A DNA stretch of 64,000 nucleotides, taken from positions 62,001-126,000 of the forward strand of contig NZ_JAUSVX010000008.1 in the NCBI RefSeq assembly GCF_030814995.1, read 5' to 3'. The DNA is from Labrys wisconsinensis. GTDB lineage: Bacteria > Pseudomonadota > Alphaproteobacteria > Rhizobiales > Labraceae. Every line of letters starts with the position of its first letter. Within the stretch, counting starts at the first letter, position 1. The notes below the pieces were generated by a model, which was not told the DNA's origin, made no database searches, and saw only the letters and a program-made list of their open reading frames with translations. Made by a program: the position numbers and the translations under genes. Positions 1 through 64,000 of the stretch are shown here, piece after piece.

Positions 1-516
1 CGCGGGGTTGAAGTTGTAGGGCTTGGTCTGCTCTTCCTTGAAGCCGTAGGCCGCCTTCATCCACTGATAGCCGGAGGCCATCAGGTCGGCGCCGATCAGG
101 ATGTCGTTCGACTTCTTGAGGTCCTCGAACGTGTCCATGCCGACGCCGGGATGCGACATCAGGATCTGCGGCTCCTTCTGGAAGATGGCGGCGACGGTGA
201 CGATCGGCACGCCCTCCTTCACGGCGGAGAAGCCCTCGATCATGTTGCCGCCCATGTAGAAGTCGATCTTGCCGGCCGGCAGGGCGATGCCGTTGTTGGC
301 CTGCGGGCCGCCCTGCACGATCTCGACGTCAAGGCCGTATTTCCGGTAGGTGCCGTCGGCCACGGCCTGGTAGAAGCCGCCATGCTCGGCCTGGGCCAGC
401 CAGTTGGTGCCGAACCTCACCTTGGCGAGGTCCTCGGCCGCCGCGGCGCCGATGGACACGGAGAGGGCGAGGCCCATGGCGGCTGCGCCGATCGTCTTCC
501 CGAGCATGATCCCCAT
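1..516 (-). CDS. ABC transporter substrate-binding protein, NMT1/THI5-like (C-terminus cut by window edge)
   Basis: Periplasmic binding protein of the nitrate/sulfonate/pyrimidine-precursor ABC class. The visible 172 residues begin with a signal peptide ending in an Ala-rich AxA site before EDLAKVRFGTNW. They continue with the family pattern AEHGGFYQAVADGTYRKYGL and a GxPAGKIDFYMG segment typical of NMT1/THI5 and SsuA/TauA proteins. The ATG at 516 has a GGGGA ribosome site just upstream; an in-frame ATG at 507 is an alternative. The rest of the gene, and probably the permease and ATPase genes, lie to the left. It is transcribed away from the RidA-like gene. The substrate cannot be told from this fragment. 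Confidence 0.85.
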   Translation of the reverse strand, partial: MGIMLGKTIGAAAMGLALSVSIGAAAAEDLAKVRFGTNWLAQAEHGGFYQAVADGTYRKYGLDVEIVQGGPQANNGIALPAGKIDFYMGGNMIEGFSAVKEGVPIVTVAAIFQKEPQILMSHPGVGMDTFEDLKKSNDILIGADLMASGYQWMKAAYGFKEEQTKPYNFNPA

Positions 517-622
517 GATGTCCCCGATTGTCCCCGCTGACGGCGCCGGGATTCTTAGCCCGATTTGCGCAATGCACAAGCAGAGGGCATGCATAGATTT
601 TCCTCCTGCGGAGACCCGATCC

Positions 623-1009
623 ATGCTCGCCGCCATCACGCCGCCGGCGCTTCGCGCCCCCTTCGCCCGGTACAGCCACGGCATCGAGGTCCCGGCCGGG
701 GCGCGGCTGGTGTTCTGCTCCGGCCAGCTCGGCATCGGCGCCGACGAGGTCATTCCCGAGAGCGCGGCCGAGCAGGCCGAGCTGATCTTCCGGGCGATCG
801 CGGCGATCCTCGCCGAGGCCGGCATGGGCCTTGCCGACCTGGTGCGCCTCAACGCCTATGTCACGGCGCGCGAGCACATGGCGGCCTACATGGCGGTGCG
901 CGACCGGCTGGTCGCCGACCCGCCGCCGGCCTCGACGCTGGTGATCGTGTCGGGCTTCACGCGCGAGGCGTTCAAGCTGGAGGTGGAGGCGGTGGCGGCG
1001 AAGATCTGA
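623..1009 (+). CDS. RidA/YjgF/YER057c/UK114 family protein (Rid subfamily without the deaminase arginine)
   Basis: A 128-residue single-domain Rid protein. Visible family features are SGQLGI near residue 34, the central FRAIAAILAEAGMGLADLVRLNAYV helix-strand segment and the C-terminal KLEVEAVA strand. In canonical RidA the motif P-A-R-S carries the arginine that binds the carboxylate of the imine/enamine substrate; here the same place reads P-A-S-T, so the arginine is replaced. This suggests one of the Rid subfamilies without classic 2-iminobutanoate deaminase activity. The ATG at 623 was chosen because it gives the normal family length; the reading frame is open further upstream. It is divergent from the binding-protein gene at 516, with about 100 bp between them. 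Confidence 0.85.
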   Translation: MLAAITPPALRAPFARYSHGIEVPAGARLVFCSGQLGIGADEVIPESAAEQAELIFRAIAAILAEAGMGLADLVRLNAYVTAREHMAAYMAVRDRLVADPPPASTLVIVSGFTREAFKLEVEAVAAKI

Positions 1010-1015
1010 GCCGCG

Positions 1016-1285
1016 TCAGGGCGCGGGCACGGCGAGCGCCGCCGTCACCGCGACCGCGTCCACCGCGCCGAGCGGCGAGGCCACCTTGTAGGCGCGGGTC
1101 TTCTGCCCCGGCGCCATCACCAGGATCACCGTCTCGGTGCCGGGGCAGGCCGCATCGCCGCACTGGATCTCGCTGACCGAGATGGTCGTCCGCTCGTCGA
1201 GCGCCAGGCATGCCCGCACCAGCGCCTTGACCGTCTCGGCCTGCCGCCGCTCCTCGGGGCTCGGTCTGCGGAACAGGCCCAGCAT
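1016..1285 (-). CDS. Conserved hypothetical protein, 89 aa
   Basis: A small soluble protein with no recognised function. It begins MLGLFRRPSPEER and carries a CGDAACPGTETVI motif near residues 42-54 whose two cysteines could bind a metal or form a disulfide. No signal peptide or membrane helix is visible. It starts only 4 bp after the stop of the WD40 protein gene and is surely co-transcribed with it, downstream of the CobW GTPase gene. The context hints at metal homeostasis, but that is inference from neighbours only. Confidence 0.6.
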   Translation of the reverse strand: MLGLFRRPSPEERRQAETVKALVRACLALDERTTISVSEIQCGDAACPGTETVILVMAPGQKTRAYKVASPLGAVDAVAVTAALAVPAP

Positions 1286-1289
1286 CGGC

Positions 1290-2297
1290 TCAGGCCGGCA
1301 GGGTCAGCACGCCGGCAGCGCCGTCCTCGGCGCCGAAGGCGAGCTGCGCGCCGATAGGGTCCCAGGCGAGCGCGGTGATGCCGGAGCCCCCGCTCGCCGG
1401 GCGCACCAGCAGCTCGGAGGCGTCGGTGAGGCGGCAGAGCAGGATGCAGCCGTCGTCATAGCCGATGGCGAGCACCAGGGCCTTGGGATGGAACGCCACC
1501 TGCGAGACGCGGGCCGGCCGGATGCCGCATTCGCGCGGCGCCTTGCCCATCGGGCCGTCCTTGGCCTGGAACGGCCAGACGATCGCCGCGTCGGCACCCG
1601 AGGTCGCCAGCCAATTGCCGTCGTGCGACCAGGACAGCGAACGCGTCTTGGAGGGATAGCCCGACATGCGCATATGGCCCTTGTCGGCCACGCGCCAGCC
1701 GTGAAGCGTGCTCTCCTGCATCGACGTGACGATGAACCGCCCATCGGGCGAGATCGTGACGTCGAGATGGCTGCCCTTCCATTCGAACAGCTCCGGTGTC
1801 GCGGCGGCGTTGGGGAACCAGAAGGACACGCCATTGTAGTGGCTGGCGGCGAGGCGGTAGCCCTTGGGCGCGAAGGCGAGTCCGCGCACGCTGGAGGGCG
1901 CCTGCCAGCTCTTCACCGCGCCCTTGTCGTCGCGGGCCTGGACGGTCTTGCCGGCCGACCAGGCGACCGCGCCGGAGGGCGACAGCGCCACCGCGTCGAT
2001 CCACTTGCCGCCGCTCTCGCCGAGGACGTCGAGCTTGCCCTCGGCGGAGAGGCCGACGACCCGGCCGTCGTCGCCGCCGGTGACCAGGCGGGCGCGATCG
2101 GACGCGGCGCAGAGCAGGCCGGCGTCGGGGTGCAGGGCGATGCGCTGCTCCTCGCCGATCCCGGCCATGACGGCCGTGCCGTCGGCGAGCGCGAGCACCG
2201 GCATGCGGCCGAGCCAGGCGCAGGCGACGACATGGGCGCCGGCGGCGATCGATGCGACGCGGTCGGACAGGGAGGTAAGGGCGGCAGGTGGGGACAT
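1290..2297 (-). CDS. WD40 repeat protein, 335 aa
   Basis: A predicted beta-propeller protein, probably a cytoplasmic scaffold. Repeats can be followed by recurring GH/GD...W or S...D motifs, for example VRGLAFAPKGYRLAASHYNG, SLSWSHDGNWLATSGAD and VAFHPKALVLAIGYDDG, roughly one every 40 residues over the whole length. The ATG at 2297 (MSPPAALTSL) was chosen because the open frame above it runs through a hairpin-rich REP-like region. It lies between the CobW GTPase gene (180 bp upstream) and the 89-aa gene (4 bp downstream), all on the minus strand. The association of a CobW GTPase with a WD40 protein suggests a metallochaperone partner, but no binding partner can be proved here. Confidence 0.8.
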   Translation of the reverse strand: MSPPAALTSLSDRVASIAAGAHVVACAWLGRMPVLALADGTAVMAGIGEEQRIALHPDAGLLCAASDRARLVTGGDDGRVVGLSAEGKLDVLGESGGKWIDAVALSPSGAVAWSAGKTVQARDDKGAVKSWQAPSSVRGLAFAPKGYRLAASHYNGVSFWFPNAAATPELFEWKGSHLDVTISPDGRFIVTSMQESTLHGWRVADKGHMRMSGYPSKTRSLSWSHDGNWLATSGADAAIVWPFQAKDGPMGKAPRECGIRPARVSQVAFHPKALVLAIGYDDGCILLCRLTDASELLVRPASGGSGITALAWDPIGAQLAFGAEDGAAGVLTLPA

Positions 2298-2323
2298 CGG
2301 GCTTCGGAAAAGGACGCTGGAAC

Positions 2324-2470
2324 CCGCTCCCGGCCGGGAGCGGAGGGGTAGGGGTCTAGACCGTTCTCGCTGCGATGCCAACGCCATCGCAGCGATGCCA
2401 ACGGCGAGGTGGGGACGCGGACGTCCGGCGTTCGCCCCCTTGCTCCGCTCCTCCGGGGCGGGAGCGGAGC
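2324..2470. repeat. REP/BIME-like cluster of palindromes
   Basis: Three strong inverted repeats lie between the cobW and WD40 genes. They are a perfect 20-bp palindrome at 2324-2343, a 10-bp-arm hairpin at 2368-2377/2385-2394 and a 10-bp-arm hairpin at 2442-2451/2461-2470. The first is followed by GGAGGGGTAGGGGTCTAGACC, which resembles the arm of the large inverted repeat at 33830-33977. This is probably a mosaic REP element; it may also stabilise or terminate the cobW transcript. Confidence 0.6.
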
Positions 2471-2477
2471 CGGACGC

Positions 2478-3494
2478 TCAGGCGGCGCAGGCCAGGAAGC
2501 CCTTGCGCAGCTCGTCCGTCTTCAGGTCGCGGCCGATGAACACCAGGCGCGATTCGCGCTTCTCGCCGTCCTTCCATTCGCGCTGCAGGTCGCCGTCGAG
2601 CATCATGTGGACGCCCTGGAAGACGAAGCGGCGGGGCTCGTTCTTGAAGGCCAGGATGCCCTTCCAGCGCAGGAGGCCGGGGCCTTCCTTCTGCGCGACC
2701 TCGTTGACCCAGGGCATGAACTTGTCCGGGTCGACGTCGCCGTCGATCTTGAGCGAGACCGACTGCATGGTCTCGTCGTGATAGTGCTTCAGGCCGTGGT
2801 CATGATGATGATCATGGTCATGGTGGTCATGGTCATGATCGTGGTCGTCCGCCTCGAGGAAGGCGGGCTCGATGTCGAGGATGCGCTCGAGGTCGAAGGC
2901 GTTGCGGTCGAGCACGTCCTCGATCTTCACGCCGGCCCGCGTGGTCTTGTGCAGCTTGGCGTAGGGGTTGATGGCGCGGATGCGCATCTCCACGTCCTTG
3001 AGCTCGGCCGGGCTGACGAGGTCGGTCTTGTTGAGGATGATCACGTCGGCGAAGGCGATCTGGTTCTTGGCCTCCGGCGCATCGCGCAGCCGGTCCTTCA
3101 GCCATTTGGCGTCGGCCAGGGTGACGATGGCGTCGAGCCGCGCCTTGTCCGCGACGTCCTGGTCGACGAAGAAGGTCTGGGCCACCGGCGCCGGATCGGC
3201 CAGGCCCGTGGTCTCCACCAGGATGGCGTCGAACTTGCCCTTGCGCTTCATCAGCCCGTCGATGATGCGGATCAGGTCGCCGCGCACGGTGCAGCACACG
3301 CAGCCATTGTTCATCTCGAACACTTCCTCGTCGGCGTCGACGATGAGGTCGTTGTCGATGCCGATCTCGCCGAACTCGTTGACGATCACGGCGTAGCGCT
3401 TGCCGTGCTGCTCGGTGAGGATGCGGTTGAGCAGCGTGGTCTTGCCGGCGCCGAGATAGCCGGTGAGCACCGTGACGGGAACCTTGTCGGACAT
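2478..3494 (-). CDS. CobW/COG0523 family GTP-binding metallochaperone, His-rich
   Basis: A 338-residue G3E-family P-loop GTPase that is likely to deliver zinc or another divalent metal. The Walker A motif GYLGAGKT is at residues 12-19, the diagnostic metal-binding CxCC (CVCC) at 65-68 and the guanine-specificity NKTD at 155-158. An extended His/Asp-rich tract lies at about 216-240, followed by the CobW C-terminal domain. The His tract and CxCC point to the zinc-related COG0523 branch rather than cobalamin-synthesis CobW. The ATG at 3494 (MSDKVP) gives the normal family start. A candidate Zur-like operator lies about 145 bp upstream. It heads a group with the WD40 protein and the 89-aa gene. 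Confidence 0.92.
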   Translation of the reverse strand: MSDKVPVTVLTGYLGAGKTTLLNRILTEQHGKRYAVIVNEFGEIGIDNDLIVDADEEVFEMNNGCVCCTVRGDLIRIIDGLMKRKGKFDAILVETTGLADPAPVAQTFFVDQDVADKARLDAIVTLADAKWLKDRLRDAPEAKNQIAFADVIILNKTDLVSPAELKDVEMRIRAINPYAKLHKTTRAGVKIEDVLDRNAFDLERILDIEPAFLEADDHDHDHDHHDHDHHHDHGLKHYHDETMQSVSLKIDGDVDPDKFMPWVNEVAQKEGPGLLRWKGILAFKNEPRRFVFQGVHMMLDGDLQREWKDGEKRESRLVFIGRDLKTDELRKGFLACAA

Positions 3495-3636
3495 GGACGT
3501 CTCCGAGGCAGGGGCGGGGGCGACCCCGCGGAAATCGGAAGGGCATCGGCGGGAGGACCGGCCCACACGCTCCCTTATATTGTGAGCGATCCCGGCGATG
3601 GTAGTCCCCGCTGCGGGATGGGTGGGGCGGCGGTGA

Positions 3637-3656
3637 AAAACGTTATATCGTTACAT
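3637..3656. promoter_or_regulatory. Candidate Zur-like operator upstream of cobW
   Basis: The AT-rich stretch AAAACGTTATATCGTTACAT stands out from the GC-rich surroundings. In reverse it reads ATGTAACGATATAACGTT, a Fur-family-like imperfect dyad similar to Zur boxes of the GTTATA...TATAAC type. It sits upstream of a His-rich COG0523 gene, a class often repressed by Zur. The match is imperfect, so this is a weak call. Confidence 0.3.
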
Positions 3657-3702
3657 GCTGCATCTCAAGCCGGTCGGCCCGGGCCAGCGGGGGAAGCGGG
3701 CC

Positions 3703-4590
3703 TCAGGACTGGGAGGTCCGCGCCAGGCCGTCCCTGGCGAGCTGGTAGTCCTGGTTGATGACCAGGGCGCGCTGGAAGCTCTCGCGCGCCTTCTGCCGGT
3801 CGCCGAGGCCCTCCTGCGACAGGCCGCGGCCGGTCCAGGCCGGGGCGCTGGTGTTGTCGATCTGCAGCGAGGCGTTGAAGTCCTCCAGCGCCTCCTTGTA
3901 CTTCTTCAGGGCGAGGTAGCTGGTGCCGCGGGCATAATAGGGCTCGGGCGCCAGCGGGTCGTTGGACAGGGCCGAGGTGAAGTCGTCGATCGCGAGCTCG
4001 TTCTGGCCCTGCGCCTGGCGGATCAGGCCGCGGCCGTGATAGGCCTCGGCCGTCTCGGGCTTGACCTGGATGGCGCGGTTGTAGTCGGCCATCGCCAGGT
4101 CGACCTGGCCCTGCTGGCGATAGATGTCGCCCCGGCCGACATAGGCCGGCGCATAGCTCGGATTGGTGGTGATCGACCGGTTGTAGTCGGCCAGGGCCGC
4201 ATCGGGGCGGTTCATCTTGCGATAGACCAGCGCGCGGTTGGCCAGCGCCTGGGCGAAGGTCGGGTTGAGCGTCAGGGCCTGGTTGAAGTCCTTCACCGCC
4301 GGGTCGTACTGGCCGGAGCGCGCATAGGCCGAGCCGCGCATGTTCCAGGCTTCCGCGTCGCTCGGATTCTTCTGCAGCACCGCGGTGAGCGAGTCGATGT
4401 CGGCGCTGGCGGTCTGCGAGTCCTCCACGTCGCCGGGGCGGGACGACATCGGGCTCATGGTGTTGCCGACGGTCTCGCAGCCGGCGAGGCCGACCGCCAG
4501 GCCGACGGCCAGCAGCAGGCCGAGATGCCGGGGACCGCGCCGGCCGGCCGTGGCCACGACGTCTTGCTGCGGAATGAGAGCCATCACCAT
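3703..4590 (-). CDS. TPR-repeat lipoprotein, 295 aa
   Basis: A predicted outer- or periplasmic-membrane-anchored lipoprotein. A hydrophobic signal segment (LGLLLAVGLAVGLAGC, about residues 23-38) ends in the lipobox LAGC, with the lipidated cysteine at about residue 38. It is followed by at least six TPR units, visible as repeated A..Y..RG..Y...G....A..D...A patterns, for example AYARSGQYDPAVKDFNQAL and GRGDIYRQQGQVDLAMADYN. TPR lipoproteins usually scaffold envelope complexes; no specific partner is shown here. The start at 4590 (MVMAL) has an in-frame ATG two codons later (4584) as an alternative. It is monocistronic by appearance, between rpsU and cobW, all on the minus strand. Confidence 0.85.
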   Translation of the reverse strand: MVMALIPQQDVVATAGRRGPRHLGLLLAVGLAVGLAGCETVGNTMSPMSSRPGDVEDSQTASADIDSLTAVLQKNPSDAEAWNMRGSAYARSGQYDPAVKDFNQALTLNPTFAQALANRALVYRKMNRPDAALADYNRSITTNPSYAPAYVGRGDIYRQQGQVDLAMADYNRAIQVKPETAEAYHGRGLIRQAQGQNELAIDDFTSALSNDPLAPEPYYARGTSYLALKKYKEALEDFNASLQIDNTSAPAWTGRGLSQEGLGDRQKARESFQRALVINQDYQLARDGLARTSQS

Positions 4591-4691
4591 CCGACCTTAC
4601 ACTGTATCTGCGACCAGGCATCCCAGCCCGCCGATTGCGGCGACATCGGGATGCCGGCGGAGCGGATGATCGCTTCCCGCGGCAAACAGTT

Positions 4692-4742
4692 CAAAAAGCA
4701 AGCGCCCGTGTCGTGGCGGGAACACTCCCTCCGACGACGGGC
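4692..4742 (-). terminator. Probable rho-independent terminator of rpsU
   Basis: Read on the minus strand, a GC-rich hairpin (arms GCCCGTCGT and ACGACACGGGC with an inner GGAGGGA/TCCCGCC stem) is followed within a few bases by TTTTT. It lies 37 bp beyond the rpsU stop codon. Confidence 0.55.
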
Positions 4743-4778
4743 GCGCGGCACGGCGATGCATCCGCCGCGGCGGACGCG

Positions 4779-5015
4779 TTACTTCTTGTCGGCGCGCGGG
4801 GGCGGAGCGGGCAGCAGCCCTTCGCGCTGCAGTTTCTTGCGGGCCAGCTTGCGGGCGCGCCGGATGGCCTCGGCGGCCTCGCGGGCCCGCTTCTCCGACG
4901 GCTTCTCGTAATGCCCCCGCAGCTTCATCTCGCGGAAGATGCCTTCGCGCTGCAGCTTCTTCTTGAGCGCCTTGAGCGCCTGGTCGACATTGTTGTCGCG
5001 AACAAGGACCTGCAC
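4779..5015 (-). CDS. rpsU: 30S ribosomal protein S21
   Basis: Small ribosomal subunit protein bS21, which helps translation initiation. The sequence [20 protein letters not shown], then [25 protein letters not shown] and an Arg/Lys-rich tail, is diagnostic. I place the start at the GTG at 5015, because the conserved family N-terminus begins exactly there; the frame remains open to an ATG at 5087 that would add 24 residues absent from the family. That gives 78 residues, slightly longer than the enterobacterial protein as is usual in alphaproteobacteria, with an extra [14 protein letters not shown] tail. It appears to be transcribed alone, with a terminator at 4692-4742. Confidence 0.95.
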
Positions 5016-5150
5016 GCGCCGTATCCCGTGGTTGAGCGTTGAACTTCTGCGGCCGCTCCCGGCGCGATCCGATCGTCGCCGAAGCATTACCTGCCAGGGC
5101 GGCGTTCCTACCAGAACGGACGTTTATTGTCCAGGCCGCGGCAGGTAATC

Positions 5151-6230
5151 TCAAGGGTTTCGCGGCGAAATCCGCGTGAAGTGGCCCATCTTGCGGCCCT
5201 CGCGCGCCACGTGCTTGCCATAGAGGTGGAGGGCGCCGGGTTCGCGCGCCAGGTCGGCCCAGGCGCCGGCGTCCTCGCCGATCAGGTTGGTCATGACCGC
5301 GTCGGAATGGCGCTCGGTGGAGCCGAGCGGCCAGCCGCAGACGGCGCGGACATGGTTCTCGAACTGGCTGACCAGGCAGGCATCCTCGGTCCAGTGCCCG
5401 GAATTGTGCACGCGCGGCGCGATCTCGTTGACCAGCACGTCGTCGTCGCGGGTCACGAACATCTCGACCGCCAGCACGCCGACATAGTCGAGCGCCGCGA
5501 TGATGCGGGCGGCGATGGCCCCGGCCTGGCGGGCCACCTCGGGGGCGACGCGGGCCGGCACCATCGAGACGTCGAGGATGTGGTCGCGATGCTCGTTCTC
5601 GATGAGGTCGTAGGTGCGCACCGCGCCGTCCGAGCCGCGCACCGCCACCACCGAGACCTCCATGACGAAGGGCACGAAGGCTTCCAGGATCGCCGGCTGG
5701 CCGCCCATGCGGGCGAGCGATTCGGACAGGTCGCTGCCGGGGCGGATCAGGGCCTGGCCCTTGCCGTCATAGCCGAAGCGGCGCGTCTTCAGGACCGCGG
5801 GCCGGCCGAGCGCGCCGACGGCCGAGGCGAGCTCGGCCCGGCTGTCGACGGCGCGGAACTCCGCCGTGCCGATGCCGAGCGAGCGCACGAACGTCTTCTC
5901 GGTCACGCGGTCGGCGGTCGTCTCCAGCGCCTTGACGTCGGGCAGGACGGGCTTGGCCGCGGAGAGGAAGGCGGCGGCGACCGGCGGGATGTTCTCGAAT
6001 TCGTAGGTGACGGCGTCGACGTCGGCGGCAAAGCCGGCGAGCGCGGTCTCGTCCTCGTAGGCGGCGCAGGTGACGCGCCGCGTCACCTGGAAGGCCGGGC
6101 TGTCCGGGTCCGGGCAATAGATGTGGCTCTCGATGCCGAGCCGGGCGGCGGCCAGCGCCAGCATGCGGCCGAGCTGGCCGCCCCCGAGAATGCCGAGCAC
6201 GCCGCCGGGCGGGACGCGGCCGCCGCTCAC
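5151..6230 (-). CDS. purK: N5-carboxyaminoimidazole ribonucleotide synthase
   Basis: ATP-grasp enzyme of de novo purine synthesis. It converts AIR, bicarbonate and ATP to N5-CAIR, which PurE then rearranges. The 359-residue protein has the N-terminal dinucleotide-like motif [12 protein letters not shown] at about residues 12-23. The ATP-grasp core includes [22 protein letters not shown] and the C-terminal [14 protein letters not shown] Mg-binding segment typical of PurK. Its start overlaps the end of purE by 4 bp (ATGA arrangement), so the two are translationally coupled. Confidence 0.97.
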
Positions 6231-6736
6231 CGCGGCGCCTCGTCGCCGGTCGGGTGCTCGGCCACCGCCTTGGTCTGGGCCGCGCGCCAGCGCTCGAGAC
6301 GTTCGGCGAGCGCCGTGTCGTTCAGCGCCAGCACCGCGGCCGCCAGCAGCGCCGCGTTGACCGCGCCGGCCCGGCCGATGGCCAGCGTCCCGACCGGGAT
6401 GCCGGCCGGCATCTGCACGATGGAATGCAGGCTGTCCACGCCGGAAAGCGCCTTGGATTCGACCGGCACGCCGAACACCGGCAGCGGCGTCAGCGCCGCG
6501 GCCATGCCGGGCAGGTGCGCCGCGCCGCCGGCCCCGGCGATGACGATCTTGAACCCTTCCGCCTTGGCGCCCTTGGCGAAGGCATAGAGCCGGTCCGGCG
6601 TCCGATGGGCCGAGACGATGCGCGCGTCATAGCCGATGACGAGCGTGTCGAGGGTCTCGGCGGCATGGCGCATGGTCGCCCAGTCGGACTGGCTGCCCAT
6701 GATGATGGCGACGGGCTTCTCGGTCTCACCCGCCAT
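6227..6736 (-). CDS. purE: 5-(carboxyamino)imidazole ribonucleotide mutase
   Basis: Class I PurE, which converts N5-CAIR to CAIR in purine biosynthesis as an octameric cytoplasmic enzyme. The 169-residue sequence shows [12 protein letters not shown] near residues 11-22 (substrate phosphate-binding GSxSD). It also has the SAHRTPDRL motif carrying the catalytic histidine and the [11 protein letters not shown] loop. It is the first gene of the purEK pair and overlaps purK by 4 bp. It is divergent in frame but not in strand from opgD, which lies 110 bp upstream on the same strand. Confidence 0.97.
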
Positions 6737-6849
6737 GGTTCACAGTCGCTCGCATGCCGATCCTCGAAAGTCGCCGAGTATAGAGGCGGGGGAGGGGCGT
6801 TCAACCCCGCCCCGCCGCCCGTGCACAGACCGGTGGCGACCCGCCGCGA

Positions 6850-8442
6850 TCAGAACGGATGGTACTGGTAGAGCCAGGTCTCGGTCAGCACCTGGTCGCC
6901 GGTCTTGAGGTAGCAGCGCATCTCCACCGGATCCGGGCCGGTGACGGTGAGGTCGAACGAGGCGCGCCAATGGCCGGCGACCCCGTCGGGGACGGCTTCG
7001 GAGAAGGTGTAGGAGAAGTCGCCGCGCGAGGTGCTCAGCACCACCTCCGGCGTGACGCCGAAGGCGAGGTCCTTGAGCGGGCCGCCGAGGAACTCGACCA
7101 CGAACTTGCGCACGCCGACCGGGCGCTTGGTGCCGGGCTGGCCGCCATTGCCCATGCGCGTGGCGACGCAGCGGCCGAGATTGGTCGGGAAAGGCTCGTC
7201 CGCCGCCCAGTGCAGGCGGTATTTCAGCGTATAGGCCTGGCCGCCCTTCACCACCGCCTTGGGCACCCACATGGCGACGACGTTGTCGTGGATCTCGTCG
7301 TCGGTCGGGATCTCGATCAGCTGCACCGCGCCCTCGCCGAAGGGCTCCAGCGGCTCGATCCAGGCGGAGGGGCGCAGGTCGTACTTCACGCCGTCGAGAT
7401 AATGGTCGAAGTTGCGGTCGCGCTGCAGCAGGCCGAAACCCTTGGGGTTGACGTCGGAGAAAGCCGAGACGATCGTCGCCGGCACGTTGTTGAGCGGGCG
7501 CCAGATGTGCTCGCCCGCGCCGGTCCAGAGGGCCAGGCCGTCCGAATCGTGGATCTCCGGCCGCCAGTCGATCGCCGTCTGCTTCACCGTCTCGGAGAAC
7601 CAGTACATCGAGGTCAGCGGCGCCAGGCCGAAGCGGGCGACGTCGTTGCGCGTGAAGATGCGCGCATCGATGTCCATGAGCACCGCCTTGTCGCGCGTCA
7701 TCAGGAAGGAATAGGCGCCGGCGACCGAGGGGCCGTCGAGCAGGGCATGGACGCGCACCTGGTCGGTCGAATTCGGCACGGCCTCCAGCCAGAATTCCTT
7801 GAAGTCGGGGAATTCCTCGTCGTGCGGCGGGTTGGGGTTGGCGGCGTTGACGACGATGCCGCGGGCGGACAGGCCGTACTGGAACAATTCGCCGATGGCA
7901 CGGAAATAGGAGGCGCCGAGGAAGGCGACCCAGTCGTTCTTCTTCCAGTCGAGCGAGCCGGTGCGGCTCTCCTGGAAGCGGAAGCCGGCGAAGCCGACGC
8001 CGTCGGGCAGCTGCTGGGCCGGATTGTCGGCCGGCATGTCGAAATAGGATTTCTTGTAGACGATCTCCCGCGCCTTGTCGCCGTCGACCACGGAGATGGC
8101 GACGCGCTTCTGGAAGAAGGTGCCGAGATGGAAGAAGGTCGCGGGGAAGGGCGCCGGCCCGTCGGCCCACAGCGCCGCCTCGGTCCTGAACTTGATCTGG
8201 CCGACCTTGCCGTAGTCGAGCCGGCTCGTGACCTCGGGCGCGGGCCGCTCCGGCGGCACATAGGCCTGGGACGCCAGGGCCTTGGCCCGCTCGACCACGG
8301 CTTCGAAGGAGAAGGGCTTGGCTGCGCCGAAGGTGAGCAGGCCGTCGGCGGCGAAGGCTTCGGCCGGCAGGCCGAACGCGGCCAGGGTGGTCAGGGTCGC
8401 GGCGCCTTTGAGGAAAAGCCGGCGGTCGAGATCGTCGGTCAT
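6850..8442 (-). CDS. opgD: Glucan biosynthesis protein D (OpgD/MdoG family), Tat-exported
   Basis: A periplasmic protein needed for osmoregulated periplasmic (cyclic) glucan backbone structure. The 530-residue protein starts at 8442 with a twin-arginine signal: [12 protein letters not shown] near residues 6-17, a hydrophobic stretch, then AFAADG. It then has the full MdoG domain, for example [39 protein letters not shown] and [20 protein letters not shown]. OpgG has a Sec signal and OpgD a Tat signal, so the Tat motif favours OpgD. The frame is open upstream to 8820 but the Tat signal fixes the start. Divergent from the aldo/keto reductase gene (145 bp between starts). Confidence 0.92.
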
Positions 8443-8587
8443 GGGTCCTTCCCAGGGGAAATGCGGCCGCAAGCTATCGTCGGGACATGCCGTGTCAATG
8501 TGCAATTGCGGGGAAACGCCCGGGATATGGCTTGCCGACGCGGCGAAATTGCGTCCCAATCCGCGCGCCGAGCAAAAGGGAGAGACA

Positions 8588-9418
8588 ATGCGCCTGATCC
8601 GTCTGCCGGACGGCGAGACCGTTCCGGCCCTGGGGCAGGGGACCTGGATGATGGGCGAGCGTCCCGAGCGGCGCGCCGCCGAGGTCGCGGCGCTGCGCGC
8701 CGGCGTCGAGGCGGGCCTCACCCTCATCGACACCGCCGAGATGTATGGCGATGGCCGCACCGAGCGGCTTTTGGCCGAAGCCTTGTCGGGATTGCGCGAG
8801 GAGGTGTTCCTGGTCAGCAAGGCCTATCCGCAGAATGCCGGCCGCGCCGGCCTGCCGCAGGCCTGCGAGCGCAGCCTGAAGCGGCTCGGCACCGACCGCA
8901 TCGACCTCTACCTCCTGCACTGGCGCGGCGGCATTCCCCTCGCCGAGACCGTCGAGGCGTTCGAGGCGCTGCAGCGGGCCGGCAAGATCCGGCACTGGGG
9001 CGTCAGCAATCTCGACACCGACGACATGGAGGAGCTCGTGGCGGCCGGCGGGCAGGCCTGCGCGGTGAACCAGGTGCTCTACAATATCGGGCGCCGCGGC
9101 CCCGAATTCGACCTGCTGCCCTGGCTGGGCCGTCGCGGCATCCCGCTGATGGCCTACAGCCCGGTGGAGCAGGGGCGGCTGCCGACCGGCGGAGCGCTGG
9201 CCGCCGTCGCCCGGCGCCACGGCGTCACGCCCTGCCAGGTGGCGCTGGCCTGGCTGATGCGGCGGCCGGACGTGATCGCCATTCCCAAGGCGGGACAGAC
9301 GGCGCATGTCGAGGAGAACCGGGCCGCTCTCGACCTGGTGCTCTCGCCGGAGGACTTGGCCGAGCTCGACCGCGCCTTTCCGCCGCCACGGCGCAAGGCG
9401 CCGCTGGAGATGCTGTGA
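8588..9418 (+). CDS. Aldo/keto reductase
   Basis: NAD(P)H-dependent reductase of the AKR superfamily, a cytoplasmic TIM barrel of 276 residues. The catalytic tetrad is complete: D48, Y53 (IDTAEMYG), K78 (LVSKAYP) and H111 (LLHWRG). The cofactor-binding [13 protein letters not shown] segment lies near the C-terminus. It resembles the YeaE/Gr_MtAKR group. The start at 8588 follows a GGGAGAG ribosome site. Its stop TGA overlaps the GTG start of the downstream DNA glycosylase gene, so the two are probably translationally coupled. The substrate is not known; methylglyoxal-like aldehydes are a common activity in this group. Confidence 0.93.
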
Positions 9419-9990
9419 CCGGGCAGGCCGCGCTGACCGCCGCCTTCTTCGACCGCGACGTGCTGGCGGTGGCGCGCGAGCTGATCGGCGCCACGCTCCT
9501 GGTCGAGGGCGTCGGCGGCGCCATCGTCGAGACCGAGGCCTACGACCCCGACGAGCCGGCCTCGCATGCCTTCCGCGGCCGCACGGCGCGCAACGCCGTG
9601 ATGTTCGGGCCGCCCGGCCGCGCCTATGTCTATTTCACCTATGGTATGCACTGGTGCCTGAACTTCGTCTGTGGCGCCGAAGGCCATGCCACCGCCGTGC
9701 TGATCCGTGCCCTGGCGCCGGAGGCGGGCCTGGAGGCGATGCGGGCGCGCCGCGGCCTGGAGGCCTTGCGGCTGCTCTGCTCGGGGCCGGCCCGCCTGAC
9801 CCAGGCACTGGGGGTCACGAACCGCCACAACGGGCTGGCGCTGGCCGCGCCGCCCTTCCTCGTGCTGGAGCGCGCCGCCGCGCCCGCCATCGCCGTAGGG
9901 CCTCGCATCGGCATCTCCCAGGCGAAGGATCTGCCCTGGCGCTTCGGCCTCGCCGGCTCGCCGTTCCTCAGCCGGCCGTTTCCGGCCTGA
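9415..9990 (+). CDS. 3-methyladenine DNA glycosylase, Aag/MPG family
   Basis: Base-excision repair enzyme that removes alkylated purines from DNA. The 191-residue protein has the family signatures [31 protein letters not shown] (Glu in the catalytic IVETEAY motif), [20 protein letters not shown] and [10 protein letters not shown]. The length fits the bacterial Aag family. The start is a GTG at 9415 that overlaps the aldo/keto reductase stop (GTGA), so it depends on coupling. It is convergent with rcdA. Confidence 0.93.
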
Positions 9991-10018
9991 CCGTCGGGCC
10001 GCTTTCGGCCTGACCGTC
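9974..10018. repeat. Imperfect tandem duplication (about 22 bp) across the glycosylase stop codon
   Basis: GGCCGTTTCCGGCCTGACC at 9974 is followed directly by GGGCCGCTTTCGGCCTGACC, so the last codons and stop of the gene are repeated. This is probably a slippage duplication without function. Confidence 0.6.
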
Positions 10019-10030
10019 CCGCGGCGGGAT

Positions 10031-10552
10031 TCAGCGCCCGCCGAAGGCCTGGCGGATCAGGTCGATCTGCTGGCCGACCGCATTGTCCTGTTCCGGCACG
10101 GGCGCCTCCGGATTGGACAGCACCTCCTCCAGCCGGGCGAGGCGCTGCTGCAGGCGCAGGGAATGGCGGATCAGCTGCACCAGCGTCGGCGGCAGCAGGC
10201 CGAGCACCTCCGCGCCGGGATCGGGGGCGGCGGAAGCCAGCCGCACGCGATTCTTCTCGGTGCGGGCCTGATCCTGCGTCATCTCGCCCTCGTTGACGGC
10301 CCGCTGCAAGAGGAGCCAGGAGGCGAGCTGCATCAGCCGGGTGGTCAGCCGCATGCTCTCGGTGGCGTAGGCGAGCGCGGCGGCGCGGTCCAGCTCCCGC
10401 GATTCGGCCCGGCCCGGACCGTCGAGATAGGCGGCGGTCGATTCCACCAGCGCCATGCCCTCGCGGAACAGCACCTTGAAGGCGGAGGAGGAGAGGAGCC
10501 TCTCGCTGAGCAGCACCATCTCCGCCGGATGTTTGCCAAGGCTCTCGGTCAT
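10031..10552 (-). CDS. rcdA: RcdA-type protease adaptor (DUF1465)
   Basis: A 173-residue helical protein of the DUF1465 family, to which the Caulobacter CtrA-degradation regulator RcdA belongs. In Caulobacter, RcdA links substrates to ClpXP through CpdR and PopA during the cell cycle. Visible here are the N-terminal ERLLSSSAFKVLFREGMALVE helix, then DRAAALAYATESMRLTTRLMQLASWLLLQRAV and a C-terminal helical hairpin with LIRHSLRLQQRLARLEEVL. The ATG at 10552 (MTESLGK) was chosen because it gives the normal length. The DUF1192 gene lies further upstream on the same strand. Function is inferred from the family. Confidence 0.8.
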   Translation of the reverse strand: MTESLGKHPAEMVLLSERLLSSSAFKVLFREGMALVESTAAYLDGPGRAESRELDRAAALAYATESMRLTTRLMQLASWLLLQRAVNEGEMTQDQARTEKNRVRLASAAPDPGAEVLGLLPPTLVQLIRHSLRLQQRLARLEEVLSNPEAPVPEQDNAVGQQIDLIRQAFGGR

Positions 10553-10724
10553 CGAGCGCTTTCCCTGTCGTCGGCGACACGCCGTCGACGTCCCGAAACG
10601 GAACACGGCGTGACTATCGGGAGAACCTCCTGCAAGGCGAGGACCAAAGCGAGACTGTCCCCATGGCCCGACCCTTAGGGTTAACAGACTAGACGGGTTC
10701 GCGGGGAAAAGAAGGCGAAACGCC

Positions 10725-10752
10725 AAAAAAGAGCCGCGGACGAGCCGCGGCT
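10725..10752 (-). terminator. Rho-independent terminator
   Basis: Read on the minus strand: AGCCGCGG, a 5-nt loop, CCGCGGCT, then TTTTTT. It is a perfect 8-bp GC stem with a run of six T. It ends transcripts coming from the DUF1192 gene or from the candidate small RNA just upstream. Confidence 0.8.
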
Positions 10753-10861
10753 TGTTGAAAGTCGAAACAGGGAGGCGTCAAACAGAGTGGACAGGAGCCA
10801 CTCGACATCCAGAAAACTGGATGGCCTCAGTGGTAAAGCAGAAAGCTTAATAAACCGTAAA
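10725..10861 (-). ncRNA. Candidate small RNA or structured 3' UTR upstream of rcdA
   Basis: The 313-bp space between the DUF1192 stop and the rcdA start is AT-richer than its surroundings and holds no gene. On the minus strand it can form three stem-loops in order. These are CATCCAG-TTTT-CTGGATG (10806-10823), GAGTGG/CCACTC (10785-10803) and the terminator at 10725-10752. A CCTCCC single-stranded stretch complementary to ribosome sites lies between the second and third. This layout is that of a trans-acting rhizobial sRNA. At its presumed 5' end the + strand reads TTAA-N7-TAAA (10847-10861), one base off the CtrA box TTAA-N7-TTAA. No known family could be assigned. Confidence 0.35.
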
Positions 10862-10865
10862 CGAT

Positions 10866-11060
10866 TCAAATTTTCCTGAAGATGGAGGCGGCGGCATCCA
10901 TGGACGCGGCCTTCGCGGCCTTGGCCGCCGCGAGGCGGGCGACCTCGGCCTCGAGCAGGGCGATGCGCTCGTCGAGCTCGTGCAGCGACAGGGCGGACAG
11001 ATCCTGGCCGACCTCGTGGCTGACCTTCTTCTTCACGGGCTCTTCGTCGAACATGGGCAT
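10866..11060 (-). CDS. DUF1192 family small protein, 64 aa
   Basis: A short acidic-then-helical protein of the alphaproteobacterial DUF1192 family, function unknown. The sequence LSALSLHELDERIALLEAEVARLAAAKAAK (about residues 21-50) is a predicted coiled coil. The N-terminus MPMFDEEPVKKK is typical. The start is the ATG at 11060; a second in-frame ATG two codons on (11054) is possible. It lies upstream of rcdA on the same strand, separated by the structured region and terminator, so the two are probably separate transcripts. Confidence 0.8.
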   Translation of the reverse strand: MPMFDEEPVKKKVSHEVGQDLSALSLHELDERIALLEAEVARLAAAKAAKAASMDAAASIFRKI

Positions 11061-11110
11061 GGCGCGTCTCCCGGCCGGACGATAGGCGAGCGCCGTGCGG
11101 TTGTCATCCC

Positions 11111-11167
11111 GGCGCCACTTTCGGCGCCCGGCGCCACTTTCGGCGCCCGGCGCCACTTTCGGCGCCC
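11111..11167. repeat. Three perfect tandem copies of a 19-bp palindromic unit
   Basis: GGCGCCACTTTCGGCGCCC occurs three times head to tail at 11111-11129, 11130-11148 and 11149-11167. Each unit has GGCGCC at both ends of a CACTTTC core and can fold as a hairpin. The array lies between the divergent DUF1192 and quinone oxidoreductase genes, 51 bp upstream of the first start and 129 bp upstream of the second. Confidence 0.9.
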
Positions 11168-11295
11168 GGCGCGTCGTGACGCGCCCGATGCGGCTCGACG
11201 CGCGCCTTGCCCGGCGCGCGTGGACAATTATGGTTCCGGCCCTAGTTTCCGAGTCGCCGCCTGCACGGCGGCGCCCCCTTTGCCGGAGCGATGCC

Positions 11296-12297
11296 ATGAC
11301 CACTCTTCCCGACGAGATGCGCGTCATGGCCATCCGCGAGCCCGGCGGGCCGCAGGTGCTCACCGAGGAGAGCCGGCCGCTGCCGACCCCGGGCGAGACC
11401 GACATCCTGATTCGCGTCGCCGCCGCCGGCGTCAACCGGCCGGATCTCCTGCAGCGCGCCGGCGTCTATCCCCCGCCCCCGGGCGCCTCGGACCTGCCGG
11501 GCCTGGAGGTCGCGGGGGAGGTGGCCGCCGTCGGCTACGACGTCCGGCGCTGGAAGGTGGGAGACAAGGTCTGCGCCCTGGTGGCGGGCGGGGGCTATGC
11601 CGAGTATGTGCTCGCGCCCGAATCCAACGCCCTGCCGGTGCCGGCCGGCATGGACATGGTGCAGGCGGCAGCCCTGCCGGAGACCGGCTTCACCGTCTGG
11701 CACAACGTGTTCGAGCGCGGGCGCCTCACCGAGGGCGAGACCTTCCTGGTGCACGGCGGCTCCTCGGGCATCGGCACCACGGCGATCATGCTGGCCAAGG
11801 CCTTCGGCGCGACGGTGTTCACCACTGCCGGCTCGCCGGAGAAATGCGAGGCCTGCCGCAAGCTCGGGGCGGACCTGGCGATCGACTACAAGACCGCGGA
11901 CTGGGTGGCCGAGGTGCGCGAGGCGAGCGGCGGGCGCGGCGTCGACCTGATCCTCGACATGGTCGGCGGCGACTATGTCGCCAAGAACTACAGTGCGGCG
12001 GCGATGGACGGGCGGATCGTCCAGATCGCCTTCCTGCGCGGCAGCAAGGTCGAGCTCGACCTCGTGAAGCTGATGACCAAGCGTCTCACCCACACCGGCT
12101 CGACCATGCGGCCACAGTCGGTGGCTTCCAAGGCGCGGATCGCCCGCGAGCTGGAGGACAAGGTTTGGCCGCTGCTCGCCGCCGGCGCCTGCCGGCCGGT
12201 GATCCACGCCACCCTCCCGCTCGCCGACGCCGCCAAGGCGCATGCGCTGCTCGAGGCCGGCGACCATGTCGGCAAGGTGGTGCTGACGGTGCCGTAG
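11296..12297 (+). CDS. NAD(P)H quinone oxidoreductase, PIG3 family
   Basis: A zinc-free medium-chain dehydrogenase/reductase that reduces quinones with NAD(P)H. The 333-residue protein begins with MRVMAIREPGGP and has AAGVNRPDLLQRAGVYPPPPG (about residues 44-64), typical of the TP53I3/PIG3-like NAD(P)H quinone oxidoreductases. The Rossmann segment is VHGGSSGIGTTAIMLAKAFG near 150-170. The start at 11296 (MTTLPDEM) is chosen over longer frames that run through the 19-bp repeat array. Downstream is a GST gene on the same strand, so both may serve electrophile or redox stress. Divergent from DUF1192, as in other Rhizobiales. Confidence 0.92.
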   Translation: MTTLPDEMRVMAIREPGGPQVLTEESRPLPTPGETDILIRVAAAGVNRPDLLQRAGVYPPPPGASDLPGLEVAGEVAAVGYDVRRWKVGDKVCALVAGGGYAEYVLAPESNALPVPAGMDMVQAAALPETGFTVWHNVFERGRLTEGETFLVHGGSSGIGTTAIMLAKAFGATVFTTAGSPEKCEACRKLGADLAIDYKTADWVAEVREASGGRGVDLILDMVGGDYVAKNYSAAAMDGRIVQIAFLRGSKVELDLVKLMTKRLTHTGSTMRPQSVASKARIARELEDKVWPLLAAGACRPVIHATLPLADAAKAHALLEAGDHVGKVVLTVP

Positions 12298-12383
12298 ATC
12301 CTCCGGGATTGCAGCGCAAGAAGCGGAGTTCGCCTGCCGGCCGGTCGTGCAAACCTGCCTCATCCCATGATGAGAGGGCCGCC

Positions 12384-13013
12384 GTGCTCACGCTCCACGA
12401 CTATCTGCCGTCGCAGAACGGCTGGAAGATCCGGGTTCTGCTCGGGCTGCTCGCGATTGCGTATGATACCCGCATGGTATCGATCTTCGAGGGCGAGAGC
12501 CGTAGCGAGGCATTCCTGGCCCTCAACCCGGCCGGCGCCGTCCCCGTTCTCGAGCTGGAGGATGGGCGGACGATCGCCGAATCCAATGCCATCCTCGCCT
12601 ATCTCGCCGAGGGGACGCCGCTTCTGCCCGCAGACCGCTATCAGCGTGCCAAGGTGATGCAGTGGCTGTTCTTCGAGCAGTACTATGTCGAGCCGGTGAT
12701 CGGCACCCTGCGCTTCTGGACGCTGACCGGACGGCTCGAGCGCAACCAGGCTCTGGTTGCCGGCAAGCGTGAAGCCGGCACCCGGGCGCTCGCCGCCCTG
12801 GAGCGCGGCCTCGCCGGCACGCCGTTCCTGGCCGGGGACGCGCTCTCGATCGCCGATATCGCGGTCTATGCCTATGGCCACCGCGCCGAGGATTGCGGCT
12901 TCCGGCTGGCGGACTACCCGTCGGTCGCCGCCTGGACCGGCCGCGTGCGCGATGCCATCGGCCCCGACCAACCCGTCCATCCCTACGGCATCGACCCTCA
13001 TTCCGCCGCCTGA
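12384..13013 (+). CDS. Glutathione S-transferase family protein
   Basis: A cytoplasmic GST of 209 residues. The N-terminal thioredoxin-like domain shows SQNGWKIRVLLGLL, NPAGAVPVLELEDGRTIAESNAIL (cis-Pro and the ES glutathione-binding motif, about 52-75). The C-terminal helical domain has FLAGDALSIADIAVYAYGHRA with the conserved N-capping Asp. The start is the GTG at 12384, preceded by a GAGAGGG ribosome site; no ATG gives the complete N-terminal strand. It runs convergently into the AraC-type gene, and the two coding regions overlap by 16 bp at their 3' ends. The substrate is unknown. Confidence 0.9.
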   Translation: MLTLHDYLPSQNGWKIRVLLGLLAIAYDTRMVSIFEGESRSEAFLALNPAGAVPVLELEDGRTIAESNAILAYLAEGTPLLPADRYQRAKVMQWLFFEQYYVEPVIGTLRFWTLTGRLERNQALVAGKREAGTRALAALERGLAGTPFLAGDALSIADIAVYAYGHRAEDCGFRLADYPSVAAWTGRVRDAIGPDQPVHPYGIDPHSAA

Positions 13014-14044
13014 GGGTCTTGCCTCCCGGCGGCTGGCGCGCCCCGCCCGGCGCGCCAGCGGCTCGGGCTGGTGCCGGTGACGCGCAGGAACTCGCGGTTG
13101 AAGTTCGACTTGGTCTGGAATCCGACGTCGTAGAGGATCGTGGTGATCGGCGCCTCGCTGTCGCGCAGGGCCCGGCAGGCTGCGGCGATGCGGTGCTCGT
13201 TGACATATTGCGAGACGTTGACCGCGCGCGTGCGGTTGATCGCCGCCGAGATCCGGCGCGCCGGCAGCCCCAGCCGCCGCGCCAGGCGGTCGAGGCTGAG
13301 CTCGGGGTCGCGGTAGAGGCCTCTCGTCGCCATCAGCGCGTCGAGCTCGGCGAGGATGCGGGCGTCGTCCGCCTCGGGTTCGGGCGCGGCGGGCGGCGCA
13401 TCCGCCTGCGTGTCGGGCACCTCGTCGCCGGCCGCGATGGCGGCGACCGCCAGGAGGACCAGGGAGCACAGGCTGCCGAGGCCCGAGATCAGGCCGATAT
13501 GGGCTCGCTCCACGCCGAAGAGGTCGGCGGCGATGACGGCATCGGTGGCGGCGGAGAAGACCAGGAGCAGGCCGGTGGCCTGCAGCGCCCGGTGCAGCGG
13601 GATCGCTCCATCGAGCTTCACCCGGTCCAGGCCGTCGGGCCCGGGTCGAGCGAGGGCGATCAGCGCCACGCCATAGCCGAGGAACGTCAGGATCAGCACC
13701 GGGTCGATCAGCGGCAAGCGCAACGCGACCAGGAGCACGATCGCCGCCGGCGCCAGCGCATGCGGCCAGAGCTGGCGGACGGGCACGGTCGGATGCCCCG
13801 TGGCGAAGGCGCTGAACGCCACCCAGGACAAGGGCGGGATGACCGCAGCCACCACCAGCTGCACGAAGCGCAGCGTCTCGATGCCATAGCCCCAGCGCAG
13901 CCCGATCACCACCGATTGCAGCGCATAGGCGGCGATCATCGCCATGAACAGCGGATTGACCGGCGGCTCCTCCCGCCGCGCCAGGCGGACCAGGGCGATG
14001 CCGAGGAGCAGCGCGACGACGAAGGGCAGGGGCACGGACGGCAT
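12998..14044 (-). CDS. Membrane-anchored AraC-type transcriptional regulator
   Basis: A 348-residue regulator. The first 205 residues or so hold about seven hydrophobic helices (PLPFVVALLLGIALV, MIAAYALQSVVIGL, FVQLVVAAVIPPLSWVAF and so on). After a linker comes an AraC-type HTH_18 domain at about 230-330 with SLDRLARRLGLPARRISAAINR and the second helix-turn-helix ITTILYDVGFQTKSNFNREF. It probably senses a membrane or extracellular signal directly. It is transcribed divergently from the HlyD/ATPase/FtsX exporter operon, which it is likely to control. Its 3' end overlaps the GST gene by 16 bp. Confidence 0.88.
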   Translation of the reverse strand: MPSVPLPFVVALLLGIALVRLARREEPPVNPLFMAMIAAYALQSVVIGLRWGYGIETLRFVQLVVAAVIPPLSWVAFSAFATGHPTVPVRQLWPHALAPAAIVLLVALRLPLIDPVLILTFLGYGVALIALARPGPDGLDRVKLDGAIPLHRALQATGLLLVFSAATDAVIAADLFGVERAHIGLISGLGSLCSLVLLAVAAIAAGDEVPDTQADAPPAAPEPEADDARILAELDALMATRGLYRDPELSLDRLARRLGLPARRISAAINRTRAVNVSQYVNEHRIAAACRALRDSEAPITTILYDVGFQTKSNFNREFLRVTGTSPSRWRAGRGAPAAGRQDPQAAE

Positions 14045-14171
14045 GGAACGACTCGATCGGCGCGATGCCGGTCATCGGCACGCCGGCGCATCATGACCGG
14101 GATCGCGATCGCGGACGACCTCGAACATGATCGAGGTCGCGGATCCCGCACCCCCGTCGATGATCGGCGGC

Positions 14172-15308
14172 ATGACCGCCCCCCTCCTCGCCGATCCCTC
14201 GCGACACGACGACATGGCCGCCAGGCTGCGCTCGCTGGCCATCCCCAGGCCCGCGCCGCCGCCCGGCCCGGCCGGGCCCGTCCCCGGCGACCGGCGCGCC
14301 CATCGCCGCGTCGCCCTGCTGGCGGGCGTCCTGCTGCTCCCGCCCGGCCTCTGGGCGCTGGCCGGGCGCGGACCTGCCTTGCTCCCAGAGCCGGCGGCGC
14401 CGGAGCCGCGGGCCGTGCCCGTGCCGCTGTCCCCGCCGGCGGAGGCCGCTTCGATCGTCGCCTCGGGCGTGGTGGTGGCGCTGCGCCGGGCCGTGCTGCG
14501 CCCGGAGGTGACGGGCCGCATCGTCGCGATCGCGGTCAAGGCCGGCGACCGGGTGGCGGCGGGCCAGCGCATCGCCCGCCTCGACGCAACGCTGGCCGAG
14601 GCCGACGCGGCGCTCGCCCGGTCGCGGGCGGCCGCGGCCGAGACGACGGTGCGCATCGCCGAGATCGAGCTCCGCGACGCGCGCCAGCCGCTGGCCCGGC
14701 TCCAGGCGCTCGCCCGCCGGCAATTCGCCAGCGACGCCGACGTGACGGCGGCGAGCCTCAAGGTCGAGCGGCTCGAGGCGGCGCTGGTCGCGGCGCGCCA
14801 GGCCCTGGATGCGGCGCGGATCGAGGCCGGGCGGGCCGAGGCGGCGCTCGCCCGCTACGGGCTCGATGCGCCGTTCGACGGCGTCATCGCCGCACGTCTC
14901 GCCGCGCCCGGCGACATGGTCACGCCCGGCGGCGAGGATGGGGGAGCCGGCCGCGGCGTTGCCGTGCTGGTCGACCCGGAGGCCCTGGCCGTCGACGTCG
15001 ACGTCGCCGAGACCGGCATCGGCCGGATCGCCCTGGGCGCGGGCGCGGGCGTCACCCTCGACGCCTTTCCCGACCGTCCTCTCGCCATGCGCGTCGCGAC
15101 CGTCCTGCCGGAGGCCTCGCACGAAAAGGGCACGGTGACGGTCCGCCTCGCTTTCCCGCCGGGCGTGCCGGGCCCCGCCGGCACGCCCGGCCTGCCGGCG
15201 GGCATGCTGCCGGGCATGGCCGCGAAGGCGCGCTTCACCGCCATCGCGACAGCGATGGCGCCCGCCGTCGCCACCGCGGCGGCGACACCGATCCACCGCA
15301 AGGAGTAG
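14172..15308 (+). CDS. HlyD-family periplasmic adaptor of an ABC exporter
   Basis: Membrane-fusion subunit linking an inner-membrane ABC exporter to the periplasm. It has one N-terminal membrane helix (RRVALLAGVLLLPPGLWALAG, about residues 39-59). A lipoyl/barrel-sandwich half (AVLRPEVTGRIVAIAVKAGDRVAAG) follows, then a long coiled-coil hairpin rich in Ala/Arg/Glu, the second lipoyl half (YGLDAPFDGVIAARLAAPGDMV) and a beta-barrel domain. In-frame ATGs at 14127 and 14160 are alternative starts; 14172 (MTAPLL) is the most compact. It is first in an operon with the ATPase (6 bp gap) and two FtsX-type permeases, the DevBCA/MacAB-like arrangement. Confidence 0.88.
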   Translation: MTAPLLADPSRHDDMAARLRSLAIPRPAPPPGPAGPVPGDRRAHRRVALLAGVLLLPPGLWALAGRGPALLPEPAAPEPRAVPVPLSPPAEAASIVASGVVVALRRAVLRPEVTGRIVAIAVKAGDRVAAGQRIARLDATLAEADAALARSRAAAAETTVRIAEIELRDARQPLARLQALARRQFASDADVTAASLKVERLEAALVAARQALDAARIEAGRAEAALARYGLDAPFDGVIAARLAAPGDMVTPGGEDGGAGRGVAVLVDPEALAVDVDVAETGIGRIALGAGAGVTLDAFPDRPLAMRVATVLPEASHEKGTVTVRLAFPPGVPGPAGTPGLPAGMLPGMAAKARFTAIATAMAPAVATAAATPIHRKE

Positions 15309-15314
15309 GGCGCC

Positions 15315-16031
15315 ATGGAGCGCGACACGTCGGTCAATCTGCAGCACGTGGCCAAGAGCTACCGGACCCGCAGGCAGGGCCTGCCCATCTTCGAGGACCT
15401 GACGCTCGACATTCCCGACGGCGACTTCCTCGCCGTCATGGGACCGTCCGGCTCGGGAAAGTCGACCATGCTCAACCTGATCGGCGGCATCGACCGGCCC
15501 GACCGGGGCGAGATCCGGGTCGGGGGCCAGCGCATCGACACGATGGGCGAGGCGGCCCTGGCGCGCTGGCGGGCCGGCCATGTCGGCTTCGTCTTCCAGT
15601 TCTACAACCTGATGCCGATGCTGACCGCGGCCGAGAATGTCGAGCTGCCGCTGCTGCTCACCCCGCTGACCCGGCGCCAGCGGCGCGAGCGCGTCGCGAC
15701 GGTGCTCGACCTCGTCGGCCTCGCCGAGCGGGCGCGCCATCGGCCGGGGGAACTCTCCGGCGGCCAGATGCAGCGCGTCGGCATCGCCCGGGCGATCGCC
15801 GCCGACCCCTGCCTGCTCCTGTGCGACGAGCCGACGGGCGATCTCGACCGGCAGTCCGCCGACGACATCCTGCGCATGCTCGGCCTGCTCAACGCCGAGC
15901 TCGGCAAGACCATCGTCATGGTGACGCATGACGAGGCCGCCGCCCGGGCGGCGCGGCGGGTGCTGCGCCTCGACAAGGGTCGCTTCGTTGCCGACGGGTC
16001 CCGCTTCGTCGCCGATGGAGGCCGGCCGTGA
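15315..16031 (+). CDS. ABC exporter ATP-binding protein (LolD/MacB type)
   Basis: Nucleotide-binding subunit of 238 residues. Walker [10 protein letters not shown] is at residues 43-51, the ABC signature LSGGQMQR near 150 and Walker [13 protein letters not shown] near 172, followed by the VMVTHDE switch histidine. PTGDLD and the [11 protein letters not shown] tail mark the MacB/LolD exporter class. A repeat [15 protein letters not shown] closes the C-terminus. It overlaps the first FtsX gene by 4 bp (GTGA), so they are coupled. Substrate unknown; these exporters move lipids, peptides or macrolides. Confidence 0.95.
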
Positions 16032-17167
16032 CGCTCGCGAGCCTCGTGCGCGCCAATCTCATGCGCAAGCCCGGCCGCAGCCTGCTGCTGGTCCTCAGCG
16101 TCGCCATTGCCTTCCTGATCTTCGGGGTGCTGGCGAGCTTCTCCACCGGCTTCCAAGGGACGGACGACACCTCCGGCCGGCTGGTCGTCACCAGCAGGGT
16201 CGGCAGCAACGAGCCGTTGCCGATCCGCCTGCTCGAACGGATCGAGCGGATCGAGGGCGTCGCGGCAGTCAGCTACACGACACGCCTGCGCGCCTATGCC
16301 GGCGATCCGCGCAACGTGGTCGGCGCCAGCGCCGTCGATCCCGGGCGCACCGCCGCCGTCTTCGGCACGGACTACGCGCTGACGCCCGACCTCGTCGCGG
16401 CCATCGGCGCCGTGCGCGACGGGGCGCTGGTCGGGCGGACGCTGGCTGAGAATCAGGGCTGGCGGGTGGGCCAGCGCATCGCGCTCACCAGCATGGCCTA
16501 TCGCCGCCTCGGCGGCGGCAGCACCTTCACCTTCGAGATCGTCGGCATCTTCGACGGCCGGCGCCCGACGGTGGATACGGCCTTTCTCATGGTGCGCTAC
16601 GACGCCTTCAACGAGGCCCGCGCCGAGGGGCGCGACATGGTCGGCGGCTTCAGCGTGCTGCCGGCGAAGCCGGAGCAGGGCGAGGCCGTCGCCCGCGCCA
16701 TCGACCAGGCCTTCGCCAATTCCGGTTCGGAGACCCGCACGCGCAGTGAGGTCGCCTTCATGCAGGCCTTCATGGAGGAGATGGCCGACATCGCCACCAT
16801 CATCACCCTGGTCGTCGGCGCCGCGTTCGCGACGCTCCTGATGATCGTCGGCAACACCATGGCCTTCGCCATCGGCGAGCGCACGGCCGAGATCGGGGTG
16901 CTGAAGACGCTCGGCCTCACCGGCCCGGCCGTCATGGCCATCGTCCTGGCCGAGACCGGGCTGATCAGCCTCGCCGGCGGGCTGATCGGCCTCGGCCTCG
17001 CCTTCGCGGCAGCCGCGCTCGTCGGCGGCGAGGTTGGCCTGGTCTTCACGTCGGCCATCGTCCTGCAGGCGCTGGCGCTCATCGTCCTCGTCGCGCTGGT
17101 CACCGGAGCCGCCCCGGCGGTGCGCGCCCTGCGCCTGCCCATTCCTGTCGCCCTGCAGCGGAGATAG
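16028..17167 (+). CDS. FtsX-like permease of ABC exporter (first)
   Basis: Inner-membrane permease of 379 residues. It has an N-terminal membrane helix ([21 protein letters not shown]), a large periplasmic MacB-like core domain (about 45-255) and three C-terminal helices starting around [22 protein letters not shown]. FtsX signature text is visible in [27 protein letters not shown]. It starts with a GTG at 16028 that overlaps the ATPase stop. It pairs with the second FtsX protein 4 bp downstream, presumably as a heterodimer. Confidence 0.93.
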
Positions 17168-17171
17168 CCGC

Positions 17172-18359
17172 ATGTCCAGCCTCTTCGGCCAGTCCCTGGC
17201 GCTCGGCCGCGCCAACCTCTCGACTCTCGGCCGCCGGCCCTGGATGTCGCTCGCCATGGTGGTGTCGATCGCGCTCGTCGTTGCCGTGCTGCTCGGCTTC
17301 CTGGCCATGGCCGGCGGCTTCCGCCGGGCCTTGGAGGGCGCGGGATCCGATGACGTGGCGATCGGGCTCGGTCCCGGCGCCACCACCGAGCTCGCCAGCC
17401 GCATCGAGCCGGCACAGCTGCACCTGATCGAGGAGGCGCCCGGCCTGCTGCACGGGGCGGACGGCCGCGCGCTGGTCTCGGCCGAGCTCACCGTGCCGGT
17501 CGACGCGGTGCGGCGGTCGACCGGCCGGCCCGCGACCGTGTCGCTGCGCGGTGTCGGCGCCCTCGGGCTCGCCGTCCGCCCCGGCCTCGCCATCGTCGAG
17601 GGCCGCGCGCCGGCGCCGGGCGCGGCGGAGATCCTGGTCGGCCGGCGCATCGCCGCCGACTATGCCGGCTTCGAGCCCGGCGGCATCGTCGCCTTCGGCT
17701 CGTCGCGCTGGCAGGTGGTCGGCGTGTTCGAAGCCGGCGGCTCGGCGCTGGAATCGGAGATCCTCGCGGATGCCTCCGCGGTGCAGGCCCTGTTCGGCCG
17801 TCCGAACCTGATCCAGAGCCTGCGTCTGCGCCTCGCCGGCCCCGCGGCGCTGGGAGAGGTGCAGGCCTATTCAGCGAGGCAGCCGCAGCTCGGCCTGACC
17901 CTCGTCTCCGAGCGGCGCTATCTCGCCGACCAGTCGGCGCGCACCGCGCGGATGATCCTGCTGCTCGGCTGGCCGCTGGCCCTGACCATGGCGGTCGGCG
18001 CGACGGTCGGAGCGCTCAACACGCTCTATGCCTCCGTCTCGGACCGGACGGCGGAGATCGCCACGGTGCGCGCCATCGGCTTTGCCCGCCTGGCGGCCTT
18101 TCTCGGCACCTGGATCGAGGCGCTGGCGCTGACGCTCGCCGGCACCGCCGCCGGCGTCCTCGGCTCATGGCTGGTGCTGGACGGGTGGAAAGCCTCGACC
18201 GTCGGCGCCAACGGCGCACAGGTCGCCTTCACGCTCGGCCTGTCGCCCGGCGACGTCGCCGAGGCCGCCGGCCTCGCCCTGGTGATCGGCGCGATCGGCG
18301 GCGCTCTGCCGGCGCTGCGGGCTGCCCGGCTGCCGCTGCGGCTCGCCATGACCCGGTGA
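17172..18359 (+). CDS. FtsX-like permease of ABC exporter (second)
   Basis: A 395-residue permease with the same plan as its upstream partner: N-terminal helix ([21 protein letters not shown]), periplasmic domain and three C-terminal helices. The [28 protein letters not shown] motif is the FtsX signature. The start is the ATG at 17172, 4 bp after the first permease; the frame is open upstream into the first permease but without a good start. It is the last gene of the exporter operon. Confidence 0.93.
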
Positions 18360-18402
18360 CACGCCCGTCGCGACGTGCCGCCGGGCTCGTGGCGTTCCGC
18401 CG

Positions 18403-18693
18403 CTACGGCCGCTCGCTCTTCGGCAGCGGCTTCAGGCAATCCGCGCAGATGCTGCGGATCGCCGCATCGTTCGAAGCCTGCAGGCGCCGGTCGAGCGCGG
18501 CCGGATCGTCCTTGGCGACCATGCCGACGCTATCCTTGCTCAGGCTCGTCGGCGGCTCGGCCGGCCGCGGCTGCCGGTGGCCGACCGGCGCCTCGATCAC
18601 GCCGGGAGCCCCCGGCGGTGCCGCCGTCTGCGCCAGAGCTGCAGTGGAGGAAAACGCCAGAACCAGACCAAAGACAATGCCAATCGTTTTCAT
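18403..18693 (-). CDS. Small secreted hypothetical protein, 96 aa
   Basis: An exported protein with no known function. The N-terminus MKTIGIVFGLVLAFSSTAALAQ is a good Sec signal with cleavage after ALA. The mature part is Pro-rich at first, then has DRRLQASNDAAIRSICADCLKP with a CADC pair near the C-terminus. The ATG at 18693 has an AAAGGGGG ribosome site at good spacing; an ATG two codons upstream (18699) is less well placed. It is convergent with the exporter operon and followed upstream by about 240 bp in which I see no gene. Confidence 0.65.
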   Translation of the reverse strand: MKTIGIVFGLVLAFSSTAALAQTAAPPGAPGVIEAPVGHRQPRPAEPPTSLSKDSVGMVAKDDPAALDRRLQASNDAAIRSICADCLKPLPKSERP

Positions 18694-18940
18694 CGGCATC
18701 CCCCTTTCCAGAGAAAGTTGGTCGGACACCATGATAACGTTTGGCGCGGCGGCCGGTTCCGGTTTTTGCATCACGTTCGCGTGCGTGGCGCGCACGCACA
18801 TACCCCACGCGCGAGGGGACGTGCCGCCCTGCGCAGGGGCACAGCCGCATCGTCCAGCCGCAGGGCGGGCCTGCGCAGCTGAAACCTCCGGCGCAATCCG
18901 CCGGCGACTGTCGTCGGTGGGCCGACTGTCGTCGGCGGGG

Positions 18941-19075
18941 TCAGCGCGGCCGGCGTGGACGCGCCTCGACGCGGATCGGGCGCGGCGCCGGCGGCACGCG
19001 GCGCCAGCAGGCGTGAAGGGCCACACCAGCGATGCCGAAAGCGGCCATATCCGCCAGGAGCGCAAATGTGCTCAT
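18941..19075 (-). CDS. Small hypothetical protein, 44 aa
   Basis: A short frame, MSTFALLADMAAFGIAGVALH..., with one hydrophobic segment and an Arg/Pro-rich tail. It is supported mainly by a strong ribosome site (GGAGGAT) 7 bp before the ATG at 19075. Longer frames through this region lack such a signal. It could be a small membrane protein. No family recognised. Confidence 0.4.
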   Translation of the reverse strand: MSTFALLADMAAFGIAGVALHACWRRVPPAPRPIRVEARPRRPR

Positions 19076-19380
19076 GCTCGATCCTCCGTTTCGCCTGATA
19101 TAAGCGGCCAGGCGGGGAAATGTTCCCGGGGCGTCGACGCAAGCCGGGCGGCCCCGGGAACGGCCGCGATTGGCGCAGGACATCGAAGGCGCGATGTCCG
19201 CGGCGCCTCGCCAGGACTCCCACCCAAAAATAGTTGTATCGCCGTCAGCCCGATCGTGTCATGGCTTCGCAAGCCACAGTAAAGGCGGCAGCGTCCCGTA
19301 GGACGAATTTTCCTCAAAAAAGGAAGGCCCGGCGTCTGTTTGGCAGTGGGTGGGCGAGACGGGGGGCGGTGGGTGGTCAC
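19076..19380. other. Intergenic region, no gene seen
   Basis: This stretch separates the 44-aa gene from the TPR protein gene. It is AT-richer towards the right (for example GAATTTTCCTCAAAAAAGGA near 19300), consistent with a promoter for the rightward gene, but no clear -35/-10 pair or operator can be named. Confidence 0.4.
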
Positions 19381-20607
19381 GTGCTTAAAAATCGATCTTT
19401 TTCTGGAAAAAAGAGCTCGACGCCAGGGTTGAGTGGCTTTCTGGATGCCTCTATTCCGAAGATGAGGCAGAGCTGGAAAGACAAAGACTATAGTTTGACC
19501 CTCGAAATTGCGAGGGGCGTCACGAAGTACTTTCCGGACTACGCCGAGGCGTGGCGATTGGCGCATCTGGCGGCCATACGCCTCGACGATTCCGGTTTCG
19601 TCGTCGAGCATCTCCACCTTGCCGGGAACGATCCGGAAGTGCTGGCCCGGATCGTCCGGTACCTGGCCACGCGGGACGACCACGTCTGGCAGGCGTCGGC
19701 GCTGCTGCTGCGTCTGGAGGCGGCGGGGTATGCCGAGGCCGTCACCCCGGAGACGCGCAAACGCATCTTCGACAGGCTGATGCGGCTCGGGCTCGAGGCG
19801 CTCCGGTTCGGCGACGCCACGGCAGCCGGACGGATGTTGCGCTGCTGCGTCGCGCTCGACCCTGCTTCCGAAGAAGCGAGGCGCTATCACGCCGAAGGGG
19901 CCTCGGCCGCGCTCAAACGGGCCAGGCTGGTCAAGCTTTCCGACGATCCCGAGGGCTACGAGGCGGCTTGGCGCTGCGTGCTGGCCTACGAGCCCGACCA
20001 TGCCGACGCGCTGCGCCGCGTCGCCAAGGCCGTCGATCAGCGCGACGGGGCGGGGGGATCCTTCGAGGACTGGGCCAACTGCCTTCGCGCCGCCCCCCAG
20101 GACGAGAGTGCATTCGCCCATTTCGCCCGGGCCGCGCGGCGGGCCGGACGGTCCGTCGACGCGCTCAGGCTGATGCGGGCGATCGGCCTGGACGTCCTGC
20201 GTCCCGAGGCCGAACCCCTGGTGCGCGAGGCGCGCCGCTCCGCCAGGCTCGCCCACAAGGAGGGCGACCCGCGGGCGGCCGCGACGGCGCTGTCCGCCCT
20301 GTCGGCTGCGGGCATTCCGGCGGATGAGGATGCCAATCTGGTCGAGGCGACGAGGCGCCGCCTGAGCCGCCTGCTCGTCGCCGCGCGACGGGGCGAGGGC
20401 CTGGATCAGATTTCGACCTTGGCGACCCTGCTCCTCGATCTCGTCCCCGACGACGAGGTCGCGCTGCTCATGCTGGCGCAGTACGCCAAGCTGTGCCGCG
20501 ATCGGACAAGAGCCGCCGCCCTGTACGAGCGCCTGACGCATGTCGCGCCGAACAAGCCGGGCTACAGGGCGACGCTCGATCGCATGCGTGGGCTCGCCGC
20601 GGCCTGA
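19381..20607 (+). CDS. TPR-like helical repeat protein, about 408 aa
   Basis: A soluble alpha-helical repeat protein with no enzyme motif. TPR-like units are visible as KDKDYSLTLEIARGVTKYFPDYAEAWRLAHLAA and RRVAKAVDQRDGAGGSFEDWANCLRAAPQDESAFAHFARAARRAG. The closing unit is DRTRAAALYERLTHVAPNKPGYRATLDRM. The start is uncertain: a GTG at 19381, an ATG at 19462 (MRQSWKDKDY) and an ATG at 19234 are in frame. The region before about 19460 is low in protein-like character, so the true start may be 19462. Similar proteins often sit beside polysaccharide genes, but nothing here shows that. Confidence 0.7.
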   Translation: MLKNRSFSGKKSSTPGLSGFLDASIPKMRQSWKDKDYSLTLEIARGVTKYFPDYAEAWRLAHLAAIRLDDSGFVVEHLHLAGNDPEVLARIVRYLATRDDHVWQASALLLRLEAAGYAEAVTPETRKRIFDRLMRLGLEALRFGDATAAGRMLRCCVALDPASEEARRYHAEGASAALKRARLVKLSDDPEGYEAAWRCVLAYEPDHADALRRVAKAVDQRDGAGGSFEDWANCLRAAPQDESAFAHFARAARRAGRSVDALRLMRAIGLDVLRPEAEPLVREARRSARLAHKEGDPRAAATALSALSAAGIPADEDANLVEATRRRLSRLLVAARRGEGLDQISTLATLLLDLVPDDEVALLMLAQYAKLCRDRTRAAALYERLTHVAPNKPGYRATLDRMRGLAAA

Positions 20608-20876
20608 GCGGGTCGTCCGCAGAGGCCGGCCGGGGCGATCCGGCGGGGTGCTCCCGGGCCAAGGCCCGCGGATCCCGGCCGGCTCGCCGGATGTCCGGAC
20701 CATCTCTTCCGCTGACGCCGCACGACGGGCCGTCCGGGTGGTTCCCTCCTGTCGGACGGCCGGGCTGCGCCGAGGCGACCTCGCGCTTCCCCGACCCGTG
20801 CTATGGTGACCGCATGCCGGAGCGGGCCGGTCCGACGCCGCCTTCCGCGCTTCACCGGTGTGCCAGTGTCGGGTCG

Positions 20877-21197
20877 ATGAAGAAGGCTTTCGTCTCGGGA
20901 CTTGCAGGCCTGGGGATCGCAGCCGGGCTCTTCGCGGCGCTGGCCCTGCTCGCGTCGCTGCATCCCCTGTTCGTGCAGGTCGAGAGGGTCTTCTATTGGC
21001 CCGTCGCGAGAATGGAGGCCCTGGTGTTTCCCATCGTCGCGGCACTGACCGGGCGCAACGGCCCGGTGCTGCATCGCGAGCTGGCGACGGTCCTCTGGCT
21101 CGCCATCTGGGGCAGCCTCGCAGGCACGGCCGTCTGGCTCATTCGGGGTGAGAGCGAAAGCGCGAGGGCAGAGGTGCCGACGATCAGGAAGCACTAG
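20877..21197 (+). CDS. Small membrane protein, copy A of a paralogous pair
   Basis: A 106-residue protein with two predicted membrane helices (VSGLAGLGIAAGLFAALALLASL and ATVLWLAIWGSLAGTAVWLI). They flank a conserved central part with FPIVAALTGRNGPVLHRELA. The same layout and the motif VAALTGRN recur in the gene at 24029-24331, and the 13 bases GCCGCCTTCCGCG also occur upstream of both. The family is unknown to me. It lies at the left end of the accessory stretch that ends at tRNA-Glu. Confidence 0.65.
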   Translation: MKKAFVSGLAGLGIAAGLFAALALLASLHPLFVQVERVFYWPVARMEALVFPIVAALTGRNGPVLHRELATVLWLAIWGSLAGTAVWLIRGESESARAEVPTIRKH

Positions 21198-21290
21198 CCT
21201 CGGGCAGTCTCGGACCGGGCTCTGTCGGGCAAACGCCGCCGGCTCTCTCGCGGCAGTCCGCGACCAGGGCGGCGGGTTGTCCGCAGCGTC

Positions 21291-21304
21291 ACCTGAATTC
21301 AGGT
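21291..21304. promoter_or_regulatory. Perfect 14-bp palindrome, candidate operator
   Basis: ACCTGAATTCAGGT is a perfect inverted repeat in an AT-richer gap, about 100 bp upstream of the two small membrane-protein genes. It may bind a dimeric regulator; there is no direct evidence of which one. Confidence 0.3.
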
Positions 21305-21403
21305 TCAATCACCATACAGTGCCGATGCGACGGCATCGCCTATTCCGTACACGCAATCCGTGTGTTAGCGAAGATCGGGGCGGCTCCACCGTGATCGAGA
21401 CAC

Positions 21404-21634
21404 ATGGCGATGACGCGCGGCCGCCTATTGGTCTTATTGCCTGTTGTCGTTCTTTGGTTGGCGTTCGTATGGGCGGTTGCCGCTGCCTACATCGCCTGGA
21501 TCGCGACCGGCAACACGACGCTGATGGGGGTCGTGACAGCGATTGGATTGGCAGTTGTGGTGCCGTTGATGATCATCCGGATGATGCTCGGAATGGGTCG
21601 ACGTATCATGCGCCTGTTCCGCACCAAGTCTTGA
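21404..21634 (+). CDS. Small membrane protein, 76 aa
   Basis: Two predicted helices, LLVLLPVVVLWLAFVWAVAAAYIAWI and GVVTAIGLAVVVPLMIIRMML, are followed by a basic tail ending RRIMRLFRTKS. No family was recognised. A second in-frame ATG two codons on (21410) is an alternative start. It ends 11 bp before the next small membrane-protein gene, so the two form an operon, perhaps as partner subunits. Confidence 0.55.
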   Translation: MAMTRGRLLVLLPVVVLWLAFVWAVAAAYIAWIATGNTTLMGVVTAIGLAVVVPLMIIRMMLGMGRRIMRLFRTKS

Positions 21635-21645
21635 TGAGGAGTGCC

Positions 21646-21900
21646 ATGACTCTGGCAACGATTGGGTGGCTCGTGCTCGCCACCCTTAGTGTATCGTTAG
21701 GCTTCCTCGGCCATCGCGTGCGGATATGGGCTGCACTTGCGGGAAGCGAGCGGCACCGGTTCCGACAGGCGTTGAAGTTCGTGCCATTCTGGCTTTTTAT
21801 GATCGCGTCGCCGCATCTTCCGTTTGTCGTTCCGCTCATCCTGATAGCGCTCGCGGCTATGACAGATATCCTGATTTGCCTACGCGCCCGCCGCAGATAA
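21646..21900 (+). CDS. Small membrane protein, 84 aa
   Basis: Two or three hydrophobic helices (TIGWLVLATLSVSLGFLGH, FVPFWLFMIASPHLPFVVPLILIAL). The ATG at 21646 has an AGGAG ribosome site five bases upstream; the ATG at 21634 overlaps the previous gene's stop. Base composition here is lower in GC than in the core genes, fitting accessory DNA. Function unknown. Confidence 0.55.
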   Translation: MTLATIGWLVLATLSVSLGFLGHRVRIWAALAGSERHRFRQALKFVPFWLFMIASPHLPFVVPLILIALAAMTDILICLRARRR

Positions 21901-22008
21901 TAGCTGGGAAGGCCAACAGGTCGCCTCGAAGCAGGGGGAATTGCGGTGACGCTGTATTCGACTCTCGAACCCTAAGTCTGAACTGGAGTGCACCCTGTCG
22001 CACGAGCG

Positions 22009-22415
22009 GTCGCACAGCCCCGCAGGCCGGAGAGAGGCCGCGATCAGCCGTGCGTCCGGGCCAGATGCAGCGCCAGGCGGATCAGCAGCAGGATGACGAT
22101 GGGCACAAGCACGGCCGGGACATAGGCGCGCTTTCCCACTGGCCTTCTCTTCGACGCGAAAGTCGGCCGCGTGCGGTAGTGGCGCGGCCATGGGCGAGTT
22201 CGGGGCAGCTTCAAGGGCTTCTTCCCTTCGTGGGGCCTGGCGCTGCCGTCAGGCGCTCGAAGGCAGGGCGGGGGATGATGGGCCATGTCGGCACCGGCTC
22301 CCTCGGGCCGGGACGTGGCGCAATGGCGGACGCGTCGACCGGCGGGCTCGTCGCGCCCTCCGCCTCGCCGCTCGCCCGACTGTCGGGGGAGTGGCTGACA
22401 GATATGGCGCTCCCT
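22009..22415. repeat. Long direct repeat, copy 1 (ends in a tRNA-Glu 3' fragment)
   Basis: This 407-bp block recurs at 24580-24985 with roughly 95 % identity and one single-base indel; the last 100 bp or so are identical. Its right end is TGGCGCTCCCT, the 3'-terminal 11 bases of the tRNA-Glu gene, after which the sequence diverges. A weaker similarity extends left to about 21947. Copy 1 is therefore an att-like or duplication scar. The 634-bp gap 21901-22534 contains this block and, on the minus strand, a possible 31-aa frame. Confidence 0.9.
22044..22139 (-). CDS. Possible 31-aa single-helix membrane protein, copy 1
   Basis: GTG-started short frame reading VGKRAYVPAVLVPIVILLL, then a helix end and LALHLARTHG. 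The same frame, ATG-started, is kept in copy 2 of the direct repeat (24615-24710). It has a modest GAAGG ribosome site. Conservation of start position and hydrophobic core in both copies is the only support. Confidence 0.3.
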   Translation of the reverse strand: MGKRAYVPAVLVPIVILLLIRLALHLARTHG

Positions 22416-22534
22416 GGGGAAGATACAGAGATATGGCTGAAAGTTACAATAAATCAGATACTTAGTGCTTATCCGCTGTGTGACTTCGTACGACCCGATT
22501 GGGATTGGCGTCAAGGCTTGACGGGGGCCATCAC

Positions 22535-22747
22535 TCAGCCTCTCTTCCCCAGCATCATCAACTCTTCCGACCCTCTCCTCATATACCCCCGCGAGACCGC
22601 CTCAGTCAGCTTCGCAATGTCCGCCTCATAGTACGCCTGGGCGATCAGCAGGGCGCGTATGGTCGCCCTCGGGTCCCCGCCACAGGCCGCAATGGCCGCA
22701 TCTATGTCGGCTTCAAGGTCTGCCGTCTCGGGCTGCCGCTCTGCCAT
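22535..22747 (-). CDS. Conserved hypothetical protein, 70 aa
   Basis: A short soluble helical protein: ADIDAAIAACGGDPRATIRALLIAQAYYEADIAKLTEAVSRGY, a pattern I associate with small orphan proteins of Rhizobiales accessory regions. No enzyme motif or HTH is evident. It is divergent from the 85-aa gene at 22840, with a 92-bp shared upstream region. Confidence 0.65.
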   Translation of the reverse strand: MAERQPETADLEADIDAAIAACGGDPRATIRALLIAQAYYEADIAKLTEAVSRGYMRRGSEELMMLGKRG

Positions 22748-22839
22748 CGCCCTGCCTCGCCGAGCCTGTCATGTTCCACTTTCGTTCCTGTTGTGCTACC
22801 GTCGCGGCGGGCAGTCAATGAGCAGATGGGAGCAGCCCC

Positions 22840-23097
22840 ATGGCCAGTGCCGCAGCAGGCAGGGCGATCACCTATTATGTGGTCCAACCCTTCGTCCGTG
22901 ATGAGGATGGCGAGCTGGTGCCCGAGGACCCCATAGAAGCCCGCAGCGAGCACGGGGCGTTGAGCCTCATGCGGCGGCTCGCGGCAGGCAAGGCGGGGGT
23001 CCTGGTGTTTTCTCGAAGTGGGGACCCGGCGTTGGGGGACTTCGAGGATGCGGTTATCTTGGGGAGAGCCGGCGAGGTGCCGGGGGAGTTGGATTAG
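22840..23097 (+). CDS. Conserved hypothetical protein, 85 aa
   Basis: A small soluble protein, beginning MASAAAGRAITYYVVQPF and containing ALSLMRRLAAGKAGVLVFSRSGDPALGDFEDAVILG. A GGGAG ribosome site lies 5 bp before the ATG. The lipoprotein gene starts on the base after its stop codon, so the two are coupled. Function unknown. Confidence 0.65.
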   Translation: MASAAAGRAITYYVVQPFVRDEDGELVPEDPIEARSEHGALSLMRRLAAGKAGVLVFSRSGDPALGDFEDAVILGRAGEVPGELD

Positions 23098-23562
23098 ATG
23101 GTCGACGTCAGGACTCCGGTACTTCCCCTTTCGATTGCCGCTGCCGGTTTTTGTCTCGTCGGCTGCAGCCCGAAGGGTGATGTGGATGTCAGCCTCAGAC
23201 CACCGAATGAAGTCGTGATATCCCTGGTGACGGATGGCAAAGCCCTCCCGGTCTCGAGTGTGAGCGTCGAGTCCTGGAATTGTCGTCCTGGCAATCGAAT
23301 CGAGACGATGTGGGCCATCAACCTGGACTCGAAGATTGAGCGTGAGCTGAGCGAGAAGCTCCAAAAGCCCCCTGAGGTGGCGACCATTGTATATGGACAG
23401 GTCCCGGCGAACTTTGTTGTCAGAACGCCTGCCAAACCTCTTCAAGAGAACGTCAGATACCTCGTCACTGCCTACGGCTCCCCTTACGGCTGGGGCGAAA
23501 CATTCGAGCTTCGGAAGGGGGCAGACGGTCTGTCCGAAGTACATTTTCCTTGCCCCCACTAA
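23098..23562 (+). CDS. Putative lipoprotein, 154 aa
   Basis: An exported protein of unknown function. The N-terminus LPLSIAAAGFCLVGCSPKG has a lipobox-like LVGC with Cys at about residue 23. The mature part is beta-rich (VDVSLRPPNEVVISLVTDGKALPVSSVSVESW). It starts immediately after the stop of the 85-aa gene. The lower GC content agrees with the accessory character of this stretch. Confidence 0.6.
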   Translation: MVDVRTPVLPLSIAAAGFCLVGCSPKGDVDVSLRPPNEVVISLVTDGKALPVSSVSVESWNCRPGNRIETMWAINLDSKIERELSEKLQKPPEVATIVYGQVPANFVVRTPAKPLQENVRYLVTAYGSPYGWGETFELRKGADGLSEVHFPCPH

Positions 23563-23672
23563 CGCAAGGGCCACCCACACGACACCCCACCACGTGCTAA
23601 CGGCCACACACTCCCCCCGTGGAGTTGCCAGCTTCACCGCCCGTTGACCTCTCCTGGGGTAGCGTGCCGGGC

Positions 23673-23879
23673 ATGTACCAGGCGTATCCGAGTTCCCCCA
23701 TCCTCCGCGCCATCAGGCTCGCGGCAGAGGCCGCCCGCCTGGAGTTCGCCAAGAGGGCCGCATGGGCCCAAGGCCGCAAGGCAATGGTCACCCACCTCGC
23801 CTTGCGCCTGGCGGAGTGCCGTATGGAAGCCCGGCGCGAGTTGGCGAGGATCGAGAGGGAAATCGACGGGGGCCCGTGA
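23673..23879 (+). CDS. Small helical hypothetical protein, 68 aa
   Basis: The frame reads MYQAYPSSPILRAIRLAAEAARLEFAK and continues as charged helix to EARRELARIEREIDGGP, suggesting a coiled coil. The ATG at 23673 is preferred; a GTG at 23619 would add 18 residues of low-complexity sequence. No family recognised. Confidence 0.45.
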   Translation: MYQAYPSSPILRAIRLAAEAARLEFAKRAAWAQGRKAMVTHLALRLAECRMEARRELARIEREIDGGP

Positions 23880-24028
23880 GGGCTCGGTGGGGTGGCGTCG
23901 GGTTCATGCAAAGGCGACCTCACGCCGACCCGATGCCCCACCCCGCGCCTCGGCCTTGCTTTCCGTGTCGTAGCCACATCGGTGCCGCCTTCCGCGATAT
24001 TCTGTTCGCTGTTGGGGGCGTCGGGGCG

Positions 24029-24331
24029 ATGAAGAGAGCTGCGATCGCGACAGTTCTCGGCACTGTGTACGCGCTGGGTCTCCTCCTGGCGCTTTTGTCG
24101 CTATCGACAGTGCATCCTTGGTTCTGGGGCCTCCTCCGTGTCCTGTCCTGGCCCGTGAAGACGGCCAAGCCATTGGTGTTTCCCACCGTTGCGGCACTGA
24201 CCGGGCGGAACACCCAGTCGTTTCACCACGGGGTGGATTTGCTGCTCTGGCTCACTGTCTGGGGAAGCATCTCCGTGGTCCTCGTCTGGTTCGCATGGGG
24301 ACAGGAAGGCGACGTGAGGCGGGAGGACTAA
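24029..24331 (+). CDS. Small membrane protein, copy B of a paralogous pair
   Basis: A 100-residue paralog of the protein at 20877-21197. It has two helices (TVLGTVYALGLLLALLSLSTV, LLLWLTVWGSISVVLVWFAWG) and shares the central HPxF...WPV...PLVFPTVAALTGRN block. The ATG at 24029 aligns with the start of copy A. Each copy is followed by one copy of the long direct repeat, which suggests an old segmental duplication. Confidence 0.65.
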   Translation: MKRAAIATVLGTVYALGLLLALLSLSTVHPWFWGLLRVLSWPVKTAKPLVFPTVAALTGRNTQSFHHGVDLLLWLTVWGSISVVLVWFAWGQEGDVRRED

Positions 24332-24579
24332 TCCGTCGAGTGGCAAGACCCCGTAGCCGAAGTGCCCGACTGAGCAGGGGGCACTCATAGGAGGCCCCGT
24401 CACATGGGAGCGGCGCGGGACTTTCTCCCGTGGGGCGGCCGGCATCGTGGTGACACGGCCCCATCCTGTTTCGGCGGCGGTGCATTCGACTCTCCAACCT
24501 CAGGCCGGAACCGGAGCGCGCGCTCTCGCACGAGCGCCACGGCTCTCGGCAGGGGAGCGCGGCCCACGACCGGCGCCCG

Positions 24580-24985
24580 GTCGTACAGCCCCGCAGGCCG
24601 GAGAGAGGCCGCGATCAGCCGTGCGTCCGGGCCAGGTGCAGCGCCAGGCGGATCAGCAGCAGGATGACGATGGGCACAAGCACGGCCAGGACATAGGCGC
24701 GCCTTCCCATCGGCCTTCCCTTCGGAGCGAAAGGCGGCCGAGTGCGGTAGTAGCGCGGCCACGGGCGAGCTCGGGGCAGCTTCAAGGGCTCTTCCCTTCG
24801 TGGGGCCTGGCGCTGCCGTCAGGCGCTCGAAGGCAGGGCGGGGGATGATGGGCCATGTCGGTGCCGGCTCCCTCGGGCTGGGACGTGGAGCAATGGCGGA
24901 CGCGTCGACCGGCGGGCTCGTCGCGCCCTCCGCCTCGCCGCTCGCCCGACTGTCGGGGGAGTGGCTGACAGATATGGCGCTCCCT
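24580..24985. repeat. Long direct repeat, copy 2 (runs into tRNA-Glu)
   Basis: Second copy of the 407-bp block at 22009-22415, with one base deleted in the GGGCTTCTTCCC run (here GGGCTCTTCCC). Its right end is the intact 3' end of the tRNA-Glu gene. A 43-bp insertion just before it (near 24537-24579) is absent from the left flank of copy 1. Apart from the possible 31-aa frame, the gap 24332-24974 holds no gene I can support. Confidence 0.9.
24615..24710 (-). CDS. Possible 31-aa single-helix membrane protein, copy 2
   Basis: Reads MGRRAYVLAVLVPIVILLL, then LALHLARTHG and a stop. An AAGGGAAGG ribosome-like sequence precedes the ATG. It is the counterpart of the frame at 22044-22139 in copy 1, and may be the only translated feature of the duplicated block. 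Confidence 0.35.
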   Translation of the reverse strand: MGRRAYVLAVLVPIVILLLIRLALHLARTHG

Positions 24986-25050
24986 AGGGGACTCGAACCC
25001 CTGTTTTCGCCGTGAGAGGGCGACGTCCTGGGCCACTAGACGAAGGGAGC
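24975..25050 (-). tRNA. tRNA-Glu (anticodon CTC)
   Basis: Read on the minus strand, it starts GCTCCCTTCGTCTAGTGGCC and its acceptor arms GCTCCCT/AGGGAGC pair over 7 bp, with discriminator G and encoded CCA. The anticodon loop CCCTCTCACGG gives CTC (Glu, codon GAG). The T arm is AACAGGGGTTCGAGTCCCCT. The 76-nt length is standard. The last 11 bases of its 3' end are repeated at 22405-22415. Confidence 0.95.
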
Positions 25051-25141
25051 AGCGGCGGGAGGCGGCTCTATAGCGTTGAACGCGGTAGCCATCAAGGCGG
25101 AATTTGCGGTAAGTCGCCGCATTCCCAAATCTCTTTTTGCG

Positions 25142-26167
25142 ATGGCGCCCATTCCCTCCGATCCGCTGACCTTCCTGACCGCCGCGGCCGATGCCGGCGA
25201 GCGGCTCGACCGCGCCCTGGTGCGCCACACCGCCGATCTGTCGCGCACGCGCCTGAAGGCCCTGATCGAGGCCGGGCAGGTGACGATCGACGGCGCGGCC
25301 GTGCACGATGCCGGCCATGTGCTCAAGGCCGGCCAGCGAATCGCCCTCGTCGTGCCGCCACCGGCTCCGGCCGAGCCGGAGGGCGAGGCGATCCCGCTCA
25401 CCATCGTCTACGAGGACGGCGATCTCATCGTGCTCGACAAGCCGGCCGGGCTGGTGGTGCATCCGGCCGGCGGCAACGAGACCGGCACGCTGGTCAATGC
25501 CCTCATTGCCCATTGCGGCGACAGCCTCTCGGGCATCGGCGGCGTCCTGCGGCCGGGCATCGTCCACCGGCTCGACAAGGATACGTCCGGCCTGATGGTG
25601 GTGGCCAAGTCCGACCGGGCGCATCAGGGGCTCGCCGCGCAGTTCGCCGATCACGGCCGCACCGGGCCGCTGGAGCGGGCCTATCTCGCCTTCGCCTGGG
25701 GCGGGGTGAAGCGGCACGGCACGATCGAGACCGGCATCGACCGCTCCACCCGCAACCGCGAGAAGATGGCGGCCCTGCCGCTCGGGCGCGGGCGCGACGC
25801 GATCACGCATGTTGCGCTGGTCGAGAGCTACGGCCTGCATCAGGGCGAGCCGGTCGCCAGCCTGGTGGAATGCCGGCTGGAGACCGGACGCACCCACCAG
25901 ATCCGGGTGCACATGGCCCATATCGGCCATCCCCTCCTGGGCGACGGCGTCTACGGCCCCGGCTTCAAGACCAAGGCCGCCCTGCTCGGCGAGGACGCGC
26001 GCGCGGCGCTGGCGATGCTCGGGCGCCAGGCGCTGCACGCGCGCCTGCTCGGCTTCGAGCACCCCGTCAGCGGCGAGCACCTCGTGTTCGAGAGCCCGCT
26101 GCCGCCGGAGCTGGCGCAGCTCAGGGCGGCCCTCGCCGGGATGGCGGGCGCGGAGGCGCGCCGCTGA
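25142..26167 (+). CDS. RluA/RluD family 23S rRNA pseudouridine synthase
   Basis: A 341-residue enzyme converting uridine to pseudouridine in large-subunit rRNA. An S4-like RNA-binding domain is at residues 20-80 (ERLDRALVRHTADLSRTRLKALIEAGQVTIDG). The catalytic motif HRLDKDTSGLMVVAKS near 140-155 carries the active Asp. The ETGRTHQIRVHMAHIGHPLLGD block is typical of the RluD branch. The ATG at 25142 (MAPIPSDP) is preferred to an upstream ATG at 25076 that adds 22 atypical residues. It is read towards rpoH, separated by 321 bp, a gene order common in Rhizobiales. Confidence 0.93.
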   Translation: MAPIPSDPLTFLTAAADAGERLDRALVRHTADLSRTRLKALIEAGQVTIDGAAVHDAGHVLKAGQRIALVVPPPAPAEPEGEAIPLTIVYEDGDLIVLDKPAGLVVHPAGGNETGTLVNALIAHCGDSLSGIGGVLRPGIVHRLDKDTSGLMVVAKSDRAHQGLAAQFADHGRTGPLERAYLAFAWGGVKRHGTIETGIDRSTRNREKMAALPLGRGRDAITHVALVESYGLHQGEPVASLVECRLETGRTHQIRVHMAHIGHPLLGDGVYGPGFKTKAALLGEDARAALAMLGRQALHARLLGFEHPVSGEHLVFESPLPPELAQLRAALAGMAGAEARR

Positions 26168-26384
26168 ACCCGCGGGCCGATGCCGACTGCCCGTGCGGAA
26201 CCGGGGCGGGGACCCATCCGGCATGCCCGATGCCTCCCGGTTGACGGTGCGTCGGGTTCCGCAGCGGCTTCGTGCGCTCACGCCACCGTGATGCCGCCTA
26301 CGCATCGCTGACTATGCAAAAAAGCAACGCTAAATCGCCGCATTTTGCTTCATGATAGCGGTGACCGGAAATGAGAAGGCCCTC

Positions 26385-26413
26385 TTTACGCAAGGCCTCA
26401 CGCTTCCTACATA
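26385..26413 (+). promoter_or_regulatory. Candidate promoter of rpoH
   Basis: In the 321-bp gap before rpoH, TTTACG (26385-26390) and TACATA (26408-26413) are spaced 17 bp apart, a plausible housekeeping-sigma promoter. The leader downstream is about 75 nt. An AT-rich inverted pair GCAAAA.../TTTTGC at about 26313-26349 lies upstream. No alphaproteobacterial sigma-32 consensus was clear. Confidence 0.4.
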
Positions 26414-26488
26414 ACGATTTGGAGTCGTCTGCCGTCCGGGGGCGACTCGGCCGAACTGCCCATGAAGGGGGTTCCTAAGGAGGGTTCG

Positions 26489-27373
26489 ATGGCGTCTGCC
26501 GCGCTTCCCGTTGTTGCTTCCGAAAGCGGTCTGTCCCGCTACCTCGATGAAATCCGTAAATTCCCGATGCTGGAGCCGGGCCAGGAGTACATGCTCGCCA
26601 AGCGTTGGCGCGAGCATGGCGACCGCGAGGCCGCTCACAAGCTCGTCACGTCGCATCTGCGGCTCGTCGCCAAGATCGCCATGGGCTATCGCGGCTACGG
26701 CCTGCCGATCAGCGAAGTCGTGTCCGAAGGCAATATCGGCCTGATGCAGGCCGTGAAGCGCTTCGAGCCCGAGAAGGGGTTCCGCCTGGCGACCTACGCT
26801 ATGTGGTGGATCCGTGCTTCGATTCAAGAGTATATCCTGCGCTCCTGGTCGCTGGTGAAGATGGGCACCACCGCCAACCAGAAGAAGCTGTTCTTCAACC
26901 TGCGCAAGGCCAAGAGCCAGATCTCGGCGCTGGACGAGGGCGACCTCCGCCCCGACCAGGTCAAGTCGATCGCCAAGTCGCTCGGCGTCGAGGAGCAGGA
27001 GGTGGTGGAGATGAACCGCCGCCTCGGCGGCGACGCCTCGCTCAATGCGCCGGTGCGCGAGGAGGGCGACGGCGAGTGGCAGGACTGGCTGGTCGACGAA
27101 TCGACCAACCAGGAAGCCAACCTCGCCGAGACCGAGGAGCGCGAGAACCGCTCCAAGGCGCTGCGCCAGGCCCTGACCGTGCTCAACGATCGCGAGCGCC
27201 GCATCTTCGAGGCGCGCCGGCTCGCCGACGACCCCGTGACGCTGGAGGAGCTCTCCGAGGAGTTCGGGGTCTCGCGCGAACGGGTGCGCCAGATCGAGGT
27301 GCGCGCCTTCGAGAAGGTGCAGGCCGCGGTGCGCTCCGGCGTGGCGCGGCTGGAGGCCGCCGCCGTGGCGTGA
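26489..27373 (+). CDS. rpoH: RNA polymerase heat-shock sigma factor RpoH (sigma-32)
   Basis: A 294-residue group 3 sigma-70 family factor directing heat-shock gene transcription. Region 1.2/2 contains SRYLDEIRKFPMLEPGQEY and LRLVAKIAMGYRGYGLPISE through GLMQAVKRFEPEKGFRLATYAMWWIRASIQEY. The diagnostic RpoH box is present as NQKKLFFNLRKAK. Region 4 has LTVLNDRERRIFEARRL and the helix-turn-helix VTLEELSEEFGVSRERVRQIE. The ATG at 26489 is fixed by a strong AAGGAGG ribosome site at 26477-26483. The transcript ends at the terminator 27401-27427. Many Rhizobiales have two rpoH genes; which one this is cannot be told. Confidence 0.97.
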   Translation: MASAALPVVASESGLSRYLDEIRKFPMLEPGQEYMLAKRWREHGDREAAHKLVTSHLRLVAKIAMGYRGYGLPISEVVSEGNIGLMQAVKRFEPEKGFRLATYAMWWIRASIQEYILRSWSLVKMGTTANQKKLFFNLRKAKSQISALDEGDLRPDQVKSIAKSLGVEEQEVVEMNRRLGGDASLNAPVREEGDGEWQDWLVDESTNQEANLAETEERENRSKALRQALTVLNDRERRIFEARRLADDPVTLEELSEEFGVSRERVRQIEVRAFEKVQAAVRSGVARLEAAAVA

Positions 27374-27400
27374 GCCGCGCGGGATCGGAATCGCATGAAG

Positions 27401-27427
27401 GGGCGGGTCTTCGGATCCGCCCTTTTT
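27401..27427 (+). terminator. Rho-independent terminator of rpoH
   Basis: GGGCGGGTC, the tetraloop TTCG, then GATCCGCCC and TTTTT. It is a 9-bp stem with one G-T wobble, 28 bp after the rpoH stop. Confidence 0.9.
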
Positions 27428-27449
27428 GCAGGCGCAGCCGGCGTGCCGG

Positions 27450-28250
27450 TCAGGCTGCGCCGAGCCGCTTCATGAACAGGTCGAGCTCCGCCGGATCCAT
27501 GTGGACGACGTGCCGGTCCTGCGGATAGGCGCCGGCGTTGCAGTCCGCGACGAATTCGGAGAAGGCGGCGATCCGCTCGGCCTGCAGCCGGTCATATTCG
27601 GCGGCGAAGTTGCGGTAGACCTTGGAATGACGCGGCATGTGCCCGCGATTCTCGCCGAGGACGTCCTCGGCAAAGAGATACTGGGCGTCGCAGCCGGTGC
27701 CGGCGCCCATCGACAGCATGAACAGCGAGGTGCGCCGCGAGATCGCCGCCGCCACCTCCACCGGCACCACCTCGATCTCGGCGCCGAAGGCCCCGGCCGT
27801 CTCGTACTGCTTCACGGCCTCGAAGATCTGCAGCGCGGTTTCGGCCGTCTTGCCGACCGCCCTGTAGCCGCCGGTCCAGGTCGCGCGCGAGGGGATCAGG
27901 CCGACATGGCCGATCACCGGGACGGCCTCGTCGGCCATGCGCTTCACCGTGGCGTAGCTGGCGCTGCAATAGACCGCGTCGGCGCTCGCCTTGACCATCC
28001 GGAACGCCCAGCGCACGAAGTCGTCGCCGGTGCCGATCTCGTAAAAGTTCTCTCCCGGCATGGAGAACAGGCTCGGCGCCGCGTCCCGGTATCGCGGGTC
28101 GAGGAGCAGCGCCGGCGGGATCGAGACGATGTCGACGCCGGCCCGCTCGGCCGCCTCGGCCTGCTCCAGCGTCGTCACCCGCAGCATGGTGAGCTGGCGC
28201 TTGCCCTTCATCGCGCGGAGATCGGCGACGGTCGGCCTCTTTCGGCTCAT
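27450..28250 (-). CDS. PanB-fold protein (degenerate ketopantoate hydroxymethyltransferase family)
   Basis: A 266-residue TIM-barrel protein similar to PanB in its second half: PVIGHVGLIPSRATWTGGYRAVGKT, then AEIEVVPVEVAAAIS and a SMGAGTGCDAQYL segment. Compared with E. coli PanB, the histidine (H115, as H136) and glutamate (E160, as E181) are kept. The metal-site and substrate residues appear lost: VGDS reads VSIP, and VKIEG reads VYCSA, removing the equivalents of Asp45, Lys112 and Glu114. It is therefore unlikely to make ketopantoate and should not be named panB. It starts 13 bp after the MocE ferredoxin gene as last gene of the moc-like operon, so it probably acts on a catabolic intermediate there. 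Confidence 0.8.
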   Translation of the reverse strand: MSRKRPTVADLRAMKGKRQLTMLRVTTLEQAEAAERAGVDIVSIPPALLLDPRYRDAAPSLFSMPGENFYEIGTGDDFVRWAFRMVKASADAVYCSASYATVKRMADEAVPVIGHVGLIPSRATWTGGYRAVGKTAETALQIFEAVKQYETAGAFGAEIEVVPVEVAAAISRRTSLFMLSMGAGTGCDAQYLFAEDVLGENRGHMPRHSKVYRNFAAEYDRLQAERIAAFSEFVADCNAGAYPQDRHVVHMDPAELDLFMKRLGAA

Positions 28251-28263
28251 GGCCCTCTCCCCC

Positions 28264-28578
28264 TCAGTCCACCTGGATCATGACCTTGCCGGCCTCGACC
28301 TTGACCGGATAGGTCCGAAGATCGACGCAGACCGGCGCGCCCTTGGCTGCCCCGGTCTTGTAGTTGAACCGGCCATTGTGCTTGGGGCATTCGATGATGT
28401 CGTCCATGACCAGCCCGTCGGCGAGGTGCACCTTCTCGTGGGTGCACAGGCCGTCGGTGGCGAAATACTCGTCGTCCGGCGAGCGGTAGACCGCGAAGGT
28501 GCGCCCGCCGTGATCGAAGCGGATCACATCCTCCTCGTCGACATCGCCCGCGGCGCAGGCCACGACCCAGTCAGCCAT
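28264..28578 (-). CDS. MocE-type Rieske [2Fe-2S] ferredoxin
   Basis: A 104-residue electron carrier. The Rieske cluster ligands are C45-x-H47 (CTH) and C64-x-x-H67 (CPKH), and the GAAKGAPVCVDLRTYPVKVE tail is typical of MocE/bacterial Rieske ferredoxins. Thirty-six bp separate it from the upstream membrane di-iron oxygenase gene, its likely redox partner. In the rhizopine pathway MocE works with MocD and a reductase, MocF; no reductase gene is present in this window. Confidence 0.93.
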   Translation of the reverse strand: MADWVVACAAGDVDEEDVIRFDHGGRTFAVYRSPDDEYFATDGLCTHEKVHLADGLVMDDIIECPKHNGRFNYKTGAAKGAPVCVDLRTYPVKVEAGKVMIQVD

Positions 28579-28614
28579 TCCAGTCTCCAGTCGCTTTGAA
28601 AGGGGGCGCCGAGC

Positions 28615-29706
28615 CTATTCGGCGGCATCCGGCACGGTGATCTCGTGGAACTCGCCGCGATAGGGCCGGGCCGTCGGCGGCAGCTCGCGCTTGAGGAAAT
28701 AGTCCTCGTATTTCAGCTGCTTCAGCAAGACCGGCCAGACCTCGCGATAGGCGTGCCACATCGAGGGGTTGGGCGCCGGCAGGTCGTGCTTGATCAGCTC
28801 GTGCAGCTGCGGCAGCGCGTGGTAGGGCACCATCGGGAACATGTGGTGCTCCACGTGATAGTTCATGTTCCAGTAGATGAAGCGGCTGACCGGGTTCATG
28901 TAGACGGTGCGGGTGTTGAGCCGGTGGTCGACGACGTTGTCGGCCAGGCCGATATGCTGCAGCAGGCCGGTGAGCACCATGTGCCAGGTGCCGTAGAGGC
29001 GCGGCAGGCCGATCAGCATCAGCGGCAGGAACGACCACGTGCAAAGGGCGACGGCGATGGTCGCGGCGTAGACCGCCATGTGCCAGCGCGCGGCGGTAAC
29101 GGCCTTGGGCTGCTCCGGCTCGGGAATGAAGCTCTTCTCGTCCGGCGAGAGAGTGCCGAAGGCGTTGCGCACCAGCGTCGGCAGGGAATAGCGGAAGTCG
29201 AGCAGGCCGGTGAAGGCGAGGGCCGCGCGGATGAGGTCCGGCGGGCGCATCACCGCGATCTCGGCGTCGCGGCCGACGATGATGGTGTCGGTGTGGTGGC
29301 GCGCATGGCTCCAGCGCCAGGTCACCGGATTGCGCATCAGCATGAAAGAGGCGATCTCGTAGACCACGTCATTCATCCAGCGCGTGCGGAAGGCGGTGCC
29401 GTGGCCGCATTCGTGCCAGCGCGAGTCCGAGGAGGAGCCGTAGAGCACGCCGTAGACCAGGAAGAACGGCACGCACCACCAGGTGCCCCAGAAGGCGATC
29501 GCGCCGGCGGCCGAGCCGAGGATCAGGAGGATCCACAGGATGGTGTCGCGGATGGCGGGGCCGTCGGAGCGCTGCATCAGCGCCTTCATGGTCTTGCGCG
29601 GCACGTCGGTGTGGTACCACTCGGCCGAGGCGAGGCCGGTCTCGATCGCCCGGCGCGTGCTCTCGCCGACAAGGCTGTAGTCGCGCTTCCTCTCCATCGT
29701 CGTCAT
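28615..29706 (-). CDS. Membrane fatty-acid-desaturase-family oxygenase (MocD-like)
   Basis: A 363-residue integral membrane di-iron enzyme. The three histidine boxes are present: HECGH at 98-102, HARHH at 134-138 and HVEHH near 290, with two hydrophobic hairpins between them (LWILLILGSAAGAIAFWG and FFLVYGVLYG, then VAALCTW-like helices). It lies between DUF4432 and MocE genes in one operon. In rhizopine catabolism MocD and MocE oxidise the methylated inosamine, so here I infer hydroxylation or O-demethylation of the imported compound. A plain lipid desaturase role is less likely because of the sugar-catabolic neighbours. Confidence 0.88.
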   Translation of the reverse strand: MTTMERKRDYSLVGESTRRAIETGLASAEWYHTDVPRKTMKALMQRSDGPAIRDTILWILLILGSAAGAIAFWGTWWCVPFFLVYGVLYGSSSDSRWHECGHGTAFRTRWMNDVVYEIASFMLMRNPVTWRWSHARHHTDTIIVGRDAEIAVMRPPDLIRAALAFTGLLDFRYSLPTLVRNAFGTLSPDEKSFIPEPEQPKAVTAARWHMAVYAATIAVALCTWSFLPLMLIGLPRLYGTWHMVLTGLLQHIGLADNVVDHRLNTRTVYMNPVSRFIYWNMNYHVEHHMFPMVPYHALPQLHELIKHDLPAPNPSMWHAYREVWPVLLKQLKYEDYFLKRELPPTARPYRGEFHEITVPDAAE

Positions 29707-29755
29707 GGCAGCCTCCAGCCTCCGGCGCGTCCGCCGGAGCCTCGCATGGTATCGG

Positions 29756-30937
29756 TCACGATCTGCCTCCCAGCGCCGGGAAACGGCCGGAGGGCAGGGG
29801 AAACTCGTCCTCGGGCTGCCGGACGATAGCCGCGATGCGCCGTTCGGCGGCCCGGATGGCCGCGATGCCGTCGAGCACGCGGAACTTCGCCTCATAGGCC
29901 CGGCTCTCGCCGTGCTCCAGCCAGATCATCTCGCCGCGCTGGCGCGCCGCCAGGTTGCCGAGCACGTGGTGGGTCGAAGGCTCGATGCCGAGCGCGTATT
30001 GGCCGGCCTGGAAGTTCTGCCACTGGTAGAAGCAGGGGAGCTGATCCTTGCGCGTGACGAGCTCGAGGCCGAGGCCGAGGCGCTCGTTGACCACCGCGAC
30101 CCGCACCGCGCCATCCCCATCCGCCGCGAGCTCGTGCTGCCAGACCTGCTCGCGGAAGCCGTCGACCGGCGCGGGGGCGGTGCGGTAGCCGACGTCCTGC
30201 GCGCGGTAGCGCTCGCCGGCATGGGCGGCCCAGACCACGTCGGCGACCGGGGCGACAGTGCGCGTGCCCTGGTCGAGCAGGGGATGGCCGACATTGACGT
30301 GGTAGAAATACATGTGCGGCGTCCTGAGGAAGCCGTGGTTGACCACGCGGTCGGTGAGGCGGATCTCGTTGCCGCCGACATCCGCCTCGATGCGGCGCAG
30401 GAGGTGCAGGTCCTCGCCGAACACCGTCGACTGCTGGACGATGCCCTCGGCCCAGAGCACGCAGCGGTCGCCGTCCCAGGCCTCGCCATAGCCGGTGAGG
30501 CGCGCCGGGATGGTGCCGATCCGGCCGTGCAGGGCGTGACGGACCGTCGGCTTGCCGGGATAGAGATAGGTCTCGGCCGGCACCTCGGCCGGCCCGAGAA
30601 TGTGGTCGAGGCCGCAGGTGACGAGGAGGCCCGAGAAGGACCGCGCCCAGGCGAGGCCCGCCTCGCCCTCGGGCTCGTGCAGGCCGGGATGGCGGAAGCC
30701 GGCCGGCGAGTGCCAGCCGATGGCCCGGCCGGCATGCTCGCAATCGGCGATATCAAGCGCCCGGTCGACCAGGGCGGTGAAGCGCAGCCCGGTGCCGGTG
30801 CGGAATTCGAGCAGGCGGATGCCGCGCTCGACGCCGTCGCCCAGGGTCATCAGCCGCACGCCGGCGAATTGCGACAGCATGCCGGAGCGTTCCGAAACCT
30901 GCCGGCGGGTCAGCGTCTGGCCATAGAGCTCCACCAT
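29756..30937 (-). CDS. DUF4432 / aldose 1-epimerase-like protein
   Basis: A 393-residue galactose-mutarotase-fold protein, probably a cytoplasmic sugar epimerase or isomerase. Segments such as LLVTCGLDHILGP, RHALHGRIGTIPARL, YFYHVNVGHPLLDQGTR and NFQAGQYALGIEPSTHHVLG match the DUF4432 family, with conserved histidines in HGRIG and YHVNVGHP as candidate catalytic or metal residues. It starts 9 bp after the ABC ATPase stop. It would act on the imported carbohydrate at its anomeric carbon or a ring isomer. Confidence 0.85.
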   Translation of the reverse strand: MVELYGQTLTRRQVSERSGMLSQFAGVRLMTLGDGVERGIRLLEFRTGTGLRFTALVDRALDIADCEHAGRAIGWHSPAGFRHPGLHEPEGEAGLAWARSFSGLLVTCGLDHILGPAEVPAETYLYPGKPTVRHALHGRIGTIPARLTGYGEAWDGDRCVLWAEGIVQQSTVFGEDLHLLRRIEADVGGNEIRLTDRVVNHGFLRTPHMYFYHVNVGHPLLDQGTRTVAPVADVVWAAHAGERYRAQDVGYRTAPAPVDGFREQVWQHELAADGDGAVRVAVVNERLGLGLELVTRKDQLPCFYQWQNFQAGQYALGIEPSTHHVLGNLAARQRGEMIWLEHGESRAYEAKFRVLDGIAAIRAAERRIAAIVRQPEDEFPLPSGRFPALGGRS

Positions 30938-30946
30938 GGCCCCGCC

Positions 30947-31729
30947 TCAATGCGCCTTGGTGTCCTTGAGCAGCGACGCGACGTCGACGCCCAGGATCAG
31001 GCTCTCCACCGTGAGGAGGTCGGTGTCCGCCACCGTGCGCTCGGCGACGATCTCGCCGCGGCGCATGACGACGATGCGGTCGGCGACCTCGAAGACATGG
31101 TGGATGTTGTGGGTGATCAGGAGGACGCTGTGCCCGGCCTCGCGCACCTCCTTGACGAAACGCAGCACGCCATGGGTCTCCTCGACGCCGAGATTGTTGG
31201 TCGGCTCGTCCAGGATGATGAGCTTGGCGGCGAATTGCATGGCGCGCGAGATGGCGATCGACTGGCGCTCGCCGCCGGAGAGCGTGTTCACCAGGGCGTC
31301 GGCGTCGAGCTTCTTGGAGATGCCGACGCGCCGGAGCAGCGCCCGCGCCGCCTCGCGCAGCACCGTCCGGTCGAGCGGGGCGAAGACGCCGAGCCATTTC
31401 AGCGTCACCGGCTCGCGGCCGAGGAACAGGTTGCGGGCGATGGAGAGGTCCGGCGCCAGCGAGGTGTCCTGGTGGATGGTCTCGATGCCGAGGTCCATCG
31501 CGTCGCGGGCCGAGCGGATCGAGGCCTTCTCGCCGCGGACATAGATGTCGCCGCGATCGACCGGGAACATGCCCGAGATCGCCTTGATCAGGGTCGACTT
31601 GCCGGCGCCGTTGTCGCCGAGCAGGGCCACCACCTCGCCTTCCCGCAGGGTCAGCGAGGCGTTCCGGAGCGCGTGCACGCTGCCGAAGGACTTTTGCAGA
31701 TTTTCGAGCCGGAGCACTTCCTCGCGCAT
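30947..31729 (-). CDS. Sugar ABC transporter ATP-binding protein (single domain)
   Basis: A 260-residue importer ATPase. Walker A GDNGAGKST is near residues 37-45, the signature LSGGERQSI near 145 and Walker B LIILDEPTNNLG near 168, followed by the switch histidine in LLITHNIHHVF. It has one ATPase domain, like FrcA, rather than the double domain of RbsA or MglA, so it should act as a homodimer. It follows the permease by 2 bp and is co-transcribed with the rest of the moc-like operon. Confidence 0.94.
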   Translation of the reverse strand: MREEVLRLENLQKSFGSVHALRNASLTLREGEVVALLGDNGAGKSTLIKAISGMFPVDRGDIYVRGEKASIRSARDAMDLGIETIHQDTSLAPDLSIARNLFLGREPVTLKWLGVFAPLDRTVLREAARALLRRVGISKKLDADALVNTLSGGERQSIAISRAMQFAAKLIILDEPTNNLGVEETHGVLRFVKEVREAGHSVLLITHNIHHVFEVADRIVVMRRGEIVAERTVADTDLLTVESLILGVDVASLLKDTKAH

Positions 31730-31731
31730 GG

Positions 31732-32736
31732 TCAGCCCCTCGCCGCGCTCTTCTGCAGCAGCGCGTGCAGGATCAGCATCACCAGGATGATGGCGCCGAC
31801 GAAGATGTTGTAGGCGAGGCCCGGCACGCCGACGAGGACGATGCCGTTGCGGATGGCGCGCAGCATCAGCGCGCCGACGATGGTGCCGAGGATGGTGCCG
31901 CGGCCGCCGGTCAACGCCGTGCCGCCGACCACGACCATGGCGATCACCTCCAATTCGTAGCCGGTGCCGGCCACCGGCGAGGCGGCCGAGATGCGGAAGG
32001 CGCTGATCATGCCGGCGAGCCCGGCCAGCACCGAGGTGAGGATGAACAGCCAGATCTTGACCGCGTCGGCCGGCACGCCGCGCGCCACCGCCGCATTGCG
32101 GTTGGAGCCGATGGCGCTGATCCAGTTGCCGAGCTTGGCATAGCGCAGGACATAGACCGCGAGCAGCGCCAGGGCGATGAACCACCAGAGCGAGGTGTAG
32201 AGCCGGAACGAGCCGAGGTTGAAGCTGCCGGCCAGCAGCGTGACGAAGACGCCGGGCTGGTTCCAGGATTTCAGCGGGAAGCCCTGGGTGACGTAGAGGG
32301 CGGCGCCGCGCACGATCAAGAGCATCGACAGCGTCACCAGGAAGGAGGAGATGCCGATCTTGGTGACGATCAGCCCGTTGACGGCGCCGATGGCGACGCA
32401 GAGCGCGAGGCCCATCAGCAGCGCCGGGCCGATGCCCATCTCGCCGTTCTGCACCAGCAGCATCACCACGACCGGCGCCAGCCCGAACACCGCGCCGACG
32501 GAGAGGTCGAACTCCCCGGCGGTCAGCAGCAGCGTCATGCCGAGCGCGATGATGCCGAGCTCGGGCAGGAACGCCAGCATGTTGGAGATGTTGAGCGGCG
32601 ACAGGAAATTGGCGTCGGCGACCGCAAAGGCCACCAGCACCACCAAAAGGATGATCAGCGAGGCGAGTTCAGGCGAGCGCACGGCGCCCGGCCAGCGTCT
32701 GGGCCTCTCCATGTCCCTCTCGACGATCACAGCCAT
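31732..32736 (-). CDS. Sugar ABC transporter permease (RbsC/FrcC family)
   Basis: A 334-residue inner-membrane permease with about ten helices. The BPD_transp_2 signature is clear: LTAGEFDLSVGAVFGL, GLIVTKIGISSFLVTLSMLLIVRG, AIGSNRNAAVARGVPADAVK and VVGGTALTGGRGTILGTIVGAL. It presumably forms a homodimer channel with the adjacent ATPase and takes ligand from the binding protein encoded 64 bp upstream. A perfect 24-bp palindrome lies in that gap. Confidence 0.95.
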   Translation of the reverse strand: MAVIVERDMERPRRWPGAVRSPELASLIILLVVLVAFAVADANFLSPLNISNMLAFLPELGIIALGMTLLLTAGEFDLSVGAVFGLAPVVVMLLVQNGEMGIGPALLMGLALCVAIGAVNGLIVTKIGISSFLVTLSMLLIVRGAALYVTQGFPLKSWNQPGVFVTLLAGSFNLGSFRLYTSLWWFIALALLAVYVLRYAKLGNWISAIGSNRNAAVARGVPADAVKIWLFILTSVLAGLAGMISAFRISAASPVAGTGYELEVIAMVVVGGTALTGGRGTILGTIVGALMLRAIRNGIVLVGVPGLAYNIFVGAIILVMLILHALLQKSAARG

Positions 32737-32766
32737 CGTTGCTTCTTTGCTCGGGTTGCGGGAGCG

Positions 32767-32790
32767 TGCCTGCCGGCGCGCCGGCAGGCA
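32767..32790. other. Perfect 24-bp palindrome (mRNA hairpin) between binding-protein and permease genes
   Basis: TGCCTGCCGGCG followed by its exact reverse complement. It sits 10 bp after the binding-protein stop. Such hairpins commonly stabilise the 3' end of the highly expressed binding-protein mRNA and reduce read-through to the permease gene. Confidence 0.85.
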
Positions 32791-32800
32791 TTTGCGCCAC

Positions 32801-33742
32801 TCACTTGCTGTAGAGCTTCAGGATCGGCTCGACGCTCGTGGCGTCGTAGAGGCTGAAGGTATGGATGTCGTAGCCGATCGGCTCGCCGGAGGCGGCGAGG
32901 TTGAGCAGGGCGACCGGCATGAAGCCCTGGGCCGAGGGGAACTGCCAGGCTGCGGCATTGACGTAGCCGGCCTTCACCGCCTCGGCGGTCTCCTTCGAAT
33001 TGCCCCAGCCGACCACCGGGATCTTGCCCGGCGCCACGCCGGCGCCGTCGAAGACGCGCTGCACGCTGGAGGCGACGGAGTCGCCGAGCGCGATCACCGC
33101 CGGCGGATGGTTGGCGACCATGTAGTCGGTCATCTTGGCGATGATGCCGGCGGGGTCGGTGCCGCAATCGACCACGTCATATTTGATGCCGAGCGGATCG
33201 AAGACGCCGGCGATGCCCTCGGTCTCGAGCTGCTGGTAGCTGGCGCCCGGCACTTCCACCGGCAGGAACACCTTGTCGCCCGGCTTCACCAGCTTGCGCT
33301 CGACGAGGTAGCGCGCCCAGATGGCGCCGGCCTCCTTGAGGTCGGCGCCGACATAGGCCTGGCGGCCGGTGGCGACGTCGTCGGTGTTGAAGAAGATGAT
33401 CGGGATGCCCGCGGCCTTGGCGGCCTTGACCTCCTCGGTCCACAGGCCTGGCTGGGCCGAGGTGGTGGCGATGCCGTCGGGCTTGGCCGCGAGCGCGGAG
33501 TTGAACGCCTCCTTCTGCGCGGCCATGTCTCCGCCGGAGAACGAGATCTTGCAGGTCACCTTCATCTGGTCGCAGGCCCTGGTCGCGCCGGCGTTCCAGT
33601 CGATCCAGAAGGCGTCGGACGGGCCGCCATGCGACAGCAGGTAGAAGGTCTTCTGGCCGCCCTCGGCCGATGCCGGCGAAGCGGACGCGGCGCCGGCCAG
33701 CATCAGGGCCGCGGCGGCGATCTTGAGACCGTATTTGAGCAT
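32801..33742 (-). CDS. Sugar ABC transporter substrate-binding protein
   Basis: A periplasmic-binding-protein of the ribose/galactose type, 313 residues. The signal peptide [21 protein letters not shown] is cut before EGGQKTF. The peripla_BP_4 fold shows ISFSGGDMAAQKEAFNSALAAKPDGIATTSAQP, IIFFNTDD and PPAVIALGDSVASSVQRVFDGAG. It is similar in type to MocB. The start is the ATG at 33742, 6 bp after GGAAGGA. It begins the transporter part of the operon, after a large inverted repeat. The ligand is unknown. Confidence 0.94.
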   Translation of the reverse strand: MLKYGLKIAAAALMLAGAASASPASAEGGQKTFYLLSHGGPSDAFWIDWNAGATRACDQMKVTCKISFSGGDMAAQKEAFNSALAAKPDGIATTSAQPGLWTEEVKAAKAAGIPIIFFNTDDVATGRQAYVGADLKEAGAIWARYLVERKLVKPGDKVFLPVEVPGASYQQLETEGIAGVFDPLGIKYDVVDCGTDPAGIIAKMTDYMVANHPPAVIALGDSVASSVQRVFDGAGVAPGKIPVVGWGNSKETAEAVKAGYVNAAAWQFPSAQGFMPVALLNLAASGEPIGYDIHTFSLYDATSVEPILKLYSK

Positions 33743-33829
33743 TCCTTCCCTCCGTTGGTGCTTCTTATAAATGGTGTAGCTTCCTAGCGGGCGTTCGCAA
33801 ATAAGTGCTTCAGATGAGAAGGGCGCGAT

Positions 33830-33977
33830 CCCCTCTCCCGGCTGGGAGAGGGGCAGGGGTGAGGGACTAGACGTGTCACCAGCTAGATGCAGGTCCAGCA
33901 ACAGCACGTAAAACGCTCCGCCTTTTCTGGTAAAGCTTAGTCCCTCACCCCTGCCCCTCTCCCAGCCGGGAGAGGGG
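33830..33977. repeat. Large REP-like inverted repeat, 40-bp perfect arms
   Basis: Left arm 33830-33869 and right arm 33938-33977 are exact reverse complements, with a 68-bp loop. Each arm also contains its own dyad CTCTCCCGGCTGGGAGAG. It fills the 352-bp gap (33743-34094) between the isomerase and binding-protein genes inside the operon. The arm resembles the hairpin at 2324-2350, so it is probably a dispersed REP element; it could attenuate transcription into the transporter genes. Confidence 0.92.
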
Positions 33978-34094
33978 GGCCCTGCGCAACTTCGATTCAC
34001 TTATTCGCCAACACTTCCTCAGCGGGCGCCCCCAGATAGGTGCGCTGCGCTTTCCGGCCATGACGAACGGCCTCATTTGTCTCCGTATGACGCC

Positions 34095-35009
34095 TCACAG
34101 GCCGTTCTCGCGCAGCTTGCCGTCGAGGAATGTCTTGGCGCGCGGCACGTCGTCTTCCGACAGATGCTCGATGATCACCGGAATGTTCGGGTGCTTCTGA
34201 GCGAGCCGCCGGAGGTAGAGGTCGTAGTTGAGCGAGCCGAGGCCGGGGGCCGGCAGCTCGATCTCGCCGACGCCGCGGAAGGTGTGGCTCTCCAGCGCCT
34301 CCGCGTCGCCGATATCGGCGTGCTTCTCCGATTTGTCGTCGCCCGAGCGCTTGACGTCCTTGGCATGGGCGATGCGGATCTTGTCGCTCAGGGTGTCGAA
34401 CACCTGGTCGAGGATCCGGTCCATCCGGTCGATGTTGTGGGTCTCGAAATAGTTGGTCGGGTCCATCAGCAGGCCGAGGCCGGGATGGTCGACCTCCGCG
34501 AACATCCTGACCGTCTCCTCCACCGAGCCGACGACGTTGTTGACATAGGTCTCCAGGCAGAACACCGCGCCGTGGTCATAGGCGGTCTGGGCGAGGTCGG
34601 CGATGACCTTGCGGCACTCCTCGAAGCCCTCCTCGGTCTTGTTCCTGGGATGGTGCACCCAGTCGGACTCGGTGTTGAAGGTACCGGTCTCCGAGATCAC
34701 GTAGGGTGTGCCGAACAGGCGGGCGCTGCGGATGATCTCCTTGAGGTAGCCGACGCGCTTCTCGCGCTCGCCCCGGTCGGGATGCACGATGTTGGTGTAG
34801 CCGGAGACGCAGCAGATCGGCAGGTCGTGGTCGCGGAACGTGTCGCGCACCCGCTTGGCCTTCTCCTTGGTGATCGCACCGGCGGAGAGGTCGATATCCC
34901 TGAAATGCAGGTCGAGCTGCACCGTGTTGAAGCCCAGCGCGCGGATCTTCTGGGCCGTCTCCTCGAGGCCATAGGGGAAATAGCCCGTGAAAATGCCGGT
35001 CTGCATCAT
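34095..35009 (-). CDS. Sugar phosphate isomerase/epimerase, xylose-isomerase-like TIM barrel (MocC-like)
   Basis: A 304-residue AP-endonuclease-2 fold protein. It has LGFNTVQLDLHF near the N-terminus, a metal-site set with YVISETGTFN, VFCLETYVNNVVGS and GLLMDPTNYFETHN, and a late IRIAHAKDVKRS. IolE, IolI and MocC of inositol/rhizopine metabolism belong to this fold. The start (MMQTGIF) follows a GGGAGGAC ribosome site; two adjacent ATGs are possible. It is 33 bp downstream of the dehydrogenase gene in the same operon. Confidence 0.88.
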   Translation of the reverse strand: MMQTGIFTGYFPYGLEETAQKIRALGFNTVQLDLHFRDIDLSAGAITKEKAKRVRDTFRDHDLPICCVSGYTNIVHPDRGEREKRVGYLKEIIRSARLFGTPYVISETGTFNTESDWVHHPRNKTEEGFEECRKVIADLAQTAYDHGAVFCLETYVNNVVGSVEETVRMFAEVDHPGLGLLMDPTNYFETHNIDRMDRILDQVFDTLSDKIRIAHAKDVKRSGDDKSEKHADIGDAEALESHTFRGVGEIELPAPGLGSLNYDLYLRRLAQKHPNIPVIIEHLSEDDVPRAKTFLDGKLRENGL

Positions 35010-35042
35010 GATGTCGTGTCCTCCCTGGATGACGTCTGTCGG

Positions 35043-36131
35043 TCAGTTGGTCGGGATCTCGGCGAGCTTGACCGTGCGGCCCTCGCGGATCGAGCGATAG
35101 GCCGCCTCGACCAGGGCCACCGTCCGGACGTTGTCGGCGACCGAGAGCGCCGGCGGCTCGCCGGTCTTCACCGCGTGCTGGAGCTGCTCCATCACCCCGA
35201 TGAAGGCATGCGGGAACCACATGGTCTGCCAGGCCGGCGTCACCCATTGGCCGCCGGTGGTGCGGGCCGAGGCGTAGCTCAGCGTCGAGGCCGTGCCGGT
35301 CGGCCAGCCGATCGTGCCGCGGGCGACGCCGTCCGTGCCCTCGACGCGCCAGCTTATGTGCTGGTCGTCCTGATAGCCCTCCTGCCGGGGGCCGGACCAG
35401 ACGTCCTCCAGCGACACGGCCATCACGCCGGAGGGGAAGCGCAGGGTCGAGACGGTGATGCCGTCGGAATGGGGGAAGGCCGTGCGCGGATCCCGGCGGG
35501 TCAGCGTGGTGATCTCGTCGGGATCGCCGAACAGGAAGCGCAGCACGTCGAGATGGTGCACGCTCATGTTGGCGAGCGTCAGCCGGTCATAGTCCTGCAG
35601 GAACGTCTGCCAGTGCGGGATCGCGTGCATGTCGATCTGCGCGAAGACGACGTCGCCGAGCTCGCCCCGGTCGAGGATCTGCTTGAGCACGCGCATCGAC
35701 TGATCGTAGCGCATGTTCTGGTTGACCGAGAGGATCTTGCCGGCGGCCTCGGCCTCGTCGCGCAGGGCGATCGCCTCCTCCAGCGACAGCGCCAGCGGCT
35801 TTTGCGCCAGGATCGCCCTGACATGCGGCTGCTGCAGGGCGTGGCGGATCAGCGCCGGCTGCCGGTCCGGCGGAAAGGCGATGTCGACGATCTCGACCGC
35901 GCGGTCCTCGATCAGCTGCTCGGGCGTCCGGTGCACCGTCGAAATCTGCCAGCGCGCCGCCACCTGCTCGGCATGAGCTGGTGTGCGCGAGGCGATGGCC
36001 ACCACCGGGAAGCCGGCCTCCCGGTAGGCGGCCAGATGGCACTCGGCCATGATCATGCCGGCGCCGATGCAGCCGATGCCGTAGTCCCGCGTGCGGACGG
36101 CCACATCCGGCTCGAACGTCCTGCCTGTCAC
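35043..36131 (-). CDS. Gfo/Idh/MocA family NAD(P)-dependent dehydrogenase
   Basis: A 362-residue cytoplasmic oxidoreductase. The Rossmann N-terminus is YGIGCIGAGMIMAECHLAAYREAGFPVVAIASR. The family EKP motif appears as AQKPLAL (Lys kept, Glu replaced by Gln). The C-terminal domain has FAQIDMHAIPHWQTFLQDYD and SVHHLDVLRFLFGDPDEI with the conserved D-x-x-x-H-like pattern. It oxidises or reduces cyclitols or sugars. It starts with a GTG at 36131 behind GGGAGGAT and is the first gene of the leftward operon, downstream of the promoter at 36206-36234. Confidence 0.92.
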   Translation of the reverse strand: MTGRTFEPDVAVRTRDYGIGCIGAGMIMAECHLAAYREAGFPVVAIASRTPAHAEQVAARWQISTVHRTPEQLIEDRAVEIVDIAFPPDRQPALIRHALQQPHVRAILAQKPLALSLEEAIALRDEAEAAGKILSVNQNMRYDQSMRVLKQILDRGELGDVVFAQIDMHAIPHWQTFLQDYDRLTLANMSVHHLDVLRFLFGDPDEITTLTRRDPRTAFPHSDGITVSTLRFPSGVMAVSLEDVWSGPRQEGYQDDQHISWRVEGTDGVARGTIGWPTGTASTLSYASARTTGGQWVTPAWQTMWFPHAFIGVMEQLQHAVKTGEPPALSVADNVRTVALVEAAYRSIREGRTVKLAEIPTN

Positions 36132-36205
36132 CCGATCCTCCCGAACCCTGTGCGCCGGCAGTCCTGCGGCCGGCAGCGGGCTGGCTCGACCCAGCTTCTA
36201 TGATC

Positions 36206-36259
36206 GATATTGACGTTTCCAGGAAGTCTGTCAACATCAGAAGACATCAAAATACATCA
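36206..36259 (-). promoter_or_regulatory. Promoter/operator of the moc-like operon
   Basis: On the minus strand, TTGACA (36229-36234) and AATATC (36206-36211) are 17 bp apart. An inverted repeat GATATTGAC (36206-36214) / GTCAACATC (36230-36238), 8 of 9 matching, covers both elements. That fits an operator for the divergent LacI-type regulator. Just upstream of the -35, ACATCA occurs three times with an exact 10-bp period (36234, 36244, 36254). The rest of the 328-bp gap holds nothing else I can name. Confidence 0.5.
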
Positions 36260-36459
36260 TTCCAGCCAAAAAGAGGCTTGAACGCAGGATGCCGATCAGG
36301 ACGCAGAGATGGGGATCGCAGGGCGCGCGGCGGCCCAGGCGCCTTGCACCGGGCGGGCGCTGGACCCATCATTTCGCATCAGAATCGCTTGAGGCGGGTT
36401 CGGGCCCTTTCGTCCGCATCGCCTCCGGGCGAAACCCGCCAGGCCCGGAGTGAACGACG

Positions 36460-37491
36460 GTGCGGTCCACCCTGATCGATGTCGCGCGTGAAGCCGGCGT
36501 GTCGCCGGCCACGGTCGACCGCGTCCTCAACAACCGCTCCGGCGTGCGCTCGCGCACCCGCGAGATCGTGGTCGAGACCGCCCGGCGGCTCGGCTATCTC
36601 GCGGCCTCCGCCGACGGGCCGGCGGCCGGCCGCCCGGTCGATGAGGAGGCGATCCGGCTGGATTTCGTGCTTCCCGCCGGCACCAACACCTTCATCAAGA
36701 TGCTGCACCGCCAGATCGAGCTGCAGGCCGCGAGCCGGCCGGAGGTCGACGTCCGCATCTGGTCGCTCGAAGGCTTCAACCCCGACCGCCTCGCCGGCGT
36801 GCTGCAGGACCTGCACGGCCGGACCCGGGGGGTCGGCGTCATCGCCCTCGACCATCCCACGGTGCGCGAGGCGATCCGCTCCCTGTCGGCCGAGAACGTC
36901 AAGGTCGTCACCCTCGCCTCCGACATCCTGCACGTGCCGCGCGTCGCCTATATCGGCATCGACAACCGGGCCGCCGGCCGGCTCGCCGGCTATCTCGTCG
37001 GCCGCTTCATGGGGGCGAGCCGCTCCGGCAAGGTGGCGCTGCTGGCCGGATCGCTGTCCTATCGCGGCCATGAGGAGCGCGAGATGGGCTTCCGGCACAT
37101 CCTGGCGGAGGAGGGCTCGGGCCTGGAGATCGTCGAGCTGCGCGAGATGGGCGACGACCGCGAGCGGGCCTATTCGGAAGCCGCGGCCCTGCTCGACCGG
37201 CACGCGGACCTCGCCGCCATCTACAATATCGGCGCCGGCAACACCGGCATCGCCCGGGCGCTGAAGGAGCGCGGCCGCGAGCACGCCGTGGTCTTCATCG
37301 GCCACGAGGTCACCAAGGAGACCAAGCCGCTGCTGCTCGACGGCACGCTCGACGCGGTGATCGACCAGAACCCGCGCGTCGAGGCGCGCGAAGCCCTCAA
37401 CCTCCTGACGCAGGCGGTGAAGGGCCTGGCGCTCGACTATCACCCGCCGCGGCTGCAGGTGGTCTTCAGGGAGAACATTCCGGAGAGCTGA
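36460..37491 (+). CDS. LacI family transcriptional regulator
   Basis: A 343-residue repressor-type regulator. The N-terminal helix-turn-helix is TLIDVAREAGVSPATVDRVLN with hinge NNRSGVRSRTREIV. The rest is a periplasmic-binding-protein-like effector domain (LDFVLPAGTNTFIKMLHRQIE, VGVIALDHPTVREAI, YIGIDNRAAGRLAGYLVGRFMG). The start is the GTG at 36460, giving the normal HTH position. It is divergent from the moc-like operon and most likely controls it in response to the imported compound or a metabolite. Confidence 0.94.
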   Translation: MRSTLIDVAREAGVSPATVDRVLNNRSGVRSRTREIVVETARRLGYLAASADGPAAGRPVDEEAIRLDFVLPAGTNTFIKMLHRQIELQAASRPEVDVRIWSLEGFNPDRLAGVLQDLHGRTRGVGVIALDHPTVREAIRSLSAENVKVVTLASDILHVPRVAYIGIDNRAAGRLAGYLVGRFMGASRSGKVALLAGSLSYRGHEEREMGFRHILAEEGSGLEIVELREMGDDRERAYSEAAALLDRHADLAAIYNIGAGNTGIARALKERGREHAVVFIGHEVTKETKPLLLDGTLDAVIDQNPRVEAREALNLLTQAVKGLALDYHPPRLQVVFRENIPES

Positions 37492-37510
37492 CGCAGCCCG
37501 GCGGCCGCGC

Positions 37511-38893
37511 CTATTGCTGCGGCGCGTTCTGGGCGCTCTCCCAGCTGGAGAAGGCGTCGTTGAAGGCCCGGTCGCCGGGCACGCCCTTCTCCAGCGTCAG
37601 GATGGCGCGGCGGCCATTGTCGTAGAGCAGCGGCATGTCGATCCATTCCCGCTCCTTGAGGAGCTGGGCGTTGCGGCCCTTGTCGGCCGGCGCGTCGGAG
37701 AGGCCGACCAGGAAGAAGCCGTTCGTCACCTTCACCGAGAGGCCCGCCAGCGGCTGCCCGCGTTGCTGCGCCGTCGGCTTCATCAGCACGCCCGGGATGT
37801 TGGAGATGCCGCCATTGGGGAAATCCGGCGGGACCACGAACTGGATCTCCAGCGTGTGCGTCGCCGGCAGGGCCGGATCGATGTTGCGGCGCAGGGTGAT
37901 CGTCGCCTTGAGCTTGCGCTCGGGAATGTCGAGATCGCCCTTGATGGCGGTGTCGATCGGCGCGTTGGTGCCGCTGGACACGGATTCGGTGCGCCAAGTC
38001 ACCGTCCCCTGGAAGGCCTGGCCGCGGTTGGGGCTGTCCGGCTGCTCCTCGTAGAGGATGGCGCTCTGGGCGACGACCGTGCCGCTCTGCGCCGCCGGCG
38101 CCAGCGGCTGGGCCGCGCTCGAGGCGGGCGTCTCGGCGGGAGCCGGCACGGCCGCCTGCTGCTGCGGCGGGGGCGCCGGCGTCGGGGCCGGCGCGGCCGG
38201 CTGGGCGGTCGCGGGTGCCCCCAGGCGCTCGGTCATCTTGCCGCTGGCGGCCATCTTGTCGGGTTCCGCGACGGCCCGGGTGGGCACGGCCTGGGCCGGC
38301 GGCTGCAAGGCCTCGTCGGTATCGCGGCTGAACATCGTCACCGCGCCGCCGGCAACGAGGATCAGGACCAGGGCGGCGCCGCCGAGGATGGCGAAGCGCT
38401 TGTTGCGACCGTCGGTCGCCACCGACCGGCGCGGCGCCGGCGGGCGCGAGCCATTGCCGCGCGAGCCGTTCGGCCGGCGCGCCATCGGCGCGATCGGCTC
38501 GTCCGCCTCCGGCGGCGCATGATCGCCCGGCTCGGCCTCGGGCGCGCCGCGGCGCTCGTCCAGGCGCTCCGGCGGCGGGGCCGGCGCGGGAGCCTGGGGG
38601 CGCGAGCCCAGCACCCGCTCGGCCGTCTCCGGACGCAGCATGTCGGTCTCGATGCGCCGGATCGCATCCTCGAGCAGCAGGCGCTCCTTGGTGATCTGGG
38701 TCTCCGTCAGCGCCGGGTCGGCGCTGCGCAGCTGCTTGAGCAGCGCAGCGCGCGCCTTGTCATACAGCGCCCGGCGCGCATCGAGCGTGTTCGGCGAGAG
38801 TTTCTGCACCGCGCGCTGGATGGGAGGGAAATAGTCCGTCGACAAGGCTGGCAACTCGGGTTCTGCGGAGTAGGCCGTCCGCTTAGGCGTCAA
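37511..38893 (-). CDS. Conserved membrane protein with long Pro/Ala-rich linkers, 460 aa
   Basis: Unknown function. A helical N-terminal region with IQRAVQKLSPNTLDARRALYDKARAALLKQLR and an ITKERLLLEDAIRRIE segment is followed by a charged linker. One membrane helix follows (FAILGGAALVLILVAGGAVTMF, about residues 168-189), then a Pro/Ala/Gln-rich linker and a periplasmic C-terminal domain from about 265. The only start in reach is TTG at 38893 (MTPKRTAYSAEP), with a weak ribosome site. It lies downstream of purA on the same strand, an arrangement often seen in Rhizobiales. Confidence 0.75.
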   Translation of the reverse strand: MTPKRTAYSAEPELPALSTDYFPPIQRAVQKLSPNTLDARRALYDKARAALLKQLRSADPALTETQITKERLLLEDAIRRIETDMLRPETAERVLGSRPQAPAPAPPPERLDERRGAPEAEPGDHAPPEADEPIAPMARRPNGSRGNGSRPPAPRRSVATDGRNKRFAILGGAALVLILVAGGAVTMFSRDTDEALQPPAQAVPTRAVAEPDKMAASGKMTERLGAPATAQPAAPAPTPAPPPQQQAAVPAPAETPASSAAQPLAPAAQSGTVVAQSAILYEEQPDSPNRGQAFQGTVTWRTESVSSGTNAPIDTAIKGDLDIPERKLKATITLRRNIDPALPATHTLEIQFVVPPDFPNGGISNIPGVLMKPTAQQRGQPLAGLSVKVTNGFFLVGLSDAPADKGRNAQLLKEREWIDMPLLYDNGRRAILTLEKGVPGDRAFNDAFSSWESAQNAPQQ

Positions 38894-38979
38894 ATTCGTC
38901 GGGACTGAGACGCTGCGATGGCAATGCGCTGCCAGCCTGGAGGCTGCCGCGATCCGTCGCGCGGGTCACGGCAGCCCTC

Positions 38980-40269
<1,290 letters not shown>

Positions 40270-40296
40270 GGCTTCCTCCTCGGGCTCGCAGACGCG

Positions 40297-40330
40297 ACAA
40301 AGCCCGGCGCGAAAACCGGCCGGGCTTTGT
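40297..40330 (-). terminator. Hairpin between the creatininase-family gene and purA
   Basis: ACAAAGCCCGGC and its exact reverse complement, separated by a 10-bp loop. It lies after the stop of the gene at 40427 (read leftward) and before purA. There is only a short T-rich end, so termination may be partial. Confidence 0.55.
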
Positions 40331-40426
40331 GGTCAAATACCGGATCGGGCGTGGGGAGTAAACCCTTTCGGGCCTTCCGACACCGTCCGGGCCCCGAGAA
40401 TGGCGGTTTTCGCGCCGGTCGCCGTC

Positions 40427-41236
40427 TCAGCCGAGCGGCCCGGTCTCGAGCCGCGCCAGCTCGAAGCTGTGGATGTCGGCCAGGAGCTCGATGAAGGCGG
40501 CGGCGCCGAAATCGGCGGCGGCGGCGCCGGCCTCGCGCGTCGCCTTGCCGGCGTCCCCGGCGGCGCCGGCGGCATGGAGGTCCTGCGCCATCCAGCCGAA
40601 GCCGGCGGGGCGGCCGGTCCTGAGATGGCGGAAGGTCTGCTCCATCTCGTAGGTCACGGGGCGAAAGTCGCGTGCCTCCTGCGTCTTCACCGTGTCGGGC
40701 CGGAACTCCAGCATCAGCGCCGTCTCGATCTCGCCGGCATGGATGCCGAGCCGCGTCTCGTCCGCCGGGAACAGGCCGTCGGGATAGCCGAACATGTGCC
40801 AGGAGGTGAAGGCGGCGAGCATGCCGTGGCGCACGCGCAATTCGCGCGCCACCACGTCCATGACCGCCATGTTGCCGCCGTGGGAATTGACGATCAGCAG
40901 CTTGCGCACCCCGGCGCGATGGACGCTCTCGCCGATCTCGACCCAGGCGCGGATCGCCGTCTCGGCCGAGATGGTGAGCGTGCCGGGGAAAGCGAGGTGC
41001 TCGTTCGACTTGCCGATGGTCTGGATCGGCAGGAAGGTCGCGGGGATCTCCTCGGGCACCAGCGGGATCACCCGGTCGAGATAGCCCTGCATGATCATGC
41101 TGTCGACGCCGACGGGCAGGTGCGGCCCGTGCTGCTCGACCGCGGCGATCGGCAGCACCGCGATCCAGGACGCGGCGTCGCCGGCGCGGAAGTCCTCGGT
41201 GGTCATCTCGAACCAGTGGCGGCGGGGCAGGGGCAT
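40427..41236 (-). CDS. Creatininase family amidohydrolase
   Basis: A 269-residue metal-dependent hydrolase of the creatininase superfamily (creatinine, formamide or MftE-like substrates). Metal ligands are visible in AVEQHGPHLPVGVDSM (E-x-H and Asp, near residues 34-49), NSHGGN and IHAGEIETALML. The ATG at 41236 is chosen (MPLPRRHWFEM); the frame is open further upstream into the MFS gene. Both are on the minus strand with a 74-bp gap and may be co-transcribed. True substrate unknown. Confidence 0.88.
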   Translation of the reverse strand: MPLPRRHWFEMTTEDFRAGDAASWIAVLPIAAVEQHGPHLPVGVDSMIMQGYLDRVIPLVPEEIPATFLPIQTIGKSNEHLAFPGTLTISAETAIRAWVEIGESVHRAGVRKLLIVNSHGGNMAVMDVVARELRVRHGMLAAFTSWHMFGYPDGLFPADETRLGIHAGEIETALMLEFRPDTVKTQEARDFRPVTYEMEQTFRHLRTGRPAGFGWMAQDLHAAGAAGDAGKATREAGAAAADFGAAAFIELLADIHSFELARLETGPLG

Positions 41237-41310
41237 GGCGGGATCCGGGTTGTCGCGATGGTTCCCGTCTACGCCCAAAGCGGAGGCCCGCAAAGACCTG
41301 CGCCGCCGGC

Positions 41311-42615
41311 TCAGCCGCGCCCCGCAGCCAGCAGCCAGAGGCCGATGCCGCAGCCGAGCGCGCAGAGCGCCAGCACGTAGTAGAGATGCGCCAGCGGATT
41401 GACGGCCATCAGCAGCGGCACCACCAGCGGTGTCAGGCCGCCGAACACGGCATAGGCGACGTTGTAGGAGAAGGAGACGCCAGTGAAGCGCACCGCCGCG
41501 GGGAAGGCGCGGACCATGACGAAGGGCACGCCGCCGACCACGCCGACGCACAGGCCCGTGAGGCCGTAGAGCGGGCCGAGCAGCGCCGGCTCGGCGCCGA
41601 CGCGCGTGTAGAACAGGAAGACCGCCGCGGCCAGCAGGAGGCAGCCCGCCAGGAAGAAGCGTCCGGCGCCGATCCGGTCGATCAGCGCGCCGGCGAGAAT
41701 GCAGCCGATGGTAAGGCCGATGGTGGCGACGCTGTTGGCGGCGAGCGCTGCCGGCAGCGGGATGCCCTGCTTCTGCAGGAGCGCCGGCGTCATCAGGATG
41801 ACCACCACGATGGCGGCCGAGAGCAGCCAGGTCAGCAGGATCGACAGCACCACCGCGCCGCGATGGCCGCGCAGCACCGTCTTGAGCGGCAGCTCGGCGG
41901 CCAGGGCCTTGCGCTGCTGGATCTCGCGGAAGATCGGCGTTTCCTCCAGGAGACGCCGCAGCTGCACCGAGGCGAGGCCGAACACGCCGCCGAGGAGGAA
42001 GGGCAGCCGCCAGGCCCAGGCGGCGATCCCGGCCGGGGCGAAGGCGGCGTTGACGGCGCCCGCGACCAGGGAGCCGAGCAGGATGCCGACCGTCAGCCCG
42101 GCCGTCAGCACGCCGCAGGCAAAGCCGACGCGCCGGGCCGGCACGTGCTCGGCCACGAACACCCAGGCGCCCGGCACCTCGCCGCCGATCGCCGCGCCCT
42201 GGACGATGCGCAGGAGCACGAGCGCGACAGGGGCCAGCGCGCCGGCCGTGGCATAGGTCGGCAGCAGGCCCATGCCGAGCGTCGAGACGGCCATGAGGAA
42301 GATCGAGAGCGTGAACATGCGCTTGCGGCCGGCGACGTCGCCGAAATGCGCCATGACGATGCCGCCGAGCGGACGCACGAAATACCCGACCGCGAAGACT
42401 CCGAAGGTCTGCACCTGGCGCAGCCAGTCGGGACTGTCGGGCGGGAAGAACAACTGCCCGATCATGGTGGCGAAGAAGACATAGATGATGAAGTCGTAGA
42501 ACTCGAGCGCGCCGCCGAGCGCGGCCAGGGCGAGGGTGCGGTAGTCGGCGGCGGCGAGCGGCCGGTTCGGCAGGAGATCCGCCGCGATCGCGTCGGTCAC
42601 ATCGGTTGATGCCAT
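41311..42615 (-). CDS. MFS transporter, metabolite:H+ symporter (MHS) type
   Basis: A 434-residue 12-helix transporter. The MHS pattern is clear: LALAALGGALEFYDFIIYVFFA in helix 1, a YFVRPLGGIVMAHFGDVAGRKRM loop 2-3 signature and GLLPTYATAGALAPVALVLLRIVQGAAIGGEVPGA. The central loop carries LEETPIFREIQQRKALA. Such proteins take up organic acids, betaines or shikimate. The start at 42615 (MASTDV) was chosen over a longer frame through the intergenic region. It lies upstream of the creatininase-family gene and may feed it. Confidence 0.93.
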   Translation of the reverse strand: MASTDVTDAIAADLLPNRPLAAADYRTLALAALGGALEFYDFIIYVFFATMIGQLFFPPDSPDWLRQVQTFGVFAVGYFVRPLGGIVMAHFGDVAGRKRMFTLSIFLMAVSTLGMGLLPTYATAGALAPVALVLLRIVQGAAIGGEVPGAWVFVAEHVPARRVGFACGVLTAGLTVGILLGSLVAGAVNAAFAPAGIAAWAWRLPFLLGGVFGLASVQLRRLLEETPIFREIQQRKALAAELPLKTVLRGHRGAVVLSILLTWLLSAAIVVVILMTPALLQKQGIPLPAALAANSVATIGLTIGCILAGALIDRIGAGRFFLAGCLLLAAAVFLFYTRVGAEPALLGPLYGLTGLCVGVVGGVPFVMVRAFPAAVRFTGVSFSYNVAYAVFGGLTPLVVPLLMAVNPLAHLYYVLALCALGCGIGLWLLAAGRG

Positions 42616-42786
42616 GGCATTCGCCCCCCCGTCGGCGTCGATGAGCGCGTCGTCGCCCGCCGCCTGTTTTGCAGAATTTGCCGGACCTGCCCAGGGCCGG
42701 GCGGCGGTTCCCGCCGGAGGCCCTCGCCTCGGACCCTGGACGATGCTAGGCAATCGTTTCCCTCCCGTCGCCCGCCGAGTCTTCCC

Positions 42787-43551
42787 ATGCTCTCCGATCC
42801 GCTGTTCTGGCTCGTCGCCGTCGTGGCCGTGACGGTGGTCGGCATCTCCAAGGGCGGCTTTGCCGGCCTCGGCGTGCTTGGCGTGCCGGTGCTGGCGGTG
42901 GTGGTGCCGTCGCCGGTCAAGGCCGCGGCGATCCTTCTGCCGATCCTGGTGCTGCAGGACTGGGTGTCGCTCCTGTCCTATCGCCGCTCGGTCGACCGGC
43001 GGGTGCTGCTGGTGCCGCTCGCCGGCGCGCTGGCGGGGACGCTCGCCGGCTATCTCCTCGCGGCCACGATCCAGGACGGCCATGTGCGGCTGGTCGTCGG
43101 CGTCATCGCCCTCGCCTTCGCCGCCAACTGGTGGATCGGCGTGGTGCAGAAGCGTGCCGAGGGGCCGAAGCCCGGCGATGGCGCCGGCCTGTTCTGGGGC
43201 CTCGTCGCCGGCTTCACCTCCTTCGTCAGCCATGCCGGCGGGCCGCCCTACCAGATCTATTCGCTGCCGCAGCGGCTGAAGCCCGAGCTGCTGGCGGGGA
43301 CCACCGCCTGGTTCTTCGCCATCGTCAACCTGATGAAGGTCGTGCCCTATTTCGTGCTCGGCCAGTTCTCGCGCGAGAACCTCACCATCTCGGCGGCGCT
43401 GGCGCCCGTCGCCGTGGTCACCACCATCTTCGGCGTCTGGCTGGTGCGTCGCGCCGACACGACGCGCTTCTACCGCATCATCTACGCCCTCCTGGTGGTG
43501 GTCGGGCTCGACCTGATCTGGGAGGGCGCGCGCAGCACCTTCGGGCTCTGA
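42787..43551 (+). CDS. TauE/SafE (TSUP) family sulfite/organosulfur exporter-like permease
   Basis: A 254-residue membrane protein with about eight helices in two repeats. It opens with LFWLVAVVAVTVVGISKGGFAG and a second SHAGGPPYQIYSLPQRLKPEL motif; GISKGGFAG and SHAGGP are the TSUP signatures. The substrate is probably a sulfur oxyanion or organic acid. Divergent from the MFS gene, with 171 bp between starts; convergent with the TadG-like gene. Confidence 0.93.
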   Translation: MLSDPLFWLVAVVAVTVVGISKGGFAGLGVLGVPVLAVVVPSPVKAAAILLPILVLQDWVSLLSYRRSVDRRVLLVPLAGALAGTLAGYLLAATIQDGHVRLVVGVIALAFAANWWIGVVQKRAEGPKPGDGAGLFWGLVAGFTSFVSHAGGPPYQIYSLPQRLKPELLAGTTAWFFAIVNLMKVVPYFVLGQFSRENLTISAALAPVAVVTTIFGVWLVRRADTTRFYRIIYALLVVVGLDLIWEGARSTFGL

Positions 43552-43582
43552 CCGGATCCGCCCGCCGGTCCGCGCCGGCGCG

Positions 43583-45073
43583 CTACTGGGAGAGGCGCAG
43601 CGCGGTGAGGTCCGATCCGATCTTCTCGAACGTCGCGGCGATCTCGCTGGCGCTGGTCAGGATGGAGAACTTGTCCGGGCTGGCGCAGTTCTGCAGCACC
43701 GTGGAGGTGGGATCGCCGTCGGTGTTCACCTGGATGGTGTAGATCGTGATGGCGTCGGCCTTGGCGTTGGCGCAGGCCTTGGCCATGCGCGCGTCGATCT
43801 TGGCGATGACGCTCGCGCTCTGCCCCGACGTCCCGTTGCCGTACCAGCGGTCATAGGTGTTGAGGCCGTCCGACAGCAGGATGATGATGTTGGAATAGGT
43901 GTAGTTGGGATCCTTGGCCGGCACGGCCAGGGGCGAGCCGGCCAGGAGCGACTGGTAGCCCCATTGCAGCCCGATCGTCTGGTTGGTGCCGCCGACCGCC
44001 ACCATGGCGCCGACCTTGGCGTTCAGGGCGGTCCAGTCGTTCGACAGCGCCATCAGGGACGCCGGGCAATAGGTGATCTGGGGATCGGCCGGAAACAGGG
44101 TCGAGGCGACGCCGGCGCTCGGGACGACGTCGGTCGTGTCGTTGTCCTGGTCGCGATCGGTGACGCATCCGTTCCAGGTCGCGTGCGAGACCGTCCAGGC
44201 CGGGCTTGCTCCCGCCAGGCATGTCGACTGCGTCGTATAGGTGCGGTTGCTGCAATAGTTGCTCCAGGTGCCGCCACTGGCGGTGCATTGGCTCTGCGAG
44301 CCGTACTGGGCCTTGCTGCAGGCCTTCCCCCAGGTGTTCTTCGCCGTGCAGGTGCTGCGGGTGGTGAAGCTGGAGGTGCTGCAGCTGCCGTTGGTCTCGC
44401 CGTTAGTGGCATCCCAGAGGTCCCAGCGCACCCAGGACGCGCCGACATTGGCCTTGTCGACATTGACCGGCATGCTGAAGGGAATGATCGAGACATAGAC
44501 GTCGCCGGGCTGGCTGACCGCGGCCTGCAGCTGGCCGAGGAGATTCGTGGTCGCGCCTTGCAGGGCGGTCATCTTGCCCGACGAGGTCATCGAGCCGGTA
44601 TTGTCGAGCACCAAGGCGACCCGCAGCCGGTTGTTGCCCCAGGTCGAGGTCGAGACGACGCGGATCTGGATCTGCCGCAGGCCGACGACGCTCATGATCT
44701 TGGTGTTGACGCTCGCCGAGGCCGTCATGGCGACCTGCAGGCCGGCCGTGGTGCTGTAGCTGGTCGAGACGGCGAGGCCTGAAACGTCGCTGCTGGTGAA
44801 GGCGGCGCCGAAATATTTCTGGCCCTTGGCCGTGATCTGGGCCGGCGTCAGCGTGCCCGGCTTGTCGCGGGCCAGCATCAGCACGGCATTGTCGGCGGCC
44901 ACCTGCATCTCGGTGCGCACCGCCGCGGCGCGGCTGTAGTCCAGCGCGCCGCCGAGCAGGGCGAGCAGGGGGATGAGCCCGAAGGCGAACAGGAAGATGA
45001 CGTTCCCGCTCTCGGCCTTGCGGAACCGGCGCAGCAGCCGGCGCGAGCGAGCGGCGAGACAAGCGGCGGTCAT
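43583..45073 (-). CDS. TadG-like pilus-assembly protein with VWA domain and Cys-periodic insertion
   Basis: A 496-residue protein. It has an N-terminal TadE/TadG membrane helix (GNVIFLFAFGLIPLLALLGGALDYSRA, about 23-49) and a VWA domain with a MIDAS-like D157-x-x-x-S161 (DNTGS). Between residues 231 and 303 lies an insertion with cysteines at 231, 242, 252, 263, 274, 285 and 303, nearly every 11 residues. It can be read as three repeats of about 22 residues, CSx3-4-Y/F-TTxS-x-C-x-A-x4-W. No other tad genes are in the window. It probably acts in the periplasm or at the surface, in adhesion or envelope sensing. Confidence 0.9.
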   Translation of the reverse strand: MTAACLAARSRRLLRRFRKAESGNVIFLFAFGLIPLLALLGGALDYSRAAAVRTEMQVAADNAVLMLARDKPGTLTPAQITAKGQKYFGAAFTSSDVSGLAVSTSYSTTAGLQVAMTASASVNTKIMSVVGLRQIQIRVVSTSTWGNNRLRVALVLDNTGSMTSSGKMTALQGATTNLLGQLQAAVSQPGDVYVSIIPFSMPVNVDKANVGASWVRWDLWDATNGETNGSCSTSSFTTRSTCTAKNTWGKACSKAQYGSQSQCTASGGTWSNYCSNRTYTTQSTCLAGASPAWTVSHATWNGCVTDRDQDNDTTDVVPSAGVASTLFPADPQITYCPASLMALSNDWTALNAKVGAMVAVGGTNQTIGLQWGYQSLLAGSPLAVPAKDPNYTYSNIIILLSDGLNTYDRWYGNGTSGQSASVIAKIDARMAKACANAKADAITIYTIQVNTDGDPTSTVLQNCASPDKFSILTSASEIAATFEKIGSDLTALRLSQ

Positions 45074-45442
45074 GCGTCCCCTATCGAATTCAACCGCGAC
45101 CCTCGGACCGGATGCTCGTGGGCCGAACAGGTTCGGTACGCACCCGCCGTGAAGATTGCCTTAATCGAAGGGCCTGCGGTCCATGCCTCGGGCTGCCGTG
45201 GTTGACGATTCGCCTTGCCGGCGCCGGCAATTCGCGCCGCGGACGGTCCGTCGGCCATGCGCTCGTGCCGACCGGCCGGACTGCGGGATCCTGCGCATCC
45301 CCTCGCGCATGCGCCGCCGATCCGTGGCCCGCGCCGGCGGTTGACCCGCGATTAACCCAGGCCGTGCGATGATCCGCCTTCGATGGCCGGCCGCCGACGT
45401 CCTGCGGGACGCCGGACCGAAGAGCCGGGATGAAAGGGCGCC
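45074..45442. other. Intergenic region between divergent tadG-like and gtrB-like genes
   Basis: The 369-bp gap shows no supported gene. It should hold promoters for both directions. TTGACC at about 45341, followed about 18 bp later by TGCGAT, is a weak candidate for the rightward glycosyltransferase operon. No operator was recognised. Confidence 0.4.
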
Positions 45443-46435
45443 GTGTCGAAACAGTCCAGACCGATCTATTCGCTGGTCGTGCCGATCTACAACGAGGAAG
45501 CGGTGCTGCCGCTCCTGCTGCATCGGCTCGACCGGCTCCTGGAGGCCCTCGACGGGCCGGCGGAGGTGATCTTCGTCGACGACGGCAGCCGCGACTGCAG
45601 CCCGATCGTGCTGGCCGCACGCGCCCGCGACAATCCGAGCTATCGCTATATCCGGCTGTCGCGCAATTTCGGCCACCAGGTCGCCATCACCGCCGGCATG
45701 GACCGGGCCTCGGGCGATGCCGTCATCGTCATGGACGCCGACCTGCAGGATCCGCCCGAGCTGGTGCTGGAGATGGTCGCCAAATGGCGCGAGGGCTATG
45801 AGATCGTCTATGCCCAGCGCCTGTCGCGCGAGGGCGAGGGACGCTTCAAGAAGGCGACCGCCGACCTGTTCTACCGCCTGCTCGACCGGCTCGCCTCGGT
45901 GGAGATCCCGCGCAATGTCGGCGATTTCCGTCTGATCGACCGCAAGGTGCTCGCCGCCTTCTCGACCATGCGCGAGAAGGACCGCTTCGTGCGCGGCATG
46001 TTCGCCTGGATGGGCTTCAAGCAGACCGCCGTCACCTTCCATCGCCAGCCGCGGGCCGCGGGCGAGACCAAATACCCCCTGCGCAAGATGCTGCGCCTCG
46101 CCGCCAACGGCATCGTCAGCTTCTCCGATGCGCCGCTGCGGCTGGCGCTGTGGGTCGGCATGGCCGTCTCGGCGCTGGCCATGCTCTATGCCGCCTGCGT
46201 CGTGGTGATGTGGTTCACCCAGGCTCATCTGGTGCCGGGCTGGAGCTCGACGGTGGTGATCACCGCGCTGCTCTCGGGCATCAACATGATGATGACCGGC
46301 ATCATGGGCCTCTATGTCGGGCGCATCCACAACGAGGTGAAGGGCCGGCCGCTCTATCTCGTCGACCAGCGTGTCGGCTTCGAGGACGGCGCCGAAGCCA
46401 TGGCCGCGGACCGGCGCGCCCGCTCGGCCTCCTGA
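45443..46435 (+). CDS. GtrB/DPM1-type polyprenyl-phosphate glycosyltransferase (GT2)
   Basis: A 330-residue inner-membrane enzyme that loads a sugar from a nucleotide donor onto undecaprenyl phosphate. The GT2-A domain has VVPIYNEEAVLP (about 12-23), VIFVDDGSRDCS and the DxD-like MDADLQDPPELV. RNFGHQVAITAGMDRA is also typical of GtrB. Two C-terminal membrane helices follow (LALWVGMAVSALAMLYAACVVVM and STVVITALLSGINMMMTGIMGLYVG). It starts with GTG at 45443. Three paralogous GT-C-like proteins follow immediately in the same operon and are the likely users of its lipid-linked sugar. A GtrA-type flippase is not present here. Confidence 0.94.
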   Translation: MSKQSRPIYSLVVPIYNEEAVLPLLLHRLDRLLEALDGPAEVIFVDDGSRDCSPIVLAARARDNPSYRYIRLSRNFGHQVAITAGMDRASGDAVIVMDADLQDPPELVLEMVAKWREGYEIVYAQRLSREGEGRFKKATADLFYRLLDRLASVEIPRNVGDFRLIDRKVLAAFSTMREKDRFVRGMFAWMGFKQTAVTFHRQPRAAGETKYPLRKMLRLAANGIVSFSDAPLRLALWVGMAVSALAMLYAACVVVMWFTQAHLVPGWSSTVVITALLSGINMMMTGIMGLYVGRIHNEVKGRPLYLVDQRVGFEDGAEAMAADRRARSAS

Positions 46436-46446
46436 GGCGCGGGGCG

Positions 46447-48009
46447 GTGGCCAGCCTCGATCCGCCGACCCCCTGGACGGCGCCGCGCGCCTGGGCCGCG
46501 CCGGCGGCGGCAAGGCTCGCGCCGGCGCTCGCGGTGCTCGCCCTCGCCGTGGCGCTGCGCGGCGTCTACGACCTGCCCGGCGACGTCTCCTGGCTTCTGA
46601 CCCTCGGCGAGCGGCTGCTGGCCGGCGAGCGGCCCTATGTCGATTTCGTCGAGGCCAATCCGCCGGCCTCGATCCTGCTCTACGTCCCCGCCATTCTCGC
46701 CGCGCGCCTCGCCGGCGTGGCGCCGGAGGCGATGGTGGTCGTGCTCGTCTTCGTGCTCGGCTGCGCCAGCCTCGTCCTGTCGCTGCGGATCCTGGCGGCC
46801 GCCCGCCTCGTCGGCGCGGCGACGGCGCCCTGGCTCGCCGCCGCCGGCTTCGCCGTGTTCCTGGTGCTGCCGACCAGCATCTTCGCCCAGCGCGAGCATG
46901 TGGCGGCGATCGCGGTCCTGCCCATGCTGGCAGTGCTGGCGGCCCGGCGGGCCGGCTGCAGCGTGTCCACGCGCGCGGCGCTGGCGGCCGGCCTCGCCGC
47001 CGGCCTGGCCGTCGCCGTCAAGCCGCATTTCGCCCTGGCTCTGGCGCTGCCTCTCGGCTTCGTGCTGGCGCGGCCGGGGCGCAGCCTCGGCGACAGGCTG
47101 GGCGATGCCTTGCGTCCGGAGACGGTCGCCGCAGCGGCCATGGTGCTGGCCTACGCCGCCGCCGTCGTCCTGGCCTTCCCGGCTTTCCTGACCGACACGC
47201 TGCCGCTGCTCCAGGCGGTCTACCTGCCGGTGCGGCTCGGACTGCTCGAGAGCCTGCTCAGCCCGGCGATCGCCCTGGCCTGGCTGGCGCTCGCCGCCTG
47301 GGTGCTGCTCGGCTGGGGCCGGCGGCGCGATCCCGTCGAGACGGTCTCGGTGCTGGCCGCCTGCGGCTTTGCCGCAGCGGCGCTGGTGCAGGGCAAGGGC
47401 TGGTCCTACCAGGCCTATCCCGCCGTCGCCTTCGCCCTGCTGGCCTGCCTCTGGCGGCTGTTCGTCGAGGCGGCCGCCTGGCGCCGAGGCGGCTCCGGCC
47501 GGCCGGAGCCGCGCCTCCTGGCCGCGGGCGCCTGCCTCATCGTGCTCGGCGTCGCCGCGCTGGTGCGCTTTGCCGATGACAGGCAGCTCCCGGCCTTCAC
47601 CGAGGTGGTGCGGCGGCTCGCTCCCGCCCATCCGAGCATGGTGCTGATCGGCCACGGCCTCGGCGTCGGCCATCCCCTGGTGCGCCGGCTGCAGGGCGTC
47701 TGGGTCGACCCGATGGCCTGCCGCTGGATCTCCGGCAATGCCGCGCTGCTTCTCGGCGAAGGCGTGGCCGATCCCGAGCGCCGGCAGGCGATCGAGGGCT
47801 ACGCCAGGCTCGACCGCGAGCGGCTGGTCGCCGCGATCGAGCGTTTCCGCCCCGATGTCGTCCTGGTGCAGGACGAGACCTGGCGGGCCTGGGTCGCGGC
47901 GCATGCCGAGGTCGCGGGCGCGCTCGCGCCCTACCGCGTCGCGCAGACCTTCGGCGGCGTCTCCATCATGCTGCGGCGCGACGGCGCCGCGGCCGGCGGG
48001 GCGGGCTAG
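46447..48009 (+). CDS. GT-C-like membrane glycosyltransferase, paralog 1 of 3
   Basis: A 520-residue protein with about ten hydrophobic helices and a soluble C-terminal domain. Near the first periplasmic loop it has DVSWLLTLGERLLAGERPYV and then DFVEANPPASILLY. This is the acidic-loop and G-x-x-P-Y-x-D...PP pattern of GT-C enzymes that use polyprenyl-phosphate sugars. Shared blocks with its two neighbours include AQREHVA, VKPHFALALALPL, GKGWSYQAYPAVAFALLA and GHPLVRRLQGVWVDP. It starts with GTG at 46447, 11 bp after gtrB. Function is inferred: transfer of a sugar to a cell-surface glycan in the periplasm. Confidence 0.8.
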   Translation: MASLDPPTPWTAPRAWAAPAAARLAPALAVLALAVALRGVYDLPGDVSWLLTLGERLLAGERPYVDFVEANPPASILLYVPAILAARLAGVAPEAMVVVLVFVLGCASLVLSLRILAAARLVGAATAPWLAAAGFAVFLVLPTSIFAQREHVAAIAVLPMLAVLAARRAGCSVSTRAALAAGLAAGLAVAVKPHFALALALPLGFVLARPGRSLGDRLGDALRPETVAAAAMVLAYAAAVVLAFPAFLTDTLPLLQAVYLPVRLGLLESLLSPAIALAWLALAAWVLLGWGRRRDPVETVSVLAACGFAAAALVQGKGWSYQAYPAVAFALLACLWRLFVEAAAWRRGGSGRPEPRLLAAGACLIVLGVAALVRFADDRQLPAFTEVVRRLAPAHPSMVLIGHGLGVGHPLVRRLQGVWVDPMACRWISGNAALLLGEGVADPERRQAIEGYARLDRERLVAAIERFRPDVVLVQDETWRAWVAAHAEVAGALAPYRVAQTFGGVSIMLRRDGAAAGGAG

Positions 48010-48010
48010 C

Positions 48011-49585
48011 ATGGACCACGTCCGCCACGGCCCCGTTGCGACGGGCTCCCTCACGGCCGGGCCGCAATCCGGCCGCCGCATCGCCGCCGGCCGGGTCCTG
48101 CGGCATGCGCCCGTTGCCCTGGCGCTCGCCGCCGCGGTGGCGATGCGGCTCGCCAACGCGCCGTGCACGGACGTCTCCTGGCTGCTCACGCTCGGCGAGA
48201 AGATGCTGGGCGGCGCGACGCCCTATGTCGACTTCGTCGAGGTCAATCCGCCGGCCTCGATCCTGCTCTATCTTCCCGCAATCCTGCTGGCGCGGATCGT
48301 CGACGTCCGGCCGGAGACGATGGTGGTCTGGCTGGTCTTCGTCGGGGCCGGCGCCAGCCTGGCCCTCACCGGCCGCATCCTCGCCCGGGCGGGGCTGCGG
48401 CGGCCCGGCGATCCCTGGCTGCCGGCCGTGGCCGTGTTCCTGCTGCTCGTCCTGCCCGACTATGCCTTCGCCCAGCGCGAGCATGTCGCCCTGATCGCCG
48501 TGCTGCCGCTCCTGGCCGTCTATGCCGTGCGCGCGGCCGGCCGCGCCCCGGGGCTCGGCCCGTCGCTGCTCGCCGGCCTCGGCGGCGGCGTCGCCGTGAT
48601 CGTCAAGCCGCATTTCGCCCTCGGCCTGGCTCTGCCGATGGCGCTGGTGCTGTACCGGACGCCGTTCGGCGCCGGTGCCTGGCTGCGCGCCGCTTTCGAC
48701 CGCGCCAACCGGACGGTCGTCGCGGTCGTGGGCGTCTATGTCGTGGCGATCCTGGCCTTCTTTCCCGCCTTCGTCACGGCGGCCTTGCCGCTGGCCGCGG
48801 CGGTCTATGTTCCTGTCGGGAGCAGCATCTCGATCATGCTGCTCAACCCGAGCGGCATGATCGCCGCGCTCGCCCTGGGCTTCGCCGCGGTCAACCGGCC
48901 GCAGCTGCGCGACCCGGTGACCACCGTCCTCGCCCTCGCGGCCACCGGGTTCTGGCTGGCCATGGTGCTGCAGATGAAGGGCTGGCCCTATCACGGCTAT
49001 CCGGCGATGGCGCTCGCCCTGCTCGCCGGCGCCCGGTCCGTGGCGGATCGATGGGCGGCGGCCGTCGATCTCGACGCCGGCCGCCTGCCGGTGGTGGGGA
49101 GGCTCGTCGCGCCGGCCGTCGGGCTGGCCGTGCTGTGCGGAGGGGCGGCGACCTGGCTGGACGCCAGGCTGGAGCTGCCCGCGCTGACACAGGCCGTCCG
49201 GGAGCTCGGCCCGCCGCGGCCGCGAATCGCCTTCATAGGCGGCGACCTCTCCGTCGGCCATCCCCTGGTGCGCGACGTCGACGGCGATTGGGTCGGTCAT
49301 GCCTGCAGCAACTGGATCTCGGGCGGCGCGGCCATCCTGCTGGCGAAGCTGGCGGCCGACGATCCCCGGCGCACGGCCTTGCAGGCCTATGCGCGGATGG
49401 ATCGCGCGAGGCAGGCCGCCGATATCGCCGAGGGCCGCCCCGACATCGTCCTCGTCGAGGACGAGGCGTGGATGGGATGGGCTCTGCGCGACCCGGCCGT
49501 CGGCACCGCCCTGGCGCCGTTCCGCACGGTGCGCCGGGTCGACGGCGTCTCGATCATGACCCGGAGCGCCACCGGCACGGACTAG
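48011..49585 (+). CDS. GT-C-like membrane glycosyltransferase, paralog 2 of 3
   Basis: A 524-residue paralog with the same helix pattern and motifs: DVSWLLTLGEKMLGGATPYV then DFVEVNPPASILLY, AQREHVALIAVLPLLAV, VKPHFALGLALPMALV, MKGWPYHGYPAMALALLAG and GHPLVRDVDGDWVGHACSNW. It starts with ATG one base after the stop of paralog 1, so it is translationally linked. The C-terminal domain (about 385-520) repeats the GRPDIVLVEDEAWMGW block, in which paralog 1 has RPDVVLVQDETWRAW. The family is not named in any system I recognise. Confidence 0.8.
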   Translation: MDHVRHGPVATGSLTAGPQSGRRIAAGRVLRHAPVALALAAAVAMRLANAPCTDVSWLLTLGEKMLGGATPYVDFVEVNPPASILLYLPAILLARIVDVRPETMVVWLVFVGAGASLALTGRILARAGLRRPGDPWLPAVAVFLLLVLPDYAFAQREHVALIAVLPLLAVYAVRAAGRAPGLGPSLLAGLGGGVAVIVKPHFALGLALPMALVLYRTPFGAGAWLRAAFDRANRTVVAVVGVYVVAILAFFPAFVTAALPLAAAVYVPVGSSISIMLLNPSGMIAALALGFAAVNRPQLRDPVTTVLALAATGFWLAMVLQMKGWPYHGYPAMALALLAGARSVADRWAAAVDLDAGRLPVVGRLVAPAVGLAVLCGGAATWLDARLELPALTQAVRELGPPRPRIAFIGGDLSVGHPLVRDVDGDWVGHACSNWISGGAAILLAKLAADDPRRTALQAYARMDRARQAADIAEGRPDIVLVEDEAWMGWALRDPAVGTALAPFRTVRRVDGVSIMTRSATGTD

Positions 49586-49626
49586 GCAAGGGCAGGGGAC
49601 CGCGCTGCCGGGCGAGGAGCGGTCGC

Positions 49627-51183
49627 ATGGCTGGTTTGGGGGATTTCTTGGCCGACATCGATCTCAGCGAGCCTGTGCCCGGCACGATGCCGCGGCGGTG
49701 GCGCGACATGGCCGGCCATGCGCCGGCGGCCCTGGTCGTGATCGCCGCCATCGCGATCCGGCTCGCCAGCGTCACCTGCACCGACGTCTCCTGGCTGCTG
49801 ACCCTGGGCGAGCGGACGCTGGACGGTGCGGTGCCCTATGTCGACTTCATCGAGACCAACCCGCCCGCCTCGATCCTGATCTACCTGCCGGCGGTGGCCA
49901 TCGCGCGGCTGCTGGCGCTGCGGCCGGAGGCGGTGGTGGTCGGGCTCGTCTTCGCCGGGGCGGCCGCGAGCCTGGCGCTCTCGGCGCGGATCCTGGCGGC
50001 GAGCGGGCTGCGCAGTCCGGCGCGCGATCCCTGGCTGGCCGCCGTGGCCCTGTTCGTGCTGCTGATCCTGCCGGGCTACGCCTTCGCCGAGCGCGAGCAC
50101 ATCGCCGTGGCCGCCATGCTGCCGCTGCTCGCCGCCTATGCCGGCCGCACCGCCGGCCGCCCGCCCGGCGCGCTGCTGTCGGTGCTGGCGGGCATCGGCG
50201 GCGGCATCGCCGTGGCGATCAAGCCGCATTTCGCCCTGGCGCTGGCGCTGCCGTTCGCCCTGGTCCTGGCCACGGCGCCGCTCGGTGCGCGTGCCTGGCT
50301 GCGCCTCCTGTTCGACGGCGCCCATTGCGCCCTCGCCGCGGTGGTCGTCGCCTACGGCATCCTCGTCGCCCTGGCCTTTCCCGCCTTCCCGGCACAGGCC
50401 CTGCCGCTGATCGCGGCGGTCTATCTGCCGATCCGGGGCAGCCTTCTCGACATGATCGGCAATCCCGGCTCGCTGGTCTCGGCCGCGGCGATGCTGCTGG
50501 CCCTCGCCGCGGGCCGGGGCCGGTTCCGCGATGCGACGACGCCGGTCCTCCTCCTCGCCGCCTGCGGCGGCTGGGCCATGATCGTCATCCAGGGCAAGGG
50601 CTGGCCCTACCATGGCTACCCCGCCATCGCGCTCGGCCTGATGGCCGGCGCGCCGCCTCTCCTCCGGCGCTGGCAGGCGCTGACGCCGCAGGCGACGGCG
50701 CTGCGCTTCGGGGCCACGGCCGCGCTCACCGGTTGCTTCGTGGCGCTCGGCGGCGTCGCCGTGCAGTGCCTCGAGGTCGGCCCGCGTTTTCCCGGGCTGA
50801 TCGAAGCGGTCGGGCGCCTGGCGCCGCCCCGGCCCAAGGTGGTGTCGATCGCCGGCGACCTCGCCTACGGCCATCCCCTGGTCCGCGACCTCGGCGGCCA
50901 ATGGCTCGAGCCGGTGTGCAGCCGCTGGATCTCGGAGGGCGCGGAGATCATGCTGTCGCGGCTGGACCAGGCGGATGGACGGCGGGCGGCGCTGGAGCGC
51001 TATGCCAGGGCCGATCGCGATGCGCTCGTGGCCGCCATCGTCGACGGACGCCCGGACGTGGTCCTGGTCGCCGAGGAGCATTGGAAGGACTGGGTCGCGC
51101 GCCACGGCGAGGTCGCCGCGGCGCTCGTGCCCTATCGCGAGGTCGCGAGCGTCGAGGGCGCCGCGATCCTGATGCGCCGCTGA
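49627..51183 (+). CDS. GT-C-like membrane glycosyltransferase, paralog 3 of 3
   Basis: A 518-residue paralog. It has an extra N-terminal segment (MAGLGDFLADIDLSEPVPG), then the shared motifs DVSWLLTLGERTLDGAVPYV and DFIETNPPASILIY, AEREHIAVAAMLPLLAA, IKPHFALALALPFALV, GKGWPYHGYPAIALGLMAG and GHPLVRDLGGQWLEPVCSRW. It starts 41 bp after paralog 2. The three copies differ mostly in membrane helices, as expected for related enzymes with different acceptors or linkages. It ends the operon; the acyl-CoA synthetase gene is 71 bp further on. Confidence 0.8.
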   Translation: MAGLGDFLADIDLSEPVPGTMPRRWRDMAGHAPAALVVIAAIAIRLASVTCTDVSWLLTLGERTLDGAVPYVDFIETNPPASILIYLPAVAIARLLALRPEAVVVGLVFAGAAASLALSARILAASGLRSPARDPWLAAVALFVLLILPGYAFAEREHIAVAAMLPLLAAYAGRTAGRPPGALLSVLAGIGGGIAVAIKPHFALALALPFALVLATAPLGARAWLRLLFDGAHCALAAVVVAYGILVALAFPAFPAQALPLIAAVYLPIRGSLLDMIGNPGSLVSAAAMLLALAAGRGRFRDATTPVLLLAACGGWAMIVIQGKGWPYHGYPAIALGLMAGAPPLLRRWQALTPQATALRFGATAALTGCFVALGGVAVQCLEVGPRFPGLIEAVGRLAPPRPKVVSIAGDLAYGHPLVRDLGGQWLEPVCSRWISEGAEIMLSRLDQADGRRAALERYARADRDALVAAIVDGRPDVVLVAEEHWKDWVARHGEVAAALVPYREVASVEGAAILMRR

Positions 51184-51254
51184 CGGCGGCGCTTCCGGTG
51201 CGCCGCGACTGCGGCTAATTTGCTCGCAAAAGGCTTGCACCCAGGGGAGACCGC

Positions 51255-52883
51255 ATGAACCCGACGCCCTACGACGTCGACCTCGACCGCACGCCCGCCA
51301 ACCATCAGCCGCTGACGCCGATCGTCTTCCTGGAGCGGGCGGCGCGGGTGTTCCCCGAGCGCACGGCCGTCATCCATGGCGCGCTGCGCCGCGACTACCG
51401 CAGCTTCTGGGAGCGGTCGAAGCAGCTCGGCTCGGCGCTGCAGCGGCGCGGCATCGGCCGCGGCGACACGGTCGCCGTCATGCTGGCCAACACGCCGGCG
51501 ATGCTGGAATGCCATTACGGGGTGCCGATGGCGGGGGCCGTGCTCAACGCGCTCAACACCCGGCTCGACGCCGCGGTGCTCGCCCATTGCCTCGACCACG
51601 GCGAGGCGCGGGTGCTGATCGTCGACCGCGAGTTCTCGCCGGTGATGCGCCAGGCGCTGGCGCTGGCCGCGGCGAAGCCGCTGGTGGTCGACTATGACGA
51701 CGCGCTGGCGCCCTCGCGCGGGGAGGCGATCGGTGCGCTCGACTACGAGGCGCTGCTGGCCGAGGGGGACGAGGATTTCGCCTGGCGGCCGCCGGCCGAC
51801 GAATGGGACGCGATCACGCTCAACTACACCTCGGGCACCACCGGAAACCCGAAGGGCGTGGTGTACCACCATCGCGGCGCCTATCTCACCGCGGTCGGCA
51901 ACGTGCTGAGCGCGGCCATGGGCCGCCATCCCGTCTATCTCTGGACCCTGCCGATGTTCCACTGCAACGGCTGGTGCTTTCCCTGGACGATCTCGATCCT
52001 GGGCGGCACCCATGTGTGTCTGCGGCAGGTGCGCGCCCCGGCCATGTACGAGGCGATCGCCGCCCACCAGGTCACCCATCTCTGCGGGGCGCCGATCGTG
52101 ATGTCGACCCTGATCAATGCACCCGCCGAGGACAAGCGGCCGTTCGACCATGCCGTCTCCTTCATGACCGCCGCGGCGCCGCCGCCCGAGGTGGTGCTGG
52201 CGGGGATGAAGGCGGCCGGCTTCGGCGTCACCCATCTCTACGGGCTGACCGAGACCTACGGGCCGGCTGTCGTGAACGAGTGGCAGGGCGCCTGGGACGC
52301 GCTCGATGCCGCCGGCCAGGCGGCGAAGAAGGCGCGGCAGGGCGTCAACTACGTGCCGCTGGAAGCGGTCGACGTGCTCGATCCCGCGACGATGCGGCCG
52401 GTGCCGGCCGACGGCGAGACGCTGGGCGAGGTGATGTTCCGCGGCAATATCGTGATGAAGGGCTATCTCAAGAACCCGGAGGCGACGCGGCAGGCGCTGG
52501 CCGGCGGCTGGTTCCATTCCGGCGACCTCGGGGTCAAGCATCCCGACGGCTACATCCAGCTCAAGGACCGCTCCAAGGACATCATCATATCGGGCGGCGA
52601 GAACATCTCCTCCATCGAGGTGGAGGAGGCGCTCTACAAGCATCCGGCGGTGCAGGCGGCGGGCGTGGTGGCGCGGGCCGACGAGACCTGGGGCGAGACG
52701 CCCTGCGCCTTCGTCGAGCTCAAGCCCGGCGCCAGCGCCACGGCGCAGGAGCTGATCGACTGGTGCCGGCAGAATCTCGCCCGCTACAAGGTGCCGAGGC
52801 ACGTCGTCTTTGCCGAGATTCCGAAGACCTCGACCGGCAAGATCCAGAAGTTCCGGCTGCGGGACATGGCGAAGGCGCTGTAA
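51255..52883 (+). CDS. Acyl-CoA synthetase (AMP-forming)
   Basis: A 542-residue ANL-superfamily enzyme activating a carboxylic acid with ATP and CoA. The P-loop-like AMP-binding motif is LNYTSGTTGNPKGVVYHH (about residues 194-211). Further signatures are LYGLTETYGPAV, GGWFHSGDLGVKHPDGYIQLKDRSKD and the C-terminal catalytic lysine context KTSTGKIQKFRLR. It resembles the medium/long-chain acyl-CoA synthetases related to AlkK and to plant AAE1-like enzymes (MFHCNGWCFPW). The substrate cannot be read from sequence. It has its own GGGGAGA ribosome site. Confidence 0.93.
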   Translation: MNPTPYDVDLDRTPANHQPLTPIVFLERAARVFPERTAVIHGALRRDYRSFWERSKQLGSALQRRGIGRGDTVAVMLANTPAMLECHYGVPMAGAVLNALNTRLDAAVLAHCLDHGEARVLIVDREFSPVMRQALALAAAKPLVVDYDDALAPSRGEAIGALDYEALLAEGDEDFAWRPPADEWDAITLNYTSGTTGNPKGVVYHHRGAYLTAVGNVLSAAMGRHPVYLWTLPMFHCNGWCFPWTISILGGTHVCLRQVRAPAMYEAIAAHQVTHLCGAPIVMSTLINAPAEDKRPFDHAVSFMTAAAPPPEVVLAGMKAAGFGVTHLYGLTETYGPAVVNEWQGAWDALDAAGQAAKKARQGVNYVPLEAVDVLDPATMRPVPADGETLGEVMFRGNIVMKGYLKNPEATRQALAGGWFHSGDLGVKHPDGYIQLKDRSKDIIISGGENISSIEVEEALYKHPAVQAAGVVARADETWGETPCAFVELKPGASATAQELIDWCRQNLARYKVPRHVVFAEIPKTSTGKIQKFRLRDMAKAL

Positions 52884-52907
52884 TCGCCGGCCCTTGCCGG
52901 CGCCGCG

Positions 52908-54206
52908 TCAGCGCACGATCGGTCCGCCGCCTTCCATCGGCAGGCGCCGGCGCGGGAAGGGCATGTTGCGGTTGCCCGGCCCGGGATGGAAGATCGGGGG
53001 CCGCCCGCCGGGGAAGCGGATGTCGCCGGGATAGCGTCCGCCGCCCGGGCCGCGGGGCGGATGGCCGCCGCCTTCGACGATGGGGCCGTGGTCCGGCGGC
53101 GGCCAGCGGCCGGGTGGCCGCGGGCGCCCGGGCCGGTAGATCGGCGGCTGCTCGACGATGACGGGTGGGCGTTCCACCACCACCGGAGGACGCTCCACGA
53201 CGATGGGCGGGCGCTCGACCACCACGGGCGGATCCTGGACGACGGGGCCGCGGCGGATGATGCGCGCCGGCGGCGGCGCATCGGGCACGAGCCGGCCCTG
53301 CCGCAGCTTCGGCTGGCCCTGCGGGATGAGGCCGGGCGGCGGGGGCGGCAGGGACTTGAACGGCTGCGGCGCGGCGGCCGGGGCCGCGCAGAGCGCCGCG
53401 GCCTGGAAGGCGATCGGCGCGCCGGCCGACACCGCGCTGAGCAGGGAGATCCAGTCGCCGAGGAAGGCCGACGGCCAGGGCGCGATCGGGCCGGTGTCGT
53501 AGTCGACGACCACGACCCCGGGCGGCGGCGCGATGACGTAGACCGCGACGTTCCTGATGATCTTCACCGTGGTCACGATCGTGGTCGACTTGAACACGTC
53601 GGCGGGCGCGGCGGCCGGCTCGGCGTCGCAGCGGTTGGCGAGCTTCGCCGTCTCGATGAACGTCCACTGCTTGTCCGATTCGAAGGCGGCGACGGTGGTC
53701 TCCTGCTGGTCGGCGGCCGGCGGGGTGGGGGCCCAGCCGGACCAGTCCGGGCTGGTGCGCCAGATCACCCAGGCGGGGCTCCATTCGGCGCCGGGCACCC
53801 AGACCCAGCCGGCATCGTCGTCATGGGCCCAGCGCCCATAGTGATGCACGATCTTGCCCCAGGGCGTCTGGTCGTCATACATCCAGCCATAGGTCCGGTC
53901 ATAGGCCCAGTGGCAGGCGGGGTAGGGATGCCAGCCGGGCGGCAGCGTGCTCGGCCGCCAGACATTGCCGTAGCGTTCCGAATAGACATAGCGGCCATAC
54001 TGGCTCAGCGTCTGCTTGAAGTCGTCCAAGGTCGGCGGGATGCCCTGGGCAATGGCCTGTCCGGCCGCGGCGAAGGCGGGAGTCTGCCCCCCGGCGGCGA
54101 GCAGCGCGCCGGCGAGGACGAGGACCGTGAGCAGGATGCCCAAGCGCAGGCCGCGGGCGACGCCCGGCACGAGCCGGCGCGACGAAGGCATGGAATCCGG
54201 ACGCAT
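52908..54206 (-). CDS. Secreted Pro/Val-rich protein, DUF6600-like
   Basis: A 432-residue exported protein. A long signal region (LRLGILLTVLVLAGALLAAGG...) ends before AFAAAGQA. The N-terminal half has Trp/Tyr-rich repeats (YGRYVYSERYGNVWRPS, PACHWAYDRTYGWMYDDQ, GRWAHDDDAGWVWVPGAEWSPAWVIWR) typical of DUF6600-type surface proteins. The C-terminal third is Pro/Arg/Gly-rich with VVVERPPI repeated four times. The ATG at 54206 is fixed by a GGAGGT ribosome site; an ATG at 54269 is less likely. The family is uncharacterised; the composition suggests a cell-wall or surface role. Confidence 0.82.
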   Translation of the reverse strand: MRPDSMPSSRRLVPGVARGLRLGILLTVLVLAGALLAAGGQTPAFAAAGQAIAQGIPPTLDDFKQTLSQYGRYVYSERYGNVWRPSTLPPGWHPYPACHWAYDRTYGWMYDDQTPWGKIVHHYGRWAHDDDAGWVWVPGAEWSPAWVIWRTSPDWSGWAPTPPAADQQETTVAAFESDKQWTFIETAKLANRCDAEPAAAPADVFKSTTIVTTVKIIRNVAVYVIAPPPGVVVVDYDTGPIAPWPSAFLGDWISLLSAVSAGAPIAFQAAALCAAPAAAPQPFKSLPPPPPGLIPQGQPKLRQGRLVPDAPPPARIIRRGPVVQDPPVVVERPPIVVERPPVVVERPPVIVEQPPIYRPGRPRPPGRWPPPDHGPIVEGGGHPPRGPGGGRYPGDIRFPGGRPPIFHPGPGNRNMPFPRRRLPMEGGGPIVR

Positions 54207-54390
54207 GGCGACCTCCGCTTCAGCGGCACCATGACAGCCGGATGCTGCGGTGTCTGTGCTTTCCGGCACGTCGGACGCCGGAGGCCCCGCGGCGAGGCGG
54301 CAGGCCGGGGGGCGAGGTCGTTCAATGAAAACCGCCGGCCGGGATGTTCCGGACCGGCGGCGCGGGATTCGAAGGTTGTTACGCCTGTTC

Positions 54391-54570
54391 TTAGTGCACC
54401 GTCGCTGATTTTTTCAAGCGAGCAATCTCGTCCTTGAGCGCCAATTTCTTGCGCTTGAGCTCGGCAATCTTGAGATCGTCATACGAGGGATGTGCCAGAG
54501 CCTCTACCAATTCCGCCTCGAGTGAATTGTGTTTGCGTTCCAATTCCACCAGATGCGACTGCACGGGCAT
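54391..54570 (-). CDS. YdcH/DUF465 family protein, 59 aa
   Basis: A short helical protein: MPVQSHLVELERKHNSLEAE, then ALAHPSYDDLKIAELKRKKL and ALKDEIARLKKSATVH. LKRKKLALKDEI is the DUF465 signature. A strong AAGGAGGA ribosome site precedes the ATG. It is divergent from the second DUF465 gene at 54857. Function unknown; a small coiled-coil protein. Confidence 0.88.
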   Translation of the reverse strand: MPVQSHLVELERKHNSLEAELVEALAHPSYDDLKIAELKRKKLALKDEIARLKKSATVH

Positions 54571-54856
54571 AGATGGTCCTCCTTGTGCACCTTCGGACCC
54601 CGTGAGATTGTCATGAATTGGTCATGCTGTCGAGACGATCGAATCGTAACGTCGCCGGATTTATTGTGCAAAGCGAAAATCACCCACGCGAAAACGTTTC
54701 GCCGGACCGGCTAATCTTCAACCGCCTTCGGCCGCAGCGGCGCGGGATGCGCGGCGCGCCATCGTCCTGGGGAGAGCCGCTCGCGCCGCCCCAGCGTGCT
54801 TGCGGCGCGGGGGGGCGGAGGCCATAATCCGCCCTGCAATGCAGGGAGCCGAAGGC

Positions 54857-55075
54857 GTGGTAGAGCGTCTGACCGATGAGGAGGAGGCGGCCATGCAGAT
54901 CGAGCTCGGCCGGCTGCGCCAGGACCACCGCGACCTCGACGCCGCGATCATGGCGCTGGAGGAGGTCGGCTCGCCGGACCGCCTGCAATTGCAGCGCCTG
55001 AAGAAGCGCAAGCTGTCCCTCAAGGACCGCATCGCCTTCCTGGAGGACCAGCTCACCCCCGACATCATCGCCTGA
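54857..55075 (+). CDS. YdcH/DUF465 family protein (second), about 72 aa
   Basis: Helical protein with MQIELGRLRQDHRDLDAAIM, SPDRLQLQRLKKRKLSLKDR and the family-typical end EDQLTPDIIA. The start is uncertain. GTG at 54857 gives VVERLTDEEEAAMQ and the usual length for this branch; ATG at 54893 would remove the N-terminal 12 residues. It differs from the 54391 gene in sequence but belongs to the same family. A truncated hydrolase follows 9 bp later. Confidence 0.82.
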   Translation: MVERLTDEEEAAMQIELGRLRQDHRDLDAAIMALEEVGSPDRLQLQRLKKRKLSLKDRIAFLEDQLTPDIIA

Positions 55076-55083
55076 GCGACCGA

Positions 55084-55317
55084 CTGCAGCCGGCCCTTGC
55101 CTTGTGGGGCGTGGAGGATACGGTGGTCGACAAGGGCGCGCAGGTGACGCTCGCCCGCCATATCCGAGACCTCACCCCCATCCATGATCCCGGCGTCGGC
55201 CATGCGCCGCACCGGGAGATACCCGAGCGGGTCGCGCGCGATATCGAGACATTCCTCCTGTCGCCGGAGGAGCCACGCCTCTCGGCCAGGAAGGAGCTTC
55301 GCCATGTCGCGGGATAG
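55084..55317 (+). pseudogene. Remnant of an alpha/beta-hydrolase (C-terminal third only)
   Basis: The frame reads LQPALALWGVEDTVVDKGAQ, then LTPIHDPGVGHAPHREIPERVARDIETFL and a stop. This matches the last strand-turn-helix part of alpha/beta-hydrolases: the LWG.ED..V acid turn and the GH.PH.E.PE catalytic-histidine region. The nucleophile elbow and first two thirds are missing, and the DUF465 gene occupies the place where they would be. Its end overlaps the next gene's start by 14 bp. Confidence 0.6.
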
Positions 55318-56638
55318 CCAAGGCCTCGCGGTGACGGGCGGCGCGGCGTCGGCCGCGGCGCTCGACCGGGCCGTCGCGGACTATTATGCCTGGAAGGGCG
55401 ATCCTGTCGCCACGCTGCAGGAGGCCGTCGCCGCCGATCCGGCCTTCACGCTCGGCCATAGCGCCATCGCCTCGCTGCTGCTGCTCAACGGCCTGCGCGG
55501 CGACAATCCGGCCGTGACCGGCGCCCTCGGCGCGGCGCAGGCCTCCATCGGCGGCGCGAGCCCGCGCGAGCAGCGCCATCTCGCCGCCGCCAGGGCCTGG
55601 GCGGCCGGCGAGATCATCGGCGCGACGGACATCTGGGAGGACATCCTGGTCGACCATCCCACCGACGCCCTGGCGCTGCGCTTCGCCCATGACAGCTATT
55701 TCTACCTCGGCCATTCCCTGAGCATCCGCGACTCCGTCGCGCGCGTGTTGCCGGCCTGGGACCCTCAGGGCGAGACCTACGGCTATGTCCTCGGCCAATA
55801 CGCCTTCGGCCTGGAGGAGGCGGGCGAGCTGCGCCGCGCCGAGGAGGTCGGCCGGGCCGCGATCGCCCGCAACGGCGAGGACGGCTGGGCGGTGCACGCC
55901 GTCGCGCATGTGCTGGAGACCGAGAGCCGGCAGGCCGAGGGCATCGACTTCCTCAAGGCCTCACGCCCGGCCTGGAGCAAGGCGCATGCGCTCTCCGTCC
56001 ACAATGGCTGGCACCTCGCGCTCTACCTGATCGAGGAGGGCCGCTTCGAGGAGGTGCTGGCAGACTATGACCGCTTCGTCGCGCCCAAGCTCGCCGGCGA
56101 TTCGCTGCTCGATCTCGTCGACGCCGCAGCCCTGCTCTGGCGGCTGGAGCTCGCGGGCGGCGATGCCGGCGATCGCTGGCAGCCGGTGGCCGAGCAATGG
56201 CTCGCCCATGTCGACGACCACGTGCTGGCGTTCAACGACCTGCACATCGCCCTCGCCGTCTCGCGGGCAGGGGACCGGGACGGCGTCCTGCGCCTGCGCC
56301 GATCGATCGACGCCTATGTCCGGCACGGACGCGGCGACAATCGCGACATCACCGCCGACGTCGGCCTGCGCCTGATCGAGGGCGTGCTGGCCTTCGCCGA
56401 GGGCGACCATGTCCGCGCCATCGAGCGCATCCTGCCGATCCGCTACAAGGTGATCCGCATCGGCGGCAGCCACGCCCAGCGCGACCTCGTAACCCAGACG
56501 CTGATCGCGGCCGCGCAGCGCGCCGGCCGGACGGGCCTGGCGCGCGCCCTGCTGGCCGAGCGGCTGGCAGTGCGGCCGACCGAGCGCACGCGGCGCGCCT
56601 ACGAGGCCGCCGCAGGGGCGACCGTCGGGCACGGCTGA
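55304..56638 (+). CDS. Tetratricopeptide protein, TTC38-like
   Basis: A 444-residue soluble helical protein resembling the tetratricopeptide-38 family found in bacteria and animals. Segments with that character are ALDRAVADYYAWKGDPVATLQEAVAADPAFTLGH, SPREQRHLAAARAWAAGE, AVHAVAHVLETESRQAEGIDFL and HNGWHLALYLIEEGRFEEVLADYDRFV. The function of the family is unknown. The ATG at 55304 has an AAGGAG ribosome site and lies inside the tail of the hydrolase remnant. Confidence 0.88.
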   Translation: MSRDSQGLAVTGGAASAAALDRAVADYYAWKGDPVATLQEAVAADPAFTLGHSAIASLLLLNGLRGDNPAVTGALGAAQASIGGASPREQRHLAAARAWAAGEIIGATDIWEDILVDHPTDALALRFAHDSYFYLGHSLSIRDSVARVLPAWDPQGETYGYVLGQYAFGLEEAGELRRAEEVGRAAIARNGEDGWAVHAVAHVLETESRQAEGIDFLKASRPAWSKAHALSVHNGWHLALYLIEEGRFEEVLADYDRFVAPKLAGDSLLDLVDAAALLWRLELAGGDAGDRWQPVAEQWLAHVDDHVLAFNDLHIALAVSRAGDRDGVLRLRRSIDAYVRHGRGDNRDITADVGLRLIEGVLAFAEGDHVRAIERILPIRYKVIRIGGSHAQRDLVTQTLIAAAQRAGRTGLARALLAERLAVRPTERTRRAYEAAAGATVGHG

Positions 56639-56671
56639 GGAGACGGGCGGTGCCGCGGCCCGGCGCTCGCC

Positions 56672-57379
56672 TCAGTCCTTCTGCTTCAGCCCCTTGAGCT
56701 TGGCGAAGACGCTCTCGACGTCGATGTCCTCTTCCCGCTCGCTCGGCCGGCTCGGCATGGCGGCGAAGGGATCCTCGGCCCGCGGCGCACGGTCGGCCGG
56801 GCCGGTGGTGATCTCCGCCGGCAGCAGGGTGGCGCCGCTGTCGGCCTCGGTCGGCCGGTCCTTGGAGGCGCGGTTGACCTCGAAGTCGAGATCGATCTGC
56901 GAGCACAGGCCGAGCATCACCGGGTCCATCGGGGTGAGCTGCTGGGCGTTCCAGTGGGTGCGGTCGCGGATGGCGGCGATGGTGGTCTTGGTGGTGCCGA
57001 TGAGGCGCATGATCTGCGCATCCTTCAGCTCCGGATGGTTCTTGACCAGCCAGAGGATGGCGTTCGGCCGGTCCTGGCGGCGCGACACCGGCGTGTAGCG
57101 CGGCCCCTTCTTGACCTTGGACACCGCGATCTTGGTCTTGGGCTCGGCCAGCCTGAGGCGATAGCGCGGATCGCGCTCGCCGCGGGCGATCTCCTCGCGC
57201 GTCAGCTGGCTGGAGGTCACCGGGTCCTGCCCCTTGATGCCGGCCGCGACTTCCCCGTCGGCGATGCCCTTCACCTCGAGCGGGTGGAGTTTGCAGAAAT
57301 CGGCGATCTGGTCGAAGGTCAGCGCGGTGTTCTCCACCAGCCAGACGGCGGTCGCCTTTGGCATCAGCGGGGCGTTCAT
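56672..57379 (-). CDS. trcR: Cell-cycle transcriptional regulator TrcR (DUF1013)
   Basis: A 235-residue DUF1013 protein, highly conserved in alphaproteobacteria and reported as a cell-cycle transcriptional regulator. Two helix-turn-helix-like parts are visible: PKATAVWLVENTALTFDQIADFCKLHPLEVKGIADGE (about 7-43) and NAILWLVKNHPELKDAQIMRLIGTTKTTIAAIRDR (about 106-140). The conserved DPVTSSQLTREEI and PMDPVMLGLCSQIDLDFEV segments also match. The tail from 170 is acidic and variable. It is convergent with the TPR gene and appears monocistronic. Confidence 0.9.
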   Translation of the reverse strand: MNAPLMPKATAVWLVENTALTFDQIADFCKLHPLEVKGIADGEVAAGIKGQDPVTSSQLTREEIARGERDPRYRLRLAEPKTKIAVSKVKKGPRYTPVSRRQDRPNAILWLVKNHPELKDAQIMRLIGTTKTTIAAIRDRTHWNAQQLTPMDPVMLGLCSQIDLDFEVNRASKDRPTEADSGATLLPAEITTGPADRAPRAEDPFAAMPSRPSEREEDIDVESVFAKLKGLKQKD

Positions 57380-57583
57380 GGTGCCTCTCCTTGAAACGGC
57401 TTCCAGGCAAGCTGTCGCCGCCGCCCCGCCCCGGCCTCCCGGGACGAAGCCCGACGCAAGCCTGTTGTCGGGATAAGGCCCCTATATAGCGAGGCACCGG
57501 CGCGAAGGAAAGACGATTGCGACAGGCCTCGTCACAATCCGGCCGGCCATGCCGGACCGCTTTCCTTGTCCCCGGACGACGCC

Positions 57584-58690
57584 TTAGCCGAACGCCCGTT
57601 CCAGCCAGGCCCGCGGCAGCGCCGGGACGAAGTTGCCGTCGCGCCCGGTCATGTCGGCATTGGCGACGAGGGCGTTGAGGATCGCCTCCTCGACGCCTTC
57701 GACCACCGCGTCGAAGAAGGGGTCGAGGTCGGCGTCGGGGACCCAGCTCGCCTGCGCCAGGGTCCCGGAAGGCGCCGCCGCGGCGGCGCCATTGGCGGTG
57801 GAGAAGGCGAGGAAGATGTCGCCGGAGCTGTGATAGCCCAGCCCCCCGGTCCAGGCGACGCCGAGCGGCACGCGCCGGGCGAGGCGCGCGAGCTGGTGGG
57901 GCAGGAGCGGGGCGTCGGTGGCGACGACGGCGATGATCGAGCCCTTCTCCCGGCGCGGCGTGCGCTCGGCCATGCCCGGCTCGGCGAGCTCTGCGCCGGC
58001 GCGCCGGCCGCGGATGATCAGGTTGCGGCGCCTGCCGAAATTGGCCTGGACGAAGCAGCCGACCGTGAAGGTCCGCCCCTGCCAGGCGACGAGGCGCGAG
58101 GCGGTGCCCGAGCCGCCCTTGAAGTCGTAGCAGATCATGCCGGTGCCGCCGCCGACGCTGCCCTCCTCGATCGCGCCCGGCCCCGCCGCCTCGATGGCCT
58201 GGGCGACGTGCGCCATGGTGACGTGGTGGCCGTTGATGTCGTTGAGGAAGCCGTCATAGGTCTCGGCCGCCACCGGCAGGCCCCAGGCGTCCTCTTCGAG
58301 GACCTGTGGCAGGGCCTGCTGCAGCCAGCGCAGCGTGCCGTCGCGCGCCACGCCGCAGGAATGGGTGTTGGTGATGGTGACGGGAAAGGCGAAGGCGCCG
58401 ATCTCCGCGATGATATGGGCGCCGGTCATCTCGCCATTGCCGTTGGCGCTGTGGAGGCCGGCGAAGACCGGCGTCGCCAGCTCGGCCCGCGGCCGCGGCA
58501 GGATGGCGGTGACGCCGGTGCGCACCGGGCCCTGCCCGACGACCAGCGGACCTTCGCCCTGGATCAGGGTGACATAGCCGACCGAGACGCCGGGCACGTC
58601 GGTGATGGCATTGGCGGGACCGGGCCGGCCGTCGAAGGGAATTGCGTAGTGGCGGGCGCGGGGCCGGCCGGAGGGGGTATGGCTGCTCAT
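57584..58690 (-). CDS. P1 family (DmpA-type) aminopeptidase, Ntn-like self-processing hydrolase
   Basis: A 368-residue protein of the DmpA/L-aminopeptidase family, which cleaves itself before a catalytic serine and removes N-terminal residues from small peptides or amides. The N-terminal part has NAITDVPGVSVGYVTL and TGVTAILPRP. The processing site is intact as EEGSVGGGTGM (Gly177-Ser178). The C-terminal part has RREKGSIIAVVATDAPLLPHQLARLARR. The ATG at 58690 starts the normal family length. However, the frame is open upstream without a stop through a SEL1-repeat segment to about 59122, so this domain may be made as part of a longer protein. Confidence 0.9.
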   Translation of the reverse strand: MSSHTPSGRPRARHYAIPFDGRPGPANAITDVPGVSVGYVTLIQGEGPLVVGQGPVRTGVTAILPRPRAELATPVFAGLHSANGNGEMTGAHIIAEIGAFAFPVTITNTHSCGVARDGTLRWLQQALPQVLEEDAWGLPVAAETYDGFLNDINGHHVTMAHVAQAIEAAGPGAIEEGSVGGGTGMICYDFKGGSGTASRLVAWQGRTFTVGCFVQANFGRRRNLIIRGRRAGAELAEPGMAERTPRREKGSIIAVVATDAPLLPHQLARLARRVPLGVAWTGGLGYHSSGDIFLAFSTANGAAAAAPSGTLAQASWVPDADLDPFFDAVVEGVEEAILNALVANADMTGRDGNFVPALPRAWLERAFG

Positions 58691-59122
58691 GGTCGGATTT
58701 CCACAGGGCATGCTGTCCGAAGGCGTTGCGCGAGATCGGGCCTTCAGGGTTGCTTTCGACTCGAGCATGGCGCGGGCATCCTCATCGCCCAAGGCGGCGG
58801 CTCGCTCCATCCAGGACAAATATCGCTTCTGGTTTCCGGTATTCTTGTAGGATATCGCCATGCCGCAGGCGGCTTGCGGAAGCCCGTGCGCAGCCGCGCG
58901 CCTGTACCAGTATCTCGCCGTCTTCCGGTCGGTGAAGCCGAGCTTGCCATCGTCATAGATGTTCGCAAGATTGACCTGCGCCTGTGGAAGACCCAGCTTG
59001 GCCGCCGCCATGAACGCTTTTGAAGCCTCCGCGATGTCGCCGAGCTCATAGAGGTCGCAGCCTCTTTCGAGGGCGGCCCAGGCCCTTCTTTGTCTTTCGC
59101 CGCCAATTCCCTTGCTCACCAC
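58691..59122 (-). CDS. SEL1-repeat segment, in frame with the downstream DmpA-type peptidase
   Basis: About 144 codons beginning at GTG 59122 (or GTG 59119) behind a GGGAG ribosome site. It encodes three SEL1/TPR-like units: LYELGDIAEASKAFMAAAKLGLPQAQVNLANIYDDG, TARYWYRRAAAHGLPQAACGMAISYKN and RYLSWMERAAALGDEDARAMLE. There is no stop codon before the DmpA start at 58690; the linker reads SRATPSDSMPCGNPTMSSHT. Either this is one 512-residue fusion protein or the stop of a SEL1 gene was lost. SEL1 repeats bind proteins, so they could direct the peptidase. Confidence 0.6.
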
Positions 59123-59208
59123 GGTCTCCCGGTGGGACGTGCCGTCCTTGGGGCCCGGCAGAGGGTGTGTCTCGCCGGCCGTGATCGTTCCACGGCCTCG
59201 CCGTAGCG

Positions 59209-60678
59209 TCACGTCCCCCGCGCGAATTCCGGCTTCAGCGCCCGGTACAGCGACCGGAAGGCCTCGATGCGCGGCTTGTAGGCCTCGTGCAGGGTGGGGT
59301 CGGGCTCGATGACGCTCTGCACCGGCGGCGCCACGACCACGTCGGCCACCGGTTCGCCGGTCGCGGCGAGGCGCGCGAGCCGCGCGGCGCCAAAGGCCGG
59401 ACCGCGGTCGGAGGCGTCGTATTTCACCAGCGCCACGCCCATGGCCGAGGCGATGATCCGGGCCCAGAAGGGCGAGCGGGTGCCCCCGCCGATGAAGGCG
59501 AGGCGCTCGAAGCGGGTGCCGGAGGCGGCCAGGGTGTCGAGGCCGTCGACGAGGGAGAAGGCGACGCCCTCCAGCACGGCCTGGATCAGGTCGGCGCGAT
59601 GGGTCGAGGCGGTGAGGCCGACGATGGCGCCGAGGGCGTGCGGGTCGTTGTGCGGGGTGCGCTCGCCGAAGAGGTAGGGCAGGGCGAGCAGGCGCGAGGG
59701 GCCCTTGAAGCGGGCCTCGGCCTCGGCCAGCAGCACGCCGATCTCGGCATTGCCGGTCCAGCGCGCCGCGGCGGCGAGGGGGCTCGCGCCGTTGAGCAGA
59801 GCGGCGATGCGGCACCACATGCCCGGCACGGCGTGGCAGAAGGCGTGGACCATGCGGCCGGGATCGGGCCGATGCGCCGCGGCGGCGGCGAAGATCTGGG
59901 CCGAGGTGCCGAGCGACAGGAAGCCGTCGCCCTCGTGCACCGAGCCGATGCCGATGCCGCCGGCCGTGGCGTCGCCGGCGCCGCCGGCCACCACCACGCC
60001 CGTGCCCATGCCCCAGCGCGCAGCGATCTCGGGGCGCAGCGTGCCGGTCGGCTCGCGCGATTCGACGAGGCGCGGCAGCCAGGCCGGATCGACGCCGCAG
60101 GCTCCCAGCGCCGTCGGCGACCAGCGCCGGTTCGCCTCGTCGAGCAGCCAGGCGCCGCCGGCGTCGGTGACGTCGGTGGCCCGCTCGCCGCAGAGCTTGA
60201 GGCGGATGAAGTCCTTGGGCAGCAGGAGATGGCGGGCACGCCGGATCGTCTCCGGCTCGTGCTTGGCCAGCCACAGGATCTTCGGACCGGCGAAGCCCGG
60301 CATGGCCAGCACGCCCATCTCGGCCTGCACGGCCTCGCCGAGCCCGGCGAGCTCCGCAGCCTCGGCAGCGGCACGGCCGTCGTTCCACAGGATCGCCGGG
60401 CGCACCGGCCGGTCCTCGCCGTCGAGCAGCAGGGCCCCGTGCATCTGGCCGGAGAGGCCGATGCCGGCGACGGCGGCCATGGCGGCGGGATGCTCGGCTG
60501 CGAGCTGGTCGAGGCCGTCGGCGACGGCCGTCCACCAGCTCTCCGGATCGTCCTCCGACCACAGCGGCCGGGGCTGCACCGGGTGGAGCGCCCGGTCGGC
60601 CGAGGCGACCACCCTCTGGTGCTCGTCCACCAGGTTGATCTTCACCGCCGAGGTGCCGAGGTCGATGCCGAGGAACAT
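59209..60678 (-). CDS. xylB: FGGY-family carbohydrate kinase, xylulokinase-like
   Basis: A 489-residue cytoplasmic kinase phosphorylating a ketopentose or polyol. The N-terminal FGGY signature is MFLGIDLGTSAVKINLVDEH, with GIGLSGQMHGALLLDG and the D-box WNDGRAAAEA as in XylB. The C-terminal domain has FLSLGTSAQIF, YLFGERTPHNDP and LAFIGGGTRSPFWARI. These fit D-xylulose kinase, but related polyol kinases cannot be excluded. It lies downstream of the PfkB kinase gene in a sugar group; no xylose isomerase is in the window. Confidence 0.88.
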   Translation of the reverse strand: MFLGIDLGTSAVKINLVDEHQRVVASADRALHPVQPRPLWSEDDPESWWTAVADGLDQLAAEHPAAMAAVAGIGLSGQMHGALLLDGEDRPVRPAILWNDGRAAAEAAELAGLGEAVQAEMGVLAMPGFAGPKILWLAKHEPETIRRARHLLLPKDFIRLKLCGERATDVTDAGGAWLLDEANRRWSPTALGACGVDPAWLPRLVESREPTGTLRPEIAARWGMGTGVVVAGGAGDATAGGIGIGSVHEGDGFLSLGTSAQIFAAAAAHRPDPGRMVHAFCHAVPGMWCRIAALLNGASPLAAAARWTGNAEIGVLLAEAEARFKGPSRLLALPYLFGERTPHNDPHALGAIVGLTASTHRADLIQAVLEGVAFSLVDGLDTLAASGTRFERLAFIGGGTRSPFWARIIASAMGVALVKYDASDRGPAFGAARLARLAATGEPVADVVVAPPVQSVIEPDPTLHEAYKPRIEAFRSLYRALKPEFARGT

Positions 60679-60776
60679 GGGATGCTTCCGGATGCGAGGC
60701 TCGCGACAGGCCTATCGCAAGATCGGGCGCCGGCAAAGGGGCGGCGGCGTGATCCCGGCGCCGGCGGCGCCGCCGC

Positions 60777-61790
60777 TCAACGCCAGCCCCAGCGCTGCGC
60801 CAGGTCCAGGCACTCCTGCCAGGAGGCCATGCCGTCGACGGTCGACATCGCCCGCAGCGAAGCGGCGGCCGAGGCGTGGGCGAGCGACAGGCTGTCCTCC
60901 AGGCTCCAGCCCTGATGCTGGCCATAGACGACGCCGGCGGCGAAGGCGTCGCCCGCGCCGTTGGCGCTGACCACCGCCTCGGGCGGCACGCGCACCGAGG
61001 GCCGGTGCACCACGGCGCCCTCGCGCGTCACCGCCACGGCGCCGAGCGGGAAATGCGCCACGACCAGGCGCATCGGGCCCTGGTCGAGGGCGCTGCGGGC
61101 GGCCCGGATGCAGGCCTCGACATCGGTGACGCCGCCCTGCACCGTGTCCTCGCCGCCGATGGCGCCGATCTCGGTGTCGTTGACGATGAGCATGTCGAGA
61201 TGCGGCAGGCAGGCATGCGCCAGGGCGGAGAGACGCTCGCGCTCGACGCTGGCGAGCTCCAGGTTGGTCTCCAGCCCCGCGGCGCGGGCGCGCTTGAGCA
61301 CGGTGACCCAGCCGTTGGCATCGCCCTGCCAGGGCGCGTCCATCAGCTTGTGCACGCCCGGCAGGCCGAGATGGAAGAAGCGGCCGGTGAGGCCGTCGAG
61401 ATCGAAATGGTCGGGCGTCAGCAGCGTCGCCGTGCCGGCGAGATAGATGTGCGTGCGCCGGCCGGAGCGGCGCGAGATATAGGCGTCGGTGCACTGCGTC
61501 GTCGCGTCGGGGGCGACGATCATGCGGCTGCGGCCGATGCCGAACTCGTCGGCCTGGGCGAGCAGCAATCGGCCGTTGGCGTCGTCGCCGACCAGGGCGA
61601 TGGTCTCGACCGGGATGGACGGGTCGAGCCGGCGGATGTCGCAGGCGAGGTTGCAGCCCGAGCCGCCGCCGCGCGGCTGAATGTCGTCGATCTCGGCGAG
61701 GCCGTCCTCGCCCGGCCAGAACTCGATTCCGATGTTGCGGTCGACGCACCAGGTGCCGGCGGTGACGATGCCCTTGCGGCTTTCGGTCAT
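60777..61790 (-). CDS. PfkB/ribokinase family carbohydrate kinase
   Basis: A 337-residue sugar kinase. The N-terminal half includes the di-glycine segment PRGGGSGCNLACDIRRLDP and VGDDANGRLLL. The C-terminal catalytic motif is VVSANGAGDAFAAGVVYG near residues 273-290, with the catalytic Asp in GAGD. The substrate is not evident. It is preceded by the palindromic sites at 61813-61873 and by an aldolase-like gene on the same strand, suggesting kinase-then-aldolase cleavage of a sugar phosphate. Confidence 0.9.
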   Translation of the reverse strand: MTESRKGIVTAGTWCVDRNIGIEFWPGEDGLAEIDDIQPRGGGSGCNLACDIRRLDPSIPVETIALVGDDANGRLLLAQADEFGIGRSRMIVAPDATTQCTDAYISRRSGRRTHIYLAGTATLLTPDHFDLDGLTGRFFHLGLPGVHKLMDAPWQGDANGWVTVLKRARAAGLETNLELASVERERLSALAHACLPHLDMLIVNDTEIGAIGGEDTVQGGVTDVEACIRAARSALDQGPMRLVVAHFPLGAVAVTREGAVVHRPSVRVPPEAVVSANGAGDAFAAGVVYGQHQGWSLEDSLSLAHASAAASLRAMSTVDGMASWQECLDLAQRWGWR

Positions 61791-61812
61791 GTTGTTGCAA
61801 GCTCGTTGCGTC

Positions 61813-61873
61813 TTCGCGACCTCGTCGCGAACATCTTCGCGACGTCATTGCACCTTCGCGACCTCGTCGCGAA
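61813..61873. promoter_or_regulatory. Pair of identical 19-bp palindromic sites
   Basis: TTCGCGACCTCGTCGCGAA occurs at 61813-61831 and 61855-61873, start to start 42 bp, about four helical turns. Each is a perfect dyad TTCGCGAC/GTCGCGAA around CTC. A third half-site TTCGCGACGTC begins at 61836. They lie in the gap before the PfkB kinase gene and could bind a LacI-type or similar dimeric regulator, or form an mRNA structure. Confidence 0.5.
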
Positions 61874-61907
61874 TGGGAGGGCGCGGCCCGAGGGCCGCGC
61901 CGGCGCC

Positions 61908-62927
61908 TCAGCCCTTCAGCACGGCCTCGGTGACGACGTCGTCGTCGGCGAGGTCGCGGGTGGGCTTGATGTCCTGCCTCTGCAGGGCGCCGTGATAGGC
62001 GCGGACGGCTTCCGACGGCGCGAGATTGCCGGAGGCGACCTCGCGCATGGTGGCGACCATGTCGAGGGGGCTCTCGGCCAGGTTGATCTTGCGGCCGAAC
62101 AGGGCGACGCGGGCGCCGTATCTCTCGGCCTGGGCCAGGAGCTCGAAGCAGTCGCGGGTGGTGCCGGCGCCGCCGCCGAGCACGCCGACGATGACGCCGG
62201 GATCAAAGCCGGCGAGCTCCTCCAGGGCCTTGGGGCCGTTATAGGCGATCTTGAGGAATTCGGGGCGCTGGGCCTGGGTGACGCCGGCGATGCAGCGCAG
62301 GATGCAATCGTTGACGTAATGGGGCAGGAGGGCGGGGTCGATGCCGGTGTCGACATTGGGGTTGAAGACTTCGAGGAAGTACTTGAACCGGTTGGCGGAG
62401 GCGTCGGCGCGGAAGGCGGAGAAGGCCTCGAGCGAGGCATAGTCGGCGTCGAGGTCGTTGTTGAAGGTGATGGAATAGAGGCCGAGGTCGGTGCCGACGA
62501 TGGGCTGGCCTGGGGCTGGTGCGTCCGTCCCGGTGGCGACGTGGGAGAGCGAGGCGGAGCGGAAGGGGCGCGAGGGCCGCTTGGCGTAGGTGGCGCCGCG
62601 CATCACCCAGATGTCGGTGGTGTCGTTGGCGCGGATGGCGGGCTTGACCTTGCTGGTCCGGAACACGCCGCGCTGGTGCAGCGCCTCCAGGTTGGAGGCC
62701 GAGGTCAGCATGATGTCGACCACGTCCTGCTCGACGATCGCCTGGATCTGATCGAGGAACTCGGCGCGGGTGCGATAGCGCGACCAGCTGCCGTCCCGGG
62801 CGCGGTTGGGACCGGTCGAGGTCAGGCTCGGGCCCATGTCGCCGTCCTTGGCGTCGGCGATGATGAAGTCGGAGCGGGTGTAACGGCCGGCCCGGATCCG
62901 GGCGAGCTTCTCGTCGGCGCGCGTCAT
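61908..62927 (-). CDS. Aldolase-like TIM-barrel protein (DeoC/FbaB/LacD type)
   Basis: A 339-residue protein, probably a class I sugar-phosphate aldolase. Segments include VEQDVVDIMLTSASNLEALHQRGVF, NRFKYFLEVFNPNVDTG, FLKIAYNGPKALEEL (a Lys that could be the Schiff-base residue) and GVIVGVLGGGAGTTRDCFELLAQAERYGARVALFGRKIN. The last resembles the phosphate-binding end of DeoC/LacD barrels. It is encoded between the binding-protein and PfkB genes. The substrate is unknown. Confidence 0.75.
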   Translation of the reverse strand: MTRADEKLARIRAGRYTRSDFIIADAKDGDMGPSLTSTGPNRARDGSWSRYRTRAEFLDQIQAIVEQDVVDIMLTSASNLEALHQRGVFRTSKVKPAIRANDTTDIWVMRGATYAKRPSRPFRSASLSHVATGTDAPAPGQPIVGTDLGLYSITFNNDLDADYASLEAFSAFRADASANRFKYFLEVFNPNVDTGIDPALLPHYVNDCILRCIAGVTQAQRPEFLKIAYNGPKALEELAGFDPGVIVGVLGGGAGTTRDCFELLAQAERYGARVALFGRKINLAESPLDMVATMREVASGNLAPSEAVRAYHGALQRQDIKPTRDLADDDVVTEAVLKG

Positions 62928-62954
62928 GATGATCCTCGTTCTCTACGGTCGAGA

Positions 62955-62976
62955 GGGAGCGGCCGTGGCCGCTCCC
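62955..62976. other. Strong hairpin between binding-protein and aldolase-like genes
   Basis: GGGAGCGGCC and its exact reverse complement, separated by only GT. Like the palindrome at 32767-32790 it follows a sugar-binding-protein gene and probably protects its mRNA end. Confidence 0.85.
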
Positions 62977-63020
62977 CCGAAGGCTCTATTGGCGGGTGGG
63001 CAGCCGGTCTGCCGGGTGCC

Positions 63021-64000
63021 TCAGCCCCAGCACTTCTTCAGGCCTTCCTCCACCGAGATGGAGGGGACGCCGTCGACCGGCTTGTCGGTGACCAGCGACA
63101 CGCCGGTGTTGAAGAAGTCGAGGCCGGGGGTCTTCTCCGGCTTCTTGCCTTCCTTGGCGAAGGCGACCACCGCCTCGACGCCCATGGACGCCATCAGCAG
63201 CGGATATTGCTGGGAGGTGGCGCCGATGACGCCGTCCTTGACGTTCTTGACGCCCGGGCAGCCGCCGTCGACCGAGACGATCAGCACGTCCTTCTCCCGG
63301 CCCACGGCCTTCAGCGCCTCGTAGGCGCCGGCGGCGGTCGGCTCGTTGATGGTGTAGACGACGTTCACGCCCGGCTCCTTCTGCAGGAGGTTCTCCATGC
63401 CGGTGCGGCCGCCTTCCTCGGCGCCCTTGCCCCACTGGTGGCCGACGATGCGCGGATCGTCCTCGTCGCCGTAGCGGTTCGGATTCTTGATGTCGATGCC
63501 GAAGCCCTTCATGAAGCCCTGGTCGCGCAGCAGGTCGACGGTCGGCTGGCTTTCGATGGCGTCGAGGAAGGCGATCTTCGCGTCCTTCGCCTTGTCGCCG
63601 AGCGTGCCCTTGGCCCAGGCGCCGATCAGCTCGCCCGCCTTGAGATTGTCGGTGGCGAAGGTGGCGTCGGCGGAATCGATCGGGTCGAGCGGCGTGTCGA
63701 GGGCGATCACCAGCACGCCGGCGTCGCGTGCCTTCTTGATGGTCGGCACGATCGCCTTGGTGTCGCTCGGGGTGATCAGGATGCCCTTGGCACCGGAGGC
63801 GACGAGATTCTCCACCGCGGCGACCTGGGCGTCGTTGTCGCCGTCATACTTGCCGGCGAAGGCCTGGAAGTCGACCCCGAGCTCCTTGGCCTTGGCCTCG
63901 GCGCCTTCCTTCATCTTGGCGAAGAAGGGGTTGGTGTTGGTCTTGGTGATCAAGCCGATCAGGATCTTGTCGGCGGCATAGGCCGAGCCGCTCATCAGCG
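63021..64000 (-). CDS. Sugar ABC transporter substrate-binding protein, FrcB-like (N-terminus cut by window edge)
   Basis: A periplasmic sugar-binding protein. The visible part begins in the signal-peptide end ([17 protein letters not shown]) and covers the whole mature domain: [81 protein letters not shown] and [21 protein letters not shown]. This is close in style to FrcB (fructose/ribose/mannose). The first codons lie beyond 64000; an internal ATG at 63995 is not the true start because it would cut the signal peptide. It leads the aldolase and kinase genes, with the hairpin at 62955-62976 between. Confidence 0.92.

Follow-up and report, generated by a model that had tools for sequence, protein, structure and literature searches.

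The 64,000-nucleotide window, which is the whole stretch of Labrys wisconsinensis DNA analysed here, carries at 45443-51183 a gene for a GtrB-type synthase followed by three intact genes for paralogous membrane proteins of about 520 residues (P1, P2 and P3). These genes probably constitute an operon for periplasmic glycosylation by a three-component route, in which GtrB would make the sugar donor, a flippase encoded elsewhere would turn it over, and three GT-C enzymes would act on different acceptor positions.

Gene organization of the operon and its surroundings

The four genes are separated by gaps of 11, 1 and 41 bp, which suggests that they form one transcription unit (Table 1). A preliminary description, made from the same DNA, had recognized a GtrB gene with three tandem paralogues, and this arrangement was borne out, as the coordinates match and the paralogues are 48-55% identical to each other. 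The motifs that it listed as common likewise occur in P1-P3 with slight differences (QGKGW in P1 and P3, QMKGW in P2). Because each frame is intact along its roughly 1.5 kb and the same motifs occur in relatives at 38 further loci, the paralogue set is not a product of chance.

Table 1 Features of the operon in the window
Feature	Position	Strand	Remarks
GtrB-type polyprenyl-phosphate sugar synthase (GT2)	45443..46435	+	330 aa, GTG start, two C-terminal hydrophobic stretches
P1, predicted GT-C-fold transferase, paralogue 1	46447..48009	+	GTG start; 48% identity to P2 and P3; key residues all kept
P1 first-loop Asp codon	46582-46584	+	
P2, predicted GT-C-fold transferase, paralogue 2	48011..49585	+	ATG start; protein used for modelling
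P2 D54, candidate catalytic residue, predicted first extracytoplasmic loop	48170..48172	+	46/46 near members; 36/36 in the distant-set alignment
P2 R156-E157-H158, RE(H) motif, helix start, predicted extracytoplasmic side	48476..48484	+	R156 46/46; E157 and H158 44/46
P2 K199, Lys of the KPHFAL motif, predicted extracytoplasmic end of two helices	48605..48607	+	46/46 and 36/36
P3, predicted GT-C-fold transferase, paralogue 3	49627..51183	+	ATG start; 52-55% identity to P2
P3 first-loop Asp codon	49783-49785	+	

The next gene, encoding an acyl-CoA synthetase of the AMP-binding family, starts 71 bp past P3 and has a 59%-identical relative in one congener (G004). The transferases P1-P3 have no counterparts in the four congeners, where the best match to GtrB is 41% identical. 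A clean empty insertion site was not found, as no other window gene of at least 150 aa matched the surroundings in G004 (E≤1e-30). Downstream of the acyl-CoA synthetase, a DUF6600-domain protein is encoded on the minus strand (52908-54269). On the other side of the operon and divergent from it, a TadG-like protein with a VWA-like region is encoded on the minus strand (43583-45073); other host contigs carry at least two more close paralogues and a weaker one, the four congeners none. The window also contains a 102-bit match to the alphaproteobacterial sRNA family BjrC1505 (RF02356; 10724-10868, minus strand). A check for phage origin found no match to viral structures at E≤0.001, although absence cannot be concluded from a weak or missing match, and the plasmid collection yielded only 77-residue fragments with 39-42% identity in four Rhizobium replicons.

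The host genome (8.9 Mb, 55 contigs) harbors a fourth paralogue on contig C3 (83843-85294; positions 7772-9319 of locus L047, minus strand), which is 42% identical to P2, is unlinked to the operon and has no GtrB gene beside it. About 2 kb from this copy lies a gene for a caspase-domain protein (Peptidase_C14).

GtrB resembles solved polyprenyl-phosphate sugar synthases

Residues 10-170 of GtrB match the Pfam GT2 model PF00535 (E 1e-31), and the protein has a DDGS motif at residue 46 and a DADLQDPPE motif at residue 98. Its best solved relative is GtrB of Synechocystis, sll0501 (E 1e-85, residues 9-314), followed by ArnC (E 4e-41) and then DPM synthase (E 2e-13). The GT2 domain, the two motifs, two C-terminal TM segments and the closest similarity to solved polyprenyl-phosphate sugar synthases together bear out the lipid-sugar synthase that had been proposed as partner of the membrane proteins. 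The best NCBIfam model is PgfS, at 278 bits under its curated cut-off of 500. GtrB is the sole member of its kind in the host genome; the runner-up among GT2 matches has E 1e-11. Since sll0501 is a Glc-P-undecaprenol synthase, a hexose is the best guess for the donor sugar of GtrB, and by this analogy the sugar is most likely a hexose such as glucose.

The paralogues are predicted to adopt a GT-C fold

P1-P3 gave no Pfam match at E≤1 and no meaningful NCBIfam match, and nothing was found in the PDB by sequence (phmmer) or profile search. The same holds for the wider family: 46 relatives produced four isolated weak Pfam matches only (best E 0.013), and ten distant relatives produced no meaningful one. 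In particular, PF13231 (PMT_2) was matched by neither P1-P3 (E≤1), the 46 relatives (E≤0.1) nor the 10 distant relatives (E≤1), and PF09594 (GT87) by neither P1-P3 nor the 46 relatives. An alignment with hhalign against one single E. coli ArnT sequence reached a probability of 0.6%. Assignment to a characterised GT-C by sequence was rejected, as none emerged from Pfam, NCBIfam, phmmer or PDB profile searches, and P1-P3 appear to belong to a GT-C family that none of the libraries searched (the Pfam and NCBIfam copies used and the PDB) describes.

The AlphaFold2 model of P2, built with 46 family members, has a mean pLDDT of 91.4 and a pTM of 0.90. Foldseek placed ArnT first (E 5e-5), then PglB, AftA and DPY19. 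Re-alignment of the model with VIA again put ArnT at the top (Z 17.3, 419 residues, rmsd 4.8, 12% identity), followed by Pmt, ALG, OST, Emb and Aft proteins, with protein O-mannosyltransferases among the top matches at Z 17.1. All rows with Z≥8 are GT-C-fold proteins and the remaining scores are ≤6.3; the background Z for helical proteins is up to about 14, which Z 17 exceeds. The modelled structure thus supports membership of P1-P3 in the GT-C fold superfamily, with the predicted fold extending over the whole chain, and upholds the GT-C identity given in the preliminary description. PIGU, which is in the list of fold matches, has a GT-C fold yet is a subunit of the GPI transamidase, so that the GT-C fold alone is no proof of catalysis.

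Conserved residues are predicted to face one side of the membrane

Sidedness was estimated from K/R versus D/E counts per loop as a family average, with helices taken from the P2 model. K/R exceed D/E in P2 loops 1-32, 127-135, 176-181, 217-230, 296-301 and 354-358, and the first loop (P2 49-100) is acidic, with 5.3 D/E versus 2.8 K/R on average. By this charge pattern, the K/R-rich loops would be cytoplasmic, whereas the extracytoplasmic side would hold the first loop, the RE(H) motif, K199, Y266, Q321-x-K323 and the C-terminal domain. Judged by charge alone, the invariant residues D54, N79-P80-P81, R156, K199, Y266 and Q321 would share this side. The first-loop acidic residues are thereby predicted to lie where the preliminary description expected them; it had regarded a cytoplasmic location as contrary evidence.

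D54, G68, N79-P80-P81, R156, P166, K199 and Y266 are invariant in the 46 near members. In the distant-set alignment of 36 sequences, which comprises 34 distant sequences and two near copies (L047 and L048), D54, P81, R156, P166, K199, P200 and Y266 occur without exception, including the R of the RE(H) motif (36/36). All key conserved residues are present in each of P1, P2 and P3.

Local duplication and divergence of the paralogues

In the phylogenetic tree, P1-P3 form one clade (support 100/99) in which P2 and P3 are sisters (99/95), and the fourth host copy falls outside; by this sequence phylogeny, P1-P3 are local tandem duplicates. Tandem pairs of other lineages (L011, L020/L030, L029 and L042) are placed elsewhere in the tree, indicating that local duplication occurred more than once. 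The paralogues have diverged unevenly: their first loops are 62-67% identical, residues 217-300 only 33-43% and residues 354-389 only 17-27%.

Among ten loci with both genes, mean identity is 60% for GtrB and 34% for the GT-C, with GtrB higher in 45/45 comparisons, and the divergences of the two correlate (rho 0.66, with pairs that are not independent). The stronger conservation of GtrB and the divergence pattern of the paralogues fit a fixed donor with diversified acceptors. Conserved enzymes generally evolve more slowly than polytopic membrane proteins anyway, so this pattern is supporting but not decisive.

Distribution of the family and its gene neighbors

Scanning one genome per species revealed relatives at 38 further loci, from Rhizobiales and Sphingomonadales where the lineage is named. 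With a broader profile, the family was found in 43/385 alphaproteobacterial genomes, a few of them through short, weak matches, and in a phylum sample in 26 of 398 genomes, three of which lie outside Alphaproteobacteria.

At 30/74 related loci, namely 12/40 near and 18/34 distant ones, the transferase has a GtrB-like gene (phmmer E≤1e-20) no more than 3 kb away, and the same was seen at 5 of 17 further related loci; these counts are lower bounds, since some near loci are short contigs. With about one GtrB-like gene per 9 Mb genome, chance linkage would be about one in a thousand, and the observed linkage is far above this. Many relatives have no nearby GtrB, including the fourth host copy and those of Sphingomonas, indicating that the pairing of GtrB and GT-C is not obligatory. 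GT87-family GT-C genes adjoin two family members (L007 9522-10835 and L040 6107-7783), so different GT-C families are able to share one locus.

Methyltransferases recur beside the family. Class I SAM methyltransferases of one subfamily are encoded at 17/34 distant loci, usually between the GT2 and the GT-C gene; the latter is usually divergent there and has no Pfam model. This distant module of GT2, SAM methyltransferase (EYxxMxxxExxMWWYRG) and GT-C is seen at L102-L122 and others (e.g. L106 7080-10505). A different subfamily adjoins GtrB at seven near loci; at L013, L014, L028, L032 and L008, a gene of this second subfamily lies between GtrB and GT-C, upstream of the latter. The window operon has extra transferases in place of a methyltransferase. 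Tentatively, P1-P3 may represent an undescribed GT-C family that centres on a recurring GT2/SAM methyltransferase/GT-C module across Alphaproteobacteria and places a sometimes methylated sugar on an envelope acceptor so far not known to carry glycans, with the transferase triplicated here to serve three sites from one lipid-linked sugar; we regard this as a real possibility, though not as the probable one.

In Methylosinus and Methylocystis (L025 and L037; also L017 and L022), a family member sits in the dcw cluster with murB on one side and ddl-ftsQ-ftsA-ftsZ on the other, which makes peptidoglycan or division-linked glycans possible acceptors there.

Proposed mechanism and alternative explanations

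From gene order, homology, duplication, predicted fold, charge-based sidedness, residue conservation and the recurrent linkage of the two families, we infer the sugar, the catalysis, the flippase, the acceptors and the linkages as follows. GtrB would load one sugar from a nucleotide carrier onto undecaprenyl phosphate at the cytoplasmic face, and a flippase encoded elsewhere would turn the lipid-linked sugar over. The three GT-Cs would take the sugar at a common putative donor site, formed by D54 with R156/E157/H158, K199 and Y266. From there it would reach three different acceptor positions on molecules of the envelope, with a surface glycan or the LPS core/lipid A as the likeliest targets. 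The same sugar in three linkages, as envisaged earlier, is plausible.

The flippase is indeed missing from the operon, as the preliminary description stated. The genome has one GtrA-family match only, on contig C3, where another GT2 and a PMT_2 match below threshold lie beside it; with a GT2 of its own, this GtrA may be shared with the operon or have no role in it. A GtrA gene occurs in the host genome and in 14/14 genomes tested through their loci, and no operon link was seen. For the acceptor, no gene is consistently linked to the family loci, and it is precedent that points to LPS or some other surface glycan.

Could the three proteins belong to a different functional class? Transporters or other polytopic proteins would agree with the empty Pfam, NCBIfam and PDB sequence searches, but this explanation is most improbable: the fold matches at Z≥8 are GT-C proteins throughout, the first loop is GT-C-like, and linkage to GtrB recurs. 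A profile match to non-glycosyltransferase membrane proteins, which the preliminary description had named as contrary evidence, was not seen. It is also improbable that the three copies serve one acceptor for dosage, or that some are inactive, rather than making three linkages. The origin of P1-P3 by local duplication, at their present identities, agrees with such redundancy or decay, but all three genes are intact with every conserved residue kept, and their branches, 0.5-0.8 changes per site long, indicate long retention under constraint.

With P1-P3 taken as probable GT-Cs on distinct positions, the nature of the acceptor admits two specific alternatives. If the LPS core or lipid A is decorated as in Rgt, a single synthase of prenyl-phosphate GalA would supply several GT-Cs. 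Bacteria with Rgt belong to the same order as the host (PMC7663294, PMC5644692), and ArnT, the best match by fold, has lipid A as its acceptor. Genes for lipid A or core were not found next to the operon, however, and the family also occurs in sphingomonads, there without GtrB. Moreover, P1-P3 do not match PF13231 (PMT_2), which covers RgtA-D; this alternative is possible but rather doubtful. Protein O-glycosylation is the other, with the three GT-Cs modifying exported proteins and the adjacent TadG as one candidate. Pgf of Streptococcus mutans modifies the proteins Cnm and WapA. PgfS is the best NCBIfam model for GtrB, albeit below cut-off, and protein O-mannosyltransferases score Z 17.1 in the fold search; in the pgf operon, too, a single synthase is accompanied by two related membrane proteins (PMC5856776). 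Even so, protein O-glycosylation is unlikely here, since no exported-protein gene recurs beside the family and the Pgf epimerase has no counterpart among the four operon genes. As for TadG, which the preliminary description had proposed to be decorated, a co-occurrence check found a homologue at 0/75 related loci; together with its divergent transcription and absence from congeners, this led us to reject it as the acceptor.

For a membrane protein family outside the Pfam and NCBIfam copies used, our analysis predicts the fold and the sidedness, names candidate residues for catalysis and proposes a likely donor route. By profile, the family is present in about one in nine alphaproteobacterial genomes sampled. 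The triplicated set, with one presumed common donor and divergence mostly outside the donor loop, could serve as a natural experiment on GT-C acceptor choice.

Comparison with known systems

The preliminary description knew of no named system with this gene set. This was too strong, as in Rgt of Rhizobium, in Pgf and Scc of Streptococcus mutans and in mycobacterial arabinan synthesis several GT-Cs draw on one kind of lipid-linked sugar; the architecture is already known from Rgt, Pgf, Scc and Gtr. ArnT provides the closest solved fold to the P2 model (Z 17.3), although hhalign with a single ArnT sequence detected no sequence relationship to the family.

The Rgt GT-Cs are of the PMT_2/ArnT type, and RgtA, RgtB and RgtC are fed by RgtE. 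In rhizobia, RgtE likewise supplies bactoprenyl-phosphate GalA to the RgtD (4'-GalA) and RgtF ((1,1)-GalA) transferases (PMC7663294, PMC5644692). The window operon resembles this system in its single prenyl-phosphate sugar synthase, in several GT-Cs that would act at different positions and in belonging to the same bacterial order, but P1-P3 do not match the PMT_2 model and the Rgt donor is GalA.

In Pgf, PgfM1 is likewise of the PMT_2 type. The pgf operon of Streptococcus mutans (PgfS, PgfM1, PgfE and PgfM2) combines a synthase with two related membrane proteins (PMC5856776). Both operons thus unite a synthase, best modelled by PgfS in NCBIfam, with related membrane transferase-like proteins. 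Pgf differs in that it includes the epimerase PgfE, modifies proteins and has two membrane proteins versus three here; no epimerase is among the four genes, and GtrB scores 278 bits with PgfS versus the required 500.

SccM and SccQ of S. mutans are GT-Cs that use Glc-P-undecaprenol to put glucose on different positions of one polymer, with a flippase not identified (PMC11754754). The SCC system (SccN and SccP with SccM and SccQ) is therefore similar in having several GT-Cs, a lipid-linked sugar and different positions, but it has two synthases making different anomers, and its genes are part of a polysaccharide locus.

Gtr O-antigen systems (GtrA, GtrB and Gtr) usually have one GT-C per system and a linked flippase, whereas the operon gene set holds several putative GT-Cs and no GtrA-type flippase. 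The three-component framework is set out in PMC11127046, as is the founding of GT136, a new CAZy family for a GT-C that has no sequence similarity to known families. GT136 donors are pentofuranoses made in another way, but Gtr and GT136 systems follow the same three-step logic, ending in a GT-C, that is proposed here for the operon (PMC11127046).
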